The position numbers and the translations under genes were made by a program. From Candidatus Kryptoniota bacterium (GTDB lineage Bacteria > Bacteroidota > Ignavibacteria > Kryptoniales > JAKASW01), in the NCBI GenBank assembly GCA_036567965.1, contig DATCTN010000030.1:186001-250000 (forward strand): 64,000 nucleotides of DNA, read 5' to 3'. Under the pieces are notes generated by a model. That model made no database searches. It saw nothing but the letters and a program-made list of their open reading frames with translations, and was not told the origin of the DNA. Positions 1 to 64,000 of this stretch are shown piece by piece; position 1 is the stretch's first letter; every line of letters starts with the position of its first letter.

Positions 1-166
1 AGCATTTACGGGAAGACAGGGGAAGTATGTCAAGCTTGCCGATACGATCGCAGGATTCAAAGCCATTATCGAAGGAGATTGCGATGAATGGCCTGAGAGC
101 GCGTTCACGATGGTCGGTACGATTCACGAAGCCGAAGACCAGGCAAAGAAACTCCAGAGCGCGTAA
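1..166 (+). CDS. atpD: ATP synthase F1 beta subunit, C-terminal end (partial)
   Basis: Only the last 54 codons are present, in the frame starting at base 2. They encode the conserved C-terminal tail of the catalytic beta subunit: a [19 protein letters not shown] segment followed by [13 protein letters not shown], the usual end of AtpD, and a stop at 164-166. The subunit carries the nucleotide sites that make ATP in the F1 head on the inner face of the membrane. The stop overlaps the atpC start by one base (TAATG), so the two are translationally coupled in an atp operon that continues to the left of the window. Confidence 0.93.
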
Positions 167-588
167 TGGCGGATGAGCAGACGGACAAACTGCTGAGACT
201 TGAAATCATAACCCCACAGCGAAGCGTATATTCGGGAAATGTCGAATCCTTTTCAGCACCGGGGACATCGGGAGGATTCCAGGTACTGCACAACCACGCG
301 CCTTTCCTGACGACCATCGGTGTCGGAGAAGTGAGCATTCGGGAAGAGGCCGGCAGAGAGTTTCAGTATTCCACGACAGGTGGATTTGTCGAAGTCAGCA
401 ACAACCACGTGACCTTTCTCGCTGACACTGCCGAACGAAAGGATGAAATCGACATCGAAAGAGCCAGGGCCGCTCGAGCGCGAGCAGAACAGCGGCTCGA
501 TAAGAAGGAGCCGGGTATCGACGTCGACCGGGCCAGGATCGCACTCGCACGGGCAATGAATCGGCTGAGAATAGCGGACGCCCTCTAG
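166..588 (+). CDS. atpC: ATP synthase F1 epsilon subunit
   Basis: A 140-aa protein of normal length for AtpC. The N-terminal beta-sandwich (about residues 10-95) contains LEIITPQRSVYSG and a GGFQVLHNHAPFLTTIGVG segment, the family signature. The C-terminal helical hairpin (about 95-140) is rich in Arg and Ala. Epsilon is part of the central stalk and inhibits ATP hydrolysis. The ATG overlaps the atpD stop by one base, so the start is certain. It is the last gene of the atp operon: a 92-bp gap with a new promoter follows. Confidence 0.96.
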   Translation: MADEQTDKLLRLEIITPQRSVYSGNVESFSAPGTSGGFQVLHNHAPFLTTIGVGEVSIREEAGREFQYSTTGGFVEVSNNHVTFLADTAERKDEIDIERARAARARAEQRLDKKEPGIDVDRARIALARAMNRLRIADAL

Positions 589-631
589 CATAATTCCAAC
601 CTTAACAGCAACGCGGAGTCCGATTTCCTTT

Positions 632-663
632 CTTGTTTAGAACGCTACCCAAGGCTAAATTTG
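632..663 (+). promoter_or_regulatory. Bacteroidota-type promoter, CTTG-N20-TAAATTTG
   Basis: CTTG at 632-635, exactly 20 nt, then TAAATTTG at 656-663, a full match to the Bacteroidota -7 consensus TAnnTTTG. The predicted transcript would start near 670, just before the AGGAG ribosome site at 671-675 of the TPR lipoprotein gene. Confidence 0.6.
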
Positions 664-680
664 TGAAGTGAGGAGTACTT

Positions 681-2417
681 GTGAGTAAGTCAGCTTTGAT
701 TTTTGTTGTCGGTTTAGCGGTGACACTTGGCGGTTGTTCCGCGGGCAAATTGGCTACCGCTCCGTCGGAGAAGACCGGGCTGACGCAGGATGATCCGGTT
801 GCGAATAATCCCAAATATCGCGCCGCGATGGAACACTTCATGGATGGAAGCCTGAACGATGCGAAGGGCGAATTCGCAAAAGCGATCCTCGATTATCAGG
901 ACGCCCTCCGCTTCTACGACGACGCCGCAATACTAGATGCCATGTCCGTCGACTACACGCGGCTGGGAAAACCCGACAACGCGATCCAGACGTCGAAGGA
1001 AGCGGTGGCACTTGAACCCTCTAACGTTTCATACAGGCGCACACTCGCCCAGGCATACCTCGCGGGTTTTGAAGTGGACAGCGCCAAAATTGAATTTCAG
1101 AAAATCCTGGCTATCGACAGCACTCAGGTCCCTGATCTGGTAGTCCTGGCCCAATTGTATCAGCGGGACGACCCACGAACGGCGGCTGATCTATATGAGA
1201 AGGCTCTTCAGCTTCATGGCCCCGATTTTCCGACCATGATGCAGCTCGTTCAACTTTACAACTCGACGGATCAATTCGAAAAATCAATCAATGTCCTGAA
1301 CGAGATGCTGAAGCTCGATCCTTCCAATTTACCGCTCAAAGAAATGCTGGTCGACCTGTACCTGCAGACCGACAGGAATCAAGCGGCGGTCGACCTCCTG
1401 CAGGAATTGATGCGAACGAACCGGAGCGATTTCGACCTGAAAGCAAGGGCAGCGACGGCGTACCTGAGAATGAAAAACTTCAAGGCGGCCGACAGCCTTC
1501 TCGATACCGTTTTCACATCTGATTCCACGAAAGCCGACGCTAAGTTCGCTATCGGGCAATTCTATCTGAACGAAATGCAGCGCGACTCTTCTGTTGCGCC
1601 GTTCGCGCAGGAAATCTTCGGACGGCTCCTGAAAATGTATCCGAAAGACTCGCGGTCATATTTGATGTCCGGTCTCGGCGCATCATATGCCGGCCATGAC
1701 TCGACGGCCGGTGTGTACTTGAACAAAGCCGTCGAACTCGATTCAACAAACCAGGGCGCGTGGCAGGCAATTGGTGTATTTTATTTTCAGAAAAGCGATT
1801 TCAGGCGAATGGCAGACGCGATGGGAAAGGCCGTGGGGTGTGTTCCTGAAGACTTCAGACTAAATCTTTTTTACGGTATCGCACTGAATCGAGACGGAAG
1901 AAACGCGGAAGCGGTGAAGCCGCTTGAAAAAGCCGTCTCCCTCAATCCTACGGACATGGATGCGTTGAGCACTCTTGCTCTCGTCTACGAAGCCTTGAGA
2001 CGGTACGATGACGCCTACAGGGTTTACGATACAGCGCTGAAAATTGACGCGAAGAATTCTTTAATACTGAACAACTACGCTTACAGTCTTTCAGAAAGAG
2101 GGAAGGATCTTGATCGCGCGCTCAAGATGGCACAGCTTGCGATTCAACTCGATCCCAACAACAGCGCATTCCTCGATACCATAGGTTGGGTTTACTTCAA
2201 GCTCGGGGATTTCGATAAGGCGGCTTCATACGTCAAGAAGGCGCTTACTTTGAGAACTGCGGCCGATGGATCTCCGGCGACGCTTGAAGAACATCTTGGG
2301 GATATCTATTCCAGCATGGGTGACAAGACCAAAGCGGTGGAGTATTGGCAAAAGGCGCTGGGCCATGATCCGGGCAACGAATCGATCAAACAGAAGATCG
2401 AGAAGACTAAGACTTGA
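681..2417 (+). CDS. TPR-repeat lipoprotein, outer-membrane associated
   Basis: A 578-aa protein with a lipoprotein signal peptide (lipobox LGGC, Cys19) followed by about a dozen tetratricopeptide repeats over most of its length, with recurring phrases such as AILDYQDALRFYDDA and ALKIDAKNSLILNNYAYSL. TPR arrays bind partner proteins; this one should be tethered in the periplasm to a membrane. The GTG start is supported by AGGAG 5 nt upstream and by the signal peptide. The stop overlaps the next lipoprotein gene (TTGA), so it opens an envelope-biogenesis operon with LolB-like, EnvC-like and waaA genes. The precise partner is unknown. Confidence 0.85.
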   Translation: MSKSALIFVVGLAVTLGGCSAGKLATAPSEKTGLTQDDPVANNPKYRAAMEHFMDGSLNDAKGEFAKAILDYQDALRFYDDAAILDAMSVDYTRLGKPDNAIQTSKEAVALEPSNVSYRRTLAQAYLAGFEVDSAKIEFQKILAIDSTQVPDLVVLAQLYQRDDPRTAADLYEKALQLHGPDFPTMMQLVQLYNSTDQFEKSINVLNEMLKLDPSNLPLKEMLVDLYLQTDRNQAAVDLLQELMRTNRSDFDLKARAATAYLRMKNFKAADSLLDTVFTSDSTKADAKFAIGQFYLNEMQRDSSVAPFAQEIFGRLLKMYPKDSRSYLMSGLGASYAGHDSTAGVYLNKAVELDSTNQGAWQAIGVFYFQKSDFRRMADAMGKAVGCVPEDFRLNLFYGIALNRDGRNAEAVKPLEKAVSLNPTDMDALSTLALVYEALRRYDDAYRVYDTALKIDAKNSLILNNYAYSLSERGKDLDRALKMAQLAIQLDPNNSAFLDTIGWVYFKLGDFDKAASYVKKALTLRTAADGSPATLEEHLGDIYSSMGDKTKAVEYWQKALGHDPGNESIKQKIEKTKT

Positions 2418-3172
2418 GCCGCATATTCTTGATCTTCTTTCTTGCGGCGCTATTTGCGGGTTGTGCCACAACTTACGTAAACCTGTCCGGACTGACGGCC
2501 GAGCAGGTTGCGGAAAACATCGAAGGGCAGTCGGGTTCGTTTGCCTCGTTCACATCCACGGGTTACGGGAATTTCGAGACTCCTCAGGGCTCGTTCAACG
2601 CGAGGTTCGAGCTCTCTATCCAGAGACCGTCCCAGGCAATGGTTAATTTGTACGGTCCGTTCGGCATCAAGGTCGCGAAGGTAAGGATCACTTCCGACAC
2701 GCTTATCGTGTATAACAGCATCAAGAACCAGGTTTTCGTCGGCAAACCCAGCGCTTCCAATCTTGGACGTTTATTGATGGTTGCCACAAACGGCTCGTCG
2801 TTTACAGATCTACTTCTGGGATTCATGGTACCTCTCGCGCATCTTGACAAGCCCGACTCATCGTCAAGTTATGACGGGAAGGTTGCGGACTTCACATACG
2901 TGAGTCAGGACACCGTTGAAAAATACACAGTGGACGGCGAGTATCTTCGTACGACGGAGTACCGCCAGACGATCGCAGGTGATGAAGTCATGAAAATCGA
3001 ATATTCGAACTTCACCAAGATCGACCAGATTTATTTCCCGCGAAGTATATCCTTCGAAGACGCGAGGCATCAGGTCTCTGCAAGACTTTACTACCAGGAT
3101 ATCACGTTGAATCAGAAGGACGACTTCGAACTAAACGTGCCGCCGGATGCTCAGGAAGTTATTCTCAATTAG
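2414..3172 (+). CDS. LolB/DUF4292-like outer-membrane lipoprotein
   Basis: A 252-aa lipoprotein: signal peptide with lipobox FAGC (Cys17) and then a beta-rich domain resembling the LolA/LolB lipoprotein-carrier fold (DUF4292 in Bacteroidota). Visible hallmarks are the ARFELSIQRPSQAMVNLYGPFGIKVAKVRI stretch (residues about 60-90, only key part given) and the repeated beta-strand pattern to the C terminus. Members are proposed to take part in lipoprotein or lipid transfer to the outer membrane; that role is inferred from fold similarity. The TTG start overlaps the upstream TGA by 4 nt, so translation is coupled. Confidence 0.7.
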   Translation: MSRIFLIFFLAALFAGCATTYVNLSGLTAEQVAENIEGQSGSFASFTSTGYGNFETPQGSFNARFELSIQRPSQAMVNLYGPFGIKVAKVRITSDTLIVYNSIKNQVFVGKPSASNLGRLLMVATNGSSFTDLLLGFMVPLAHLDKPDSSSSYDGKVADFTYVSQDTVEKYTVDGEYLRTTEYRQTIAGDEVMKIEYSNFTKIDQIYFPRSISFEDARHQVSARLYYQDITLNQKDDFELNVPPDAQEVILN

Positions 3173-4367
3173 TGTCCTTTTGCTGACGGCGTTCAGCCTC
3201 GCCGCTTTTCCTCAGGAAAAACAAAAGGTCACTAAGAAGAAGCAGGAGCTCCAGAAGCTCCAGGGGAACATAAAACTCTATCAGCAGAAGATCGCCGAGA
3301 GCAGTCAGAAGGAAACCGTTTCGTTGTCCGCTCTCGATAAGCTGGAGAAACAGAATTTCCAGACGCGTCAGAGCATAAAGAAGACGTCGGATCGCATCGC
3401 GGCTAATTCCAGGAGCATTTCAATTGTGGAGCAGAAGATTAAGGACGCGGGCGGAAAACTGTCCGACCTCACAAACGAGTACGCGCGGTTCGCAAGGAGT
3501 TTTTACGAGGAGGGAAGACTCCACGATCTCGAACTTGTGATGACAGCTTCCTCCGTGAATGAAATGCTCATCAGATATGAGTACATGAAGAAATTCTCAG
3601 ATCAGACAAAATCCGACATGGATGCCATTGTACTCGAACGGAGCAGACTTTCGGATCTCAAGTCCGATCTAAGGGGCCAGCTTTCGAAGCAACAGGACTA
3701 TTTGGGCCAGAAGAACAGGGAAGAGGCCGAGCTGAGCTCCAGCATCGTCCAGCAGCAGAATCTGATATCCAAGCTCCGGAAGAACAAAAAAGTTTACGCG
3801 GAGCAGCTGACCAGGTCGCAAACCGCAGCGGCCGAGTTGGAAAAGACGATCCAGCAATTGATTGCCGAGGAGGCGAAGCGAGAAGAGGCGAGGAAAAAAG
3901 AAGCCGCGCGCATTGCCGCCGAAAATGAGTCAGCGCGGATTGTTACCCCTCCACTTCCGGCAACTCTTCCTGCAGGTAAAGGGCGGCTCCCGTGGCCGGT
4001 CGATAGGGGTAAAGTCGTCGCCCGCTTCGGCGAACAGGAGAACCCGGTTCTGAAGACGGTGACTCTTAACTACGGGATCGACATCTCTGTTCCCGAGAAT
4101 GCTTCTGCGAAAAGCGTTGCAGATGGGGAAGTCTCCAGAATTTTCTGGCTCCCTTCTTACGGAAATCTGATAATCGTCGACAATTATAACGGCCTGCGTA
4201 CAGTGTATTCGCATCTTTCAGATATCTTCGTGAAGGAGGGCGACAAAGTAAAAGCAGGCCAGACATTGGGAACGATTGGTGAGTCTCTCGGAGGATATGT
4301 GCTGCACTTTGAAGTTTGGGTCGACAAAGATAAACAGGATCCTGAATCATGGCTAAGCAAGAAGTGA
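3147..4367 (+). CDS. EnvC-like murein hydrolase activator (coiled coil + degenerate M23 domain)
   Basis: A 406-aa exported protein. It has a signal peptide (residues 1-22), a long Lys/Glu/Gln-rich coiled coil (about 24-260), then a C-terminal LytM/M23 domain (about 280-406). Active M23 peptidases bind zinc through H(x)nD and HxH motifs. Here the first motif reads NYGIDIS, with Asn instead of His, and the last reads VLHFEVW, with the first His of HxH lost. That is the pattern of EnvC, a non-catalytic LytM factor that activates cell-wall amidases during division. The ATG overlaps the upstream gene by 26 nt and waaA follows with a 19-nt overlap. Confidence 0.82.
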   Translation: MLRKLFSISVLLLTAFSLAAFPQEKQKVTKKKQELQKLQGNIKLYQQKIAESSQKETVSLSALDKLEKQNFQTRQSIKKTSDRIAANSRSISIVEQKIKDAGGKLSDLTNEYARFARSFYEEGRLHDLELVMTASSVNEMLIRYEYMKKFSDQTKSDMDAIVLERSRLSDLKSDLRGQLSKQQDYLGQKNREEAELSSSIVQQQNLISKLRKNKKVYAEQLTRSQTAAAELEKTIQQLIAEEAKREEARKKEAARIAAENESARIVTPPLPATLPAGKGRLPWPVDRGKVVARFGEQENPVLKTVTLNYGIDISVPENASAKSVADGEVSRIFWLPSYGNLIIVDNYNGLRTVYSHLSDIFVKEGDKVKAGQTLGTIGESLGGYVLHFEVWVDKDKQDPESWLSKK

Positions 4368-5653
4368 GCCCTGTTTCCGGGAAGACGAATTTCCTGTATT
4401 CAATTCTGTTCGTCAACGCCATGCGTCTATTCTTCCTTGCAGCATCGCTCGTTAACGGCAAGGCGAGGCGGGGTTTCGTCGGGAGGAGAAAACTCTTTCA
4501 CGATCTTGAGAAAAAACTTGAGAAGATTCCTCATGGCAAACGCGTCTGGTTCCATGCCTCCTCGCTGGGAGAGTTCGAGCAAGCAAAACCGATAATTGAG
4601 CTCATGAAAGAATCGGGTTACAAGACAGTGGTCACATTCTTCTCGCCTTCCGGTCACGATTACTCGCTCAATTACCCCTTTGCGGACGTCGTGACATATA
4701 TTCCTTTCGATACAAAAAAAAACGCCCGCCGGTTCGTTGAATTGGTGTCGCCTGCCGCCGTTATCGTGATGAGATATGATCTTTGGTTGAACCATCTTGT
4801 CGAGGCCCGGAAACATGGAGCGAAGGTCATGCTTGCCGACGCGACTTTTCCGACAAAGCTCCTCAGAAGATCCGCTTTCATAAAAGAATTCTTTCGTGAA
4901 TTGTATCAATGTTGCGACGCCATACTCACGACCACGATAGAGCACAGGAAAATGTTCGACTCGTTCATCGGCGAAGGCAAGGCTGAAGTCGCCGGTGACA
5001 CTCGATACGATAGGGTTCACGCCCGGAGCGTCACGAATAGCGTACTGGAAAAGCTCCCATTGAGGATTGATCGGTCACGCAGGACAGTGGTCGTAATGGG
5101 GAGCACGTGGCCGCAGGATATCGATGTGCTGACGGGCGCGCTCAAGAAGCTAACTGAAGAATATCCGGAACTCCTGATATTGATCGTGCCGCACGAGCCG
5201 ACCTCGGATGAAGTCAGGAAACTCTCTGCTGCTTTCACCGGGACAATGATCTTATCTGAGCTTGACGGCACGACCGAAGGTTTTTCATTTCTCATTGTTG
5301 ACCGGGTCGGATTATTGACCCAGCTTTACGTGCTTGGCGATATAGCATATGTCGGAGGAGGTTTCGGCTCCGGCGTACACAACGTCCTCGAACCTGCCGT
5401 CTACGGCATTCCGATAATCACAGGTCCACGGATAGAGCGATCGGACGAAGCAGTTGCACTTATGAAAGAGGGTGCCCTCTTTTATGTTAAGGATTCGGAA
5501 GACAGCTATGAGATCCTTCGCAGAATGATCAGCGACAGGAGCGCAAGGGAAAAAGCCGGCACGACTGCGAAAAATTTTGTGGATCGCCATCTCGGTGCTT
5601 CAATTTTCGTCGCCGACAAAATCAAACTAATGTGCGGCGGAAGCCCGCAGTAA
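4349..5653 (+). CDS. waaA: 3-deoxy-D-manno-octulosonic acid (Kdo) transferase
   Basis: A 434-aa GT30-family glycosyltransferase that adds Kdo to lipid A precursor at the cytoplasmic face of the inner membrane. The N-terminal membrane-associated helix is followed by WFHASSLGEFEQAKPII, containing the family Gly-Glu with the proposed catalytic base. The C-terminal half has the nucleotide-sugar binding part with YVGGGFGSGVHNVLEPAVYG near residues 330-350. Length matches WaaA/KdtA. It confirms a lipopolysaccharide-type outer membrane. The ATG overlaps envC-like by 19 nt and the next gene begins 7 nt after the stop. Confidence 0.93.
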   Translation: MAKQEVSPVSGKTNFLYSILFVNAMRLFFLAASLVNGKARRGFVGRRKLFHDLEKKLEKIPHGKRVWFHASSLGEFEQAKPIIELMKESGYKTVVTFFSPSGHDYSLNYPFADVVTYIPFDTKKNARRFVELVSPAAVIVMRYDLWLNHLVEARKHGAKVMLADATFPTKLLRRSAFIKEFFRELYQCCDAILTTTIEHRKMFDSFIGEGKAEVAGDTRYDRVHARSVTNSVLEKLPLRIDRSRRTVVVMGSTWPQDIDVLTGALKKLTEEYPELLILIVPHEPTSDEVRKLSAAFTGTMILSELDGTTEGFSFLIVDRVGLLTQLYVLGDIAYVGGGFGSGVHNVLEPAVYGIPIITGPRIERSDEAVALMKEGALFYVKDSEDSYEILRRMISDRSAREKAGTTAKNFVDRHLGASIFVADKIKLMCGGSPQ

Positions 5654-5659
5654 GGATAT

Positions 5660-6829
5660 ATGGACAAACCGTTTCATATCGCATCTTCAAGGGAAATCCT
5701 TGACGGAAAAGTTACAGACATTTACTTTGTGCGCGCTCTCGAGGTACTTAACGCAAAGGGAATCCTAAAGCGGGTTAAAGCGGAATTTGTGGTGAAGCAT
5801 TTTCCGAAAGACTATCCATGGGCGGTGTTCGCGGGTCTCGAGGAAGCATTGTCGCTCCTCAGCACGCTTAAAGTGAATGTCAAATCGATGGTTGAGGGGT
5901 CGGTCTTCCACACCAATGAACCGGTGTTGATTGTAGAAGGTCTTTACCAGGATTTTGCAATATATGAAACAGCAATACTCGGTTTTCTTTGCCAGGCGTC
6001 AGGCATAGCGACCAAAGCGGCGCGAATAAGAATTGCCGCAGGGACGAAGCCTGTGATTCACTTTGGCGCAAGACGCATGCATCCCGCAATCACACCTATG
6101 ATCGACAGGAGTGCTTTTATCGGTGGCTGCAATGGAGTGGCCACAATCGCCGGTGCAGAACTGCTGGGACTTAGGGCGTCGGGGACAATGCCCCACTCGA
6201 TGATATTGCTTTTCGGAGATACCGTCGAGGCTGCCAAGGCCTTCGAAACTGTAATCGACCCCCTCGTCCAACGAACAGTCCTGATCGACACTTTTCATGA
6301 TGAGAAGTTTGAAGCTGTTCGGGTCGCGGAAGCTCTCGGAAGGAAACTCTACGCGGTTCGGCTCGACACACCAGGTTCCAGACGCGGAGATTTTCACGCG
6401 ATTTGCAAAGAAGTCAGATGGGAATTGGATCTCCGCGGATTTCAAAATGTCAAGATCTTGGTGAGCGGCGGCGTAAATGAGAACTCAATAAAGAACTTAA
6501 ACGACGTAGTCGATTCCTACGGAGTGGGAACATCAATAAGCAGTGCGCCGGTATTGGATTTCGCGATGGATATTGTCGAGATAGAAGGAACACCCGTCTC
6601 AAAAAGAGGAAAGTTGTCGGGTGAGAAACAAGTTTACTTGAAAGCGAAAACCGGCGCTCGCGAAGTACTTCCGTCAGCAGCCAATCCAAAGAGAGGCTAT
6701 ACTCCACTCCTCAAGCCGCAATTAGACAACGGGAAGCGTCTGTCGAAAGAGAGGACTCCTCAGGAGATTAGAGACTTCGTTTTACGGCAGTTGAAGGATT
6801 TGAGATTAGAGCTTGAAACCGAATTCTGA
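5660..6829 (+). CDS. pncB: Nicotinate phosphoribosyltransferase
   Basis: A 389-aa protein of the NAPRTase family, which converts nicotinate and PRPP to nicotinate mononucleotide in NAD salvage. Visible hallmarks are the GARRMHP motif near residue 135, the RASGTMPHS motif near residue 173 and VSGGVNENSIKNL near residue 270, in the usual order. The length and sequence resemble the shorter archaeal/Chlorobi-type enzyme rather than E. coli PncB. The ATG has AAGGA overlapping the waaA stop. The last 17 nt overlap the next gene. Confidence 0.88.
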   Translation: MDKPFHIASSREILDGKVTDIYFVRALEVLNAKGILKRVKAEFVVKHFPKDYPWAVFAGLEEALSLLSTLKVNVKSMVEGSVFHTNEPVLIVEGLYQDFAIYETAILGFLCQASGIATKAARIRIAAGTKPVIHFGARRMHPAITPMIDRSAFIGGCNGVATIAGAELLGLRASGTMPHSMILLFGDTVEAAKAFETVIDPLVQRTVLIDTFHDEKFEAVRVAEALGRKLYAVRLDTPGSRRGDFHAICKEVRWELDLRGFQNVKILVSGGVNENSIKNLNDVVDSYGVGTSISSAPVLDFAMDIVEIEGTPVSKRGKLSGEKQVYLKAKTGAREVLPSAANPKRGYTPLLKPQLDNGKRLSKERTPQEIRDFVLRQLKDLRLELETEF

Positions 6830-7244
6830 CGGAAAGACGCTGATATCCGAAGCAACACAAGCACTCGGAAGAAAATTCGAATTCGGCCATTGGATGGAAC
6901 TGCTTCAAGAATCGAGTAGCAGGCTTGGGAAGTCATCTATCTTCGAGGATCTTTCGTTCGATGCCAAGGGTTTTCAAAAAGTTTACAGGCTGGTAGGCTC
7001 AGCCGGATCTAACGGTGTGGACAAATCAAGAGCGGCGGATGAATTAAAAACGCTCCTTGATCGAATTTCAGCCAAACTGGAAATCCTGGTCGGGGGTTTG
7101 CCTGAGGATACAAGGGATGAATTTAGAAAAGAGTTCCTTGCACCTTCGGGCGGATCGTTTGAAAATATGAGAAAGCTCATATCCGACTTCGGTCTGATGA
7201 AAGAGTATTTCCTTATCGAACGAGACAAGGCAAATTCAAAGTGA
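6813..7244 (+). CDS. Conserved hypothetical cytoplasmic protein, 143 aa
   Basis: A charged, mostly helical 143-aa protein with no signal peptide, membrane segment or motif that I recognise. The TTG start lies 17 nt inside the end of pncB and the stop overlaps the thioesterase gene by 4 nt (GTGA), so it is very probably translated as part of this operon. A later start is possible because no ATG lies near the N terminus. Function unknown. Confidence 0.6.
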   Translation: MKPNSDGKTLISEATQALGRKFEFGHWMELLQESSSRLGKSSIFEDLSFDAKGFQKVYRLVGSAGSNGVDKSRAADELKTLLDRISAKLEILVGGLPEDTRDEFRKEFLAPSGGSFENMRKLISDFGLMKEYFLIERDKANSK

Positions 7245-7612
7245 AAAGCGGGCTCGATCCGGGCCGCAAGTCGTCCGTAACATTTAAGGTCGAGAAAAAA
7301 ATGGTGGCGGCATTCGAGGGTAAGACTGTCCATGAAGTGCTCTCGACATTTCATCTTGTTTATTACGCCGAACTCGCCGCGAGACGTCTCATAGAGCCGT
7401 TTCTTGAAGAGCACGAGGAGGCTGTCGGATTTGAAATCTCTCTCAAGCACATCGCTCCTACCCGAATCGGAGAGACAGTAGAGATGATCGCGGCACTTAC
7501 GAAAATGGATGGCAAAAGGGTAACGTGTACGATTGAGGCAAGAAATCAAAAAGGAAAGATCTGCGAGGGGACACAGACACAAATCCTTATCCGCAAAGGA
7601 GAGTTATACTGA
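7241..7612 (+). CDS. Hotdog-fold thioesterase (FlK-like family)
   Basis: A 123-aa protein with the hotdog layout of FlK-type acyl-CoA thioesterases: STFHLVYYAELAARRLIEPF, then EISLKHIAPTRIGETVEM and a beta-sheet ending in TQTQILIRKG. Such enzymes hydrolyse acyl-CoA thioesters, but the substrate here cannot be inferred. The GTG start overlaps the preceding stop (GTGA). The gene ends converge and overlap by 9 nt with hemW on the other strand (7604-7612), with no terminator visible between them. Confidence 0.75.
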   Translation: MKSGLDPGRKSSVTFKVEKKMVAAFEGKTVHEVLSTFHLVYYAELAARRLIEPFLEEHEEAVGFEISLKHIAPTRIGETVEMIAALTKMDGKRVTCTIEARNQKGKICEGTQTQILIRKGELY

Positions 7613-8764
7613 AACGGAGTGTTTTGCGAGAAGATCTTCCGCAATCTCGTCGCAAACGGTAAAGCCTTTACTTGTGAGAGCAAGCGTGTCGACGGAAAGT
7701 GATGCGTAACCAGCCTTGACAAGATCGGCAACGAACTGAGCGCCGATCGATAATCCAAATTTCTCTGCAGCTTCAATCAAGTTTAATCTACCCTGGCGGA
7801 GTTTCAGAAGGACGAATTCATCCAGTTTTTGGGAATCATTTAAGGTTTCCGCGGCCGAGATAGGAGACTTGCCCGCCGAAATTGAATCTACGTAATTCGT
7901 CAGGCTGGAGACATTCCACCATCTTCTACCTGCCATGTAGGAATGAGCGCTTGGGCCGAACCCCACGTACTCTTCGCAGTTCCAATATTTTAGATTGTGC
8001 CTGCACTTAAACCCATCTCTGGAGTAATTTGAAATCTCATAGTGGTTGAATCCGCTGTTTTCAAGAGCTTCCATCACATGCTGGTACATTGCTGCTTCTT
8101 CAGAATCGCCGGCGGGATCGACTTTTCCTTCAGCGACAGCCGAGAACAACGGCGTACCCGGCTCCACTATCAGCGCATAGGCGGAAATGTGTTTTGTGCC
8201 GAGCTCGATCGCTCGATTGAGATTCGATTCAAGCCGTGGAATTGTCTGACCCGGCAATGCGTACATGAGATCGAGATTTACATTTTCGAATCCCGCAGCA
8301 TGAGCTGTCTCGATCGCGGCTGCAGCCTGCTTTGAGTCGTGAATGCGGGAGAGAAACTTGAGCTCGTCATCGAAGAATGACTGTACACCGAAGCTGAGGC
8401 GATTAATGCCTAGATCAGAATACGCCCTCAACTTCTGCAGATCGATCGTTCCGGGATTGCATTCGGCAGTTACCTCCGCGTCCTCCGAGACGTCGAAGTT
8501 GGAGCGGATGGTGTCAAGTATCAAATCGAATTCCTTTTCCGAGAGAAGAGAAGGTGTACCGCCGCCGAAGAATATCGTATCTGCTTTTGGCCTTTCAGAA
8601 GTGCGGGCGGTGATTCCGGATATTTCCCGAACTAATGAACTAATAAACTCATTCCGCAGAGAATGGTTTTCCAGAGAGTAGAAATCGCAGTAGAAGCACT
8701 TCTTCTCGCAGAAGGGAATATGGACGTATATACCTATCGTATGAGCATCCCGATTCTGCCCCAT
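7604..8764 (-). CDS. hemW: HemW-like radical SAM protein (haem chaperone)
   Basis: A 386-aa radical SAM protein with the cluster motif CEKKCFYCDFYS near residues 20-31, GGGTPSLL for SAM binding near residue 70, and the HemW C-terminal domain. Formerly called oxygen-independent coproporphyrinogen oxidase-like; members are now known to insert haem. The reading frame is open for 88 more codons upstream, but that part is the shadow of lepB. The ATG at 8764 (MGQNRDAHTIGIYVHIPFC) gives the normal family N terminus. It overlaps the lepB end by 31 nt. Confidence 0.9.
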   Translation of the reverse strand: MGQNRDAHTIGIYVHIPFCEKKCFYCDFYSLENHSLRNEFISSLVREISGITARTSERPKADTIFFGGGTPSLLSEKEFDLILDTIRSNFDVSEDAEVTAECNPGTIDLQKLRAYSDLGINRLSFGVQSFFDDELKFLSRIHDSKQAAAAIETAHAAGFENVNLDLMYALPGQTIPRLESNLNRAIELGTKHISAYALIVEPGTPLFSAVAEGKVDPAGDSEEAAMYQHVMEALENSGFNHYEISNYSRDGFKCRHNLKYWNCEEYVGFGPSAHSYMAGRRWWNVSSLTNYVDSISAGKSPISAAETLNDSQKLDEFVLLKLRQGRLNLIEAAEKFGLSIGAQFVADLVKAGYASLSVDTLALTSKGFTVCDEIAEDLLAKHSVSV

Positions 8765-9627
8765 CGTACACTTCCTAATTTGGAGAAGAGACTGTAGAAT
8801 GGAATTTCCGGATCCCACGACCAGTAAACTATCATCGCCTCGCCGACTATATTCTTGAACGGCACGAATCCCCAGAACCGGCTGTCGAGACTGTTCTCCC
8901 GATTGTCGCCCATCATGAAGTAATAGTTGTCTTCGATGGAATAGTTCTTCACTGGCTTGCCGTCCACATAGACTGTTCCACCCTGGATGTCGCACGAGTG
9001 ACCTTCTCTTCGGATGAAGATTTTCCATTTCAGGTAATCCGATTGATCCAGCGGAATGAGTTCGCCCTTGTGAGGCACCACGATCGGACCGTAATTGTCT
9101 TCGTTGAAATCTGAACCTTCCGGAAATATTTGAGGATTGGGATAACCTCTCGGAAGCATGGTCAACGCCTCGAACTTGACATCGGTGGGATACGGGACAA
9201 TTCCACTGTTCACGTAGAGCAACCTATTGATCACCTGCACGGTGTCTCCGGGCAATCCGATGCATCTCTTGATGTAGTTCGTCGGCTCAGGCGGCTTTAC
9301 CTGGTCTCTGTCGCCCGGCCATTCGAATACTATCACGTCGCCGTGCCGTGGAGTCCTGAGCGACGGCAGCTGGAAATACGGGAGTTGTATATCCGTGAAC
9401 GGAAGGTACTGGGGGCTCTTCGAACCGTAAATAAACTTGTTCACCAGAAGAAAGTCCCCCACCAGAAGTGTGTTCTCCATCGACCCCGTCGGGATCCTGT
9501 ATGCTTCCACAACAAATGTTTTGAGAAGAAGCGCTGCGATGATCGCAAATATCAGGCCTTCGATCGAATCCCTTAGTCTCTTCTTCGGCGGCTTCTGTGC
9601 CTTGGTTGGTGCTTTCTGTTGTGCCAA
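8734..9627 (-). CDS. lepB: Type I signal peptidase, copy 1
   Basis: A 297-aa inner-membrane serine protease that cleaves signal peptides. One N-terminal membrane segment (about residues 24-42) leads into the box B motif PTGSMENTLLVGD with the nucleophile Ser; the general-base Lys is in NYIKRCIGLPGD and box E is GDNRENSLDSRFWGFV. It lies downstream of a close paralogue in the lepA operon, separated by 86 nt. Several exported proteins in the window are possible substrates. Copies 1 and 2 share most catalytic-core sequence, indicating a fairly old tandem duplication. Confidence 0.95.
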   Translation of the reverse strand: MAQQKAPTKAQKPPKKRLRDSIEGLIFAIIAALLLKTFVVEAYRIPTGSMENTLLVGDFLLVNKFIYGSKSPQYLPFTDIQLPYFQLPSLRTPRHGDVIVFEWPGDRDQVKPPEPTNYIKRCIGLPGDTVQVINRLLYVNSGIVPYPTDVKFEALTMLPRGYPNPQIFPEGSDFNEDNYGPIVVPHKGELIPLDQSDYLKWKIFIRREGHSCDIQGGTVYVDGKPVKNYSIEDNYYFMMGDNRENSLDSRFWGFVPFKNIVGEAMIVYWSWDPEIPFYSLFSKLGSVRWGRIGMLIR

Positions 9628-9713
9628 TTTTCCTTCTCTTCCTTCTATGTTTTCTTTCCTATCTCTTAGCGCAGTTCAATAATGACGCGGTTCAGCCGGC
9701 GGATGACTCCGGT

Positions 9714-10589
9714 CTAATTGAGAACAACTCCGATCCTGTCCCATCTCACCGATCCGATCTTGGCAAATACATCGTAAAGTGGGACGTCCGGATTCCATGA
9801 CATGTATATGATCATCGGCTCTCCGACTATGCTCTTCCAGGGCACGAATCCCCAGAACCGGCTGTCCAGGCTGTTCTCGCGATTGTCTCCCATCATGAAA
9901 TAATAGTTTTCAGTGACAACATATTCTGTTTCCATCTTGCCGTCAACAAGTACGCTTCCATTCTGGAGAATGCAAGTGTGCCCTTCGCGTTCGATGAATA
10001 TCTTCCACTGAGTGAACGTGCCGGCATTAACCGAGATCCTGTCTCCCTTTTTGGGGACGACGATCGGTCCGTAATTATCTTCGTTGTACGCGGAACCTTC
10101 CGGAAAAATCTGGGGGTTCGAGTAACTCCTCGGGAGTATCTGGTTCGATTCGATCTTCTCTCCCGGCGGATTAGGGAAAAGTTCTCCGTTGACGTACACG
10201 GCCCGGTTGACGATCTGAATCGTGTCGCCCGGCAAGCCAATGCAGCGCTTGAGGTAATCTGTTCGCTCGTGCGGGATCACTTCGTCTCTCATTCCAGGCC
10301 AATTGAAAACGACGATGTCGCCTCTTTGAGGATGGCGGATCGCCGGGAGCCTGAAGCTCGGTATTCCGATATCCGTGAAGGGAATATACTTTGGAGACTG
10401 AGCTCCGTAAATGAATTTGTTCACCAACATGGTTTCGCCGCCGAGTATCGTGTTCTCCATCGAGCCCGTCGGGGTCGTGCAACCCTGAACTACGAACACG
10501 CGAAGTACCAATGTTATCACAATTGTAATAAAAGTACCGAGTGAAAGGAATGGACTCTTTTTCTTCGTGCTGGGTTCGGTACGTGCCAT
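9714..10589 (-). CDS. lepB: Type I signal peptidase, copy 2
   Basis: A 291-aa paralogue of the neighbouring signal peptidase with all catalytic motifs: PTGSMENTILGGE (Ser), DYLKRCIGLPGD (Lys) and GDNRENSLDSRFWGFV. One N-terminal membrane segment (about 15-32). The chosen ATG (10589) lies one base after the lepA stop and has GAGGAA just upstream; an in-frame ATG 33 nt earlier lies inside lepA and lacks this support. Division of labour between the two copies is unknown. Confidence 0.94.
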   Translation of the reverse strand: MARTEPSTKKKSPFLSLGTFITIVITLVLRVFVVQGCTTPTGSMENTILGGETMLVNKFIYGAQSPKYIPFTDIGIPSFRLPAIRHPQRGDIVVFNWPGMRDEVIPHERTDYLKRCIGLPGDTIQIVNRAVYVNGELFPNPPGEKIESNQILPRSYSNPQIFPEGSAYNEDNYGPIVVPKKGDRISVNAGTFTQWKIFIEREGHTCILQNGSVLVDGKMETEYVVTENYYFMMGDNRENSLDSRFWGFVPWKSIVGEPMIIYMSWNPDVPLYDVFAKIGSVRWDRIGVVLN

Positions 10590-10590
10590 G

Positions 10591-12423
10591 TTATTCCTCG
10601 TCATTAAGGGAAAGTACTGCAAGAAAGGCTTCCTGAGGGACTTCGACGCGCCCGATCTGCTTCATTCTTTTCTTCCCTTCTTTTTGTTTCTCGAGAAGTT
10701 TTCGTTTTCGTGTTATGTCGCCGCCATAACATTTTGCCAGCACGTTTTTCCGGATAGGAGAAATGGTTTCGCGAGCGATGATCTTGCTCCCGATAGCCGC
10801 CTGAATTACAACTTCAAATAGCTGCTTGGGAATCAATTTGCGCAAACGGGAACAGAGTTTTCTTCCCCAGTCGTATGATTTTTCCCGGTGCACCACAGAC
10901 GACAGGGCGTCCACAACGTCACCATTCAGAAGTATGTCAAGTTTTGCGAGCTGAGACTCGCGATAATCAAGATATTCATAGTCGAAAGATGCGTAACCTC
11001 TCGTCAGCGACTTCAACTTGTCGAAGAAGTCGAACACAATTTCGCCAAGCGGCAGCTCGAATCTGATATCGGCCCGCTTCGTGTCGATGTACGTAGTGTT
11101 CTTGTAAACGCCCCGCCGGTCCATGCAAAGCTTCATGACATTGCCGATAAATTCCGACGGGGAAATGATCTGCGCGGTGACATAGGGTTCTTCGATGTGA
11201 TCGATCTCAGCGGGCGACGGCATATTCGCGGGATTGTCGACAAGAAGAATTTCTCCTGAGGATTTCACAACCTTATACTCGACGTTCGGAACGGTAGTGA
11301 TAATCGTCTGGTTGAATTCGCGCTCGAGCCGTTCCTGGACGATCTCCATATGGAGCAAACCGAGGAAGCCGCACCTGAATCCGAATCCGAGTGCAGTCGA
11401 TGTCTCGGGCTCGTAAAGAAATGCCGCGTCGTTCAGTTTGAACTTCGCAAGTGCGTCGCGCAATTCTTCAAAGTGCTCGCTCTGGGCAGGGTAGAGCCCG
11501 CTGAACACCATCGGCTTCACCTCCCTGTACCCGGGTAGCGCCTCCGGGGCAGGATTGGTGAAATTCATCACCGTGTCACCCACGCGGGTTTCAGTCAGCT
11601 CTTTCACACCCGCGATCAGGTAACCGACATTTCCCGCCTCTATTTCCTGAACGGGAACCCTGGTCATTCCGAGTATGCCGACCTCTTCAGCCAGGAAAGA
11701 CTTGCCCGTCTTATGAAAGAGCACTTTGTCGTTCGTTCTAAGCTTGCCATCGACGATCCTTATGTAGGTGACAACTCCGCGGTATGAATCGTATTTAGCG
11801 TCGAAGATCAAAGCGCGAAGAGGGGCATCGACGTCTCCGCGAGGCGGCGGGATCCTGCTGACGACCGCTTCAAGCACATCGTCGATTCCCATGTTTGCCT
11901 TGGCGCTTGCGAGCACAATCTCCTCTTCCTTACACCCGATGAGGTCGACAAGCTGCTTCTTGACATCATCGATCATCGCGCTGGGTAGATCTATCTTATT
12001 TATGACCGGTATAATCTCAAGTCCCGCATCCACCGCCATATAAGCGTTGCTGATTGTCTGAGCTTCGACTCCCTGTGAAGCATCGACTACTAGTATTGCT
12101 CCCTCGCACGCAGCAAGAGAACGCGACACTTCGTAAGAAAAGTCGACGTGCCCGGGTGTATCGATGAGATTGAGAGTGTAGTCATCGCCATTCTTTCTCC
12201 TGTATTTCATCTGGATGGCATGGCTCTTTATTGTGATGCCGCGTTCTCTCTCGAGGGGCATATCGTCGAGCACCTGGTCCATCATTTCACGTGCTGTGAT
12301 GGTGCCGGTTCGCTCGAGAAGCCTGTCAGCCAGCGTCGACTTCCCATGGTCGATGTGGGCGATGATGCAGAAGTTGCGAATTTTCTGAGAGGACCGAACT
12401 GGTTCAGTCGGGGAAAAACTCAT
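10591..12423 (-). CDS. lepA: Elongation factor 4 (ribosome back-translocase)
   Basis: A 610-aa translational GTPase. The G1 loop AHIDHGKST and the switch II motif [12 protein letters not shown] are near the N terminus, NKIDLPSA follows near residue 135, and the C-terminal LepA-specific domain ends in [20 protein letters not shown] near residue 580. It acts on stalled or mistranslocated ribosomes. It is the first gene of a lepA-lepB-lepB-hemW operon; the classical lepA-lepB linkage is conserved here with a duplicated lepB. A promoter of the local type is at 12458-12488. Confidence 0.97.
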
Positions 12424-12457
12424 TTGTGTGATTGGCTCGTATCGTGCATTTATGCGT

Positions 12458-12488
12458 TAATATACGCAATGAGGCATGGTTTATCAAT
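12458..12488 (-). promoter_or_regulatory. Promoter of lepA operon, ATTG-N20-TATATTA
   Basis: On the minus strand ATTG (12488-12485) is followed after exactly 20 nt by TATATTA (12464-12458). It matches TTG-N20-TAnnTT and lies 35-65 nt upstream of lepA. Confidence 0.5.
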
Positions 12489-12614
12489 TTATGAGTTGAC
12501 GTGGACTTCGTCGCATTGGTAAAACGACGAATCAGTCTACCTGTAGTTACTGGTCGGAGCTGCTATGTCCTGCAACAGATATTTCTGAACCCGGAGTGCT
12601 GACTTTAAGCCCGG

Positions 12615-13910
12615 TCAGCGAAGTGCCGGGGTCGAGGTAAACGAGATATTCAAGTGATCAGATGCGTCCACTCCCGTGTAGTAGACTCTGTACCCGGAGC
12701 CGGTACTTACGAGGCAGGGGTAATCGATCTGGATCCACGACTGTTTCGTCTGCGCCGTGCTGAACACCGGATCTCCGGATCGTTTTGTCCAGTTGAGTCC
12801 GTTGCTTGAATATGCCAGTCCGTAGTTCGTCCTGTCAGTGCTCTCGTACAACATGACGAACTGGCCACCGTCGATTATGACGGACGGATAAGTCACGCCG
12901 CCACCTTCCCAGGAAAAAGTGGGAGCTAATATAGGATTCCCTGAATATGATGTCCAGTGTACGCCATCGGTCGACGTGGCGGCATTGATCGTCCATGAAT
13001 TGTAATTATTGACCGGGGAGGAATTATAATACAAGAAATAAGTACTGCCGGATTTCACGACCGATATAGTGCCGATATGATAGTGAGCTGAGTCTCCGGT
13101 TAGAACGGGCGTCGCATATTTCTCCCACGTGATTCCATCGGAGGATGTCGCGAGTCCCGTACTTGATTTGCCGTATGGCGACTGGATCGCGTTGTAGTAC
13201 ATCTTAAATGTGCTTCCGTCTTTTATCACTCCTCCGCATGCAATGTAGTAGCCACAGTCCCATGAAGTGCTGTCGTCAGTATTGAGGACGGGACTGCTGG
13301 TCTGGTTCGTCCACGATATCCCATCGCTCGATATCGCGTACCAGATGCTCGGGAGTCGCGGGTAGAAGGTTGCAAGGTACCACATCCTGTAGATTCCGTC
13401 GCTTACGATCACCTTTGCCTCGGCGACTCCCAAAGGCGACGCAGGATTCTGGCTTGCGGTGAAAACGGGGTTTGAGCCGTAATCGGCAAAGCTCAATCCG
13501 GTTCCCCAGTTCACTGTGATGTTTATGATCCCGGTCGATGGCATAAGGGTTAAATTCACCTGCGTGGTGACGCCCGCTTCGACATCCACATCCGTCTCAC
13601 CTGAATAAACTGTCATTCCGCTGCTGTTCATTGCCTCGACAGTTAGGTGCCACTTACCGGTTGGAATATTTTCCATCGTAATCCCGGCAGTTGAATCTGA
13701 AAGTAGATTGAGAACGCTGCTCAGCGTGTCGAATCCGGATCGACTCAGATATGCAGCGACAGCGGCGACCTCCTGAGGCGCTGTCGACTTATCCAACTCA
13801 AACGTGATGCCTCCGAGATTATTTATATTCGGCGAGACGGGTGAAGTTTTTGTGCAACCGAAAAGAAGCACGCTCGAAATGGCAAGTAGTAAAACGAATG
13901 AATTTCTCAT
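12615..13910 (-). CDS. Beta-propeller lipoprotein (GH43/sialidase-like repeats)
   Basis: A 431-aa exported lipoprotein with lipobox LFGC (Cys19). After an N-terminal immunoglobulin-like or carboxypeptidase-like stretch (about 30-150), the rest shows repeated propeller blades with the phrases YAISSDGISWT, ATSSDGITWEK, ATSTDGVHWTS and AYSSNGLNWTK, as in five-bladed GH43/GH32-type propellers. No glycosidase active-site triad is clear, so an enzymatic role is not claimed. The ATG at 13910 has AGGAG upstream; a frame extension 20 codons earlier lacks the signal-peptide logic. It is a single-gene unit with its own promoter at 13952-13984. Confidence 0.75.
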   Translation of the reverse strand: MRNSFVLLLAISSVLLFGCTKTSPVSPNINNLGGITFELDKSTAPQEVAAVAAYLSRSGFDTLSSVLNLLSDSTAGITMENIPTGKWHLTVEAMNSSGMTVYSGETDVDVEAGVTTQVNLTLMPSTGIINITVNWGTGLSFADYGSNPVFTASQNPASPLGVAEAKVIVSDGIYRMWYLATFYPRLPSIWYAISSDGISWTNQTSSPVLNTDDSTSWDCGYYIACGGVIKDGSTFKMYYNAIQSPYGKSSTGLATSSDGITWEKYATPVLTGDSAHYHIGTISVVKSGSTYFLYYNSSPVNNYNSWTINAATSTDGVHWTSYSGNPILAPTFSWEGGGVTYPSVIIDGGQFVMLYESTDRTNYGLAYSSNGLNWTKRSGDPVFSTAQTKQSWIQIDYPCLVSTGSGYRVYYTGVDASDHLNISFTSTPALR

Positions 13911-13951
13911 TCTAGACTCCTGTGCATCAGCCTTCTGAGTTATCCCACTCC

Positions 13952-13984
13952 CAAAACTTATCGGGTACAACTGATCAAATCAAG
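13952..13984 (-). promoter_or_regulatory. Promoter, CTTG-N20-TAAGTTTTG
   Basis: Minus strand: CTTG (13984-13981), 20 nt, then TAAGTTTTG (13960-13952). It drives the propeller lipoprotein gene with a leader of roughly 40 nt that contains the AGGAG site. Confidence 0.55.
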
Positions 13985-13992
13985 TCTCATTT

Positions 13993-14224
13993 GGGTAGTG
14001 GGCTATTTTGATGCTACTGTAATGTCCCATCGTTGAGTATTCTACGGCGTTCAAAAAAAACACAAATGTCATTCCCGAATGCTCCTATGCCGCTCAATTA
14101 TTCTATACGAGTATGCGGCATGCCGCAACGCGGCATCGGGAATCCATGGTGGAGAATGGAGATAGATTCCCGCTAAGAGCACGTCCCCACGATCCGGCCG
14201 CCGATCCTGCGGTCGGACGGGAAT
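13993..14224. repeat. Dispersed palindromic repeat, copy A, with nested 48-nt insertion
   Basis: Bases 13993-14143 match, in inverted orientation, the element at 28501-28602: both share the flank around CCCATCGTTGAGTA, a run of A followed by CACAAATGTCATTCCCGA, and the core GCTCCTAT. In copy A a 48-nt segment (14089-14136) interrupts the palindrome ATTCCCGA/TCGGGAAT. This insert is itself palindromic, with ATGCCGC or GCGGCAT at 14087-14093, 14115-14121, 14120-14126 and 14130-14136. A second ATTCCCG/CGGGAAT pair follows at 14166-14172 and 14218-14224. No gene is visible in 13911-14490; the rest of that 580-bp gap (14225-14454) shows nothing I can name. Confidence 0.75.
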
Positions 14225-14454
14225 GACAGTGAGAGAATTTGTCGACGTCACTTCACTTTGAAAGTAGCCCCCTGCTCTCATTGGCATAGCATCAGGATCA
14301 ACTCTCTCTGTCAGCGTGGTGGGACACGTGATGACGATAGGACAGGAATGACGACCTGTCGAGCTCAACGAGAATTTTCTTGGCACGACGTCTCCTCACG
14401 GGTGAAACTTTCCAGTGGCTAAGTGCTTGACAATCGCATTTAAGAAATTGAAAC

Positions 14455-14485
14455 ATTGTTAGTCACTATCCGCCCGTATAAATTC
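14455..14485 (+). promoter_or_regulatory. Promoter, ATTG-N20-TAAATTC, giving a near-leaderless transcript
   Basis: ATTG at 14455-14458, 20 nt, TAAATTC at 14479-14485. The -7 element begins only 12 nt before the ATG of the TPR gene, and no ribosome binding site is present between them. Confidence 0.55.
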
Positions 14486-14490
14486 AGAAC

Positions 14491-16332
14491 ATGATGAGGA
14501 GGTTCTTAGTCCCGGCAATGGTATTCGGCCTCATGGTGGCTCCTGGATTTGCGCAGAATCCTGATGAGATGAACAATTTCAGGATAGCTCAAGCTCTCGA
14601 GCAGTCGGGCGAATATCAAAAAGCTCTGGGATTCTACAAACAATTGTACCAGCTCAATCCCTCGAACATCATGTACTTTGACGGGCTCAGGCGAACTTAC
14701 ATGTCCTTGAAACTATACCCGGACGCCGAGCGGTTGGTCATGGAACGGATCGAATCGGATTCGACGAACATTGTCCTCGTGTGCGAACTTGCCGACGCAT
14801 ACTACAAAGGCGGCTCCCCCGACAGCGCTTTCATTTTTTGGAACAAGGCGCTGGCGTTGAATCCAGACAACCCGGCTACCTACCGGGCAGTTGCGGGGTT
14901 CTTGATAAACAACAGGTTGTTCGACAGGGCGATAGACGTTTACAGGAAGGGTGACGCACTTCCGTCATCTAACGGGTCCTTCATTTCCGACATCGCAAGA
15001 TTGTACTTCCTCAACATGAATTACGGCGAATCTGTGAAAGAGCTCATGAAATTGTTGACCATTCAGAATCAGAATTTCGCCATTACATATATCGAGCAGC
15101 AGCTCGGAGCGTACGCATCAAGTAAACAGGCGCTTGGTGAGATCATCGCGCAAATGGAAACTGAAGTAAAACAATCGCCCGGCAATGTCGATTACAGGAG
15201 GATCCTCGCTTTTCTTTATATGGAGACAAAGGATTACTCATCCGCATACAAATCGTACAAGTGGCTTGACGAGCATTCAGATATTCCGGGGAGTGAGTTG
15301 ATGGCTTTTGCCGACCGCGCCTATAATGACGAAGCTTTCGAAGTCGCCGCGAACGCCTACGACGAAGTCTCGATGCTCATTCATGCGACTCCGGCAAAAG
15401 CCCAGGCCATAATGGGATATGGGAATTCTCTTCTGAGAATGGGCGAATTGCATGCGTCTGATGAAAGCATCCCTTGTCCGGCTGAAGATTCGCTCACGGA
15501 GTTGCGAAACGCGCTATCCGCATTCGGAAGAGTCATAAATGAATTTCCCTCAAGTCCGTTCATGAGCGAGGCCGTACTCAGGTCGATCGAGATCATGATC
15601 AGCTACTTCGATGATTTTCCCGGAGCGGAGACTATGTTCTCGAAATATGGCGGGATCCTGAAGGCCACAGATTCTGACGGCGTTCTGTTAAGAATTCGCT
15701 TGAGCATGGCAGAAGGAAAATTCGCGGAAGCGCTGGACACCGCACTTGGAAGTATTCAATCATGCAAGGGAGTTTCCAATGAGATATGCGACAGGCTCAG
15801 GTACGAGTCCGCTCTTGCACTGTACTTCATGGGAATGTACGACAGCTCGAAGTATTACTTAGGAACGATCACAGCTAACCCGAAATCTGATGCGGCTAAT
15901 GAGTCCATTCAGCTGCTTGATCTTATTGTGAACAACATCGGGAGTCCAGCTGTCCTGAAGGAGTTTGCTTCAGCCAATTCGATGGAGACCTCGGACCGCG
16001 TGGCGGAGGCGCTTGAAGTGTACCAGCAAATATTGAAGGAGTATCCCCAGGCGCCGCTCGCCGATAATGCCCGGCTCGCGCTTGCTACAGACTATTGCAA
16101 ACTGGGTAAGCCGGCCGAAGCCCTGAAGTATCTGGCAATTCTCGCCGAGGACAGCACCGGAATATTTGCAGACAGGGCCCAGTTCAATACGGGGAGGATC
16201 TACGAGCTTACCCTCCACGATAAGCAGAAGGCGATCTCGGTCTACGAGAATTTCCTGATTCGATTTCCCAATTCAATTTATCAGGACAAGGTCAGATCGA
16301 TTATTGCTGAAATGTCAAACGGAAACTCGTGA
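14491..16332 (+). CDS. Exported TPR-repeat protein
   Basis: A 613-aa protein with a cleavable signal peptide (MMRRFLVPAMVFGLMVAPGFA, cleaved after about residue 21) and TPR motifs throughout, for example EQSGEYQKALGFYKQLYQL near residue 32 and EALKYLAILAEDSTGIFADR near the C terminus, where they resemble the YbgF/BamD type. It is probably periplasmic. The start follows a promoter-like element by 12 nt without a Shine-Dalgarno sequence, so it may be leaderless. The stop overlaps the next exported-protein gene (GTGA), and the two probably act together. Function not known. Confidence 0.8.
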   Translation: MMRRFLVPAMVFGLMVAPGFAQNPDEMNNFRIAQALEQSGEYQKALGFYKQLYQLNPSNIMYFDGLRRTYMSLKLYPDAERLVMERIESDSTNIVLVCELADAYYKGGSPDSAFIFWNKALALNPDNPATYRAVAGFLINNRLFDRAIDVYRKGDALPSSNGSFISDIARLYFLNMNYGESVKELMKLLTIQNQNFAITYIEQQLGAYASSKQALGEIIAQMETEVKQSPGNVDYRRILAFLYMETKDYSSAYKSYKWLDEHSDIPGSELMAFADRAYNDEAFEVAANAYDEVSMLIHATPAKAQAIMGYGNSLLRMGELHASDESIPCPAEDSLTELRNALSAFGRVINEFPSSPFMSEAVLRSIEIMISYFDDFPGAETMFSKYGGILKATDSDGVLLRIRLSMAEGKFAEALDTALGSIQSCKGVSNEICDRLRYESALALYFMGMYDSSKYYLGTITANPKSDAANESIQLLDLIVNNIGSPAVLKEFASANSMETSDRVAEALEVYQQILKEYPQAPLADNARLALATDYCKLGKPAEALKYLAILAEDSTGIFADRAQFNTGRIYELTLHDKQKAISVYENFLIRFPNSIYQDKVRSIIAEMSNGNS

Positions 16333-17606
16333 GGCAGCATTTGAAGAAGACAATTTTCCTGATTCTGGTTTTACTCTCGCAAGTCTCGTTGTGCCAGACG
16401 AAGATATTCGTTTACATGGATTTGAAACAGACGAACGATCTGAAGGCGTACGGGATTGCGTTCTACACACTCGAAAAAGGTGAGGAGGTCGACTGGCTCC
16501 TGAACTACCGCGGCGGCTCGTTCATGTTCGACTACAACGACGACGTCGCGAACCAGTGCAGGATCCGCGGCGTTGCTTTCGATATACTCTCGGGGGCCCA
16601 GGCCTCGCAGATATATGCTACGGTGCAGGATGTCGACAACAACATGGACGTTGTGCGGCTGGAGAAAGCACCGAAGATTGCGGTTTACATTCCGCCCAAT
16701 TTCAAGCCGTGGGACGATGCGGTCACACTAGCTCTGGAGTACGCACAAATTCCGTATACGCAGGTGTGGGACGAAGATGTCCTTGCAGGGAAGCTCTCGA
16801 ATTACGACTGGCTTCACCTTCATCACGAGGATTTCACGGGTCAGTACGGCAAGTTCTACGCATCGTACGCCAATGCAACATGGTACATCGAGGAGCAGGC
16901 GACCTACGAAAAAGAGGCACACAAGCTCGGGTTCAAGAAAGTCTCAGACGAGAAGAAAGCAGTGGCGGCGGCAATTAAGAACTATGTCGGGCAGGGAGGA
17001 TTCCTTTTCGCGATGTGTTCTGCGACAGAAACGCTTGACATCGCGCTGGCTGCTCAGCGGACAGACATTTGTGACGTCATGTTCGACGGCGACCCGCCTG
17101 ATCCAGACGCACAGCAGAGACTGGACTACTCCCAGTGTCTCGCATTCGAGAATTTCAAACTGGTTACCGATCCGTATCGTTACGCTTTTTCAGACATAAA
17201 CGATCCTCAAAACGACATGGTACAGTTCCGCGATCCGACAACGGACTACGTAACGCTGTTCCAGTTCTCCGCGAAATACGATCCGGTCCCCACAATGCTG
17301 ACTCAGGATCAGGTAAACGTAATTCACAATTTCATGGGGCAGACGACATCATTCAAGAAAGATCTGATAAAGCCAAACGTCGTTGTGCTTGCCCAGAAGG
17401 AAGGCACGGACGAGATCAAGTACATCCACAGTGACTACGGGAAGGGGACATGGACATTTCTTGGTGGGCACGACCCCGAAGCTTACGAACATTTAGTGGG
17501 CGATCCTCCGACCGATCTTTCCCTTCACATGAATTCACCGGGCTACAGGTTGATACTCAACAACATTCTTTTTCCGGCGGCTGAGAGGAAACCTCAGAAG
17601 ACGTGA
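16329..17606 (+). CDS. Exported protein of the family often labelled 'asparagine synthetase B' in Bacteroidota
   Basis: A 425-aa protein with a signal peptide (about residues 1-22) and then a conserved N-terminal block with YGIAFYTLEKGEEVDWLLNY. The central part contains WLHLHHEDFTGQYGKFY and FLFAMCSATETLDIAL, reminiscent of a gatase-like or periplasmic alpha/beta fold. From memory, close relatives in Bacteroidota are annotated as asparagine synthetase B, but no N-terminal nucleophile or PP-loop motif is visible, and the protein is exported, so that name looks wrong. It is translationally coupled to the TPR gene. A 30-bp copy of its own 3' end reappears at 18848-18877 beyond the fic gene. Confidence 0.7.
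   Translation: MRQHLKKTIFLILVLLSQVSLCQTKIFVYMDLKQTNDLKAYGIAFYTLEKGEEVDWLLNYRGGSFMFDYNDDVANQCRIRGVAFDILSGAQASQIYATVQDVDNNMDVVRLEKAPKIAVYIPPNFKPWDDAVTLALEYAQIPYTQVWDEDVLAGKLSNYDWLHLHHEDFTGQYGKFYASYANATWYIEEQATYEKEAHKLGFKKVSDEKKAVAAAIKNYVGQGGFLFAMCSATETLDIALAAQRTDICDVMFDGDPPDPDAQQRLDYSQCLAFENFKLVTDPYRYAFSDINDPQNDMVQFRDPTTDYVTLFQFSAKYDPVPTMLTQDQVNVIHNFMGQTTSFKKDLIKPNVVVLAQKEGTDEIKYIHSDYGKGTWTFLGGHDPEAYEHLVGDPPTDLSLHMNSPGYRLILNNILFPAAERKPQKT
17577..17606 (+). repeat. Left copy of 30-bp direct repeat (native 3' end of upstream gene)
   Basis: The last nine sense codons plus stop of the exported-protein gene (Ala-Ala-Glu-Arg-Lys-Pro-Gln-Lys-Thr-stop). The copy at 18848-18877 agrees at 28 of 30 bases; both differences are synonymous (GCT/GCG, CCT/CCG). 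Confidence 0.8.
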
Positions 17607-17652
17607 AAGTCTCGATATCCCGGGTCGAGGTCGAACGGGAACATTGTCATCG

Positions 17653-17707
17653 TTTGCATCATATCGCAAAAGTGTGCATTTTGTGACATACCGTAAGCGA
17701 TATGTCA
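17653..17707 (+). promoter_or_regulatory. Putative fic promoter with overlapping palindromic operator
   Basis: TTTG (17653-17656), 20 nt, CATTTTG (17677-17683) is a one-mismatch version of the local promoter. A perfect inverted repeat TGACATA-N10-TATGTCA (17684-17707) spans the predicted transcript start and the ATG of fic, where a dimeric repressor could block initiation. A smaller inverted repeat TTTGC/GCAAA overlaps the spacer. Confidence 0.4.
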
Positions 17708-18775
17708 TTTTCTGCTATATATCCTTTTGACCTTCCTTTGCTCCCGCCGGCAGTCGACTTCAACGACTCAGAGACGACAAAGATTCTCTTGAAAGCGCGC
17801 ACAGAGCTGGGAGAGTTGAAGGGCTATTCATCCGCGCTCCCGAACCCGCTGCTTCTCCTCTCGCCCGCTGTGCTCAAGGAATCGGTCGTGAGTTCTCAAA
17901 TAGAAAACATCAACACGACGGTTGAGAGCGTACTGCAGATGCAGTTGTTTCCTGAAATTGAACGGCAGAAACCTGAAAAGGAAGTACTCCATTACAGGGA
18001 AGCGCTGCTGTGGGGGTTCGAACAGTTGGGCAAACTTCCTCTATCGTCGCGTATCGTAGTTGGTGTTCAGAAAAGGCTATTGCCGGGATCCGCCGGTGGC
18101 TATCGTAGAGTGCAAAACAGCATTCAGGATGTTGTCGCCGGAAAAGTAATCTACACTCCTCCGCCTGCCCAGAAGATTTCCGGACTGATGGGCAACTGGG
18201 AGAATTTCATTCATGATGGCACCGACCTTGATCCATTGATAATGTGCGTGATCGCTCACTATCAATTCGAAGCGATTCACCCTTTCCTTGACGGCAACGG
18301 CAGGACGGGAAGGATCTTGATGGTACTCTATTTGGTAGAGCGGGGCTTCCTGTCTATACCCTTGTTGTACGTAAGCGGCTACATAAACAAGAACAGGGCG
18401 GAATACTATCGCCTCCTCAGCGAGGTGAGCTCGAAGCGAAGCTGGAAGCCATTGGTCTATTTCCTGTTGAATGCTTTGTACCTTCAGGCAAAGGAAACGA
18501 AAGAGACTCTCACGGCTTCCATGGATTTGTATCGCAGGATGAGAGAGAAAATCAGGATCGATTTTCCTCGGATTTATTCCGGCGATCTTGTTGAAGCGCT
18601 TTTCACCTACCCGATCATCTCTCCCGTGAGTCTTGGCAAGGCGTTGGGCATTCATTACACGACCGCAAGTCGTTACCTGTCGACTTTAGCCGGCGCTAAG
18701 ATCCTCGGCGAGGCGGTTGTGGGCAAATATCACTTCTTCGTAAACAAGAAACTTCTCGGCCTTCTGAAGAAGTGA
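17702..18775 (+). CDS. Class II Fic-family protein AMP-transferase
   Basis: A 357-aa Fic protein. An N-terminal Fic_N-type region holds the inhibitory motif SSQIEN (residues 64-69, Glu68), matching (S/T)xxxE(G/N) and so class II with intramolecular autoinhibition. The catalytic loop HPFLDGNGRTGR is at residues 193-204, with His193 and the phosphate-binding GNGR intact. The C terminus (about 290-357) looks like a winged helix. Fic enzymes transfer AMP from ATP to target-protein hydroxyls; the target is unknown. There is no antitoxin gene next to it, consistent with class II. It stands between two copies of the upstream gene's 3' end and at the edge of the defence-like island. Confidence 0.92.
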   Translation: MSFSAIYPFDLPLLPPAVDFNDSETTKILLKARTELGELKGYSSALPNPLLLLSPAVLKESVVSSQIENINTTVESVLQMQLFPEIERQKPEKEVLHYREALLWGFEQLGKLPLSSRIVVGVQKRLLPGSAGGYRRVQNSIQDVVAGKVIYTPPPAQKISGLMGNWENFIHDGTDLDPLIMCVIAHYQFEAIHPFLDGNGRTGRILMVLYLVERGFLSIPLLYVSGYINKNRAEYYRLLSEVSSKRSWKPLVYFLLNALYLQAKETKETLTASMDLYRRMREKIRIDFPRIYSGDLVEALFTYPIISPVSLGKALGIHYTTASRYLSTLAGAKILGEAVVGKYHFFVNKKLLGLLKK

Positions 18776-18847
18776 AGGGGGTTCTTCTGACGCATTTACT
18801 AGACCACGGAGATCGCACTATTGTCATTTCCTGCGTCGTTAATCATG

Positions 18848-18877
18848 GCGGCGGAGAGGAAACCGCAGAAGACGTGA
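18848..18877 (+). repeat. Right copy of 30-bp direct repeat (displaced gene 3' end)
   Basis: Out of context, 72 nt after the fic stop, this segment still encodes Ala-Ala-Glu-Arg-Lys-Pro-Gln-Lys-Thr-stop, identical in protein sequence to the end of the gene at 16329-17606, with two synonymous changes. The 280-bp gap 18776-19055 otherwise holds a hairpin and the next promoter. Confidence 0.8.
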
Positions 18878-18939
18878 GCACGGATATACCTCGCCAATCT
18901 TCACTTCCTTTATTCTGGTAGTTGATTGCTCATACCTGA

Positions 18940-18969
18940 GGACTGACAGCTCTTAGTTGACGTCAGTCC
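18940..18969. repeat. Inverted repeat upstream of the STAND-ATPase promoter
   Basis: GGACTGAC (18940-18947) and GTCAGTCC (18962-18969) are a perfect 8-bp inverted repeat with a 14-nt loop. No T-tract follows, so a terminator is unlikely; its place just before the promoter at 18983 suggests a regulatory site. Confidence 0.4.
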
Positions 18970-18982
18970 GATTGGTGAATTG

Positions 18983-19014
18983 TTTGAACTTCATGGCCGA
19001 AAGAAATAACTTTT
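18983..19014 (+). promoter_or_regulatory. Promoter, TTTG-N20-TAACTTTT
   Basis: TTTG at 18983-18986, 20 nt, TAACTTTT at 19007-19014. It is 42 nt upstream of the large STAND ATPase gene and follows the same spacing rule as the housekeeping promoters here. Confidence 0.55.
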
Positions 19015-19055
19015 AAAGTCAAACGGGGACCGTCAAAAAGCAAAAAGGCGACCAC

Positions 19056-22000
19056 ATGCAAGTATTCGACTGGCGTAGAATAAGAGCTTTCAACAACTCT
19101 CAGAACAATGCCTTCGAGGAACTTGTCTGCCAATTGGCAAGTGAGGAACCTGTTCCCAACAAGAAGTCATTTAGAAGGGTCGCGGCTCCTGATGGTGGCG
19201 TTGAATGTTATTGTGAACTTGCAGACGGAAGCGAATTCGGATGGCAAGCAAAGTATTTCTTTACATTGGGAAGGTCCCAATGGGAGCAAATTGAGAATTC
19301 TTTCGAAAGAGCATTAGCCACTCATCCGAAGTTGTCTACCTATTATGTGGCTGCACCAATAGACCTACAGGACCCAAGAGATACCGAGAGACACTCCGTA
19401 AACGATGTGTGGAACGAGAAGACCAAAGAATGGAAAAAGTTTGCCAAAAGACGAAGTCGAGAAGTTGATTTTGTTTATTGGGGGAGTCATGAGATGCTTC
19501 TTAGACTCTCAAAGCCAGAACATGCAGGCAGGCTTCGATTTTGGTTCAACGCTGAGCAATTCACCGACGAGTGGTTTGCTGATAGACTTTCAGCAAGTAT
19601 TGATTCGCTAGGTAATCGGTACTCTGACGAGCTTAACGTTGAACTAGGAATTGCCCGACTATTTGACGCCATGGCGCGAACCGAGCGATTTAGAAATGTT
19701 CTGAGGAATCATTTGGTTGAGATCAAGGAAAAAGGGGACAATTTTATTAGGCGACTGGAAAAACGCAATTTAGGTCGGCTGAGGAGTGAAACGGAGGAAT
19801 ACTTGCGAAAGGTAACTGGGAAACTTGATCCGACAGACCTTTCTGAATGTGAACCAATAGATGTTGCCTCATTGAAGAATCTAAGTTCAAAATTCCTTGA
19901 CGGCCTCGATTCCCACCGAAAGGAAATTTATCTATCAAAACGGCAGCTCTCCGAGAACGCAAAGTCAAATGTAAATGGAGACGAGAAAGAGAACTATAGG
20001 CAGGAGAGCGATGATCTCGACGAGCTTAGCGAAAGTATTTTGGACTTGGGAGGATTGCTCGAGAGTAACCTTCCGATCCTTGCCAACAATCCAATCCTCA
20101 TTGTCACTGGAAAGGCTGGTGTGGGTAAGTCGCACCTTCTTGCAGATGCTGCAAAACATATGCAACAGATTGGCCACATGAGCATCTTATTGCTTGGACA
20201 GAAGCTTATCACTGAGGAAGAGCCTTGGACCCAGATATTAAAAAACGTATTGAGACTTGAGGGGAGTGAGGATGATTTTCTTGGGGCGTTAGATTCGCGC
20301 GCCGAAGCATCTCACTCACGGATATTGGTATTCATTGATGCTATCAACGAGGGAAGAGGAAAACTAATATGGCCGAATACTATTAAGGCTTTTATTAAGA
20401 CTTTTAAGAAATACAGATGGCTTGGTCTCGTCCTAAGCGTCAGAAGTTCATATGAGGACATTATACTTCCAAAAGAAATCATTCCTGCCGATTTGGCCTT
20501 ACGGGTCAATCATGAGGGCTTTGCTGGAGTGGAAAATGCGGCCACAAAGAAATTCTTTGAATACTATGGAATAGAAACCCCAAGTGTCCCTCTTTTGCAT
20601 CCTGAATACCAGAACCCATTGTTCCTAAAACTATTCTGCGAAGGCTTGAAGAAATCGGGACTCACACGACCTCCAGAAGGCTATGAGGGAGTAACAAAGA
20701 TATTCGAATATTATTTATCAGCAGTAAATAATAAACTTGCGAGGCCAGACCAACTCGATTATTCCAATTCTTTGGATTTAGTGGGGAGATGTGTATATCT
20801 CATTGCCAATGAAGTTCGAGTTTCATCGGAGAAGTGGGTTCCGTATGAAAAAGCGTTCGATCTTTTAGAATCTGAGCTAAGAAAGATAAATCCATCAAGG
20901 AACAATTTCCTGGAGCAACTTATTTCCGAGGGGGTTTTTTCGAAAGACATGTTTTGGATTGATACAAAGAAAACGAAAGAGGGGGTTTACTTCACGTATG
21001 AAAGGTTCGGCGATATGAGAGTCGCCGACTTGACTGTCAAGCAATTCCTCGGGCCCGAGATTTGGATGCGTAGGCAAATCAATGCGAAAAAAATCTCACC
21101 ATTGACAGCATTACTTGAAAGCTGTCTGAGAGCCTCTTGTCGGTTGAAGTTTTCATTAATCAAACGACTTTCAACACTTGCTGCTGATGAAGAATCCGCC
21201 TTAATGAACTCAGGGATGATAGAAGCATTCTCTATAATTTTACCAGAGGCCGTGGGATTTGAATTCTACGAACTGTGTCCTCGCACGCGAGACTATGACA
21301 CCGTCGTAAATGCGTTTATAGAATCCTTAATATGGAGGAAAGTTGAGACCGTATCCCATAGAGTCCTATCCTATATCAATAATTTCATTTCGGAGGGCGA
21401 AAGAACGGAGGACCACTTCTTAGAGATGCTCCTCTTAATTGCATCAAACCCGAGGCACCCGTTTAACGCCGAATTTCTTCATAAACATCTTTCCCGCTTC
21501 ACGCTTGCAGATCGGGATGCATGGTGGACAATCTACATAAACTCCAATTTCGACGAAGAATCCATCATAGCCAGGATAGTAGACTGGGCTTGGTTACCTG
21601 AGAATGTATCGAACGCGTCATCAGATTCTTTAAGGCTTATCGGAATTGTCTTGGCGTGGTTTTTCACGAGTTCAAATAGGTACTTGAGGGACTCGGCCAC
21701 GAAAGCAATGGTATGCCTCTTACATGAAAGACTCGACATCATGGAGGCAATCTTGCGGCAGTTCGAAGGAGTAAACGATCCTTACGTTTACGAACGGCTG
21801 TTCGCGGTCGCTTATGGAACAACTCTTAGGTCCGTGAAACTTGACGGCTTGAAGAACCTCAGCAAGTACATTTACGAAACTGTATTCCTCAAAGAAAAAA
21901 TTTACCCGCATGTTCTGCTTCGGGATTATGCGAGAGGGGTCATTGAGATCGCTCTTCGTGAAGGAATTTCTCTTGATATAGACGCAGTGAGAATTCGCCC

Positions 22001-23516
22001 CCCTTTCAAGAGCGATTTCCCGACAGTGTTTCCGACAAATGAAGATATAAAAAAATATGAATTTGAGCATGACTCGGAGGATTTCAAAGATCACTTTTGG
22101 AGTCAGAACGCTATTGTGTACTCTATGGTGACAGAATACGGGAGAGGAGTGGCTCGCTATGGCGACTTTGGTAGGTATATATTTCAAAGTGCATTTAGGC
22201 AATGGAACAAATTAGATCCCCAAGGATTGAGTAACGTGGCACTGAAGAGAATTTTTGAATTGGGATATGATGTAGAAAAGCATGGGTACTATGACCGTGG
22301 TATCGATCACCGACAAAGCTATGTTGGGAGGTCGGGGAGGAAGATTGAAAGGATCGGCAAGAAATATCAGTGGATTGCATTCTATGAATTATTGGCGCAA
22401 GTTTCGGACAAATTCCAAATGCAAGACGACTCCTCCTGGAGAGTAGAGAAGCTGATAGATTTTCAAGGACCATGGGAGCCATACGTTAGGGACATTGATC
22501 CCAGCATCACAGTTAAGAAAACTCTCTCTGAACGATACGAGAAGCATTCACGGCGCTGGTGGTTTGGTTGTCAATACAATGCCTGGGATGATGAAGCTAC
22601 AAAATGGTTAAAGGATACGAAAACTATACCTGAATGCAGAAACCTTATAGAGGTTCAAGACCCTGAGGGTGTAGCATGGTTGGTATTGGAAATACATCCA
22701 GAGTGGCAATCGCCGCCGGCTGGCCGAGAGGATTCTCCACAGAAGATAGTCTGGTGTCAGCTGCGAAGCTATCTGGCAAAGTCAAAAGACTTCAATAAAA
22801 TAAAAACATCTCTCAATCATGTGAACTTCATGGGCAGATGGATGCCCGAATCCAGAGATAGTTTATATGAAGTGTTCTATAGAGAGATGTATTGGTCCCC
22901 TGCGTATGACTCATTCGCAAGCCATTACTATCGAGGAGACGATTGGCATGATGTCACGCCACCAGGTAAAAGAGCGAACGGAAAAGTGATGGTCACGACT
23001 GAGAACTTCTTGTGGGGGGAGGAATACGATTGCTCGAAGGATGAAGCGATAAGATTTATGATGTTGAACAAGCCTGTATTCAACGGTATGAACCTTCGTC
23101 TTGGTTCTTTCGAAGGCGAAGTGGTTGATCGGTCGCGCAGAATCATGGCGTTCGACCCCTCAGTAAGAACTCGAAGCATTTCCTGCCTTCTTGTCAGAAA
23201 AAGAGAGTTTTTTGACTACCTCAAGAAAAATAATCTTGAAGTGTTCTGGGCAATGCTGGGGGAAAAACAAGTGTACCGTGAAGGAGCCCATAACGTACAA
23301 CCGAAAGTCTACGTAGAAATGAGCGGCTTGTACTATTTTGACGGAGGAATACTAAAAGGGAAGACAAAACCAAGATTGGTCAGGATCACCATCCCGAAGA
23401 AAAAGCCCTTATCAAAGAAGCAGCAAATGCAGGAGCAACTGCTCTCCAAGTTAGCTAAGAAGATCATGGCTGACGGTTATAAGAAACTGCAAAATGGGGC
23501 TAAGACCGAAGTCTGA
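19056..23516 (+). CDS. Mrr-like nuclease-STAND ATPase, candidate Avs4-type antiphage sensor
   Basis: A 1486-aa single protein. Residues 1-170 look like a PD-(D/E)xK (Mrr-like) nuclease: FEEL (20-23), PDGGVE (Asp46, Glu50) and QAK (64-66, Lys66). Residues 170-340 form a helical linker. A P-loop NTPase follows, with Walker A GKAGVGKSH (352-360) and Walker B ILVFIDAINE (423-432, Asp428), then a STAND-like helical region. From about 520 to 1486 there is a long mostly helical region with no motif I can name, the likely sensor. Avs4 proteins combine an Mrr-like nuclease with a STAND ATPase and recognise phage portal protein; membership here is inferred from architecture only. The gene is visibly richer in A+T than its neighbours, suggesting transfer. 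It has its own promoter. Confidence 0.75.
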   Translation: MQVFDWRRIRAFNNSQNNAFEELVCQLASEEPVPNKKSFRRVAAPDGGVECYCELADGSEFGWQAKYFFTLGRSQWEQIENSFERALATHPKLSTYYVAAPIDLQDPRDTERHSVNDVWNEKTKEWKKFAKRRSREVDFVYWGSHEMLLRLSKPEHAGRLRFWFNAEQFTDEWFADRLSASIDSLGNRYSDELNVELGIARLFDAMARTERFRNVLRNHLVEIKEKGDNFIRRLEKRNLGRLRSETEEYLRKVTGKLDPTDLSECEPIDVASLKNLSSKFLDGLDSHRKEIYLSKRQLSENAKSNVNGDEKENYRQESDDLDELSESILDLGGLLESNLPILANNPILIVTGKAGVGKSHLLADAAKHMQQIGHMSILLLGQKLITEEEPWTQILKNVLRLEGSEDDFLGALDSRAEASHSRILVFIDAINEGRGKLIWPNTIKAFIKTFKKYRWLGLVLSVRSSYEDIILPKEIIPADLALRVNHEGFAGVENAATKKFFEYYGIETPSVPLLHPEYQNPLFLKLFCEGLKKSGLTRPPEGYEGVTKIFEYYLSAVNNKLARPDQLDYSNSLDLVGRCVYLIANEVRVSSEKWVPYEKAFDLLESELRKINPSRNNFLEQLISEGVFSKDMFWIDTKKTKEGVYFTYERFGDMRVADLTVKQFLGPEIWMRRQINAKKISPLTALLESCLRASCRLKFSLIKRLSTLAADEESALMNSGMIEAFSIILPEAVGFEFYELCPRTRDYDTVVNAFIESLIWRKVETVSHRVLSYINNFISEGERTEDHFLEMLLLIASNPRHPFNAEFLHKHLSRFTLADRDAWWTIYINSNFDEESIIARIVDWAWLPENVSNASSDSLRLIGIVLAWFFTSSNRYLRDSATKAMVCLLHERLDIMEAILRQFEGVNDPYVYERLFAVAYGTTLRSVKLDGLKNLSKYIYETVFLKEKIYPHVLLRDYARGVIEIALREGISLDIDAVRIRPPFKSDFPTVFPTNEDIKKYEFEHDSEDFKDHFWSQNAIVYSMVTEYGRGVARYGDFGRYIFQSAFRQWNKLDPQGLSNVALKRIFELGYDVEKHGYYDRGIDHRQSYVGRSGRKIERIGKKYQWIAFYELLAQVSDKFQMQDDSSWRVEKLIDFQGPWEPYVRDIDPSITVKKTLSERYEKHSRRWWFGCQYNAWDDEATKWLKDTKTIPECRNLIEVQDPEGVAWLVLEIHPEWQSPPAGREDSPQKIVWCQLRSYLAKSKDFNKIKTSLNHVNFMGRWMPESRDSLYEVFYREMYWSPAYDSFASHYYRGDDWHDVTPPGKRANGKVMVTTENFLWGEEYDCSKDEAIRFMMLNKPVFNGMNLRLGSFEGEVVDRSRRIMAFDPSVRTRSISCLLVRKREFFDYLKKNNLEVFWAMLGEKQVYREGAHNVQPKVYVEMSGLYYFDGGILKGKTKPRLVRITIPKKKPLSKKQQMQEQLLSKLAKKIMADGYKKLQNGAKTEV

Positions 23517-23573
23517 AGAGGTGGATACCCACTACCGTCTTCACCGAAAGATCGCTCTACTGTGCAATTGCCA

Positions 23574-23605
23574 TTTGTTCACCCTAGGTAACCGTGTTAA
23601 CTTTT
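23574..23605 (+). promoter_or_regulatory. Promoter, TTTG-N20-TAACTTTT, near-leaderless
   Basis: TTTG at 23574-23577, 20 nt, TAACTTTT at 23598-23605, the same -7 octamer as the STAND gene. The -7 begins 12 nt before the GTG of the methyltransferase, which has no Shine-Dalgarno sequence. Confidence 0.55.
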
Positions 23606-23609
23606 AGCT

Positions 23610-25208
23610 GTGACAGGAAAGTTCAAGTCAAAACCGCTCGAGGGTGAGCTTCCCACCGATTATGCGGACAGGTTAGGACTAGAGTATTCTACCTTCGCGA
23701 CAAAGAACCACAAGAAGATCAAGGGGCAATTCTTCACTCCGACTGCAATTGCACGTTTCATGGGCGGGCTTGCGGATACTTCGAAGCGCTCCATTAAGAT
23801 CCTCGATCCCGGCTGCGGCACGGCTATATTGACTTGCGCGCTGGTTGAGAACCTGATCGAAAAACGGGGAAGAATAAGTTCAATCGACTTGACAGCTTAC
23901 GAGACCGACAAAAGTATCTTGAAGTTTGCCGAAAGAGCCCTTGAGTATCTTGGACGGTGGCTCCGTGAGAAAGACGTTGAGCTTAAATACAAGATTATTG
24001 CAAAAGATTTCATAATTGAAAACAGCCGGATTTTTGAAGATGGCCGCGCCATCGGTCTTATTGTTAAACCGGAACTGGAGAGCTTTGACTATATCATTTC
24101 TAATCCGCCGTACTTCAAACTTTCTAAGCAAGACCTGAGAACAAAAGTCGCCGAGTGCGTTGTCAGCGGTCAGCCTAACATCTATGCGCTCTTCATGGCG
24201 GTGGCGTCAAAGTTAATGAATAGAAACGGAGAGCTTATTTTTATCACGCCGAGAAGCTTTGCATCGGGAGACTATTTTAGGGCGTTCCGGAAATTCTTTT
24301 TCTCTAACGTACAGGTGAACCGCGTCCACCTGTTTGTATCCCGCCATGAGACATTCAGGCGAGACGATGTGCTTCAAGAGCTTCTCATCATCAAGGCAAA
24401 GTCATTAAACCAGAGCGAAGCCCGCCCACAGATTGTCATCTCTTCCTCTCACGGAATGAGAGACCTAGATTTATTGAGCGAGAAGACGCACACACAGTCA
24501 CTTCTGCTCGATCTCGATTCACGCGAGAAGATTTTGCATCTCCCCGTTACCGACACTGAAGAGAACGTGATCAATCTCTTCAAAAGTTGGAATCAGAGGT
24601 TGAGAGATTATGGGTTCCAAATATCCACGGGCCGCGTAGTCGCGTTTCGGGCTCGGAGATTCATCAGGGATACGTTTGAGAACGGAAAGGTCTTGTTGGC
24701 ACCGCTATACTGGCTTCACAATGTGACGAAGATGAACGTTCGGTGGCCGGTTCATAAACCCGGCAATGGCCAGTACATCGAGATTTGTAGAGCAAGCGAC
24801 AACGTTCTTCTCCCCAACCGTAACTATGTCCTGCTGCGGCGGTTCAGCGCGAAGGATGACAGGAGCAGGCTGATCGCCGCGCCTCATTTTGTGATGCCTG
24901 ATGAACCGGAATATATCGGAATTGAAAATAAGCTTAACTACATCTACCGCCTAAAGGGAGATTTGCAGAGAAATGAAGCGGTCGGAATTGCCGCCCTCTT
25001 GAATAGCAAGTTATTCGATACCTATTTCAGAACATTCAACGGCAACGTTAATGTGAGTGCGACGGAGTTGAGGGAAATGACTCTGCCACCCCTGGAAACA
25101 ATCAAAGAGATCGGCAATAGGATTATCGCAGGCAATGACTACAATGAAGCGACGGTCAATCATGTAGTGGGTGAGTTGTTTAGTGAGGAGGTAGCTGTAA
25201 CTAAATGA
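23610..25208 (+). CDS. Type II DNA N6-adenine methyltransferase (BsuBI/PstI-like system)
   Basis: A 532-aa methyltransferase. Motif X (KKIKGQFFTPTAIARFMG) lies near residue 35, the SAM-binding motif I (ILDPGCGTAIL) near residue 64, and the catalytic motif IV (ISNPPYF) near residue 165. The order matches gamma-class N6-adenine enzymes, and the length is close to M.BsuBI and M.PstI. A C-terminal target-recognition region follows from about 330. It protects host DNA from the restriction enzyme encoded immediately downstream, whose ATG overlaps its stop by 4 nt. The recognition sequence cannot be deduced; PstI relatives act on CTGCAG. Confidence 0.9.
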   Translation: MTGKFKSKPLEGELPTDYADRLGLEYSTFATKNHKKIKGQFFTPTAIARFMGGLADTSKRSIKILDPGCGTAILTCALVENLIEKRGRISSIDLTAYETDKSILKFAERALEYLGRWLREKDVELKYKIIAKDFIIENSRIFEDGRAIGLIVKPELESFDYIISNPPYFKLSKQDLRTKVAECVVSGQPNIYALFMAVASKLMNRNGELIFITPRSFASGDYFRAFRKFFFSNVQVNRVHLFVSRHETFRRDDVLQELLIIKAKSLNQSEARPQIVISSSHGMRDLDLLSEKTHTQSLLLDLDSREKILHLPVTDTEENVINLFKSWNQRLRDYGFQISTGRVVAFRARRFIRDTFENGKVLLAPLYWLHNVTKMNVRWPVHKPGNGQYIEICRASDNVLLPNRNYVLLRRFSAKDDRSRLIAAPHFVMPDEPEYIGIENKLNYIYRLKGDLQRNEAVGIAALLNSKLFDTYFRTFNGNVNVSATELREMTLPPLETIKEIGNRIIAGNDYNEATVNHVVGELFSEEVAVTK

Positions 25209-26164
25209 GCAAGCTACGCGAAGCCAAGGAAATCTTAGAAGCGTTGGGACTCCCTAAAGGACAACAGAACGAACGGTCCGCGCTCACCCTCCTAGCCCTG
25301 TGCGACCTGAAAAAGGACGGAAGCTGGCCTGAGGCAAAGCAGCTGAGCATGTCCGTTGTTGGAAACAAAAAGAATCCGAGGTTCCCAGGTATAATGCGTT
25401 TCATCCGGGAGCACTACGGAAGAAACTACGCCGAAAACTCCCGTGAGACATTCAGGCGTCAGACCCTTCACCAGTTTGTCCAAGCTGGTATAGTTGACCA
25501 TAACCCGGAAGACCCCAACCTTCCGACTAACAGCAAAGACAATCATTACCGTTTGACGGACGAAGCATTGCAGGTAGTCCAAGCTTATAGTACGACCAAC
25601 TGGAAAAAAGAGCTTGAGGATTTCAAGAAGAAGGTCGGAACGTTACGTGAGAAATATTCGAGTCAACGAAAGCTTGGCATGATTCCTCTCAAGCTCGCTG
25701 ATGGTACTGAGTTAAGTCTTTCGCCCGGAAAGCACAACGAACTTCAAATAGCTATTGTCCAGCAGTTCGCTCCGAGGTTTGCCTCGGGCAGTATTCTCCT
25801 TTATCTTGGAGACGCTGCCAACAAAGATCTATACTGCGATGCTATTGGGTTGGAAAGTTTAGGGATAACGTTTGATCAGCACACCAAGTTTCCAGATGTG
25901 GTCCTGTACGATAAACTGCGCAAGTGGCTTATTGTAATCGAGGCAGTCACTGCTCATGGTCCCGTGTCACCAAAGCGGATCATCGAACTCGAAGAGCTGT
26001 TGAAGGACTGCAAAGCCGGAAAAGTTTACGTCACAGCCTTTCCAGATTTCACTGAGTTTAAGAGACACACGCTCGACATAGCTTGGGAGACGGAAGTGTG
26101 GTTGGCCGATTCTCCTGACCATATGATTCACTTCAATGGCAGCCGTTTTATCGGATCGCGATGA
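25205..26164 (+). CDS. Type II restriction endonuclease, BsuBI/PstI family
   Basis: A 319-aa protein, the family's normal length. The N-terminal half (about 1-150) is a winged-helix-like DNA-recognition domain. The C-terminal half has a PD-(D/E)xK core: FPDVVLY (Pro230-Asp231) and LIVIEAVTAHGPVSPKR (from residue 242, Glu246), a hallmark of BsuBI/PstI enzymes. It cuts unmethylated DNA at the site protected by the partner methyltransferase. ATGA overlap with the methyltransferase gene gives coupled, later translation, the usual safe order. It is the last gene of the island. Confidence 0.9.
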   Translation: MSKLREAKEILEALGLPKGQQNERSALTLLALCDLKKDGSWPEAKQLSMSVVGNKKNPRFPGIMRFIREHYGRNYAENSRETFRRQTLHQFVQAGIVDHNPEDPNLPTNSKDNHYRLTDEALQVVQAYSTTNWKKELEDFKKKVGTLREKYSSQRKLGMIPLKLADGTELSLSPGKHNELQIAIVQQFAPRFASGSILLYLGDAANKDLYCDAIGLESLGITFDQHTKFPDVVLYDKLRKWLIVIEAVTAHGPVSPKRIIELEELLKDCKAGKVYVTAFPDFTEFKRHTLDIAWETEVWLADSPDHMIHFNGSRFIGSR

Positions 26165-26245
26165 GAGAGGCAAACTTCCTCGGTCGTCCTGATTCAACCG
26201 CGATCTGCCAATTCATCCACCTTCCACCGCGTAACTGAATGATGG

Positions 26246-26288
26246 TTAAGTTGAATCTCTCTCAGTGAGGCATCCTAGACTCAACTTA
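26246..26288. repeat. Inverted repeat at the island's right edge
   Basis: TTAAGTTGA (26246-26254) pairs with TCAACTTA (26281-26288), 8 perfect pairs with a 26-nt loop, between the convergent ends of the restriction gene and the CoA-binding gene. No T-tract follows closely. The next 100 bp (26300-26405) is A/T-rich with repeated CGATTTGA and GAAGTTT words and no gene. Confidence 0.4.
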
Positions 26289-26406
26289 GACTGAGTGTTG
26301 GACAGCGATCCGATTTTTTGTTTCGATCCTATCCGTCCGAACTTCTCGATTTGAGATCTTATTTGTCGATTTGAAATTTGACTTCTGAACTTTGAAGTTT
26401 CGAAGT

Positions 26407-26823
26407 TTATCTGATTAATCTTCGGTGTTCCACCATGATGCACTTGTTCATTACGACGTTCAACCCGTTATCGGAAGCGAAATCCCTGGCGGCCTCGTTG
26501 ATCACTCCAAGCTGCATCCAGAGCGTCCCGGCCTTTGCGGCGACCGCGTCCGCGGCTACCTCTTCGACGAATTCACTTCTCCTGAACACGTCGACAATGT
26601 CTACAGTCCTGCCGGCCGCAGTTACGGTTGGATAACATTTCATCCCTGCAATCTCTTCGTAATTTGGGTTGACCGGGATTACGTCGTACCCGATCTTCGC
26701 GAGATAGAGCATGATCGCGTTGCTGTCGCGTTCCGCGCTGGGTGACGCACCTACAACCGCAATCGTCTTTGCGTCCCGCAGAAGCTCCGCGATCTTTTCG
26801 TCGTTGAGGTCCGGTTGTTTCAC
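26407..26823 (-). CDS. CoA-binding domain protein (YccU-like)
   Basis: A 138-aa Rossmann-fold protein of the CoA-binding family: [17 protein letters not shown] near residue 18, [19 protein letters not shown] near residue 49, then [10 protein letters not shown] and [12 protein letters not shown]. These small proteins resemble the CoA-binding part of succinyl-CoA synthetase; the role is not established. The ATG overlaps the gcvPB stop by 4 nt (ATGA), so it is the second gene of that operon. Confidence 0.88.
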
Positions 26824-28265
26824 TCTTTGAAACAGACGTTGAGATTCCTTGCGGCGAATGCGTCGTCGAGTCGGCTTACCGGAGTCGTCGAGGGGGCTGA
26901 ACGCACGGTGTCGGGCGAAGATTTTGATTCCTCGTCAATCTTGAGGAGAGCCTCGGCGAACGCGTCGAGCGTTTCTCGCGTCTCTGTCTCCGTCGGCTCG
27001 ATCATTAACGCTTCATGCACGATCAGCGGAAAGTAAATGGTAGGGGCGTGATAGCCGTAATCGAGTATTCGTTTCGCGATGTCGAGCGTCTTAACGCCGC
27101 GATCCTTTTGCAGATCGGCGGACAGAACGAACTCATGCATCGGGCGCGCGTTGTACGGCAGGACAAATGCGCCTCTCAGCTTGCTTAAGAGGTAGTTGGC
27201 GTTGATAACCGCGTTTATACTGTTTCCCCGAAGCCCGTCTGGGCCATGAAAAAGGATATACGTATAAGCGCGCACGTGCATTCCGAAATTTCCGAAGAAA
27301 GAATGTATCTTACCGATTGAATTCTTCTTTTCCGAATTCAACACAAACCTGTCGCCGCTTTTTTCGATAACCGGGACAGGGAGAAATTCTTTCAGCTTGT
27401 CGTTGGCGGCTACAGGTCCTGAGCCCGGTCCACCTCCGCCATGCGGTGTCGAGAACGTCTTATGGAGATTTATGTGCACGACGTCGAAGCCCATGTCACC
27501 CGGTCTCACGAGTCCGACGATAGCGTTTAGGTTCGCGCCGTCCATGTACATGAGCCCGCCAACGTCGTGGACCATTTTACATATCTTCACGATGTCGGTC
27601 TCGAAAATCCCGAGCGTGTTGGGGTTCGTTAACATCATACCGGCAACTTCGTCGTCAAGATGGTTCTTCAGATCTTCGAGGTCTACAGTCCCGTTCCCGT
27701 TCGACTTGATGCTGACTGCTTTGTACCCGCTTATCGCGACGCTCGCGGGATTTGTGCCGTGGGCGGAGTCAGGAACAAGTATTTTGCTTCGGGTTTTTCC
27801 TTTGGACTCGTGGTATTTCCTGATGAGCATTATTCCCGTGAGCTCGCCCTGTGCACCGGCCGCCGGCTGCAACGACACTTCTGACATCCCCGCGATTTCC
27901 GCGAGCAGTCTGCCCAGGTTGTACATCAATTCGAGTGCGCCCTGAACGGCTTCCTGCGGCTCCATCGGGTGTATGTCGGCGTTACCCGCCATCGATGACG
28001 TCTTCTCGTTCACCTTCGGATTGTATTTCATGGTACACGAGCCGAGCGGGTAAAATCCTTTGTCGATGTGATAATTCATTCCGGATAGCCTGACGAAATG
28101 CCTGACGACTTCGTTCTCGCTTACCTCAGGCAACTCCGCCGGAGCCGTGCGCTTCAAGTTGTCCGGCACTGTTCCGAGAAACGCATCTTCAGGGACCTCT
28201 TGACGGGGGAGTGTGTAACCTTTTCGGCCACGGTGCGATAATTCAAAGATGAGTTTCTCTGCCAT
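26820..28265 (-). CDS. gcvPB: Glycine dehydrogenase (decarboxylating) subunit 2
   Basis: A 481-aa PLP enzyme, the C-terminal half of the glycine cleavage P protein in species with a split P protein. The PLP lysine lies in [18 protein letters not shown]; other family landmarks are [13 protein letters not shown] and [14 protein letters not shown]. The partner gcvPA, gcvT and gcvH are not in the window. I chose the ATG at 28265 ([13 protein letters not shown]) over a TTG 18 nt upstream. A promoter lies at 28285-28315. Confidence 0.94.
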
Positions 28266-28284
28266 GTCTCTTTCTCTTTTCAAT

Positions 28285-28315
28285 AAAATTAGGTGGAGAA
28301 GGAGAATTTTTCAAG
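28285..28315 (-). promoter_or_regulatory. Promoter, CTTG-N20-TAATTTT
   Basis: Minus strand: CTTG (28315-28312), 20 nt, TAATTTT (28291-28285). The -7 begins 26 nt before the gcvPB ATG, leaving a short leader with a purine-rich AAAGAGAAAGAG stretch. Confidence 0.5.
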
Positions 28316-28334
28316 GAGCGGAAAGCAGGAGTGC

Positions 28335-28432
28335 TGGCTCAGTATGACCGCCGCGTCGAAACCTTGCGAAGGTAGCTAGGCTTCTGCTCAGAAACCTTCG
28401 CAAGGTAGCTCTGGGTGAACCAAACTGAGCCA
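28335..28432. repeat. Small palindromic element with two complementary hairpin units
   Basis: An outer inverted repeat TGGCTCAGT (28335-28343) / ACTGAGCCA (28424-28432) encloses ACCTTGCGAAGGT (28361-28373) and its exact reverse complement ACCTTCGCAAGGT (28394-28406), each preceded by GAA and followed by AGCT. It looks like a REP/BIME- or MITE-type element with no coding capacity, in the 403-bp gap between gcvPB and lemA. Confidence 0.7.
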
Positions 28433-28500
28433 ATACCAAAGGAGGGGGTGATGGTCTGTTTTCAAAGAGGTGTGTCATTGACATAGTATCTTACTGTCAT

Positions 28501-28602
28501 TTGGATTCCCGATAGGAGCGTTCGGGAATGACATTTGTGTTTTTTTTGTGGTAAAGTACTCAACGATGGGACATTTCCGTAGCGTCAAAGTAGCCGACTA
28601 CC
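28501..28602. repeat. Dispersed palindromic repeat, copy B
   Basis: An inverted-orientation copy of 13993-14143, without the 48-nt insert. Its core is an intact perfect palindrome, ATTCCCGA (28505-28512) and TCGGGAAT (28522-28529), with a 9-nt loop. Outside it the two copies share about 70 more bases including the CCCATCGTTGAGTA word and a run of eight A. Confidence 0.8.
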
Positions 28603-28616
28603 GGGAGGGGAACATT

Positions 28617-28648
28617 CTTGAGTTTCACTAGGCCCTTATCTAAATTTA
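28617..28648 (+). promoter_or_regulatory. Promoter, CTTG-N20-TAAATTTA
   Basis: CTTG at 28617-28620, 20 nt, TAAATTTA at 28641-28648, followed by AAAGGAG and the lemA ATG at 28669. Confidence 0.6.
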
Positions 28649-28668
28649 ACTAAACAAAGGAGTTCATT

Positions 28669-29274
28669 ATGTCGCGCGGAGCGATAATAGCACTGGCAAT
28701 CCTCGGCGTAATCATTCTAATAGGACTTGGCGTCGTCGGTTGGGGATTCGGAGTGTACAACAAGCTTGTCTCGTACGACGAAAATGTGAAGCAGTCATGG
28801 GGACAGGTTGAGAACCAATATCAAAGACGGTTTGACTTGATTCCAAACCTCGTCGAGACTGTGAAAGGTTATGCGAAGCACGAGGAGAGTGTTTTCGAGA
28901 ATGTGGCGGAAGCCCGCGCGAGCGTCGGCAAGATCACCATTACCCCTGAGGTTCTCTCCGATCCCCAGGCGTTCAGGAGATTTCAACAGGCGCAGGACGC
29001 TCTGAGCTCGGCGCTCACCAGACTCATGGCAGTCTCTGAAAACTATCCAAATCTAAAAGCCGATCAGAACTTCCTGTCGTTGCAGGCGCAACTCGAAGGA
29101 ACTGAAAACAGGATCGCCGTGGAACGCAGACGGTTCAACGAGTCTGTGCAGGGTTACAATGTCCTTGTGCGCACCGTTCCCTCGTCTATCATTGCGTCCT
29201 TCGGTGGATTTCACGAGCGCCCGTACTTTGAAGCTACTCAGGGTGCAGCCACCGCGCCGAAAGTGCAGTTCTGA
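28669..29274 (+). CDS. lemA: LemA family membrane protein
   Basis: A 201-aa protein: one N-terminal membrane helix (about residues 5-27) and a helical-bundle domain with the family signature YNKLVSYDENVKQSWGQVEN and RRFDLIPNLVETVKGYAKHE. LemA proteins are common but their function is poorly known; they are often paired with TPM-domain proteins, as here. AAAGGAG lies 6 nt upstream of the ATG. The stop overlaps the next ATG by one base (TGATG). Confidence 0.95.
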   Translation: MSRGAIIALAILGVIILIGLGVVGWGFGVYNKLVSYDENVKQSWGQVENQYQRRFDLIPNLVETVKGYAKHEESVFENVAEARASVGKITITPEVLSDPQAFRRFQQAQDALSSALTRLMAVSENYPNLKADQNFLSLQAQLEGTENRIAVERRRFNESVQGYNVLVRTVPSSIIASFGGFHERPYFEATQGAATAPKVQF

Positions 29275-30047
29275 TGAACCGAAAATTATTGTTGCGGTTC
29301 TTCGTTCTGGTTGCAGCGGTTCTCCTTTCTGCAGTCCGAATCAGCAATGCTCAATCCGTTCCTGCTCTCAGCGCGTATGTCACTGATCTTTCAGGCGTGC
29401 TATCGTCTGATCAAATCCAGGCGCTGGATTCTCGACTAAAGACTTATGAAGACACCACTTCAAATCAGATAGTTGTTCTCATTGTAAAATCAGTTCCGGA
29501 TGGGGACCTTGAGGGTTATTCGATGTCGGTCGCCGAGCATAACAAGATCGGCCAGAAGGGGAGAGACAACGGTGTTCTCTTCACGGTCGATGTCGGCGAT
29601 CATAAGACCCGGTTCGAAGTTGGATATGGTTTAGAGGGAAGCGTGCCGGACGCAATCGCCAGTTACATAATCGATGAGCTGGTCGTGCCCGATTTTAAAA
29701 ATGGTGATTACTACAGCGGTATCGACAAAGGTATAACGGCCATGGCTGCCCAAATCGGGGGAACATTCCACGCTGACCTTAAGAAGCACAAGGGTCATGT
29801 AAATGCAATTCCGATACTGGTATTTATCTTTTTTGTTTTCATATTCCCGATGCTTTTCGGTAACCGCCGGTATTCCGCCTCGTCGCGCGGGACCAGAAGC
29901 GGTTGGTGGATTTTCCCTTTGTTCCTCGGAGGATTCGGAGGAGGAAGATGGGGCGGCGGTGGTTTCGGTGGAGGTGGATTTGGAGGAGGTGGATTCAGCG
30001 GAGGCGGCGGATCGTTTGGCGGCGGAGGCGCAAGTGGCAGCTGGTAA
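29274..30047 (+). CDS. TPM-domain membrane protein (YgcG-like) with Gly-rich tail
   Basis: A 257-aa protein with a signal peptide (about 1-26), a TPM domain (about 35-170, with VTDLSGVLSSDQIQALDSRL and NGVLFTVDVGDHKTRFEVGYG), one membrane helix (about 178-195) and a C-terminal tail of GGGGFGG repeats ending in SGSW. TPM domains are seen in phosphatase-like and photosystem-repair proteins. Coupled to lemA by TGATG; the pair probably forms a membrane complex. A second TPM gene lies at 31082, beyond aroF. Confidence 0.9.
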   Translation: MNRKLLLRFFVLVAAVLLSAVRISNAQSVPALSAYVTDLSGVLSSDQIQALDSRLKTYEDTTSNQIVVLIVKSVPDGDLEGYSMSVAEHNKIGQKGRDNGVLFTVDVGDHKTRFEVGYGLEGSVPDAIASYIIDELVVPDFKNGDYYSGIDKGITAMAAQIGGTFHADLKKHKGHVNAIPILVFIFFVFIFPMLFGNRRYSASSRGTRSGWWIFPLFLGGFGGGRWGGGGFGGGGFGGGGFSGGGGSFGGGGASGSW

Positions 30048-30065
30048 AATTCGCAGGCGGCATCT

Positions 30066-31085
30066 ATGCTCATAGTCATGGAAAAGGGGGCGACCGACGA
30101 GCAAATCGAACGAGTCGAGGAAAAAATTCGATCGCTCGGCTGGACCCCTCATGAGATTCCAGGCTCGCTGCGGATCGCCATCGGCGTTACCGGCAACAAG
30201 GGAGCTGTAGACCCTAGTCTCTTCACAAATCTTCCCGGCGTCGTAGAGTGTATTCCTGTCAGCAGACCCTACAAGCTCGTAAGCAGAGATGTCAAACCGG
30301 AAGATACAATTGTCAGGGTTGGTGACGTCGATGTGGGAGGACCTGAACTTGTCGTAATGGCAGGTCCGTGTTCAGTCGAGAGCCGTGATCAAATTATGGA
30401 ACTCGCGGAGTTTCTCAAATCGCAGGGCGCTAAGGTTCTTCGTGGCGGTGCTTACAAACCGCGTACTTCGCCATATGCCTTCCAGGGATTGAAAGAAGAA
30501 GGACTCAAGTATCTCAGGGAAGCCGCTGAGAAATACCACATGGCTATAGTCACCGAGGTGAAGGATACTGAGACGGTCCAACTTGTCAGCGATTATTCCG
30601 ACATGCTGCAGATAGGTGCGCGCAATATGCACAACTTCTCACTCCTCGAGGCGGTCGGTCGGACCAGAAAACCGATTTTGCTCAAGCGCGGACTCGCTGC
30701 GACGATTGAAGAGTGGTTGATGGCGGCGGAGTATATCGCTTCCCAGGGAAATTACAATATCGCTCTCTGCGAACGCGGAATAAGAACTTTTGAAACGTAC
30801 ACAAGAAATACTTTAGACCTCAATGCCGTTCCGCTTGTGAAGCACCTGTCGCATCTTCCGATCATTGTAGACCCGAGTCACGGAACGGGTAGCTGGGAAC
30901 TTGTTACACCAATGGCTCTCGCCGCTGTTGCAGCCGGAGCGGACGGCCTTCTTGTAGAAGTCCATCCGGCTCCCGAAAAGGCGCTCTCGGACGGCAAGCA
31001 ATCACTGAAGCCGGAAAAGTTTGCAGAACTGATTAAGAGACTGAAGCAGATTATTCCCGCTGTCAATAAGAGATTTGAAGCATGA
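30066..31085 (+). CDS. aroF: 3-deoxy-7-phosphoheptulonate synthase, type I-beta with N-terminal regulatory domain
   Basis: A 339-aa DAHP synthase, first step of the shikimate pathway (erythrose 4-phosphate + PEP). An N-terminal ferredoxin-like/ACT-type domain (1-70) is followed by the barrel with [10 protein letters not shown] (near 97), [15 protein letters not shown] (near 126), QIGARNMHN and [12 protein letters not shown]. This layout is the Thermotoga type, whose N-terminal domain mediates feedback inhibition by aromatic amino acids. The gene is embedded between two TPM-domain genes. aroE (48145) and aroK (63433) are also in the window, but in other operons. Confidence 0.95.
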
Positions 31086-31531
31086 TTCAAAGAAGAATAA
31101 TTTCCAGGCAGGAACTCACCAATCTGAGTGCGCAAATTGCCGAGATAGAAAAAAATACTTCGGCTGAGATCCGCGTAGTGGTTCGCCACCGAAAACACTG
31201 GAGCGAACGCAAACTTACAGCGCGGCAAGTTGCGGAACGAGAATTTGTGCTTCTCGGGATGTCGAAAACTGACAACAGGTCCGGGATACTGGTTTTCATT
31301 CTGGTGAGTGAAAGGCAGTTCGAGCTTCTCGCTGATTCGGGAGTTGTGAAAGTTCTTCCGGATGAGTATTGGACCTCGGTCGCGCAAAAACTCTCCGAAC
31401 ATTTTTCGAAGAGTAATTTTTATCACGGGCTGACGATGTCTCTTTCAGAGATCGGGACGATATTGAAGGATAAGCTTCCGGCCGCCGGGGGAAAATCGAA
31501 TGAGCTCCCGAACGATATAATCGAGGAATAG
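31082..31531 (+). CDS. Short TPM-domain protein
   Basis: A 149-aa protein consisting of little more than one TPM domain: [20 protein letters not shown], then [20 protein letters not shown] and a C-terminal helix. No signal peptide or membrane segment, unlike the paralogue at 29274, so it would act in the cytoplasm unless the complex recruits it. The ATG overlaps the aroF stop by 4 nt. Confidence 0.85.
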
Positions 31532-31535
31532 AAAG

Positions 31536-32378
31536 GTGGAGAAGCTGAAACTGGCTGTCGCTCAGATCAGGCCGCGGCTGGGTGATGTCGCGTGGAATCT
31601 GGCTCATCACGTAGATTTCGTGGAGCGGGCGCGTGAAGAGGGTTCCAATCTGATTCTATTCCCTGAACTCGGTCTCACAGGCTATTCGGTGCGCGACCTC
31701 AATTCCGAGCTTGCGCTTCCTATCAACGACAAAGCGTTTGGCAAGTTCAAAACGTTGAGCAAGAAGATTTCGATAGTTGTCGGCGGAATTGTGCGGGAGG
31801 AGACCGGAGCGATAAGAAACGCGCTCATATACTTCGAAGCGGGTGAAATAAAACATGTTCACTTCAAAGTTTATCTCCCAACGTACGGGATCTTTGAGGA
31901 ACAGCGTTATTTCCTGCCTGGGAAAAAGGTTGAAGCTTTTGATACAAAATTCGGGAAGATCGGGCTCCTGATTTGCGAAGACCTGTGGCACATTTCGCTT
32001 CCGTATTTGCTCGCGCTTCAGGGCGCGAAGCTAATCCTTGCTGCTGCCGCGAGTCCTACCCGTCTGTCGGGAGAAGGGAAGGAGCACTCCGCTTACCAGA
32101 GTAACAGTGAACAGCACAAGAGTATCTCCCGTCTCCTGAGCGTTTTCCTCGCGTTCACTAACCGTGTCGGTTTTGAAGATGGAGTGAATTTCTGGGGAGG
32201 GTCCGAAATCGTTTCGCCCCATGGTGAAGTTCTTGCGGCGTGCAAACTGTACGACGAGGATCTCGTGTCTCACGGAATAGACCTTGCCGAAGTCGACAGG
32301 GCCCGACTCTTTGCACGGCATTTCCTCGATGAGGATCCCGCACTCCTGATGTCTCATCTTAAAGATCTGGGTTATTAG
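31536..32378 (+). CDS. Carbon-nitrogen hydrolase (nitrilase superfamily)
   Basis: A 280-aa nitrilase-superfamily protein with the complete Glu-Lys-Cys triad: Glu in LILFPELGLTGY (near 47), Lys in HVHFKVYLPTYGIFEE (near 109) and Cys in GLLICEDLWH (near 148). The sequence is close to the glutaminase domain of NAD synthetase and to omega-amidase-type amidases; no substrate can be assigned. GTG start 5 nt after the upstream stop, with GAGGA upstream. It ends the lemA operon; htpX has its own promoter. Confidence 0.88.
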   Translation: MEKLKLAVAQIRPRLGDVAWNLAHHVDFVERAREEGSNLILFPELGLTGYSVRDLNSELALPINDKAFGKFKTLSKKISIVVGGIVREETGAIRNALIYFEAGEIKHVHFKVYLPTYGIFEEQRYFLPGKKVEAFDTKFGKIGLLICEDLWHISLPYLLALQGAKLILAAAASPTRLSGEGKEHSAYQSNSEQHKSISRLLSVFLAFTNRVGFEDGVNFWGGSEIVSPHGEVLAACKLYDEDLVSHGIDLAEVDRARLFARHFLDEDPALLMSHLKDLGY

Positions 32379-32460
32379 CCGGAGCATTCCGCTACTCATT
32401 CCCATCTTAAGTGATTGGCGCAATCGACTTGCATGTAGTCATTTAGGGTTCTCGTGCTGC

Positions 32461-32491
32461 CTTGCAAGTCCGTGCCATGCTTGATAAATTG
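32461..32491 (+). promoter_or_regulatory. htpX promoter, CTTG-N20-TAAATTG
   Basis: CTTG at 32461-32464, 20 nt, TAAATTG at 32485-32491. The predicted leader of about 40 nt contains AAAGGAG (32518-32524) and a four-codon frame ATG-ATT-TTT-TTA-TGA (32527-32541) whose stop overlaps the htpX start. Confidence 0.55.
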
Positions 32492-32537
32492 TTTCGCTGT
32501 CCGATGCTTCATTTTGGAAAGGAGATATGATTTTTTT

Positions 32538-33395
32538 ATGAAGAATACTTTGAAGACAGTGTTCTTTATGACATTGATGATGGTGCTCTTCCTGTTCATT
32601 GGAAACCTGATCGGAGGCAAGACGGGCCTGACATATGCCTTTATCTTCAGCCTTGCCATGAATTTTTTTGCCTACTGGTTCTCGGATAAGATGGTACTTA
32701 TGAGCTACAGGGCGAAGCAGGTCAGCGAGGCGGAGGCACCGAGGCTTTTCTCGATGGTTCACCGGCTTGCCACGCGGGCCAGTATCCCGATGCCCAAACT
32801 TTATGTGATACCGACGGAAACTCCAAATGCCTTTGCGACTGGAAGGAGCCCGCAGCACGCTGCGGTGGCTGTGACCGAAGGAATCCTGAAGACACTGAAC
32901 GACGAGGAACTCGAGGCGGTCATCGGCCACGAGTTGTCACACGTTTTGCACCGCGACATTCTTACGTCGACTATTGTTGCGACGTTTGCGGGAGCAATAA
33001 CATACATCGCGCAAATGTTGAGCTGGTCCATGTTCATTTTCGGAGGACGCGGGCGCGACGACGACTCGTCGGCGCTTGGCGAGCTGTTCGTGATAATAGT
33101 CGCTCCCATTGCAGCAATGTTAATACAGCTTGCGATATCGCGTTCGAGGGAATATAAAGCCGACGAATCAGGCGCTCAGCTTTCAATGAAACCACTTTCA
33201 TTGGCAAGTGCGCTGGGTAAACTTCAGACGGCTGCGCAACAGATACCTATGCAGGCGCAGCCTTCAACCGCCCATTTGTTTATTGTGAATCCCTTAAAGG
33301 CAAAATCTTTATCGGGACTCTTCAGCACGCATCCTCCAACTGAGGAGCGGATAGCAAGGCTGGAAGCGTTAGCGGCAGGAAAAAACCTCTACTAA
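32538..33395 (+). CDS. htpX: HtpX zinc metalloprotease
   Basis: A 285-aa inner-membrane M48B protease that degrades misfolded membrane proteins. Two N-terminal membrane helices (about 6-25 and 33-50), the zinc motif GHELSHVLHRD (near 129-139), further membrane helices (about 143-165 and 178-198) and the third zinc ligand Glu in SREYKADE. The open frame extends 28 codons upstream, but the normal family start is the ATG at 32538 (MKNTLKTVFF). AAAGGAG is 13 nt upstream, unusually far, and a tiny leader frame lies between. Confidence 0.95.
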   Translation: MKNTLKTVFFMTLMMVLFLFIGNLIGGKTGLTYAFIFSLAMNFFAYWFSDKMVLMSYRAKQVSEAEAPRLFSMVHRLATRASIPMPKLYVIPTETPNAFATGRSPQHAAVAVTEGILKTLNDEELEAVIGHELSHVLHRDILTSTIVATFAGAITYIAQMLSWSMFIFGGRGRDDDSSALGELFVIIVAPIAAMLIQLAISRSREYKADESGAQLSMKPLSLASALGKLQTAAQQIPMQAQPSTAHLFIVNPLKAKSLSGLFSTHPPTEERIARLEALAAGKNLY

Positions 33396-33410
33396 AAATC
33401 CAGGAGACAT

Positions 33411-34694
33411 ATGGACTCGACGATCTACAAAGAACCGGCACCCATTGAAGATATTGAAAATCCTTTCGAGTCAATGATGCAGCGGTTCGATGTCGCGGCG
33501 GAACTTTTGGAGCTTGAACGCGGCGTTTATGAATATTTGAAAACGCCTGTCAAACAGGTGATAGTTTCAATCCCAATTCAGATGGACAGCGGTGAAATTG
33601 AAGTCTTTGAGGGATTTCGCGTGATCCACAACGATGCCCTCGGACCGTCCAAAGGCGGAATCAGGTATTCGCCCGATCTGACTCTCGATGAAGTGAAAGC
33701 GCTTGCAGCATGGATGACATGGAAATGTTCGATTGCAAATATACCGTTCGGCGGTGCGAAGGGCGGAGTCAGGTGCGACCCTTCAAAGTTGACGCCTGTT
33801 GAGCTTGAGAAGATCACCCGCCGCTTCACGGCGAACATGCTGGATGTGTTTGGGCCTGACAAAGACATTCCCGCTCCGGATATGAACACGAATGAGCAGA
33901 TCATGGCATGGATCATGGACACTTACAGCATGCACAGTCGCAAGACCGAAACCGCCGTTGTCACGGGGAAGCCTTTGATCATCGGCGGGTCACTTGGGCG
34001 GCGTGAAGCCACGGGACGCGGAGTGATGGTGATGACCTTCGCCGCAATGGCAAAGAGAGGTCTGAATCCGAAGCAGACGACTTGCGCCGTTCAGGGTTTC
34101 GGAAATGTGGGATCGGTTTCTGCTAAACTACTTAGCGAACAGGGCTTGAAAGTGGTCGCGATCAGCGACGTAAGCAGCGGATATTATAATAAGAAAGGCA
34201 TCGACGTCAACCAGGCGATCGAGTGGGTTCAAAAGCACCGCGTCCTCGAAGGTAGCGGCATCGGGGATTCGATATCGAATGAGGAGCTTCTTGAACTTGA
34301 GGTTGATGTCCTTGTGCCGGCGGCCCGCGAGGATCAGATTACTCACAAGAACGCGTCGAAGATAAAGGCGAAGATTATTGTCGAGGGTGCCAATGGCCCG
34401 ACTGCTGCCAAGGCGGATCCAATACTTGACGGGAATGGAATTCTCGTCGTCCCGGATATTCTGGCGAACTCAGGCGGAGTGACTGTCAGCTATTTTGAGT
34501 GGGTGCAGGACCGCCAGGGATACTTCTGGACACTTGACCGGGTCAATAGACGCCTGGAACGAATGATGCACGATGCTTTCACAAATGTCTTCATGTCAGC
34601 CGAGAAACACAAAGTGTCTATGCGACTTGGAGCTTACATCCTGGCGATAGACAAAGTTGCCAGGACGCTCAAAGTTCGCGGAATTTACGCGTGA
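33411..34694 (+). CDS. gdhA: Glutamate dehydrogenase
   Basis: A 427-aa hexameric-type glutamate dehydrogenase interconverting glutamate and 2-oxoglutarate plus ammonia. The catalytic Lys lies in PFGGAKGGVRCDP (near 118-130), the substrate Lys in GPSKGGIRYSP, and the NAD(P)-binding motif in GFGNVGSVSAKLL (near 223-235). Coenzyme preference is not assignable. AGGAG lies just upstream of the ATG, 15 nt after htpX. The stop overlaps the following exported-protein gene. Confidence 0.96.
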   Translation: MDSTIYKEPAPIEDIENPFESMMQRFDVAAELLELERGVYEYLKTPVKQVIVSIPIQMDSGEIEVFEGFRVIHNDALGPSKGGIRYSPDLTLDEVKALAAWMTWKCSIANIPFGGAKGGVRCDPSKLTPVELEKITRRFTANMLDVFGPDKDIPAPDMNTNEQIMAWIMDTYSMHSRKTETAVVTGKPLIIGGSLGRREATGRGVMVMTFAAMAKRGLNPKQTTCAVQGFGNVGSVSAKLLSEQGLKVVAISDVSSGYYNKKGIDVNQAIEWVQKHRVLEGSGIGDSISNEELLELEVDVLVPAAREDQITHKNASKIKAKIIVEGANGPTAAKADPILDGNGILVVPDILANSGGVTVSYFEWVQDRQGYFWTLDRVNRRLERMMHDAFTNVFMSAEKHKVSMRLGAYILAIDKVARTLKVRGIYA

Positions 34695-35305
34695 TGAAAT
34701 CGGCACTGGCCATATCAGGATTCGTAATCGTTTCGAGCCTGCTTCCGTGCGCGTCACGGAGCTCCGATCGACCAACGAACTACGAGGTGGTCAGTTCCCA
34801 CATCGACTCGCTTGTGAATGTCGTGACAGGGATATTGAGGAAGGACAGCATCACCTCGCTTGACTACAGATCGGCACGAAGAGAAATCGATGAGTTTGTT
34901 CACCAAAGGGTGTCGGAGGGATTACTTGGAAAGGGGATCAAGCTCCTCTCAGATTCCGCGTCGACTGCGTCGATGAGAGTGACAGTTCCCCTGATGGAAG
35001 TTTCCTATTCCGCTCCCGTAAGCTCGCATGTGTTCGGTTCGTCCGACGTCATAAGATCAATACATTCCGAATACTCAGTTGAGATTGTGCTAAAAGATCA
35101 AGTCGCATTTTCAAAATCCTTGAGATACTCTTACGTGGACACGATCAGCGAAAGTGAGATCACAGAATTGGAATCTGGTTCGTACAGTTTTCTAAGGGGA
35201 AAATTCGAAAATTCCGGAATCCTCGATGACATTCTACAACCAATACTTTTTGTAGCTGCGGCCGGGGTTATCGTCTACCTTTTCTTTACACTCAGAGGGA
35301 GTTGA
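34691..35305 (+). CDS. Exported hypothetical protein with C-terminal membrane anchor
   Basis: A 204-aa protein with an N-terminal signal sequence (about 1-22; LLPC may be a weak lipobox), a soluble beta-rich centre and a C-terminal membrane helix (about 180-199). No family recognised. GTG-ATG at 34691-34696 offers two adjacent starts overlapping the gdhA stop; bamD starts directly after its stop, so it may be envelope-related by context only. Confidence 0.7.
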   Translation: MMKSALAISGFVIVSSLLPCASRSSDRPTNYEVVSSHIDSLVNVVTGILRKDSITSLDYRSARREIDEFVHQRVSEGLLGKGIKLLSDSASTASMRVTVPLMEVSYSAPVSSHVFGSSDVIRSIHSEYSVEIVLKDQVAFSKSLRYSYVDTISESEITELESGSYSFLRGKFENSGILDDILQPILFVAAAGVIVYLFFTLRGS

Positions 35306-36082
35306 ATGAATTTCAAAATTATCTTCGGAGTCTTCTTCTTGATAGGATTCGCTGTGCTCTTGCAGTCGTGCTCTTCAACCGAAGAAGTCATTATTCAGGG
35401 TGCAGGGGAAACGTTTCGAACCGGCATGGCGTACTTGCGTGACGGTGCGTATGACAAAGCTAAAAATGAATTCGATATCGTGGTGAAGCAGTATCCGGCG
35501 AGCGCTTATGCAGACAGCGCGCAGTACTACCTCGCGGAGACTTATTACGATCGCGAGGAATTTCTGACGGCCGCATTCGAATACCAGAACCTGATCCGTA
35601 ATTATCCTACGTCCAGACTCGCTCCTCAGGCCCGGTTTCAGGTGGCGAAATGCTATGAGCAACAGTCGCCGAGAGTCGAATTGGACCAGGACAACACGTC
35701 CAAAGCGATTGACGCTTTTCAGAGTTTTATAGACTACTATCCCACGAGCCCGCTGGTGAGCGAGGCTGAAAAGGAAATAATGAACCTGAGAAATAAACTT
35801 GCGGAGAAAGATTACGCCATAGCGCAACAGTACCAGATTCTTGGATATTACAAAGCGGCGACCGTGTACTACGATGAAATTCTGGATCAGTACCACGATT
35901 CGGGTATCGCCGACAAAGCTTCCATCGAGAAAGTAAAAGTTCTGATGATGAGGAAGAAAGACAACGACGCGAAAGCTGCTCTCGAGAAGTTCTATATCAT
36001 GTTCCCGAATTCCGCACTCAAGACTCAGGCGGACGACCTTGCGAGACAGCTGAACATGTCCGGACAGGTAGGAGTGCAGTAA
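35306..36082 (+). CDS. bamD: Outer membrane assembly lipoprotein BamD
   Basis: A 258-aa lipoprotein with lipobox LQSC (Cys22) and five TPR motifs in the BamD order, starting with AGETFRTGMAYLRDGAYDKA and NEFDIVVKQYPASAYADSAQ. BamD is an essential part of the BAM complex that inserts beta-barrel proteins into the outer membrane. It starts immediately after the upstream stop, with AGAGGGAG upstream. bamA is not in the window. Confidence 0.92.
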   Translation: MNFKIIFGVFFLIGFAVLLQSCSSTEEVIIQGAGETFRTGMAYLRDGAYDKAKNEFDIVVKQYPASAYADSAQYYLAETYYDREEFLTAAFEYQNLIRNYPTSRLAPQARFQVAKCYEQQSPRVELDQDNTSKAIDAFQSFIDYYPTSPLVSEAEKEIMNLRNKLAEKDYAIAQQYQILGYYKAATVYYDEILDQYHDSGIADKASIEKVKVLMMRKKDNDAKAALEKFYIMFPNSALKTQADDLARQLNMSGQVGVQ

Positions 36083-36134
36083 ATGCCCTTACTGATATCG
36101 ATGCGTCGAAGGGCGGAAGGGAAGCACGACCAAA

Positions 36135-36662
36135 GTGAATGACGCCGGGTTCGAGCGGAAACCCAAGTCCGTTGGCGAATCGCAGGTGGAAATGATCGAA
36201 CTTGTTTTGCCAAATGATACCAACCAGCTTGGCAGCCTCCTTGGCGGAAGGTTGATGCACTGGATCGACATCGCCGCGGCAATAGCGGCGAGCAGACACT
36301 CCAACCATGTTTGTGTTACAGCGGCCGTCGACGGGATTAGCTTTCTTAATCCGATCAAACTCGGGCAGCTTGTACTCATTAGAGCGAGTGTCAACAGAGT
36401 GTTCAACACATCAATGGAGGTTGGAGTGAAGGTTCTTGCCGAGAACCCGTTGACCGGCGAGAGGAAGCATTCCAATTCGGCTTTTCTGACATTCGTGAGC
36501 ATCGACAATGAAGGCAAGCCTGTGAAATCGGTTCATGTAAAGCCCGAGACTGCGGAAGAGGTTCGTCGTTTTGAGCAGGCGCTATTCCGGCGCGAACAGC
36601 GTCTCAAGCATCGTGAGGAGGCAAAGAGAATTTGGTCCGACACCGCCCGCGATCAGGGTTGA
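36135..36662 (+). CDS. Acyl-CoA thioesterase, hotdog fold (BACH/YciA-like)
   Basis: A 175-aa hotdog-fold protein with the acyl-CoA thioesterase signature: LVLPNDTNQLGSLLGGRLMH near residue 23, followed by IDIAAAIAASRHSNHVCVTA and FLNPIKLGQLVLIRASVN. It hydrolyses acyl-CoA to free acid and CoA in the cytoplasm. The GTG start is chosen from the family N terminus. Between bamD and this gene lies a 19-codon frame (36083-36142), probably not a gene. Confidence 0.88.
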   Translation: MNDAGFERKPKSVGESQVEMIELVLPNDTNQLGSLLGGRLMHWIDIAAAIAASRHSNHVCVTAAVDGISFLNPIKLGQLVLIRASVNRVFNTSMEVGVKVLAENPLTGERKHSNSAFLTFVSIDNEGKPVKSVHVKPETAEEVRRFEQALFRREQRLKHREEAKRIWSDTARDQG

Positions 36663-36674
36663 ACGGATAAAGAA

Positions 36675-38825
36675 ATGGATGACATCGTCGGTCACACTTC
36701 GAGGAGGCTCATTGCTCAACTGGCACTTCAAATTGTAATAGTCCTGGCAGCCAGTGGGACCGTTTTCGCCCAAACATACTCTCCCGCGTTTAAGGCAGTC
36801 GAATCACAGGCAACCATAGCGCCTCTCGGTCAACTCGTGGTCGGAAATTTCTTCGGGCATACCAGCGTGGCCGCGATTTCAAAATCCGAAAAGGCGATCT
36901 ATTTCTTTGTGCCTGATTCGATGGAGAACCTGATCCTCACTAATGTCGTTAGCTTGCCTGATACTCCCGTCGCGATTTCGTGCGGCAGCCCGGTGGAGAT
37001 GGAGAAACCCGATCAGAACCCGGCTACTAGAATTGCTGTCCTCATGAAACCGAACTACGCGTGTCTGGTGCATTTCAGCAAAGATGGTGAGCCGATAGTC
37101 TCGCAAGAAATCAAGATCGACTCGCTCTGCACAGGCATAAGGACTGTAGACCTGGAAGCGAGCGGAAAACTCGACATAGTCACATTCGGCCGGTTCTCGC
37201 TCGGGATTTCGGTCTCGCTTAACCAGGGAGGCGATTCGTTCGGACAAGCTCAGCCCGTCCGCGGAAGTACGGGGGCTGTACCATTTAACGATATTGCTTT
37301 TGCTGATTTCAATGGCGACTTCGTACCCGATATGGCTGCTCTTGATTGGGTCAACCATCGGCTCCTCATCTTCTATGGAAGAGGCGACGGGACTTTTGCG
37401 CAGCCAGTGATTTTCAATCTTACCGGCGAGCCTTCAATACTGACAGTGGCTGACCTGAGCGGCAAAGGCTATCCCGACATAGTGGTCGGGTACACACGAC
37501 AAAATAGGATCGACATTTTCAGCGGCGACGGATTCGGAAGGTTTTTTCTTAGACAGACTTTGAATACCGTCTTTCCAGTAACCTCTTTCGGAATGGCCGA
37601 TTTCTCAGGTGACGGAACGACTGATATCGCAGCTTACGGGGGCGAGACTAGCGAGGTGACGGTCTTCTGCTACGACCCGGTCGCAAGGATTTTCAGATTT
37701 GCCGGTGTCGCCGGATTAGGCCGGGACTACAGGAGCATGACGCCGATCTATTTCCCAACCAGATTCAGAGCGGACATCGTCGCTTCGAGTCCTACTCAGA
37801 AATTTCTGAAAGTTTTGAAAAGCGCCGTGAGATTCATTAAGTCCCCTGACATGTTGGTACCTGTCCGGTCTGGCTCCGAGTTTCTGACGGTTTGCGGGGC
37901 CGATACCTCAAACTACCTCATCGTAACCGATTCGACCGGTGAAGTAACTTCCAGATATTATTCCGGCAGAGGGACCATGGATGTCCAATCTGAACTTGAC
38001 TTGCGCACCCGGGGGAAGCCTGCAGAAGTTCAATTACTCTCCTCGGATCCGGTTTATCTCTTGGTTTCGTATGCCGACGCGGGTCTCTTGAACCTGTATG
38101 AAATGCCGGGGGACGAAAATGATGTCAGAGAGATTACTGCCGAAACTCAGTTCATGCCCTTCTCGGCAGCGGGAAAAGTCGACGCGCGTTCAGCAGTAGT
38201 TGGAGCTGCGTACGTTTCACGCCAGGACAGCGCAGTAGCGGTTTCCGTTTTTACTTCAACCAAGACCAAAGGTGAATTCACCGAGAAGGATTACACCGTG
38301 CCCGGTAAATCTAAATATCTAACTTCAACACTGGCGCTCGATCCGACGCAAACCTATTTCGGACTTGTCGAGGCGGGACAGGACACATTGGTTCTCACTC
38401 TGGTTAACCTGGAAAGCAATGAGGAAATGTACGACACCGTTTTGGCCTCACGCGGATATTTTTTGGAGACCAGTCCGGGCGGATATCCTTCCTTCGCTGT
38501 CGTCAAGAGCGATACATTAGGAGTTTTCAGGATTCATGTAGGCGAATCGCGAACCATCGAGTTGCATCCAATCATAAACATCCCTTTTGCGGGTGGCGAC
38601 ATCGAGAGCATCAGGATTGCACTAAAAGAGTCAACGTGGTTTGTTGCTTACTCGATTCCATCCCAGAACGCGGTCTTTTTATATGTGACAGATGGAGAAA
38701 CCATTCGGTTTTATAAATCCTGGCACGTTTCCGATGAACCCGCGGATATCGCTATATCGACAGAACAGAATAGGATCTATTTTCTTAATGAGATGGAATC
38801 ATATGTGTCGGTTCACACGTTCTAG
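36675..38825 (+). CDS. Exported FG-GAP/VCBS-repeat protein
   Basis: A 716-aa secreted protein with a signal peptide cleaved near residue 32 (VFA-QTY) and beta-propeller FG-GAP-type repeats, for example FADFNGDFVPDMAALDW and VADLSGKGYPDIVVGYT with Asp-rich calcium-binding loops. A second, less regular beta-rich half follows. It may be a surface or adhesion protein. It overlaps the start of the metalloprotease gene, and the two may be exported together. No sorting domain is visible at its own C terminus. Confidence 0.8.
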   Translation: MDDIVGHTSRRLIAQLALQIVIVLAASGTVFAQTYSPAFKAVESQATIAPLGQLVVGNFFGHTSVAAISKSEKAIYFFVPDSMENLILTNVVSLPDTPVAISCGSPVEMEKPDQNPATRIAVLMKPNYACLVHFSKDGEPIVSQEIKIDSLCTGIRTVDLEASGKLDIVTFGRFSLGISVSLNQGGDSFGQAQPVRGSTGAVPFNDIAFADFNGDFVPDMAALDWVNHRLLIFYGRGDGTFAQPVIFNLTGEPSILTVADLSGKGYPDIVVGYTRQNRIDIFSGDGFGRFFLRQTLNTVFPVTSFGMADFSGDGTTDIAAYGGETSEVTVFCYDPVARIFRFAGVAGLGRDYRSMTPIYFPTRFRADIVASSPTQKFLKVLKSAVRFIKSPDMLVPVRSGSEFLTVCGADTSNYLIVTDSTGEVTSRYYSGRGTMDVQSELDLRTRGKPAEVQLLSSDPVYLLVSYADAGLLNLYEMPGDENDVREITAETQFMPFSAAGKVDARSAVVGAAYVSRQDSAVAVSVFTSTKTKGEFTEKDYTVPGKSKYLTSTLALDPTQTYFGLVEAGQDTLVLTLVNLESNEEMYDTVLASRGYFLETSPGGYPSFAVVKSDTLGVFRIHVGESRTIELHPIINIPFAGGDIESIRIALKESTWFVAYSIPSQNAVFLYVTDGETIRFYKSWHVSDEPADIAISTEQNRIYFLNEMESYVSVHTF

Positions 38826-40464
38826 CGGATTCATCTGCTTCCTGATAGTTCTTGCCTTGACCCAGAATGGAATCGCGGCCGGAAAAAAGAAAAGGGTCCA
38901 GAAGTTTTTTGAGGATTTCAATACTAAAGGATATAATAAGTGCGGCTTCCATCTACTCGCACACTATTTCGCGTCTCCATCCGCGGACAAATCCTTGAAG
39001 TCATTGCTGCAGCAAAGACCCACGAACGACACGAGCATCGTGAGCTCGTCGGGCAGATTCAGGATTCATTTCGACACTACCGGTGGGTCTGAGCCGAGTC
39101 TTTATAATTCCTCCAGTCAGCCGATACCGAACAGCTCATTCGCCTTTGCCGATTCAGTGGCCGACATTTGCGATCATGTGTACACCATAGAAGTCGATAC
39201 TCTCGGATTTCCTCCCCCACCATCAGACAGCGGAGCCGGCGGCGGATACGAATACGACGTCTATGTCCAATCACTCCCGCAAGGAGAATATGGTTACACC
39301 GATTGGGATGAAAACCGCCCGATCATCGACAGGACGAATGCGACCTACGCAACGTGGATGGTAATCAGAAATGAATTTCAGACTACCTATACACGCGGGA
39401 TTCCCGCCTTGAAGGTAACTGTCGCACACGAATTCAATCACGCAATTCAAGTTGGTAATTTCGGATTGTGGCCGAACGATATTTATTTTTACGAGCTTAC
39501 CTCGACATGGCTCGAGCAGGTGGTTTATCCTGGAATCAGGGATTATTTTCAGTACCTGCCAAACTTCTTCAGCAATGTCGACAGGCCCTTTAACCTTTAT
39601 GATCCGGATAATTATGCAGGATACGAACGGTGTGTCTTTGGAATCTTTGTTCAGAATGAGTACGGAAGCAGCGTGATGGTAGCGATATGGAATAATATTG
39701 GCCGCGAGCAGGTGATCCCGGCGCTTGAAGACGAATTGAATACGGCCGGTCCGGCTAACGTATTTCTACTCTTTGCCCAATGGAATTACTTCACTTCATA
39801 CAGAGCCGGATCTGCCGGATCGTTCGGCCTGTCTACTTACCCGCTTGCCGCGGCTTATCCTCTCGTCAGTATCGCCGGCTTCGGCACCCTGTCTCAGAGT
39901 GGCGTATCGTTTCTCGAGTCGGGACAAAGACTGAGCGAACATTTCTTCCAGATTAATGACGGTCCGGATACAATAGGTATTTCTGTTGCTAACACTAATT
40001 TTGGAGCTGCAACTGTTTATGATTCGACTAATTTCCCTTTTTCCGTCGGCATTTCGACAGGGAACTCCGGATGCATCAGAGAGTTGTCCGGCGGTTACTG
40101 TGTCTTTCTTTCACCGAGCAACACAAACAATTGGAAAGTTCTGCCTGTCGTGTCAGGCAGCGCACTTGCCGCGACGAATAATCTCGCGTTTCCTCAGCCG
40201 TTCAATCCGGCTACTCAATTGTTAAGAGTGCCATATCCTTTTTCTAATACGGTCAATGCAAGTCTTTCCATTTATACCGTTTCAGGCGATTTGATTAAAC
40301 GACTTACAGGTGATCAGACGATCGATTATTACCTTAGAGGAAAATATTTTACGTGGAATGGTCGAGACAGTAGTGGAAGAATCGTTGGAAGCGGGGTATA
40401 CATTTACGTGCTCAGCGACGGAACCAATAGCGCTCAGGGTAAAATCGCCGTGGTGAGAAACTGA
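38803..40464 (+). CDS. Secreted metalloprotease (MXAN_6640-like) with C-terminal sorting domain
   Basis: A 553-aa protein. A signal peptide (about 1-25) is followed by a region with VADICDHVYTIEVDTLGFPP and the zinc motif VAHEFNHAIQ (HExxH form), with downstream Glu in FYELTSTWLEQVV as a likely third ligand. The last 90 residues (from AFPQPFNPATQLL to GKIAVVRN, with GSGVYIYVLSDG) resemble the type IX secretion sorting/FlgD-Ig-like domain, so export to the cell surface is inferred. I chose ATG 38803, preceded by GAGATGGA, which gives a clean signal peptide; 38788 is possible. Confidence 0.78.
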   Translation: MCRFTRSSGFICFLIVLALTQNGIAAGKKKRVQKFFEDFNTKGYNKCGFHLLAHYFASPSADKSLKSLLQQRPTNDTSIVSSSGRFRIHFDTTGGSEPSLYNSSSQPIPNSSFAFADSVADICDHVYTIEVDTLGFPPPPSDSGAGGGYEYDVYVQSLPQGEYGYTDWDENRPIIDRTNATYATWMVIRNEFQTTYTRGIPALKVTVAHEFNHAIQVGNFGLWPNDIYFYELTSTWLEQVVYPGIRDYFQYLPNFFSNVDRPFNLYDPDNYAGYERCVFGIFVQNEYGSSVMVAIWNNIGREQVIPALEDELNTAGPANVFLLFAQWNYFTSYRAGSAGSFGLSTYPLAAAYPLVSIAGFGTLSQSGVSFLESGQRLSEHFFQINDGPDTIGISVANTNFGAATVYDSTNFPFSVGISTGNSGCIRELSGGYCVFLSPSNTNNWKVLPVVSGSALAATNNLAFPQPFNPATQLLRVPYPFSNTVNASLSIYTVSGDLIKRLTGDQTIDYYLRGKYFTWNGRDSSGRIVGSGVYIYVLSDGTNSAQGKIAVVRN

Positions 40465-41102
40465 TGATCTTGACAGGCGAACAACTGAAGAAGGTCTACA
40501 ACAAAAGAGTTGTATTCAGTAATCTTTCCTTCAAGGTGGAATCGGGTCAGACGCTGTCTGTTACCGGACCGAACGGAAGCGGAAAATCCACAGTCTCAAA
40601 AATTATCTGTGGAGTCTTATCGCCTACCTCCGGGAAGGTCATCCTGACTGAAGGGAGTAAAACAGTCGACCGGGATGAAATACATCGTCACGTTGGATTC
40701 GTTTCACCCTATCTCGAACTCTACGGGGAGTTTACTGCGGCCGAGAATCTCGAAATAGAGATGCGAGCCCGTGGAACCAAGGCAGTTGACGGGAGCGTGG
40801 ATGAAATTCTTGAATTGGTGGGATTGTTTAATCGAAGGAACGATGAGTTGAGAGGATTCTCGTCGGGAATGAAACAGAGGATGAAATATGCTGCGGCGTT
40901 GATCCACCAGCCATCAGTTCTAGTTCTCGATGAACCGACGGCAAATCTCGACCCTGCCGGAATCGAAATGGTTTATACTCTCATCGACCGTTACAGGAAA
41001 GACCGGATTGTAATTTTGGCGACGAACGATAAGGATGAGGCGTCGATGGGTGACATTAAAGTTGTGCTCGACCGGAATCCCGGGTCTTCGGGCGGGAAAT
41101 AA
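40464..41102 (+). CDS. ABC transporter ATPase, possibly the CcmA haem-exporter subunit
   Basis: A 212-aa ABC ATPase with Walker [10 protein letters not shown] (near 36), signature [10 protein letters not shown] (near 135) and Walker [15 protein letters not shown] (near 152). It is a lone ATPase with no permease beside it on this strand. ccmB, ccmC, ccmD and ccmE lie 3.2 kb away on the other strand without a ccmA of their own, so this may be their ATPase; other single ABC ATPases cannot be excluded. The ATG overlaps the metalloprotease stop by one base. Confidence 0.7.
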
Positions 41103-41106
41103 GGAA

Positions 41107-43395
41107 ATGTCGGAAAAGGTCGGAGGAATTAACAAAATCAGAATTACCCTCCCGGTGGAGGGTATGACCTGCGCGAGCTGCGTCCTTCGCGTTGAAAACG
41201 CGTTGAAAAAGGTAGAAGGAGTTGAGGACGCCGTCGTGAATCTTGCTACGGAATCCGCATCCATATCTATCGAACCCTCCCGTGTCAATATGGACCTTCT
41301 CAAGGAAGCAGTGTCGGATGCTGGTTATAAGATCATTGACACCACAGATGAGGCAGACGCACTGAAAGCCGCTGACAACATTCATAGGAGAGAGTATAAC
41401 GCTCTCTTAAGCCGGTTCGTAGTTGCCGTGATCTTGTCTGTACCCATAATCATGGGTAGCATGCCGGAAGTTTTTGTCTTTGTAAATACGATCCCGACGG
41501 GGTTACGATATCTCATCTTGATGATAATGACGATCCCTGTCATGGCATACTCGGGAAGCAAGTTCTTTCGGGGTTTCTGGACTACGCTCCGTCACGGAAC
41601 AGCCGACATGAACACACTCGTGTCGGTGGGTACGGCTTCCGCGTTTGCGTACAGCGTCGTCGCAACATTGTGGCCGGCTTATTTCAAATCGACCGGTCAG
41701 TCCGCGGACGTGTACTTCGATACGAGTGCGGTAATAATAACTCTGATTCTTCTTGGCAGGTTGCTTGAAGCCCGGGCAAAGTCGAAGTCATCTGAGGCCG
41801 TGAGAAAACTGATGGCCCTTCAGCCATCCACTGCACGATTACTTCTTGACGGGAGGGAAGTCGAGCTCCCGATATCAACAATAAAAGTCGGAGATTTGCT
41901 GGTTGTGCGGCCGGGGGAAAGAATTCCGGTTGACTCAAAAGTGATATCTGGATTCTCATCAGTAAACGAATCGATGTTGACGGGTGAGAGCATGCCCGTG
42001 GAGCGGACGGTCGGCTCAAAAGTTCTCGGCGGCACAATGTGTCTCGATGGTGTACTCACTCTCCAGGCCGAGAAAGTCGGAAGGGAAAGTTTTGTTGCTC
42101 GTGTTGCGAAGCTCGTTGAAGAAGCTCAGACTTCGAAACCGCCCGTTCAGAAGCTTGCGGACAGGGTCGCCTCCGTTTTCGTTCCTACAGTGATTGGAAT
42201 TGCGCTTCTCGCAGGGGTTGTGTGGATGCTCGTCGGCCCCTCTCCTCATCTGGCACATGCTCTGAACGCGTTCGTCGCCGTTCTAATAGTCGCGTGTCCG
42301 TGCGCGCTCGGACTCGCAACTCCGACGGCAATTATGGTGGGGACGGGACGGGGTGCGGAGCTCGGACTCCTCGTGAAAGGGAGTGACGCGCTTGAGGAAG
42401 CGCGAAAGGTGACGGTTGTCGTCTTCGATAAGACAGGAACGATTACAACAGGCGAGATGCGGGTCGTCGACACAATTTTGGCGGCAAGTATATCAGCGGA
42501 CGAACTGATCCGCATCGCAGCTATGGCGGAGAGTTACTCCGAACACCCGGCGGGAAAGGCCGTCGTGGAGGAGTCTGTGCATCGCGGTCTGACCGTACGC
42601 CCCGCGGTCATCCACGACTTCAAGAATTTTCCCGGACAGGGTGTCGAAATAGTGTACCACGATGCGGCACGCGGTTCGAAAATCCGTGTCGGGAAATATG
42701 CCTTTGCGTCCGGCTCATCCGGAGAATCACCGGATGACTTTGAGTCTGACGTGTCCTCGAAGGCCAGAGAACAGGCAGCGACGGTTCTTTACGTCGCGCG
42801 GGATTCTGTGATACTCGGCGCTATACTGGTAAGCGACTATGTCCGGGACGGAGCCCGGGAATCGATTGCGGCTGTGAAGAAACTCGGCGCAAAAGTGTAC
42901 CTCCTTTCCGGCGACAGTGAGTCGTCGGCAAAGAGAGTTGCAGGCATCGTAGGTATCGACAACTTTGTCGCCAATGTTCATCCTGACCAGAAACTGAATG
43001 TCATCAAGGATCTTCAGAAATCAAACCGCGCAGTTGCCTTTGTCGGCGACGGAATTAATGACGCACCTGCTCTTGCGCAGGCCGACCTCGGCATAGCCAT
43101 GGCAAGCGGAACGGATATCGCGATGGAAACTGCTGACATCACTCTCATTAAGAATGATTTGAGACTGGTACCCATGTCAATATCGCTTTCCAGAGAGACT
43201 CTCAGAACGATCAAACAGAATTTATTCTGGGCTTTCTTTTACAATATCATTTTGATTCCGCTTGCCGCCGGAGTTCTATTTCCGCTTACCGGCTTTCAAC
43301 TAAACCCTATGGTTGCATCTGTATCTATGGCACTGAGTTCCGTGACTGTAGTGGGTAATTCGCTTCGATTAAAAAAGAAGAAAATAGACTTTTGA
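41107..43395 (+). CDS. copA: Copper-exporting P1B-type ATPase
   Basis: A 762-aa copper pump of the inner membrane. An N-terminal heavy-metal domain has GMTCASC (Cys22 and Cys25). The actuator TGES, the membrane metal-binding CPCALG, the phosphorylation loop [15 protein letters not shown] and the hinge [10 protein letters not shown] are all present in order. CPC is the P1B-1 copper(I) signature. I start at ATG 41107, right after the ABC ATPase stop, since an in-frame extension further upstream overlaps that gene. copZ follows. Confidence 0.94.
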
Positions 43396-43423
43396 GGATT
43401 GAGTTAACTACAAGGAGTCAATA

Positions 43424-43651
43424 ATGTTCGGAATGGGCAACAAGAAAAAAGTACTATCTGTAGAAGGCATGACCTGTCATCACTGTGAAATGACTGTTGA
43501 AAAAGCTCTTCTCGAGCTCGATGGTGTCAAGTCCGTGAAAGCGGATCACTCCAAAAAGACCGTCGAAGTACAATACAAGAATGAACTCGACCCTAACGGG
43601 GTGAGGGAGAAAGTTGAGAAGGCCGGCTACAAGCTGGTTTCGACGAACTGA
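43424..43651 (+). CDS. copZ: Copper chaperone, heavy-metal-associated domain
   Basis: A 75-aa single-domain protein with the metal loop GMTCHHC (Cys20 and Cys23) and a beta-alpha-beta-beta-alpha-beta ferredoxin-like pattern. CopZ hands copper(I) to CopA. AAGGAG lies 6 nt upstream of the ATG, 28 nt after copA, so they are co-transcribed. The gene ends before a terminator oriented to the opposite strand. Confidence 0.92.
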   Translation: MFGMGNKKKVLSVEGMTCHHCEMTVEKALLELDGVKSVKADHSKKTVEVQYKNELDPNGVREKVEKAGYKLVSTN

Positions 43652-43673
43652 GTTTTCCGGGCACGCAAGAATG

Positions 43674-43700
43674 AAAAAGCCCCGGAGATCATTCCGGGGC
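43674..43700 (-). terminator. Rho-independent terminator of the ccm operon
   Basis: A perfect stem GCCCCGGA/TCCGGGGC (43679-43700, loop 6 nt). Read on the minus strand it is followed by five T (43678-43674), so it ends the ccmB-C-D-E transcript 30 nt after ccmE. On the plus strand no T-tract follows. Confidence 0.85.
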
Positions 43701-43729
43701 CAGGTTTCGAACACTTATTAAATACGGTC

Positions 43730-44140
43730 CTAGTTCAGACCTTGGGTAGTGGTCCCGGCAGACGCCTGAGGACCCGTCTTCGACTGATATTTGGACGGAC
43801 ACTTGGTTAGCACTTCACTCGCCTGAAAAGCCCCGTTCTCATAACGACCTTTCGCGACGATATCGTTTGCGATTTCGAAGTTGTTCGGCTTCGCCCCGGC
43901 GAGTACAACGGGGATCACCGTCTTTTGATCGTCGACTAAATAAAAGTGGAACGTATTGGTGTGAGCATCATAAAATGTATTCATGTCCTTGACCCATGAA
44001 CCTTTCACCTGTACAGTTCTATGGGTGTTCTCAGCTGCCTTCGCGGTAACGTATTCGATATTGTTTTGCATGAATGAAATCGCGCCGAAGATCACGAACG
44101 CAATTATTACGATTCCCGCGACAATATATTTCGCCTTCAT
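43730..44140 (-). CDS. ccmE: Cytochrome c maturation haem chaperone CcmE, CxxxY type
   Basis: A 136-aa protein with one N-terminal membrane helix (about 5-24) and the OB-fold domain: TVQVKGSWVKDMNTF, FYLVDDQKTVIPVVLAG and IVAKGRYENGAFQASEVLTK. Classical CcmE binds haem covalently through His in HxxxY; here the site reads CPSKY (Cys114, Tyr118). Such CxxxY CcmE proteins are known from archaea and some sulfate reducers. The ATG overlaps the ccmD stop by 4 nt, and the gene is last in the operon. Confidence 0.93.
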   Translation of the reverse strand: MKAKYIVAGIVIIAFVIFGAISFMQNNIEYVTAKAAENTHRTVQVKGSWVKDMNTFYDAHTNTFHFYLVDDQKTVIPVVLAGAKPNNFEIANDIVAKGRYENGAFQASEVLTKCPSKYQSKTGPQASAGTTTQGLN

Positions 44141-44298
44141 TTCACTTTCTCCTTTTCACCTTCAGCTTTCTCATACAACCTGGTGACCTTCTTATCTAAA
44201 CGAAATAAATAGATAAAAATTCCCAGCCAGATCACCAGGACTATTATCAACACAACGTACAGCGAATGACTATCAAGAAAATTGAATAGCGAATCCAT
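44137..44298 (-). CDS. ccmD: CcmD-like small membrane protein
   Basis: A 53-aa reading frame that fits exactly between its neighbours: its ATG (44298) directly follows the ccmC stop, and its stop overlaps the ccmE start (ATGA). It encodes a short N-terminal stretch (MDSLFNFLDSHS), one membrane helix (about 13-33, ending FIYLFRLDKK) and a basic, Lys/Glu-rich tail. This is the size and topology of CcmD, which helps release holo-CcmE from CcmABC. Confidence 0.85.
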   Translation of the reverse strand: MDSLFNFLDSHSLYVVLIIVLVIWLGIFIYLFRLDKKVTRLYEKAEGEKEKVK

Positions 44299-44976
44299 TC
44301 AATTGATCTCCTCATTTTTTAATGCAATAAGACTTATCCTGGTTCTAATCTGAAATAACCAGAAGTACAATACACTGAATCCGATCAACGAAGCATAGAA
44401 GACGTACCGCATGTTCATGTCCATATACATCTTGCCGTTCGCATTTACTATCGGTGCCGCAGATCCCCCGCCTCCCGGATGAAGACTGAACATGATCCTC
44501 GGCATGATGAAGACGAAGAAGGGTACGGTAACAAACGCGATTATGGAGTAAACCGCGGATAGTGTTGCGCGCCGCTCCTCATTGTCAAGCGCGCTCCGCA
44601 GAGAGAAATAGGCACCGTATATTAGAAGAAGAACGAATATTGAGGTCTCCCTCGGATCCCAGTTCCAGAAGCTACCCCAATTGAATCTCGCCCAAATGGA
44701 TCCCGTGATCGTGGCCAGGATGCTGAATATGAAGCCGAGCTCAGCCGATGTTACCGATTTGACATCTGCCTTGATGTCTTTCTTTCGCAGATACGAGATA
44801 CCGTACCACATCGACATAAAGAACGCGAGCACGGCGAGCCACGACATCGGGACATGGAAGAATATGATCCGCGCTTTCGGGCCGAGGCCCGGTATGTCGC
44901 CGATCGGCATGGCGAACCCGAACGCGACGACCGCGGCGATCCATATGCCCAATCCAATTTTCATCCAGTTTTTCAT
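44299..44976 (-). CDS. ccmC: Haem exporter protein CcmC
   Basis: A 225-aa protein with six membrane helices and the tryptophan-rich haem-handling motif WGSFWNWDPRET (near residues 100-111). Conserved His residues flank it (FHVPMSW and SLHPGG). It loads haem onto CcmE with CcmD. I chose ATG 44976 (MKNWMKIGLG): it forms TGATG with the ccmB stop and has GGAGA 5-6 nt upstream. An ATG 12 nt earlier is possible. Confidence 0.93.
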   Translation of the reverse strand: MKNWMKIGLGIWIAAVVAFGFAMPIGDIPGLGPKARIIFFHVPMSWLAVLAFFMSMWYGISYLRKKDIKADVKSVTSAELGFIFSILATITGSIWARFNWGSFWNWDPRETSIFVLLLIYGAYFSLRSALDNEERRATLSAVYSIIAFVTVPFFVFIMPRIMFSLHPGGGGSAAPIVNANGKMYMDMNMRYVFYASLIGFSVLYFWLFQIRTRISLIALKNEEIN

Positions 44977-45638
44977 CAATCTCTCCATACGAAGTCAAAC
45001 AGAACAATCGCAGCTGTTGTAACGACCACCGAATATGAAAGCATAATTTTAAAATCGTCAAGTGCTTCAACGAGTCCCGCGCCTTCAACAGATAGTCTTG
45101 TCGCGTCAATAACGCTCATCAAAAGCGGAAGTAGAATCGGGAACGAAAGAACGGGGTAAAGGGTGCCTTTCGAATTCGCCTTCGAGATAATGGCTGCGAT
45201 GAACGTTGACGCCGACGCGAGTCCGAAACTCCCGAGCAGAATGGTCACCACGAAAATCAGAGGCGCCCGCACCACAAACGAAGGCATCGTCAACATATAG
45301 ACGATGACGATCATTGCGTTGAGAAGATAAATCAGAAGGGCGTTGAAAGACAATTTCCCTACAAAGACAGACAGGGGAGTTGCCCACAGCTGGAGCGTCA
45401 TTGTCGTGCCTCGCTCTTCTTCGCTGACGAAGGACCGCGACAGTCCGCTCATGGCTGCAAAGAAAATAATGATCCACAGAATTCCGGCGGATAATCCCGG
45501 TGAAATACTTTCACCGGCAGTAGAAAACAGTATGATAGAAAGCGTAACGACGACGAACATAATGAGCGAATTAAGCGCATATCGGGTTCGCAACTCACTA
45601 TGGAGATCTTTGGTAAAGACTGCAGCGGCACCTCTCAT
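44976..45638 (-). CDS. ccmB: Haem exporter permease CcmB
   Basis: A 220-aa permease with about six membrane helices, the family opening FTKDLHSELRTRYALN and SRSFVSEEERGTTMTLQLWA, where the coupling EERGT stretch contacts the ATPase. I start at ATG 45638 rather than an in-frame GTG at 45692, because the promoter (45644-45675) lies between them and the resulting 220-aa length matches CcmB. There is no Shine-Dalgarno sequence, so it looks near-leaderless. No ccmA is beside it. Confidence 0.9.
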   Translation of the reverse strand: MRGAAAVFTKDLHSELRTRYALNSLIMFVVVTLSIILFSTAGESISPGLSAGILWIIIFFAAMSGLSRSFVSEEERGTTMTLQLWATPLSVFVGKLSFNALLIYLLNAMIVIVYMLTMPSFVVRAPLIFVVTILLGSFGLASASTFIAAIISKANSKGTLYPVLSFPILLPLLMSVIDATRLSVEGAGLVEALDDFKIMLSYSVVVTTAAIVLFDFVWRD

Positions 45639-45643
45639 GGAAT

Positions 45644-45675
45644 CCAAGATAATTTTACTGCGAATTATCTTCAAG
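45644..45675 (-). promoter_or_regulatory. ccm operon promoter, CTTG-N20-TATCTTGG
   Basis: Minus strand: CTTG (45675-45672), 20 nt, TATCTTGG (45651-45644). The -7 begins 13 nt before the ccmB ATG, which decides that start. Confidence 0.55.
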
Positions 45676-45897
45676 GAAGCGAGTGCCGACACAATTTAGA
45701 GTACCTCGTTGCGCATGACCTGATTCAGCGTCTAATTGTGAATCCCAAAACTAAATGCGCTTGGTGATTAGAGATGAGAATTCGTCATGTTCGTCGAGCC
45801 GCCATCTCGGGCTTCAAAAGCGCTCTTTCGTTGGAACGGGATCACTCGGGAACTGGTTACACCCATGATGTAATACAGTCACAGACTTCAGGTATTT

Positions 45898-45929
45898 CTT
45901 GTAGACCTCGCCGCGAAGTATTAAATTTA
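45898..45929 (+). promoter_or_regulatory. tRNA-type promoter in front of the broken tRNA-Ser, CTTG-N20-TAAATTTA
   Basis: CTTG at 45898-45901, 20 nt, TAAATTTA at 45922-45929. The -7 begins 16 nt before the first base of the tRNA-Ser relic. The 220 bp before it (45676-45897) hold nothing I can name. Confidence 0.55.
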
Positions 45930-45937
45930 CACGTTTC

Positions 45938-46016
45938 GGAGAGGTGCGAGAGTGGTTTCCCGAAGGTCCGAAGGACTCCTTTGGAGGACTCCTTCGGAGG
46001 AATCGGCCGGACTCGA
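45938..46016 (+). pseudogene. Broken tRNA-Ser 5' half with a 42-nt hairpin insertion
   Basis: Bases 45938-45957 equal the first 20 nt of the intact tRNA-Ser at 46339. A 42-nt segment (45958-45999) then interrupts the D-loop; it folds into a hairpin, TCCGAAGGA (45967-45975) with TCCTTCGGA (45990-45998). Homology resumes exactly at the next tRNA base (46000-46016, one mismatch) and ends in the anticodon loop. The 3' half is missing, so no functional tRNA can form, yet a good promoter stands in front. Confidence 0.8.
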
Positions 46017-46086
46017 TCTCGAGAAAAGAGCTTGTGGGACGGTGAAGAATGATGTGCGACAAATTCTGTGAAATGATGAGGGAGTT

Positions 46087-46332
46087 GTGTTTTCTACATA
46101 TATTCTCCAAAGCCTGAGAGATTCAAGCTATTATTATGGACAGTGCAAAGATATTGAAAGACGACTTAAAGAACACAATAGCGGCAGATCTCAGTACACG
46201 AAGGGTCATGTGCCGTATGTTCTACTATATTTTGAGGAGTTCGAGACGAGGAAGGAGGCAGCAGCAAGAGAGAGATTCTTCAAGTCGATAGATGGCTACA
46301 TATGGCTGAAGCATAAAGGGATCACGAAATAG
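46087..46332 (+). CDS. Small GIY-YIG nuclease
   Basis: An 81-aa single-domain GIY-YIG endonuclease: the core motif reads TYILQS...YYYGQCKDIERRLKEHN (residues 4-31, shown in part), with Arg25 or Arg26 in the catalytic helix, then EEFETRKEAAARERFFKS with the Glu typical of the family. The second half of the name motif is YYG rather than YIG. These small proteins are frequent in Bacteroidota and some resemble homing endonucleases. GTG start with GAGGGAG very close upstream. It lies between the tRNA-Ser relic and the intact tRNA-Ser, 6 nt before the latter. Confidence 0.88.
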   Translation: MFSTYILQSLRDSSYYYGQCKDIERRLKEHNSGRSQYTKGHVPYVLLYFEEFETRKEAAARERFFKSIDGYIWLKHKGITK

Positions 46333-46338
46333 AAGATT

Positions 46339-46425
46339 GGAGAGGTGCGAGAGTGGTTGAATCGGCCGGTCTCGAAAACCGGAATGCCCTTCGGGGTATC
46401 GAGGGTTCGAATCCCTCCCTCTCCG
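46339..46425 (+). tRNA. tRNA-Ser (anticodon CGA)
   Basis: An 87-nt class II tRNA: acceptor GGAGAGG/CCTCTCC, anticodon stem CCGGT/ACCGG with loop CTCGAAA (anticodon CGA, reads UCG), a long variable arm (TGCCCTTCGGGGTA), T-arm GAGGG-TTCGAAT-CCCTC and discriminator G at 46425. CCA is not encoded. No TTG-N20-TAnnTT promoter is visible just upstream, so it may depend on the promoter at 45898. Confidence 0.97.
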
Positions 46426-46451
46426 CGGCTCTTTTTGGCGAAGGTTTTTCC

Positions 46452-46539
<88 letters not shown>

Positions 46540-46664
46540 ATAGTTTTCATCTCGGTCTGAGGGGTTAGCCGGTAGTAATTTTGTAAATGTGCTCGCCTTG
46601 CAATAATGGACTGGAACTCAAAATAAGTCGTTTTTACCGTCATGAGGGTGAGACAACCGCAATT

Positions 46665-46695
46665 CTTGATTTTTACTTTGGACGGGAATATCTTC
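46665..46695 (+). promoter_or_regulatory. Promoter, CTTG-N20-TATCTTC
   Basis: CTTG at 46665-46668, 20 nt, TATCTTC at 46689-46695, 18 nt before the ATG of the TPR gene at 46713. Confidence 0.5.
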
Positions 46696-46712
46696 CATCA
46701 GGCTGACAAGAC

Positions 46713-48173
46713 ATGAGCACAGACGAATTCGATTACACATTCGACGACGAGTACGACGAATTTGAGAAGCGCAATATCAACGAGGAGATAAAGCGGCTTC
46801 GAAGGGAAGAGCCGAATTTCTCGAGCATTGCAGCGCTCGAAGAAATAGTCGACTATTTCATGAGTCAGGAAAAATATGAAGACGCTCTCTTCTTCGCAAA
46901 CAAGCTCATCGATGTCATGCCGGCAAGCGCGGAGAACTGGTTCAGACGCGGCGAGATCAGTGAGGCTCTCGGCAAGTTCGACGATGCGCTCCATGATTAT
47001 GGAAAAGCACTCGAGTACAACCCGATCGAAGTAGACGCCCTCATCGGAAAGGCAAGCTGCCTCCAGGTACTGGACAGATTTGAAGAGGCTCTCGACACGG
47101 TTGAACGGGCGCTGGACATCGACCCCGGCAGTTACGAGGCATTGATGAACCAGGGGATTATACTCGAGAAGCTTCAACGCTATGATGATGCGTCAAAAGT
47201 TTTCAAGTACCTGACTGAACTCGATTCGTCGGACAAAGACGCCTGGTTTGAGCTGGCGTACTGTTACGACTATCTCGATTTGCCGGAGAAATCGATGAGG
47301 TGCTACGACAGGGTGATCGAGCTCGATCCGTATAACCACAGAGCCTGGTACAACCGCGGGATTGCATTGAACGCGCTGGGGAAATACCAGACCGCGGTCG
47401 AAAGTTACGACATGGCGATCGCGATCGACGAGAAGTTCGGTGCCGCATGGTACAACCGGAGTAATGCCCTCCTCAGCATGGGCAAGCTCCGCGAGGCGAT
47501 CGAAAGCTATAAAATAACCTTGAAGTACGAGCCTAAGGATGTTGCGAGCTGGCATAATATGGCGACGGCTTACGAGGAGCTCGGCGAGTACAAAGACGCA
47601 GTGAGATGTTATACCGAGGGTTTGAAAATAGATCCCGAGCATGTCGAGTCTCTGTTTGGTCGGGCGGTTTGTTACGATGCGCTCAGCATGTACAGGAAAG
47701 CGCTCTCGGATTTCAACCGGGCTGCGGAGCTCAATGACACTGACGCAGATGTTTGGCATGCAAGAGGAGATGTTGAGTTTACCCTGGAGCTGTTTGCTGA
47801 CGCGGTTAGGAGTTACACCAGGGTGACGGAACTGGACAAGGATAATGTCGACGGATGGCTGGATCTCGGCGACGCTCTTGTGGAATGTGAGAAGTTTCAG
47901 GAGGCGCTGAAATCTTACGATAAGGCTATTTCTCTGTCGCCTGAATGGGGAGAAGTGTATTACCAGAAGTGCAAATGCTGTCTGGAAATCGGCTCTTTCC
48001 CTGAAGCCATCGCCTGCGCGAGAAAGTCACTCGAGTTGGAGCCTCATAAAATAAATACATTCTTCCAGGATTTCGGGCAGATTCAGCATTCGAATCCTGA
48101 AATACTTATTAAGTTCGTATTCCCGGTGTATGAGTGGTTGGTGAATGAAAAGAAGTACAAAGAGTCACGCTAG
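46713..48173 (+). CDS. Cytoplasmic TPR-repeat protein
   Basis: A 486-aa protein with an acidic N terminus (MSTDEFDYTFDDEYDEFEKR) and about twelve consecutive TPR units with the phrases ALEYNPIEVDALIGKASCL, AWYNRGIALNALGKYQTAVES and AWYNRSNALLSMGKLREAIES. No signal peptide. It serves as a protein-interaction scaffold with unknown partner. Its end overlaps aroE by 29 nt, so it is co-transcribed with aroE. Confidence 0.9.
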   Translation: MSTDEFDYTFDDEYDEFEKRNINEEIKRLRREEPNFSSIAALEEIVDYFMSQEKYEDALFFANKLIDVMPASAENWFRRGEISEALGKFDDALHDYGKALEYNPIEVDALIGKASCLQVLDRFEEALDTVERALDIDPGSYEALMNQGIILEKLQRYDDASKVFKYLTELDSSDKDAWFELAYCYDYLDLPEKSMRCYDRVIELDPYNHRAWYNRGIALNALGKYQTAVESYDMAIAIDEKFGAAWYNRSNALLSMGKLREAIESYKITLKYEPKDVASWHNMATAYEELGEYKDAVRCYTEGLKIDPEHVESLFGRAVCYDALSMYRKALSDFNRAAELNDTDADVWHARGDVEFTLELFADAVRSYTRVTELDKDNVDGWLDLGDALVECEKFQEALKSYDKAISLSPEWGEVYYQKCKCCLEIGSFPEAIACARKSLELEPHKINTFFQDFGQIQHSNPEILIKFVFPVYEWLVNEKKYKESR

Positions 48174-49041
48174 ACTCGTAGGCATAATAGGCCACCCGAT
48201 CTCCCACAGCTGGTCGCCAGAGATCCACGAGACAGCATTCAAGCTCACAAAACAGAGCTATTCTTATCTCGCGTTCGACGTTCTGCCGAAGAATTTGCGA
48301 GAAGCATTGAGAGGAATGGTCGCTCTCGGAATTGTCGGCCTGAATGTCACGGTACCGCATAAAGAAGCGGTTATCGCGTTCCTCGACGAAGTCTCTTCGG
48401 ATGCCAGACTGGTTGGCGCAGTGAACACGGTATATGTAGAGAACGACTCCCTTGTAGGTCATAATACAGATGTCGACGGAGTGGTGGAGGCCTTGAAACC
48501 TTATCGTGATGAGCTCGCCGACCAGAGCGTGACGATCTTCGGTGCGGGCGGGGGCGCTCGCGCGGTGGTTTACTCTCTTCTCACTTATTTTCACCCGGCC
48601 CAGATCTTCGTTATAAACCGCGACACGTCGCGTGCTGAGCTGTTGAGAAAGTTCTTCCTTGATTCGCAGAACTATCCGCACATCAAAGTAGTCGAGCTCC
48701 ATAATCCTGAAGAGGCGAGCGCCATTGAAATGAGTCGACTTGTCGTGAACGCGACGCCGGTGGGTATGACCCCGTCCACCGATGAAAGTATGCTCAGCGG
48801 AGATTACAAAGACTTCGAGGGGAAGATTTTCTTCGATCTCGTGTACAACCCCGTCATGACTCAATTCCTGAAGATCGCGAAACGGAAGAACGCGATCGTG
48901 GTCAACGGCATAGAGATGCTGTACAATCAGGCGGCGAAGGCGTTCGAACTGTGGACAGGCATACCGATGCCGCTCGAGAAAGTCCGTGCGAAGCTTGATC
49001 GGAGATTCATGGGGACGAATCTCGAAAAGGTCAAGGCCTGA
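48145..49041 (+). CDS. aroE: Shikimate 5-dehydrogenase
   Basis: A 298-aa NADPH-dependent enzyme reducing 3-dehydroshikimate to shikimate. Substrate-binding SHSWSPEIHE (near 20), catalytic Lys in NVTVPHKEAV (near 70), VGAVNTVY, Asn/Asp in GHNTDVDG, the cofactor loop FGAGGGARAVVYSL (near 132) and the C-terminal NGIEMLYNQAAKAFELWTG are all present. It is slightly longer than E. coli AroE. Overlaps the TPR gene; its end abuts the convergent gene at 49043. Confidence 0.95.
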   Translation: MKRSTKSHARLVGIIGHPISHSWSPEIHETAFKLTKQSYSYLAFDVLPKNLREALRGMVALGIVGLNVTVPHKEAVIAFLDEVSSDARLVGAVNTVYVENDSLVGHNTDVDGVVEALKPYRDELADQSVTIFGAGGGARAVVYSLLTYFHPAQIFVINRDTSRAELLRKFFLDSQNYPHIKVVELHNPEEASAIEMSRLVVNATPVGMTPSTDESMLSGDYKDFEGKIFFDLVYNPVMTQFLKIAKRKNAIVVNGIEMLYNQAAKAFELWTGIPMPLEKVRAKLDRRFMGTNLEKVKA

Positions 49042-49042
49042 G

Positions 49043-49390
49043 TCAGGACTTTTTACCTGCCATCAGCGCGTCGATTATCACCAATGCGTCATCCAGAGGA
49101 TGAACCGAGAAGGGATCCGATTCTCGCCGCGTGACGCTCGTCGCCAGCCTCTGTGCCGCCGCGCGGACATTACTCGGGAAATCAACCATGCCGGCAATTC
49201 TTACCAGCACTTCCGAGGTGCTCATCGGCCCGGCCGGGTTTCGAGCAAGGGTGAATGCTTTTCCTACGGCTCTCCTCGCGCACACCCGTGCTTTCCCCTC
49301 GTTCCCTTCGTCGAGTGACTGCCGCACCAGCGCGAGCTCGTCAAGAACGTCCTGCGGCAAGTCAGGCGTCACCGTTGGCACCCCGCGCAT
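49043..49390 (-). CDS. Hypothetical helical protein downstream of uvrA
   Basis: A 115-aa predicted helical protein (LPQDVLDELALVRQSLDEGN, ARRAVGKAFTLARNPAG) with no recognised family; the basic ARRAVGKAF helix gives a HEPN-like impression but the RxxxxxH motif is absent. I chose the ATG at 49390, which overlaps the uvrA end by 29 nt; an extension upstream would lie entirely in uvrA. It is probably the second gene of the uvrA unit. Confidence 0.6.
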   Translation of the reverse strand: MRGVPTVTPDLPQDVLDELALVRQSLDEGNEGKARVCARRAVGKAFTLARNPAGPMSTSEVLVRIAGMVDFPSNVRAAAQRLATSVTRRESDPFSVHPLDDALVIIDALMAGKKS

Positions 49391-52247
49391 GAGGTGAAAG
49401 GTACTCGGAGAGGTATTTAGCCGTGTACGACTTCTTGTTCTCAATGACGGTATGTGGAGATCCTTCTGCGACGATGTACCCTCCCATGTCCCCACCCTCC
49501 GGCCCGAGATCGATGATCCAGTCCGCACACTTTACAACGTCCAGATTATGTTCCACTACTATGACCGTATTGCCTTTGTCGACGAGCTTCTGGAGTAAGT
49601 CGAGAAGAATTCTTATGTCCTCGAAGTGAAGGCCCGTAGTAGGTTCGTCGAGTATGTAAAGCGTTTTTCCGGTCGCGACTTTTGAAAGTTCAGTTGCAAG
49701 TTTCACGCGCTGTGCCTCTCCTCCCGAAAGTGTGGTCGAAGACTGACCAAGTCTGATGTAGCCCAGGCCCACTTCATTCATGGTTCTGAGTTTCCTGTTT
49801 ATTGCAGGTATGTCTTCAAACAGGCTCATCGCATCTTCGACGGTCATTTCGAGAACGTCAGCGATAGTCTTGCCTTTGTATCTTACGTCAAGTGTCGCCG
49901 CGCTGAAGCGCTTGCCGTTGCAAACCTCGCACTTTACGTAAACGTCGGGTAGGAAGCTCATTTCGATTTTCCTGAGTCCATCTCCTTCACATGCGGGGCA
50001 TCGTCCTTCCTGGACGTTAAACGAGAATCTGCCGGGCCTGTAACCTCGTATCTTTGATTCGGGAAGCTGGGCGAACAGATCACGTATGGCCGTGAATACA
50101 CCTACATAGGTCGCGGGATTCGATCTCGGAGTCCGGCCGATCGGCGATTGGTCGACATCGACAACTTTGTCAATCAGATCCATTCCGGATATGGATTTGT
50201 AGGGAAGGGGTTGGTCAGCAAGTCGGTAAAAATATTTTCCCAGAATCCTGTAAAGAGTGTCGTTGATCAAACTTGATTTCCCCGAACCGCTTACGCCTGT
50301 AATGCAAATGAACGAACCTATAGGAAACTTTATTTCGATGTTCTTGAGATTATTGCCTGTCGCGCCTTTCAAGACGATGAACGAACCGTTCGGTGTTCTC
50401 AACTCCTTTTCCGGTCTGACGGGTATCTCCTTTTCATTTCTAAGGTAAGCCGCTGTGAGTGAATTTTCCTTCTCGGAAAGAAGCTCCGAAAGGGTGCCAG
50501 CTTTCACCAGTCTCCCGCCGTGCTCGCCGGCGCCTGGTCCAAGATCAACGATGTAATCGGCATTCTCCATCGTTTCCCTGTCGTGTTCCACGACGATAAC
50601 CGTATTACCAAGATCGCGGAGTGCTTTAAGTGAATTGATCAGCCGCAAATTGTCGCGCTGGTGCAGACCGATCGAGGGTTCGTCAATCACGTAAAGCACT
50701 CCTGTCAATTGCGATCCGATCTGTGTGGCGAGCCGGATCCGCTGCGATTCACCTCCCGACAATGAACCCGAGGACCGGTTGATATTCAGGTAGTTCAACC
50801 CGACATTTAGCAGAAACCTCAACCTCGTCCGTATTTCGTGGAGAATCGGCTGGGAGATCTTCTGGGCCCTTCTGTCAAGTTTGAGGTCTTCGAATTTAGT
50901 CGCAACCTTATCAAGCGAATCTTTGACCACCGCACCAATAGTGAGTTCCTCTTTTGCCGCATCGATGATCCTGACGAATCTGCTTTCCGCCCGAAGTCTC
51001 GATCCGTTGCATTCGTTGCACTCGGTAAGAGGGAGGTTCGCTTCAACATTCCGAAATTCATTTCCGAAATACACTTCGAAGTCGAGATTCTGGAGCATCG
51101 GTATCAAGCCTTCGAATTTTGTCGCGAGATTTGAGATCGACACTCCGGAGAATTTCACACCCTTCGTCGAGTTCTTGGGATTCTTCCCGAAAAAGAGGAG
51201 ACTCCGGACCTCCGAGTCGAATTCTTTGAAAGGAGTATTCGTATTGACCTTGAACGGCTCAAGGACGCTGTTCAAAAGGCTCAGGAGGAAGAAATCTTCG
51301 CGCTTCGGAAATAGGAGCGCGCCATCGGTGATCGAGAGGTTCGGATCCACCACGAGCGCATCTGATGTGATGTTCCTGCTCAAGCCCGTGCCGTTGCACG
51401 TCCTGCACATTCCGAATTTGGAGTTGAATGAAAAAGAATTGGGTGCAAGGTCAGGATAACTTCTCCCGCATTTCGGACACGACCTGAGGCGGCTGTAAAA
51501 CTGATCTCGTTTCGTGTCGTGATCGAATACGATTATTCTCCCGCTTCCTCGTTCCAGTGCAAGCTTGAGAGATTCTCTCAGTCGCGTGAGCGCTTTCTTC
51601 TGTATGCGGAGTTTATCGATGACCAGCTCGATGGTGTGAGTGCCGTATCTCGACAACTCGAGCCCGTCCTTCAAATCGCGCAGACTCCCATCCGTTCTGA
51701 CCTGCACGAATCCTTCGGCGAGAAGTTCCCTAAACAGCTCGCGGTAATGGCCCTTTCTGCCGATCACAAGAGGGGCGAGAAGCAATATGTTTTTGCCGTT
51801 GAAGTCGGACATCAGTGACTGGAGAATTTGATCTGGAGTTTGTTGTTCGACCGGAATGTTGCAGTCCACGCAGAACTGGGTTCCCACTTTTGCGAAAAGA
51901 AGTCTGATATAGTCGTAGATTTCCGTAACGGTCCCCACAGTCGAGTGAGGATTCGAACTTATTGTCTTCTGGTCGATGGCGACTGACGGACTCAACCCCT
52001 CGATGAGGTCGACTTCGGGCCTCTCGAGTATCTGGAGAAATTGCCGCGCGTAGGCCATCATGGTTTCAAGGTATCGGCGCTGCCCCTCGGCATAAATCGT
52101 ATCGAATGCGAGGGAAGACTTTCCGCTTCCGCTCAGGCCCGTGATGACGATGAACTTGTCGCGAGGTAGATCGAGATCGATTGATTTGAGGTTATGTTGT
52201 CGCGCGCCTCGAATTATGATCTTGCTTGTATCGGGGATCTTCTTCAT
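49362..52247 (-). CDS. uvrA: Excinuclease ABC subunit A
   Basis: A 961-aa damage-recognition ATPase of nucleotide excision repair with two ABC modules. Walker A in GLSGSGKSSLAFDTIYAEGQ at the N terminus and GVSGSGKSSLIND in the second half; signatures GSLSGGESQRIRLA and TTLSGGEAQRVKLA; zinc-finger cysteines in CPKCGRSYPD...CRTCNGTG and CPACEGDG...CEVCNGKRF. The usual start, MKKIPDTSKIIIRGARQHN, is at 52247; the frame is open 53 codons further but has no homology there. No Shine-Dalgarno; the promoter leaves almost no leader. Confidence 0.96.
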   Translation of the reverse strand: MKKIPDTSKIIIRGARQHNLKSIDLDLPRDKFIVITGLSGSGKSSLAFDTIYAEGQRRYLETMMAYARQFLQILERPEVDLIEGLSPSVAIDQKTISSNPHSTVGTVTEIYDYIRLLFAKVGTQFCVDCNIPVEQQTPDQILQSLMSDFNGKNILLLAPLVIGRKGHYRELFRELLAEGFVQVRTDGSLRDLKDGLELSRYGTHTIELVIDKLRIQKKALTRLRESLKLALERGSGRIIVFDHDTKRDQFYSRLRSCPKCGRSYPDLAPNSFSFNSKFGMCRTCNGTGLSRNITSDALVVDPNLSITDGALLFPKREDFFLLSLLNSVLEPFKVNTNTPFKEFDSEVRSLLFFGKNPKNSTKGVKFSGVSISNLATKFEGLIPMLQNLDFEVYFGNEFRNVEANLPLTECNECNGSRLRAESRFVRIIDAAKEELTIGAVVKDSLDKVATKFEDLKLDRRAQKISQPILHEIRTRLRFLLNVGLNYLNINRSSGSLSGGESQRIRLATQIGSQLTGVLYVIDEPSIGLHQRDNLRLINSLKALRDLGNTVIVVEHDRETMENADYIVDLGPGAGEHGGRLVKAGTLSELLSEKENSLTAAYLRNEKEIPVRPEKELRTPNGSFIVLKGATGNNLKNIEIKFPIGSFICITGVSGSGKSSLINDTLYRILGKYFYRLADQPLPYKSISGMDLIDKVVDVDQSPIGRTPRSNPATYVGVFTAIRDLFAQLPESKIRGYRPGRFSFNVQEGRCPACEGDGLRKIEMSFLPDVYVKCEVCNGKRFSAATLDVRYKGKTIADVLEMTVEDAMSLFEDIPAINRKLRTMNEVGLGYIRLGQSSTTLSGGEAQRVKLATELSKVATGKTLYILDEPTTGLHFEDIRILLDLLQKLVDKGNTVIVVEHNLDVVKCADWIIDLGPEGGDMGGYIVAEGSPHTVIENKKSYTAKYLSEYLSPHARGANGDA

Positions 52248-52256
52248 CTGAACCGT

Positions 52257-52287
52257 GAATTTATCCAGAATGATATAGAGATTCAAT
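52257..52287 (-). promoter_or_regulatory. uvrA promoter, ATTG-N20-TAAATTC, near-leaderless
   Basis: Minus strand: ATTG (52287-52284), 20 nt, TAAATTC (52263-52257), whose -7 begins 16 nt before the uvrA ATG. I saw no SOS-box palindrome next to it. Confidence 0.55.
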
Positions 52288-52389
52288 CCGGAAAATCGAG
52301 ACCATCGTCGCAACGAAAATTTGAGGCTCAACTCAACGCCCCGGGAACAATCAATGGTCACTCTTCTTGGCATAAGATGCCGGAGCAGT

Positions 52390-52420
52390 AGTTCAATAGA
52401 GCTCACAATTTGTTAAATTC
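52390..52420 (+). promoter_or_regulatory. Weak promoter candidate for the ATP-grasp gene
   Basis: TAAATTC at 52414-52420 is a good -7 element, 14 nt before the ATG, but the -33 position reads AGTT instead of nTTG. Offered as a one-sided match only. Confidence 0.3.
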
Positions 52421-52427
52421 ATAAAAT

Positions 52428-53339
52428 ATGAAGTCTCTCGATTGTGCAATCTTTTACGAGTGGGAATACGACCGTGACTTTGTGTCCATGCTTGAAGAAA
52501 AACTCCGCTCGGCGGATTTAAGTCATGAAGTATTCACGCCCGCAGATTTCGAACAAGTCCGCGCAGGATTAGATCCTAGCCAGCTCTCCTTCAAGACTGT
52601 AATTGACAGGGCTTCCGACGTTGACGAGCGATGCGAAGCGGTAATGGCATTTGTAGCGGCGCACGGGACTCGCATAATTAACGATCCGGTCAGAATGCGT
52701 CATGCAATTGACAAAGCATCGATGCATCTCGAATTCATTACCGAAGGTATTTACGTGCCATACACCATCATTGTGTCTCCGTTTAATGCCGAGGAGGAAA
52801 TACGGTTAAGCCTCAGCGAGCTCGCGAAGTTAGGACGACCGTTCATAATAAAGCCAGCAAACACGACAGGTGGCGGGATCGGCGTCGTCACGGGTGCCGA
52901 AGATCTTCATGACGTCATCGAAACTCGCAAACACCACAAGGACGACAAGTATCTCCTGCAACAGAGAATAGAACCTGTGGCCATCGATGGGCGAAGGGCA
53001 TGGTTCAGACCGTTCTACGTCTTTGGCGAAGTGTTCATATGCTGGTGGGATGACCTGACCCATATTTATATTGCAGCGAGTAATGCTGAGATCGAAAAGT
53101 TCGGTCTGAGAGAAATGGAGAAAGTCGTGAGGAAGATACACAATGTCTGCCGTCTTGATTTTTTCTCCCCTGAAATCGCTGCAACCTCGGAGGGGAAATT
53201 TATTGTTATAGATTATGTGAATGACATGTGCGATATGCGCCTCAAATCAGCCCATTATGACGGCGTGCCGGACGAAATTGTAAATCTAGTGACGGACCGG
53301 TTAGTGTCGGAAATAAAAAGTATTGCGGGAAGAGAATAA
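52428..53339 (+). CDS. ATP-grasp domain protein
   Basis: A 303-aa protein with the ATP-grasp fold of RimK/glutathione-synthetase-like ligases: the substrate part (about 1-100), FIIKPANTTGGGIGVVTG in the ATP-binding loop (near residue 138), YLLQQRIEPVAIDGRRAWFR near 178 and the metal-binding end FIVIDYVNDMCDMR near 264. It should join a carboxylate to an amine at ATP cost; the substrate is unknown. It diverges from uvrA. The next gene begins directly after its stop, so the pair is an operon. Confidence 0.8.
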   Translation: MKSLDCAIFYEWEYDRDFVSMLEEKLRSADLSHEVFTPADFEQVRAGLDPSQLSFKTVIDRASDVDERCEAVMAFVAAHGTRIINDPVRMRHAIDKASMHLEFITEGIYVPYTIIVSPFNAEEEIRLSLSELAKLGRPFIIKPANTTGGGIGVVTGAEDLHDVIETRKHHKDDKYLLQQRIEPVAIDGRRAWFRPFYVFGEVFICWWDDLTHIYIAASNAEIEKFGLREMEKVVRKIHNVCRLDFFSPEIAATSEGKFIVIDYVNDMCDMRLKSAHYDGVPDEIVNLVTDRLVSEIKSIAGRE

Positions 53340-54983
53340 GTGGAAGACACCGAATTCTTGCCTCACGAAAGCGGGTATAACGACGCGGTGTTTTCCGTGG
53401 TGGATGTCGAAACGACGGGAGCGACGGCGGCGGATGACAGGATAATCGAGTTTGCCGCTTTCAAAGTGAGAGGCGGAAAGATCGTGGACGAATTTTCGAC
53501 GCTCATCAATCCGGGCCGGCATATTCCGAACTTCATCAGGAACATGACCGGGATCAGCAATGAAATGGTTTACGGAGCTCCGTCGTTCAGCGGGACGGCC
53601 GTCAAGATCGCAGAATTCCTGCAGGGCACTGTCTTCACCGCTCATAACTCACCTTTCGATTACGGATTTGTGAAGAGCGAGATGACAAGGGCGGGGATAG
53701 ATTTTGACATGCCCCAGCTCTGTACCAGGAAATTGAGCTCCAGGATACTTGCAGATCTGCCGAGGAAGGCGCTCGATCAGGTGTGCCATCATCTTGGCAT
53801 CAGGATAAATAACCGCCATCGCGCGTTCGGTGACGCGCGCGCAACGGCGCATTTGCTCGTTGAACTTCTCGAGCTGATTGTAGAGAAGCATGAAATTGTC
53901 ACGCTGGAAGAGTTGCTGCGTTTTCAGAGCATTCCTCACAGGATCGATCCGCATAAGAATCAAAACGTTTTTCGAAAAGCAATGGCAACGGCACCCAATG
54001 CTCCAGGGGTATATCGCGTGCTCGGCCCCTCGGAGGAAGTCATTTACGCAGGGAAAGCCAAGAATCTAAAAATGCGGATGGCTTCATATCTTACGGAAAA
54101 TGCGAAGGACGCCGACAAAATACGGAGAATGCTTAGAGAGGCCGTTTCAGTCGAATGGGAGAGAACATCGTCTGAGCTGCATGCGCTGCTCAGGGAACTT
54201 CAGCTGATACGACGACTCAAACCGCCCTTTAACTCACAACTTGTCAATTCACGTCGTTTCCCGTTCATCAAGATTTCATCTTCGTTGGATTTCGACCGGC
54301 TCGATGTGGTCTATGAATTGGAGGAGGAAGGGAAATACTATGGCCCTTTCGAAAATTCTTATGTAGCAGAACAGGTTCTATCAGCGGCCGACCGCTACTT
54401 CAAACTCGTGAAATGCGATAATGAATTCGTGGAACCTTTCGACCCCTGTCTCTATTTCTACATCGACCGGTGCATGGCCCCGTGCAGGGGGGACATCACG
54501 AACGATAAGTATAGCGAAGAGGTCCGTGCCGTGGAAGAATTCCTGTCGGGCTCGTTCGATAAACTCACTAATGATCTGAGGCTTCGTCTCGATGAACTCT
54601 CGAAAAAACTTGAGTTTGAAGACGCGGCAGAACTGCGCGATCTGATCGCAGTTCTTGAGAGGACATCACTTCGTCTCAAGCTTATTGACGGACCGGTAAC
54701 AAGGGCAAACTTTCTGTGTGGATGGCTTAAGGGCGAGTGTTATGAGCTTTATAGGGTCAAACGCGGCCTCGTTACAGGCCCGGCCATAGTGCCTGCGGGA
54801 GAACTGGTGAGCGGCCTTTCCACACTTCTCAACGAGTCTTCCGTAATTTCAGGCGACTACGTTCCATTGCGGATCCTCCTGAACCACTCGCTCAAGGAGC
54901 AAAGGGGATTCATCAAGATTGGTCTTAACACTCATCAGGATGTTGAAGAGCTTGCCGCGAAAATAAAAACCGCTGCCGTGTAA
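53340..54983 (+). CDS. DEDDh exonuclease fused to UvrC/Cho-like GIY-YIG nuclease
   Basis: A 547-aa fusion. Residues 15-185 form a DnaQ-type 3'-5' exonuclease with VVDVETTG, HNSPFDYGFV and HRAFGDARATAH, the DEDDh residues. Residues about 222-300 form a GIY-YIG domain (APGVYRV...VIYAGKAKNLKMRM), then the UvrC-type DPCLYFYIDRCMAPCRGD Cys block, a UVR motif (FEDAAELRDL) and a C-terminal region. The RNase H-like second nuclease of UvrC is absent. Similar DnaQ-GIY-YIG fusions occur in actinobacteria and other groups and are linked to repair. GTG start directly after the upstream stop. Confidence 0.9.
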   Translation: MEDTEFLPHESGYNDAVFSVVDVETTGATAADDRIIEFAAFKVRGGKIVDEFSTLINPGRHIPNFIRNMTGISNEMVYGAPSFSGTAVKIAEFLQGTVFTAHNSPFDYGFVKSEMTRAGIDFDMPQLCTRKLSSRILADLPRKALDQVCHHLGIRINNRHRAFGDARATAHLLVELLELIVEKHEIVTLEELLRFQSIPHRIDPHKNQNVFRKAMATAPNAPGVYRVLGPSEEVIYAGKAKNLKMRMASYLTENAKDADKIRRMLREAVSVEWERTSSELHALLRELQLIRRLKPPFNSQLVNSRRFPFIKISSSLDFDRLDVVYELEEEGKYYGPFENSYVAEQVLSAADRYFKLVKCDNEFVEPFDPCLYFYIDRCMAPCRGDITNDKYSEEVRAVEEFLSGSFDKLTNDLRLRLDELSKKLEFEDAAELRDLIAVLERTSLRLKLIDGPVTRANFLCGWLKGECYELYRVKRGLVTGPAIVPAGELVSGLSTLLNESSVISGDYVPLRILLNHSLKEQRGFIKIGLNTHQDVEELAAKIKTAAV

Positions 54984-54999
54984 TCAGTCGACAGCGGTT
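54961..54999 (-). terminator. Rho-independent terminator of the YbgF-like gene
   Basis: AACCGCTG (54968-54975) and CAGCGGTT (54992-54999) form an 8-bp stem; on the minus strand it continues into TTTTATTT (54967 down). It lies 31 nt after the gene at 55030 and inside the 3' end of the convergent exonuclease gene. Confidence 0.75.
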
Positions 55000-55029
55000 C
55001 AAAATTAATTGGAGATAAATCGGGGCTAA

Positions 55030-55812
55030 CTAAAGTTGCTTCAGAAAATCCTTCGCTCTTGTAGCGTATTGCGATTTCGGGTCGACTTTCACGAGCTCCT
55101 CCCAGGTCGCCCGGGCCTTATCTTTGTCTCCGAGGCGAACATAGGTCATACCTAACATCAGGTACGCGGCTCCCCGCTTCCAACTTTTCGGGTAACTGAG
55201 TGCGGTGTTGAACGCGTCCAATGCATCATTGTATTTCCTCATGGCGTAGTAGCACTCACCCAGCCAGTAATGGGTGTTGCTCAGCATTGAGCTGTCCACA
55301 GAACTCGCCGCCAGGTTTTTCAGGTCCGCGACCGCATCTTTGTATTTGTGCGACTTGAATGCCGCGAGCGCGCCGTCATACTTCCGTTGGAATTCCGATT
55401 TCGTGGTCACTGTTGTTTCGGTCATCGATTGTTTTTCGACTTCCGCTCTCCTGGCGATTAAGTCTCTGTTGATTTGCTTCTGCACCGTCAGTTCGGAATC
55501 GAGGGAAGTGGCGCGGTTCTGCAAATCGACTAAGTCCCCCCACTGCTGACTGCTCTGACCAAGCTTGGATGTCAGGTCCGCAACCTTGGCATTGAGCGCC
55601 TTCTTGTCTTGCTCTAGCTGAGCGTTCGACTTCCTCAAGCCGGCGTTCTCCGTTTGCAACCTCTGATTATCTGTCTTCACGGAATCAAGCGTCGCTGACT
55701 CGGCTGTAGCCTGGGCTGCCTCTTCACTTGTGCCACATCCGCTCAAGAACAAACCAGTTGCAAGCAAGACACTTACGAAAATGAATGATGCCCCCTGCAG
55801 TAGAAGTTTCAT
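55030..55812 (-). CDS. YbgF/CpoB-like TPR lipoprotein
   Basis: A 260-aa lipoprotein: lipobox LSGC (Cys26), a coiled coil (about 45-135, LQTENAGLRKSNAQLEQDKK) and three C-terminal TPRs (SNTHYWLGECYYAMRKYNDA, GAAYLMLGMTYVRLGDKDKA), the YbgF/CpoB layout. In other bacteria CpoB links outer-membrane constriction to cell-wall synthesis; pal and tol genes are not in the window. GAGGAGGG is 7 nt upstream of the ATG, and it is a single-gene unit with promoter and terminator. Confidence 0.85.
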   Translation of the reverse strand: MKLLLQGASFIFVSVLLATGLFLSGCGTSEEAAQATAESATLDSVKTDNQRLQTENAGLRKSNAQLEQDKKALNAKVADLTSKLGQSSQQWGDLVDLQNRATSLDSELTVQKQINRDLIARRAEVEKQSMTETTVTTKSEFQRKYDGALAAFKSHKYKDAVADLKNLAASSVDSSMLSNTHYWLGECYYAMRKYNDALDAFNTALSYPKSWKRGAAYLMLGMTYVRLGDKDKARATWEELVKVDPKSQYATRAKDFLKQL

Positions 55813-55852
55813 ATATTTTCCCTCCTCGAAGTTTTGGTTTGCGAACTCGAAT

Positions 55853-55883
55853 GAAGTTAGAACAGCACCCCCTAAAAGTCAAG
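55853..55883 (-). promoter_or_regulatory. Promoter, CTTG-N20-TAACTTC
   Basis: Minus strand: CTTG (55883-55880), 20 nt, TAACTTC (55859-55853), leaving a leader of about 40 nt with the strong GAGGAGGG site. Confidence 0.5.
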
Positions 55884-55989
55884 AAAATATGTCAATCACA
55901 AGGTGGACAAGGAAATGGTACACGCATATTAATCGTCAGAGTGGATATTTGAATTCCCGTGTCACCACAATTCGTTAGTCGCGGTGTAT

Positions 55990-56021
55990 GTTGGCTTTTT
56001 TCTGTTTGAATAGATAGATTC
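55990..56021 (+). promoter_or_regulatory. Promoter candidate, GTTG-N21-TAGATTC
   Basis: GTTG at 55990-55993, 21 nt (one longer than the others), TAGATTC at 56015-56021, starting 12 nt before the ATG of the GH13 gene, which lacks a Shine-Dalgarno sequence. Confidence 0.4.
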
Positions 56022-56026
56022 TAACG

Positions 56027-59000
56027 ATGATTCGCAAATCGGACGATCCGGACCGTGGCACGGGCAGTGGTTTCCTCAAGTATGAGTTCCACGTTTTAAG
56101 GAGCGCGAGGGAAAATTACGGGATAGAGGATCCATTTTTCGGAATTACGGGCGACGTCGTTTTCTCGAACCCGCAAGCAGCACAGAAGTTTGCGTCAGCC
56201 GTCAACGATAAGAAGAACTCCGAACGAGACAAAAACCGATCAGCCGCTAATCTGGAGACGAAACAGCTCAGCCCCTCGGAGCTGAACGCACTCGGGTTGA
56301 TGCATGAGATACTTCATTTCATTGTCGACGCCTACGTGAGCGATGCGAATCCCTCCGCGTTTCAAAATCTCCAGAACTGGATTTTTGAAAGGATAGGTCC
56401 GGCTCAAGCGGAAGGATGCTGGGGGGAATTCGTCACGATGTATCCACCAACACCGGTCTACAAATCGCAAATCGCTCCCGTCGAGTACCTGAGAGGGAAG
56501 ACCGCCGGAACTGATAACAGACATATCGTCCTCGCAGAGCTAATCCTGCTTTGGTTGGAGAATCGAAATCCTGCTTACGATCCGATCAGGGAGCTGATTG
56601 ACGATTCCAAATTGAAAGCGAGGACGAATTATGAAAACGTTCTTGACGACACCAGGAGATTCTTCGAAACTCAACCAGGGTACGGTCCTGGTAACGATTC
56701 ACTTATTAACATGCTCCTCGCTCCGATCGAGGCTCATCCTGAATCTATAGCGGATCAACTTCAGTTCATCGTGACGAAGTGGAGAGAAATTCTCGCGCGC
56801 TCTCCCTACCTACTTCGCTTGCTTGGCGCAATCGACTTTATCCGTGAAGAAGGCAAATACTATCTGATGCTCGCGCAGGCGAATGCGGATAAATTGAAAA
56901 TACCCGGAGTTCGCCAGTCACAGTTTGCCGGTTTTGGCGACACGGGGTCGGCTCCGGTGCTGGAGTTTCGAGACTTGGAGCCGGAGAATTTTAGTGCTGA
57001 TCTCAACTGGATGCCACGGCTTGTGCTCATTGCGAAAAATGCATACGTGTGGCTCGATCAGCTTAGCAGGAAATATGGCCGTTCGGTTTATCGTCTCGAT
57101 CAGATCCCGGATGAGGAGCTCGATGTTCTTGCCGACAGAGGATTTAGCGGGCTCTGGCTCATAGGAATCTGGCGGCGAAGCCATGCCTCGGAACGAATCA
57201 AGCATTTAAACGGCAATCCGGATGCGATCGCGTCCGCCTATTCACTCGACTCATACGACATTTCGGACGATCTAGGGGGGGAAGAGGCGTATCGTAATCT
57301 GCGAAATCGTGGTCTAAGCCGGGGGATAAGGCTTGCGAGCGACATGGTGCCGAATCATATGGGAATAGACTCTCCCTGGGTAATCGAGCACCCCGATTGG
57401 TTTCTCAAATCTGACTTTCTCCCTTTCCCAGGCTATTCGTTTAACGGACCCGATCTAAGCAGCGATCAGCGCGTAGGTGTTTTCCTCGAGGACGGATATT
57501 GGTCCAAGCGCGACGCGGCCGTGGTGTTTAAGCGGCTCGACAGATGGACCAATGACGTCAGATTCATTTATCATGGAAACGACGGCACACACATGCCATG
57601 GAACGATACCGCTCAACTCGATTTCACGAAACGCGAGGTACGAGAAGCAGTCATTCAGTCTATTCTTCACGTCGCACGACTCTTTCCGATTATCCGCTTC
57701 GACGCCGCGATGGTCCTGAGCAAAAAACATTATCAAAGACTTTGGTTTCCTGAACCCGGGACCGGCGGCGCCATTCCGTCTCGTTCTAATTTTTCGATGA
57801 CCAAAGAACAATTCGACAGCGTCATACCCGTTGAATTCTGGAGAGAGGTAGTTGAAAGGGTCCAGAAGGAAGCTCCCGACACACTTCTGCTCGCGGAAGC
57901 ATTCTGGCTTATGGAAGGTTACTTCGTCAGGACACTGGGTATGCATCGTGTCTATAACAGCGCCTTCATGAATATGCTCAAGCGTGAGGAGAATGCGAAT
58001 TACAGGCAGGTACTTAAGAACATACTCGAGTACAACCCGCAGATACTCAAGCGCTTCGTAAACTTTCTGAACAACCCGGATGAGGAAACCGCTATCGCGC
58101 AGTTCGGAAAGGACGACAAGTACTTTGGCGTTTGTATCATGATGTGTACTATGCCCGGCCTTCCGATGTTCGGTCACGGGCAGATCGAAGGGTTCACCGA
58201 AAAATATGGAATGGAATATCGTAAAGCGTACCGTGACGAATCTCCCGACGACAATCTGGTGGCCAGGCACGCCCGCGAGATATTCCCTCTCCTCCGAAGA
58301 CGGCAGGAATTCAGCGAGGTTGAGAATTTTCATCTTTATGATTTTTATTCGGGCAATATTAATGAAGACGTTTTTGCGTACAGCAACAATTATGACGGAC
58401 GTCGCAGCCTGGTGATCTACAATAATCGATATTCTCACGCTGCCGGCTGGATAACGAAGTCGGTGGGCTTCGTCGATCACGGCGGAAGAATTGTTCAATG
58501 TACGCTTGCCGATGGTCTGTCGCTCAGCCGGAGCAGGAAGAGTTATCTGATATTCAGAGATCTTTTGAGCGGGCTCGAGTATGTGCGCTCGACAGGTGGT
58601 ATCAGGAAGGAAGGTCTTTTTATTGAACTTGGAGCGTACAAGTGCAATGTCTTTGTGGATTTTCGGGAAGTTGAGTCTACTGCCGACAGGCCGTATGATG
58701 AATTCTGTACGACTCTGGCCGGCAAGGGCGTCGGCGACATCGATGACGAGTTGGTAAACTTCAAGCTTAGGGAAGTGCATACTGCGATCTACGAAGCTGC
58801 TAACGCCGGCAGCCTGAGATATCTGACTGAGCCGCTTGGAAGAGGAGGCTCAATCCAAAAATGGAATGCTGCGCTGAAACAGAAAACCGAGCGACTTGCA
58901 GAAGCGGTCAAGAACTATCTCCGTTCACGAGCCGGGACAGAGGGCTGGGTTCAGGAGAAACTCAGACTCTTCAAAATATTGACATCAATCCCAACGGTCA

Positions 59001-59623
59001 CTACGAGTACTGCTACAAAACGCTATTTCAAGAATTGGACGTCAAGCAATCCGGATCCGACGCTTCCAGGTTTGAGATTGACTTTGATTTGGATGTTCAT
59101 CTCAGGTATTGAAAAGCTAAGTGATGACAAATCGATAACCGCGTTGAGTCTCACACATGACTTGCGGCTTGATGCTCAGATCAGGAAATGCTTCGGAGAA
59201 CTTGGCGTAAGTGACGGCCTGTTACAGTATGAGATGAGAATTCTAAATGAGATTCTGGGTGATTTGGGAATAGAGGATCATCTTGAGGCAAGGCTTGAGG
59301 TTACACTGCTGACGCTGCTCCGGCGGATTACGACGCAGGACCTTCTTGCTGTGCACGAATATGAAGGTTCACGCTGGTTCAACAAAGAGAGATTCCAGGA
59401 GTTGTTGAGTCATGTCGCCATCACGACGGCCATCACCATGTCTGCACGGCACCGTGGTGGTTCTCTGGAAACATATTTGGGCGAAGCGCTGGATGAGTCA
59501 GCCAGCTCCGCATCAAAGCTGGAAAAGGCAGCATCGGAGGTAGGTTACAAGTTCGATGAATTTATGGGTACGCTCGAGCCAGCAATTAATGAATCGAAAA
59601 CATCCATGAAGAGATCGCGCTGA
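56027..59623 (+). CDS. Very large GH13-family (alpha-amylase-like) protein
   Basis: A 1198-aa cytoplasmic protein without signal peptide. The GH13 barrel spans about residues 350-830: region I SDMVPNHMG (438-446), nucleophile Asp559 in IIRFDAAM, acid/base Glu624 in LLLAEAFW, and region IV FLNNPDEE (Asp685) instead of the common NHD. The N-terminal 340 residues and the C-terminal about 350 are helical and match nothing I recognise. GlgE maltosyltransferases also have LAEAF and an N(T)PD region IV, but other GlgE motifs are not evident. Substrate unknown; alpha-glucan metabolism is likely. No Shine-Dalgarno at the ATG. Confidence 0.8.
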   Translation: MIRKSDDPDRGTGSGFLKYEFHVLRSARENYGIEDPFFGITGDVVFSNPQAAQKFASAVNDKKNSERDKNRSAANLETKQLSPSELNALGLMHEILHFIVDAYVSDANPSAFQNLQNWIFERIGPAQAEGCWGEFVTMYPPTPVYKSQIAPVEYLRGKTAGTDNRHIVLAELILLWLENRNPAYDPIRELIDDSKLKARTNYENVLDDTRRFFETQPGYGPGNDSLINMLLAPIEAHPESIADQLQFIVTKWREILARSPYLLRLLGAIDFIREEGKYYLMLAQANADKLKIPGVRQSQFAGFGDTGSAPVLEFRDLEPENFSADLNWMPRLVLIAKNAYVWLDQLSRKYGRSVYRLDQIPDEELDVLADRGFSGLWLIGIWRRSHASERIKHLNGNPDAIASAYSLDSYDISDDLGGEEAYRNLRNRGLSRGIRLASDMVPNHMGIDSPWVIEHPDWFLKSDFLPFPGYSFNGPDLSSDQRVGVFLEDGYWSKRDAAVVFKRLDRWTNDVRFIYHGNDGTHMPWNDTAQLDFTKREVREAVIQSILHVARLFPIIRFDAAMVLSKKHYQRLWFPEPGTGGAIPSRSNFSMTKEQFDSVIPVEFWREVVERVQKEAPDTLLLAEAFWLMEGYFVRTLGMHRVYNSAFMNMLKREENANYRQVLKNILEYNPQILKRFVNFLNNPDEETAIAQFGKDDKYFGVCIMMCTMPGLPMFGHGQIEGFTEKYGMEYRKAYRDESPDDNLVARHAREIFPLLRRRQEFSEVENFHLYDFYSGNINEDVFAYSNNYDGRRSLVIYNNRYSHAAGWITKSVGFVDHGGRIVQCTLADGLSLSRSRKSYLIFRDLLSGLEYVRSTGGIRKEGLFIELGAYKCNVFVDFREVESTADRPYDEFCTTLAGKGVGDIDDELVNFKLREVHTAIYEAANAGSLRYLTEPLGRGGSIQKWNAALKQKTERLAEAVKNYLRSRAGTEGWVQEKLRLFKILTSIPTVTTSTATKRYFKNWTSSNPDPTLPGLRLTLIWMFISGIEKLSDDKSITALSLTHDLRLDAQIRKCFGELGVSDGLLQYEMRILNEILGDLGIEDHLEARLEVTLLTLLRRITTQDLLAVHEYEGSRWFNKERFQELLSHVAITTAITMSARHRGGSLETYLGEALDESASSASKLEKAASEVGYKFDEFMGTLEPAINESKTSMKRSR

Positions 59624-59895
59624 GTTGCCTGAATGATATCCTGCTCATTCTCCTTGAGAATTCCGGGATGAGCTTGGAAAATATCTGCGGCCCGCGATTG
59701 ACGGGCAAAGGAACAGCATCTCTCCATATTGCTTTTTCGCTTCGAAAGTGAAAACTTGTTGAAGCGGCCAGATTGAAAAGTGTAACGGAGCCTTGGCGCG
59801 AATGCGAAGTTTTCCGTGGCGAGCACGAACTACCTGGAATGATTTAGCGCAAACCGTCTCGAGGGCATGAATTAAGTAAACAGAAAGGAATTCTT

Positions 59896-61236
59896 GTGCA
59901 GTCAGATCTCAGTGAATCCTCGCAGAAAAGTTATTTCGTGTCCATAAGTATAATTGGACTCCTCTTTTTCATATTTGGATTTGTTACCTGGCTTAACGGA
60001 TCCTTGATACCATTTCTGAAGATCGCCTGTGAGCTCAACCAAGCCGAAGCATATTTGGTTTCACTCGCATTTTATATTTCATACACGCTCATGGCACTCC
60101 CGATGTCGGCCGTTTTACTTAAGACCGGCTACAAGAACGGAATGGTCCTCGGGCTGGTCGGCATGGCGGTCGGCGCGCTAATTTTCATTCCCGCCGCACA
60201 TACGAGAATATATGCCATTTTCCTTCTTGGACTTTTCGTAATGGGAGCCGGATTGACAATCCTTCAGACTGCCTCGAACCCTTACATCGTTGTGATCGGT
60301 CCGAGGAAGAGTGCTGCGGTGCGAATTGGCTTCATGGGGGTTGCCAACAAAGCGGCGGGTGTCTTGAGTCCTTTGATATTTACTGCACTTATGCTGCATG
60401 GGATAAGTCAATACAGCGATGCCAATCTGAAGTTGCTCAGTTCTTCTGATAGAATGAATGCGTTCAACGAGTTAGCAAATCGACTAATATGGCCGTACAT
60501 AATAATGGCGATAATTCTTGTTTTGCTTGCTGCGATGATAAAATTCTCTCCGTTGCCTGAATTAAACACTGACGATGATGAAACTACCGGTAGTTCAGTG
60601 ACGGACAGGACCAGCATCTTCCAATTTCCTCATCTGATTCTCGGAGCAATCGCTCTTTTCTTCTATGTGGGAGTTGAGGTAATGGCGGCGGATACAATCG
60701 GTCTCTACGGAAGATCTCTCGGTATCTCGTTCTTCGGTAAGCTCACATCGTACACAATGGCGTTCATGGTGATAGGCTACTTGGTGGGGATTGTTACGAT
60801 CCCAAAGATAATCAAGCAGGAAACCGCTCTCGTTTTGTCTGCAATACTGGGACTTCTGTTTAGTCTCGGAGTAATGCTGACTTCAACCACCAGCTTCGGC
60901 ATTTCCGGGATCCTGCTCGGCTGGCTTGGCGTTTCTCCTGTGCCGAACTCCGTTCTCTTTGTTGCAATGTTGGGTTTTGCGAATGCAATGGTGTGGCCGA
61001 CCATTTGGCCGCTCGCACTCGAAGGGCTCGGCAGATTTACCAAGATTGGGTCCGCGATACTTATCATGGCAATTGCCGGCGGCGCAATAATTCCACCGTT
61101 GTATGGTCTTCTTTCCGATTCTTATTCACCACAGCTGTCTTACTGGATATTGCTCCCGTCGTATTTCGCTATTCTATTGTATGCTGCTAAGGGACACAAG
61201 ATGAGATCGTGGAAAACGTCAGGAGTTGCGAGTTGA
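59896..61236 (+). CDS. FucP/GluP-type sugar MFS transporter
   Basis: A 446-aa transporter with 12 membrane helices and family motifs FGFVTWLNGSLIPFLK (near 27), SLAFYISYTLMALP and QTASNPYIVVIGP (near 123). FucP-like proteins import sugars such as fucose, glucose or galactose with protons. GTG start with AAAGGA 6 nt upstream. Its neighbour is the GH13 protein, suggesting but not proving a sugar-related link. The 272-bp gap before it (59624-59895) shows no gene. Confidence 0.88.
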   Translation: MQSDLSESSQKSYFVSISIIGLLFFIFGFVTWLNGSLIPFLKIACELNQAEAYLVSLAFYISYTLMALPMSAVLLKTGYKNGMVLGLVGMAVGALIFIPAAHTRIYAIFLLGLFVMGAGLTILQTASNPYIVVIGPRKSAAVRIGFMGVANKAAGVLSPLIFTALMLHGISQYSDANLKLLSSSDRMNAFNELANRLIWPYIIMAIILVLLAAMIKFSPLPELNTDDDETTGSSVTDRTSIFQFPHLILGAIALFFYVGVEVMAADTIGLYGRSLGISFFGKLTSYTMAFMVIGYLVGIVTIPKIIKQETALVLSAILGLLFSLGVMLTSTTSFGISGILLGWLGVSPVPNSVLFVAMLGFANAMVWPTIWPLALEGLGRFTKIGSAILIMAIAGGAIIPPLYGLLSDSYSPQLSYWILLPSYFAILLYAAKGHKMRSWKTSGVAS

Positions 61237-61444
61237 TCATCGGGTCTATACAATAATAAGTCGTCATAATGTATTGGAAAGGATTTGCACACGTGTCAAC
61301 GTGGGAACAACAAATCTTCACGGATCATAATTTCGGATATCATTGGGGATCCGTTTGTTTTCTCCGCATCTGTGTGCTGATGCCTCTCTCGGGATAAGTG
61401 AACTTCTCGCGCGGAGTTCAAGAGAGTCTCATGTAGGCAATGAA

Positions 61445-62092
61445 GTGATTCGAGAGTACATCCGGAAGCATAGAAGAGAATACACCCACGATCTTCTTGA
61501 TGAAGCCAACGTGGACCGTGATCCTTATCGGCAGTTTGAGAACTGGCTCGAAGTTGCATTCAAGGCCGAGCTCCCCGACCCTCATGCGATGGTTCTTGCA
61601 ACTGTGAGTCGCGATGGAAGACCGTCTGCGCGCGTGGTACTCCTGAGAGATCTCGATGCCAAAGGAATAATTTTCTACACGAACTACGACAGCAGGAAGG
61701 GATTGGAGTTGGCCGCGAATCCTCACGCCTCTGCCGTTTTCTTCTGGCAAGAACTCGATAGGCAAGTGCGAGTGGAAGGCACAGTCGAAAAAATCACGGA
61801 AGCCGAGTCGGATAAATATTTCCGCTCCCGCCCGAGGGAGAGTCAGATCTCCGCCTGGGCTTCGGCTCAGAGTACCATGATAGATAGCCGCGCGCAGCTA
61901 GACGCGCTCTTCGAGAAATTTAAAAATGAATTTCGGAATAAATCTGTCCCCAGGCCCCCGAACTGGGGAGGACTTAGACTCTGTCCCGATCGGTTTGAAT
62001 TCTGGCAGGGAAGACCAAACAGGCTTCACGACAGAATAAAGTACCAACTCATAGATACGAATCGGTGGGAATTGTCACGGCTCGCTCCATGA
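61445..62092 (+). CDS. pdxH: Pyridoxamine 5'-phosphate oxidase
   Basis: A 215-aa FMN enzyme making pyridoxal 5'-phosphate from the pyridoxine or pyridoxamine phosphate. Typical blocks: DPYRQFENWLEVA, ATVSRDGRPSARVVLLRD, FYTNYDSRKGLELAANP, RSRPRESQISAWASAQS and the C-terminal FEFWQGRPNRLHDRI. The frame is open upstream to a TTG at 61343; the GTG at 61445 gives the family length and N terminus. gcvPB in this window is a PLP enzyme that needs its product. Confidence 0.9.
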   Translation: MIREYIRKHRREYTHDLLDEANVDRDPYRQFENWLEVAFKAELPDPHAMVLATVSRDGRPSARVVLLRDLDAKGIIFYTNYDSRKGLELAANPHASAVFFWQELDRQVRVEGTVEKITEAESDKYFRSRPRESQISAWASAQSTMIDSRAQLDALFEKFKNEFRNKSVPRPPNWGGLRLCPDRFEFWQGRPNRLHDRIKYQLIDTNRWELSRLAP

Positions 62093-62157
62093 TCGGGAAT
62101 TCATCCGTTTGATCCCGAAGTTGATCCCGGGCGAAATTTTTCTCGCTTAACCGATGG

Positions 62158-62187
62158 ATTATTGATTTTTTTTTGGCATCTTACATT
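62158..62187 (+). promoter_or_regulatory. Weak promoter candidate, ATTA-N20-TACATT
   Basis: TACATT at 62182-62187, 11 nt before the GTG of the CNNM gene; the -33 position reads TTA instead of TTG. Confidence 0.3.
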
Positions 62188-62192
62188 ATCAC

Positions 62193-63449
62193 GTGACCAC
62201 CAAATTCCTTTCAATATTCGTCTTACTCTTGTGCTCATTTGCTCTTTCGGCAGCAGAAGTCGCACTTTATTCACTTACCTCGTCGAACGAGAAGATGCCC
62301 GGAAGAGTCGCCATGAAACTACTTGGTTCCCCGCAGCTGTTGCTTACAACTATTCTCGTGTCGAACGCAGTGGCGGTCTTTTTGCTTACACTGTTAGGTG
62401 CGTCGCTGGCAATGGATTTTGCCTCGCAGCTTTCGCTGAACAAGACAATGGCGGTCGTCGTCGAGGTCATTATTATATCCGGCACGCTCATTATCCTCGC
62501 CGATGCCGTTCCAAAAGTGATCGCGGCGCGAAATCCAAAGCTCGTCATCCGACTCAGTCTCCCGCTTCTTCTCGCTTTGGTATTGGTCGAAAGCCCGTTT
62601 GTCATTCCCTTGAATAAGTTTCTCTCGAGAATAACGGCGAGGAGGAATCGGCCGACCCTGTCGATCGACAACAAAGGCCTCAAAACTCTATCTCAAATTG
62701 CCGGTCATGCGGGAGTCATAGAAGAGCAGGAGGCGGAACTGCTTCGAAAAATATCTGACCTCGGGGAGAAGAATGTACGTGGCGCGATGACACCCAGAAC
62801 GCAGATTGTCAGCGTATCCGTCGACTGCGGGCTCAAAGAAATAGTCGACGCGTTTAATCAAAGCGAACATTCCAGGCTTCCGGTCTACTCGAACGCATCC
62901 GACAATATCATAGGCGTGGTCTACGCGAGGGATGTCCTTCCATTGATGAGGAAGAGGAACAAGGGCCGGAAATTTGACACAAGCTCGATAATGAGAAAGC
63001 CGATCTTTGTTCCTGAAAGCCAGTCAATCGAAAACCTCCTCGATACATTCAGGTCTAACAGGGTCCACATAGCAATGGTGGTCGATGAATTCGGTGGTCT
63101 TGCGGGGCTGGTTACGCTTTCCGATGTCGTAAGGGAAATCTTTGGAACCGGCGGCGAGATGCCGAGGGAAGGAACCCGCGTCGTCAGGCAAAAGGATGGG
63201 AGTCTGCTGATTAAAGGCGGGTCAAAGCTCGAGGATGTGGCGGCTGAGGTAGGGGGCCTCGACCTGGATTATCAACCTGAAGATACCGTTTCCTCGCTTC
63301 TGATAAGTCGTCATGGGTCTGTACCGAGGGTTGGCACCCGATTGGAAATTGGGAAATTCATTTTCGAGATCGAACAGGCCACCCCCAAAGCAATTCTCCA
63401 GGTCAGGCTCCGCCAATCGGATCCGCTTCCGGTTGAAAGGAGCGATTAA
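62193..63449 (+). CDS. CNNM/CBS-domain membrane protein (hemolysin-family)
   Basis: A 418-aa protein of the CorB/CNNM type: N-terminal DUF21 membrane domain with four helices (about 1-150, beginning in SAAEVALYSLT), a CBS pair (about 210-325, MTPRTQIVSVS and VDEFGGLAGLVTLSDVV) and a C-terminal CorC/HlyC domain (about 335-410). Members transport or sense magnesium; the name hemolysin is historical. The GTG start has no Shine-Dalgarno. The stop overlaps the probable shikimate kinase start. Confidence 0.9.
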   Translation: MTTKFLSIFVLLLCSFALSAAEVALYSLTSSNEKMPGRVAMKLLGSPQLLLTTILVSNAVAVFLLTLLGASLAMDFASQLSLNKTMAVVVEVIIISGTLIILADAVPKVIAARNPKLVIRLSLPLLLALVLVESPFVIPLNKFLSRITARRNRPTLSIDNKGLKTLSQIAGHAGVIEEQEAELLRKISDLGEKNVRGAMTPRTQIVSVSVDCGLKEIVDAFNQSEHSRLPVYSNASDNIIGVVYARDVLPLMRKRNKGRKFDTSSIMRKPIFVPESQSIENLLDTFRSNRVHIAMVVDEFGGLAGLVTLSDVVREIFGTGGEMPREGTRVVRQKDGSLLIKGGSKLEDVAAEVGGLDLDYQPEDTVSSLLISRHGSVPRVGTRLEIGKFIFEIEQATPKAILQVRLRQSDPLPVERSD

Positions 63450-63987
63450 AGTCAAACCGATAATTTTCCTGGTGGGCTTCATGGGAAGCGGAAAATCCAC
63501 AATAGGCCCTCAGCTCGCAAGGAAACTCCGTTACACATTCATCGATCTGGACAGAATGATAGAGGCGAATGAAAAGTCCGTTGTGTCCGAAATTTTTGCA
63601 CGGAAAGGCGAAGCGTATTTTCGTGAGCTTGAATCCAGGACTCTCGATGAAGTATGCAAAACCGGAGGCGGACTCGTCGTTGCGCTGGGAGGTGGGGCCG
63701 TGACTGATTCGCGAAACAGAACCACGATGAAGAAGTTCGGCACGACCGTGTACCTTGAAACACGTTTTGAAAATATATTTGAGAGAGTCAAGAGGGATTC
63801 TTCAAGACCGATGCTCCTTGGCCCGGACAGCAACCGTCTCGATGAACCGGCGTTGAAAGCAAAGATTCGTTCGCTTCTATCCGGGCGGGAACGGTTCTAT
63901 CTCGAATCTGATTTAAGAGTTAATACGGCCGACAAGACCGTCATACAATGTGCGAAAGAAATCGAGGCGAGACTAAGGGGGATGTAA
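63433..63987 (+). CDS. aroK: Shikimate kinase
   Basis: About 184 aa. P-loop GFMGSGKSTIGPQLA, then IDLDRMIE (shikimate-binding Asp), EAYFRELES and LGGGAVTD (GGG motif), and the lid Arg in SRPMLLG. It phosphorylates shikimate, fifth step of the pathway. The start is uncertain: the normal N terminus (KPIIFLVGF) has no ATG or GTG. AAAGGAG (63436-63442) precedes ATT (63445) and GTC (63451); the nearest usual codon is TTG 63433, which I used. Confidence 0.88.
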   Translation: MKGAIKVKPIIFLVGFMGSGKSTIGPQLARKLRYTFIDLDRMIEANEKSVVSEIFARKGEAYFRELESRTLDEVCKTGGGLVVALGGGAVTDSRNRTTMKKFGTTVYLETRFENIFERVKRDSSRPMLLGPDSNRLDEPALKAKIRSLLSGRERFYLESDLRVNTADKTVIQCAKEIEARLRGM

Positions 63988-63989
63988 AC

Positions 63990-64000
63990 ATGAGTGTGCT
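63990..64000 (+). CDS. Start of the next gene (partial)
   Basis: ATG at 63990, three bases after the shikimate kinase stop, with AAGGGGG upstream in the end of that gene. Only three codons (Met-Ser-Val) are in the window. aroB would be a common neighbour of aroK, but nothing here proves it. Confidence 0.4.

Follow-up and report, generated by a model that had tools for sequence, protein, structure and literature searches.

The closest described system to the locus presented here is SegB of phages T4 and T6, a free-standing GIY-YIG homing endonuclease encoded in a tRNA cluster, which promotes inheritance of the tRNA region and the tandem amplification of a segment containing the nuclease gene and tRNA (PMC2988022, PMC13096335). 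Common to both are a GIY-YIG gene that is not carried by an intron and its position among tRNA genes. Unlike SegB, the genes described in this work are chromosomal, encode proteins of about 80 amino acids, bring along a duplicated piece of tRNA with hairpin inserts and fall into lineages specific for an isotype; cleavage by their products is predicted from sequence.

A further system for comparison is that of the genomic islands which integrate into tRNA genes. Such islands duplicate part of the tRNA gene and restore an intact tRNA, and their duplications are known to end in the anticodon loop. The units of the loci described here show the same partial duplication and restored intact tRNA; unlike the islands they are without an integrase, only about 0.3-0.5 kb in size and often in tandem.

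On the side of the protein, the UPF0213/YhbQ-like proteins (1YWL, 1ZG2) have the same domain and a similar size; their family names are a sequence description only, and in the literature searched no role was found for them as parasites of tRNA genes, nor for small GIY-YIG proteins at tRNA genes in general. The open-access literature searched, which is not proof of absence, contained no earlier description of GIY-YIG cassettes of tRNA genes. On the side of the inserts, the double-hairpin elements and GC clusters of fungal mitochondria are likewise short palindromic insert elements (PMC4478555), and many of the inserts here are two tandem hairpins. In distinction to the fungal elements those described here are bacterial and have a fixed tRNA loop position in relics, and the likeness is one of resemblance only.

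The tRNA-Ser locus and its congeners

In the window, i.e. the whole 64,000-nucleotide stretch of DNA analysed in this work, a CTTG at 45898 and TAAATTTA at 45922-45929 are found directly 5' of a tRNA-Ser relic on the plus strand. The initial annotation had recognised a tRNA promoter here, and the same elements are conserved in front of the tRNA-Ser pair in congeners; we take 45898-45929 as the original promoter of the tRNA-Ser operon, with a putative assignment of its core. A scan for sigma-70-like promoters, which is unsuited to the promoter type of this host and misses the conserved promoter too, detected none in 45800-46600.

The relic of tRNA-Ser(CGA) which follows on the same strand (45938-46016) is composed of three parts: positions 1-20 of the tRNA (45938-45957), identical to the intact gene; short nested palindromes inserted into the D-loop over 42 nt (45958-45999), whose MFE of -20.7 is below that of all of 100 shuffles; and positions 21-37 (46000-46016), with one mismatch in the alignment, ending in the anticodon loop. 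The alignment score of 60 is far above chance, the maximum of 20 shuffles being 26. A match of 37 bases with one mismatch to the intact gene had been reported before; length and mismatch are correct, but the bases are not contiguous, the insert after base 20 having been overlooked. In a scan of the window for TCC..GGA hairpins 15 were counted, a modest excess over the 3-10 of simulated sequences.

Downstream of the relic lies the gene of an 81 amino acid UPF0213-like GIY-YIG nuclease with a GTG start (46087-46332, plus strand), which matches Pfam PF01541 with an E value of 2e-14. As already described, an intact tRNA-Ser(CGA) begins 6 nt after the end of this ORF (46339-46426, plus strand), as placed by ARAGORN. 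The second gene of the operon, tRNA-Ser(GGA) (46452-46539, plus strand; ARAGORN), is outside the insertion, as seen from the CGA-GGA pair without GIY-YIG gene in G002. The GIY-YIG ORF is the sole content of the unit, in agreement with the absence of an integrase noted earlier.

Twelve genomes of the genus, that of the window among them, were read 5' of the downstream TPR gene; most have kept the promoter and a tRNA-Ser pair. G002 carries tRNA-Ser CGA followed by GGA without a GIY-YIG gene. In G004 an intact tRNA-Ser(CGA) is found directly 3' of the flank TTAAATTTACACGTTTC, the flank which precedes the relic in the window; the relic is thus the original 5' end of the gene, and the intact gene of the window stands behind the insertion. 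This comparison agrees with the proposal that a nuclease element had entered the tRNA gene, leaving the old promoter and 5' half behind and supplying a new 5' half, and it supplies the search of relatives for the unit and for empty sites that had been suggested with it. By comparison with G004 and G002, the intact tRNA-Ser(CGA) at 46339-46426 would then consist of a rebuilt 5' half and the original 3' half. In G007, G010, G006 and G004 a different GIY-YIG gene is located behind one tRNA-Ser, with a 3' relic containing palindromes, which indicates that the same pair was struck more than once. In two of the loci, L060 (G004) and L069 (G006), the neighbouring TPR gene and the tRNA-Ser cluster with its promoter lie on opposite strands.

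Filled sites, empty sites and arrays

For tRNA-Gln a single match was obtained per genome in 13 congeners, and a GIY-YIG gene is present at it in eight and absent in five. Most of the five sites without the gene retain palindrome-bearing remnants. Comparison of the filled site of G009 with the GIY-less site of G012 shows that the flank found 3' of the tRNA in G012 stands after the relic in G009, in keeping with an insertion at this tRNA as well.

Differences in copy number are also seen. A contig of G007 (C53) is 99.9% identical to G002 over about 3 kb and differs from it by one 319-nt unit, one copy against two. The identity of this locus (L031) is observed although the TPR regions of G007 and G002 are only 81.6% identical; C53 is probably a misbinned contig, for which it was rejected as independent evidence of transfer, and the difference in copy number holds regardless. 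Repeat units are about 310-490 nt, too short for an integrase, and arrays are present in the single-contig genomes G177 and G231 as well. In the window genome (L004-L008, contig C20) and in G103 (L249, at least eight GIY-YIG genes) arrays of GIY-YIG genes are interleaved with relics of an initiator-type tRNA-Met; the relics contain hairpins and no intact tRNA is nearby.

The genes are free-standing, located between tRNA copies in intergenic sequence beside the presumed target, with no intron or intein as host. At one locus on the minus strand (L102, oriented 670-916) a group I intron interrupts the anticodon loop of a tRNA-Asn, which is followed by the GIY-YIG gene and a 3' relic of tRNA-Asn; the intron is upstream of the GIY-YIG gene, not around it.

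Linkage to tRNA genes

The frequency of this arrangement was determined in two samples, chosen by similarity to the window protein, so that the proportions apply to its relatives and not to all GIY-YIG proteins; most of the genomes surveyed are draft assemblies. In the first survey 115 of 145 distinct small GIY-YIG domains had a tRNA within 500 nt, on the same strand in 114 of the 115, with the tRNA upstream in 96 and downstream in 18. The second sample was taken from across the phylum, single-contig genomes included; a tRNA was nearby in 60/91, always on the same strand (60/60). UvrC genes, which also encode a GIY-YIG domain and were used as control, had a tRNA nearby in 0/30 cases. A search of named genomes gave a tRNA close by at 12 of 19 loci, the hosts being Bacteroidota, Omnitrophota, Nitrospirota, Verrucomicrobiota and candidate-phyla bacteria.

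A relic across the nuclease gene was detected in 82 of 106 tRNA-GIY pairs of the first sample, above shuffled controls, and in 47 of 59 pairs of the second (46 on a rerun with other shuffles). The initial annotation would have been contradicted by the same arrangement at unrelated tRNAs of relatives without a 5' duplication; the outcome was the opposite, both samples together showing the partial copy in 128-129 of 165 pairs, belonging to many isotypes. Where the tRNA is upstream the relic extends to the tRNA 3' end (94/98), and where it is downstream, as in the window, the relic begins at the tRNA 5' end (30/30); restoration of the missing 3' part would be the commoner form, and that of the 5' part, as in the window, the rarer. 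The truncated end of the relic is usually the side facing the nuclease gene. A relic complete distally and truncated towards the nuclease gene is what insertion with restoration predicts.

The position of the truncation is less regular. Boundaries in the anticodon loop had been called typical of integration at tRNAs, and they are indeed frequent: of the 30 relics in window orientation, 18 end between -10 and +5 relative to the first base of the anticodon and the others further on, so that there is no rule. Over all relics the boundaries vary widely and define no single insertion point, which counts against a homing cassette. The homologs without a nearby tRNA (30/145 and 31/91), some located between relics in arrays and others not, also speak against it.

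Target specificity

A tree of 215 nucleases, in which each of 143 loci is represented by one labelled row, requires 43 changes of tRNA isotype, compared with at least 89 in free shuffles and at least 78 in shuffles within genera. Given a short alignment, many unresolved forks and the lack of independence between related loci, the shuffles serve as a guide and not as an exact probability. Restricted to the first sample, again at one row per locus, the count is 34 changes against at least 54 in shuffles within genera. For 99 of the 143 loci, with 17.3 expected, the closest relative in another genus shares the isotype, and 11 of the 13 nearest labelled relatives of the window nuclease are at tRNA-Ser genes. 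The nuclease tree tracks the tRNA isotype rather than the host. The clades of Ala, Pro(GGG) and Met include both orientations. With relatives at other tRNAs and each lineage having its own tRNA, the unit looks like a very small selfish element resident in genes of essential RNAs.

The site occupied is not always a tRNA gene. In three species of one genus of another family (G113, L231; G104, L232; G208, L233) a GIY-YIG gene is found within the RNase P RNA gene, of which each genome has a single match. The Rfam match begins only at the end of the nuclease gene. By manual reading the nuclease gene comes after the 5' strands of P1 and P2 and is enclosed by a long complementary stem, which apparently places it in the P3 loop. 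Five congeners with empty sites (L266-L270) have an ordinary short P3.

These data bear on the explanation in which the nuclease plays no role in its own spread: ordinary recombination would duplicate the tRNA, and a nuclease gene caught between the copies would be kept there by expression from the tRNA promoter. The gene does lie nearly always in the direction of the tRNA, and tandem arrays and shared tRNA ends are a substrate for recombination. Such docking, however, predicts neither that nuclease lineages follow an isotype across genera nor that independent insertions recur at one single-copy tRNA, and leaves the gene inside the RNase P RNA unexplained; we regard it as unlikely.

Hairpin inserts

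The relics contain 114 distinct inserts of at least 10 nt. Twenty-nine of these share exactly one position, which lies between C56 and R57 of the T-loop at a distance of 18 nt from the tRNA 3' end; of the 29, twelve are exactly 22 nt and four are 30 nt long. Several 22-nt inserts fold as two 11-nt hairpins. Further inserts are found in the D-loop and in the anticodon loop. The 11-mer TCCCGAAGGGA, related to the insert of the window, has 46 copies in the genome, compared with one for the reversed control, and only one of 20 palindrome loci examined holds a GIY-YIG gene.

Copies of TCCCGAAGGGA are dispersed in the window genome, some as inverted pairs of 22 nt; several are within a repeat common to L137, L138, L141, L142 and L145, and others are in the nuclease-less tRNA relics L132 and L149. 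In L040 and L113 pairs of hairpin inserts flank a tRNA stem, with outer arms which look complementary (GGGGTAAA and GTTTACCCC in L040).

The inserts may possibly destroy the target in the displaced copy, may reduce recombination between the two tRNA copies, or may be separate mobile elements which favour tRNA loops. The nuclease could also be their means of movement: double hairpins of about 22 or 30 nt would be mobile units put into the loops of RNA genes, and the duplication of the tRNA would preserve the cell. The presence of 29 of the inserts at a single site, with recurring lengths of 22 and 30 nt, and the many genomic copies of one palindrome are in favour of this. The rarity of GIY-YIG genes at palindrome loci and the variation of hairpin sequences between lineages argue against it, and no sequence indicates how a GIY-YIG enzyme would insert DNA. 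Mobilisation of palindromes by the nuclease seems to us quite improbable.

The nuclease and its family

The nearest relatives of solved structure of the window nuclease are the UPF0213 proteins 1YWL and 1ZG2. The protein has the domain with the catalytic Tyr, Arg and Glu of the GIY-YIG superfamily, and all conserved family columns (Y4, Y15, G17, R25, H29, E61 and K65) are present in it; each of these columns is conserved in 120-128 of the 128 sequences compared. Most pairs of the tRNA-Gln clade with estimable dS give a dN/dS of about 0.05-0.16, with dS near saturation, which corresponds to purifying selection. No match was obtained in NCBIfam, in the PADLOC library of defence systems or in the PHROGs phage families, and phage relatives are only distant ones. 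The window genome has ten homologs, the window copy and nine more, most of which adjoin tRNAs or tRNA relics, and at least one homolog is present in 45 of 61 genomes (the window genome and 60 relatives).

Purifying selection would also be expected if a function for the host, e.g. control of tRNA gene dosage or defence, retained the nuclease at tRNA genes. A precedent is phage SegB, whose amplification of a tRNA gene overcomes a defence system (PMC13096335). Such a function does not fit the patchy distribution in congeners, with decayed copies and empty sites, nor the missing match in the defence library, and we consider it very unlikely. A remnant of an integrase-driven island, for which tRNA duplication with an anticodon-loop boundary is known, was rejected as an origin, with hardly any probability left to it, since an integrase is absent and the unit, which in many independent cases contains the nuclease gene alone and is repeated whole in tandem arrays, is too small, and since the nuclease itself follows the target.

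Discussion

We conclude that the locus is probably a copy of a widespread, free-standing, tRNA-specific nuclease cassette of the homing type, in which the carried tRNA sequence rebuilds the gene that was entered. The cassette would be composed of a small UPF0213-type GIY-YIG gene and a piece of its resident tRNA gene. The nuclease would cut one particular tRNA gene, and the break would be repaired from a copy already bearing the cassette. The cassette would thereby supply the missing 5' part, as in the window, or the 3' part, and since an intact tRNA is rebuilt the host would survive; the displaced piece would be left as the relic across the nuclease gene. Both copies of the tRNA may serve as built-in homology arms, making possible both entry into the same tRNA gene of unrelated genomes and tandem expansion. 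The nuclease gene, oriented as the tRNA, probably uses the tRNA promoter, and in the window synthesis of the rebuilt tRNA would require read-through of the nuclease gene. Homing and mobility are, as is this co-transcription, deduced from the arrangement of the genes. The filled and empty sites, the tandem arrays, the conservation of the catalytic residues and the low dN/dS fit an active selfish element.

The main weakness of this homing cassette lies in the intact tRNA next to the nuclease gene: it has the presumed target sequence and should be cut too, unless recognition extends beyond the tRNA. The cassette also leaves the hairpin inserts in the relics unaccounted for. A broader proposal, to which we give somewhat less than an even chance, is that there is a large family of tiny homing cassettes in bacterial chromosomes, each lineage tied to the gene of a single essential RNA, be it one tRNA isotype or the RNase P RNA, in which the carried part of the target would act as homology arm and as repair patch, permitting entry into the same gene of any genome without death of the host, and in which the hairpin inserts would disarm the displaced copy.

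The genomes searched commonly encode small GIY-YIG proteins. The question raised is how an element reliant on cutting an essential tRNA gene spares the adjacent intact copy. If the genes of these proteins are tRNA-specific homing cassettes, they would be among the smallest autonomous selfish elements, would explain recurring tRNA duplications and pseudo-tRNAs, and would provide a natural collection of nucleases whose targets are related yet distinct.
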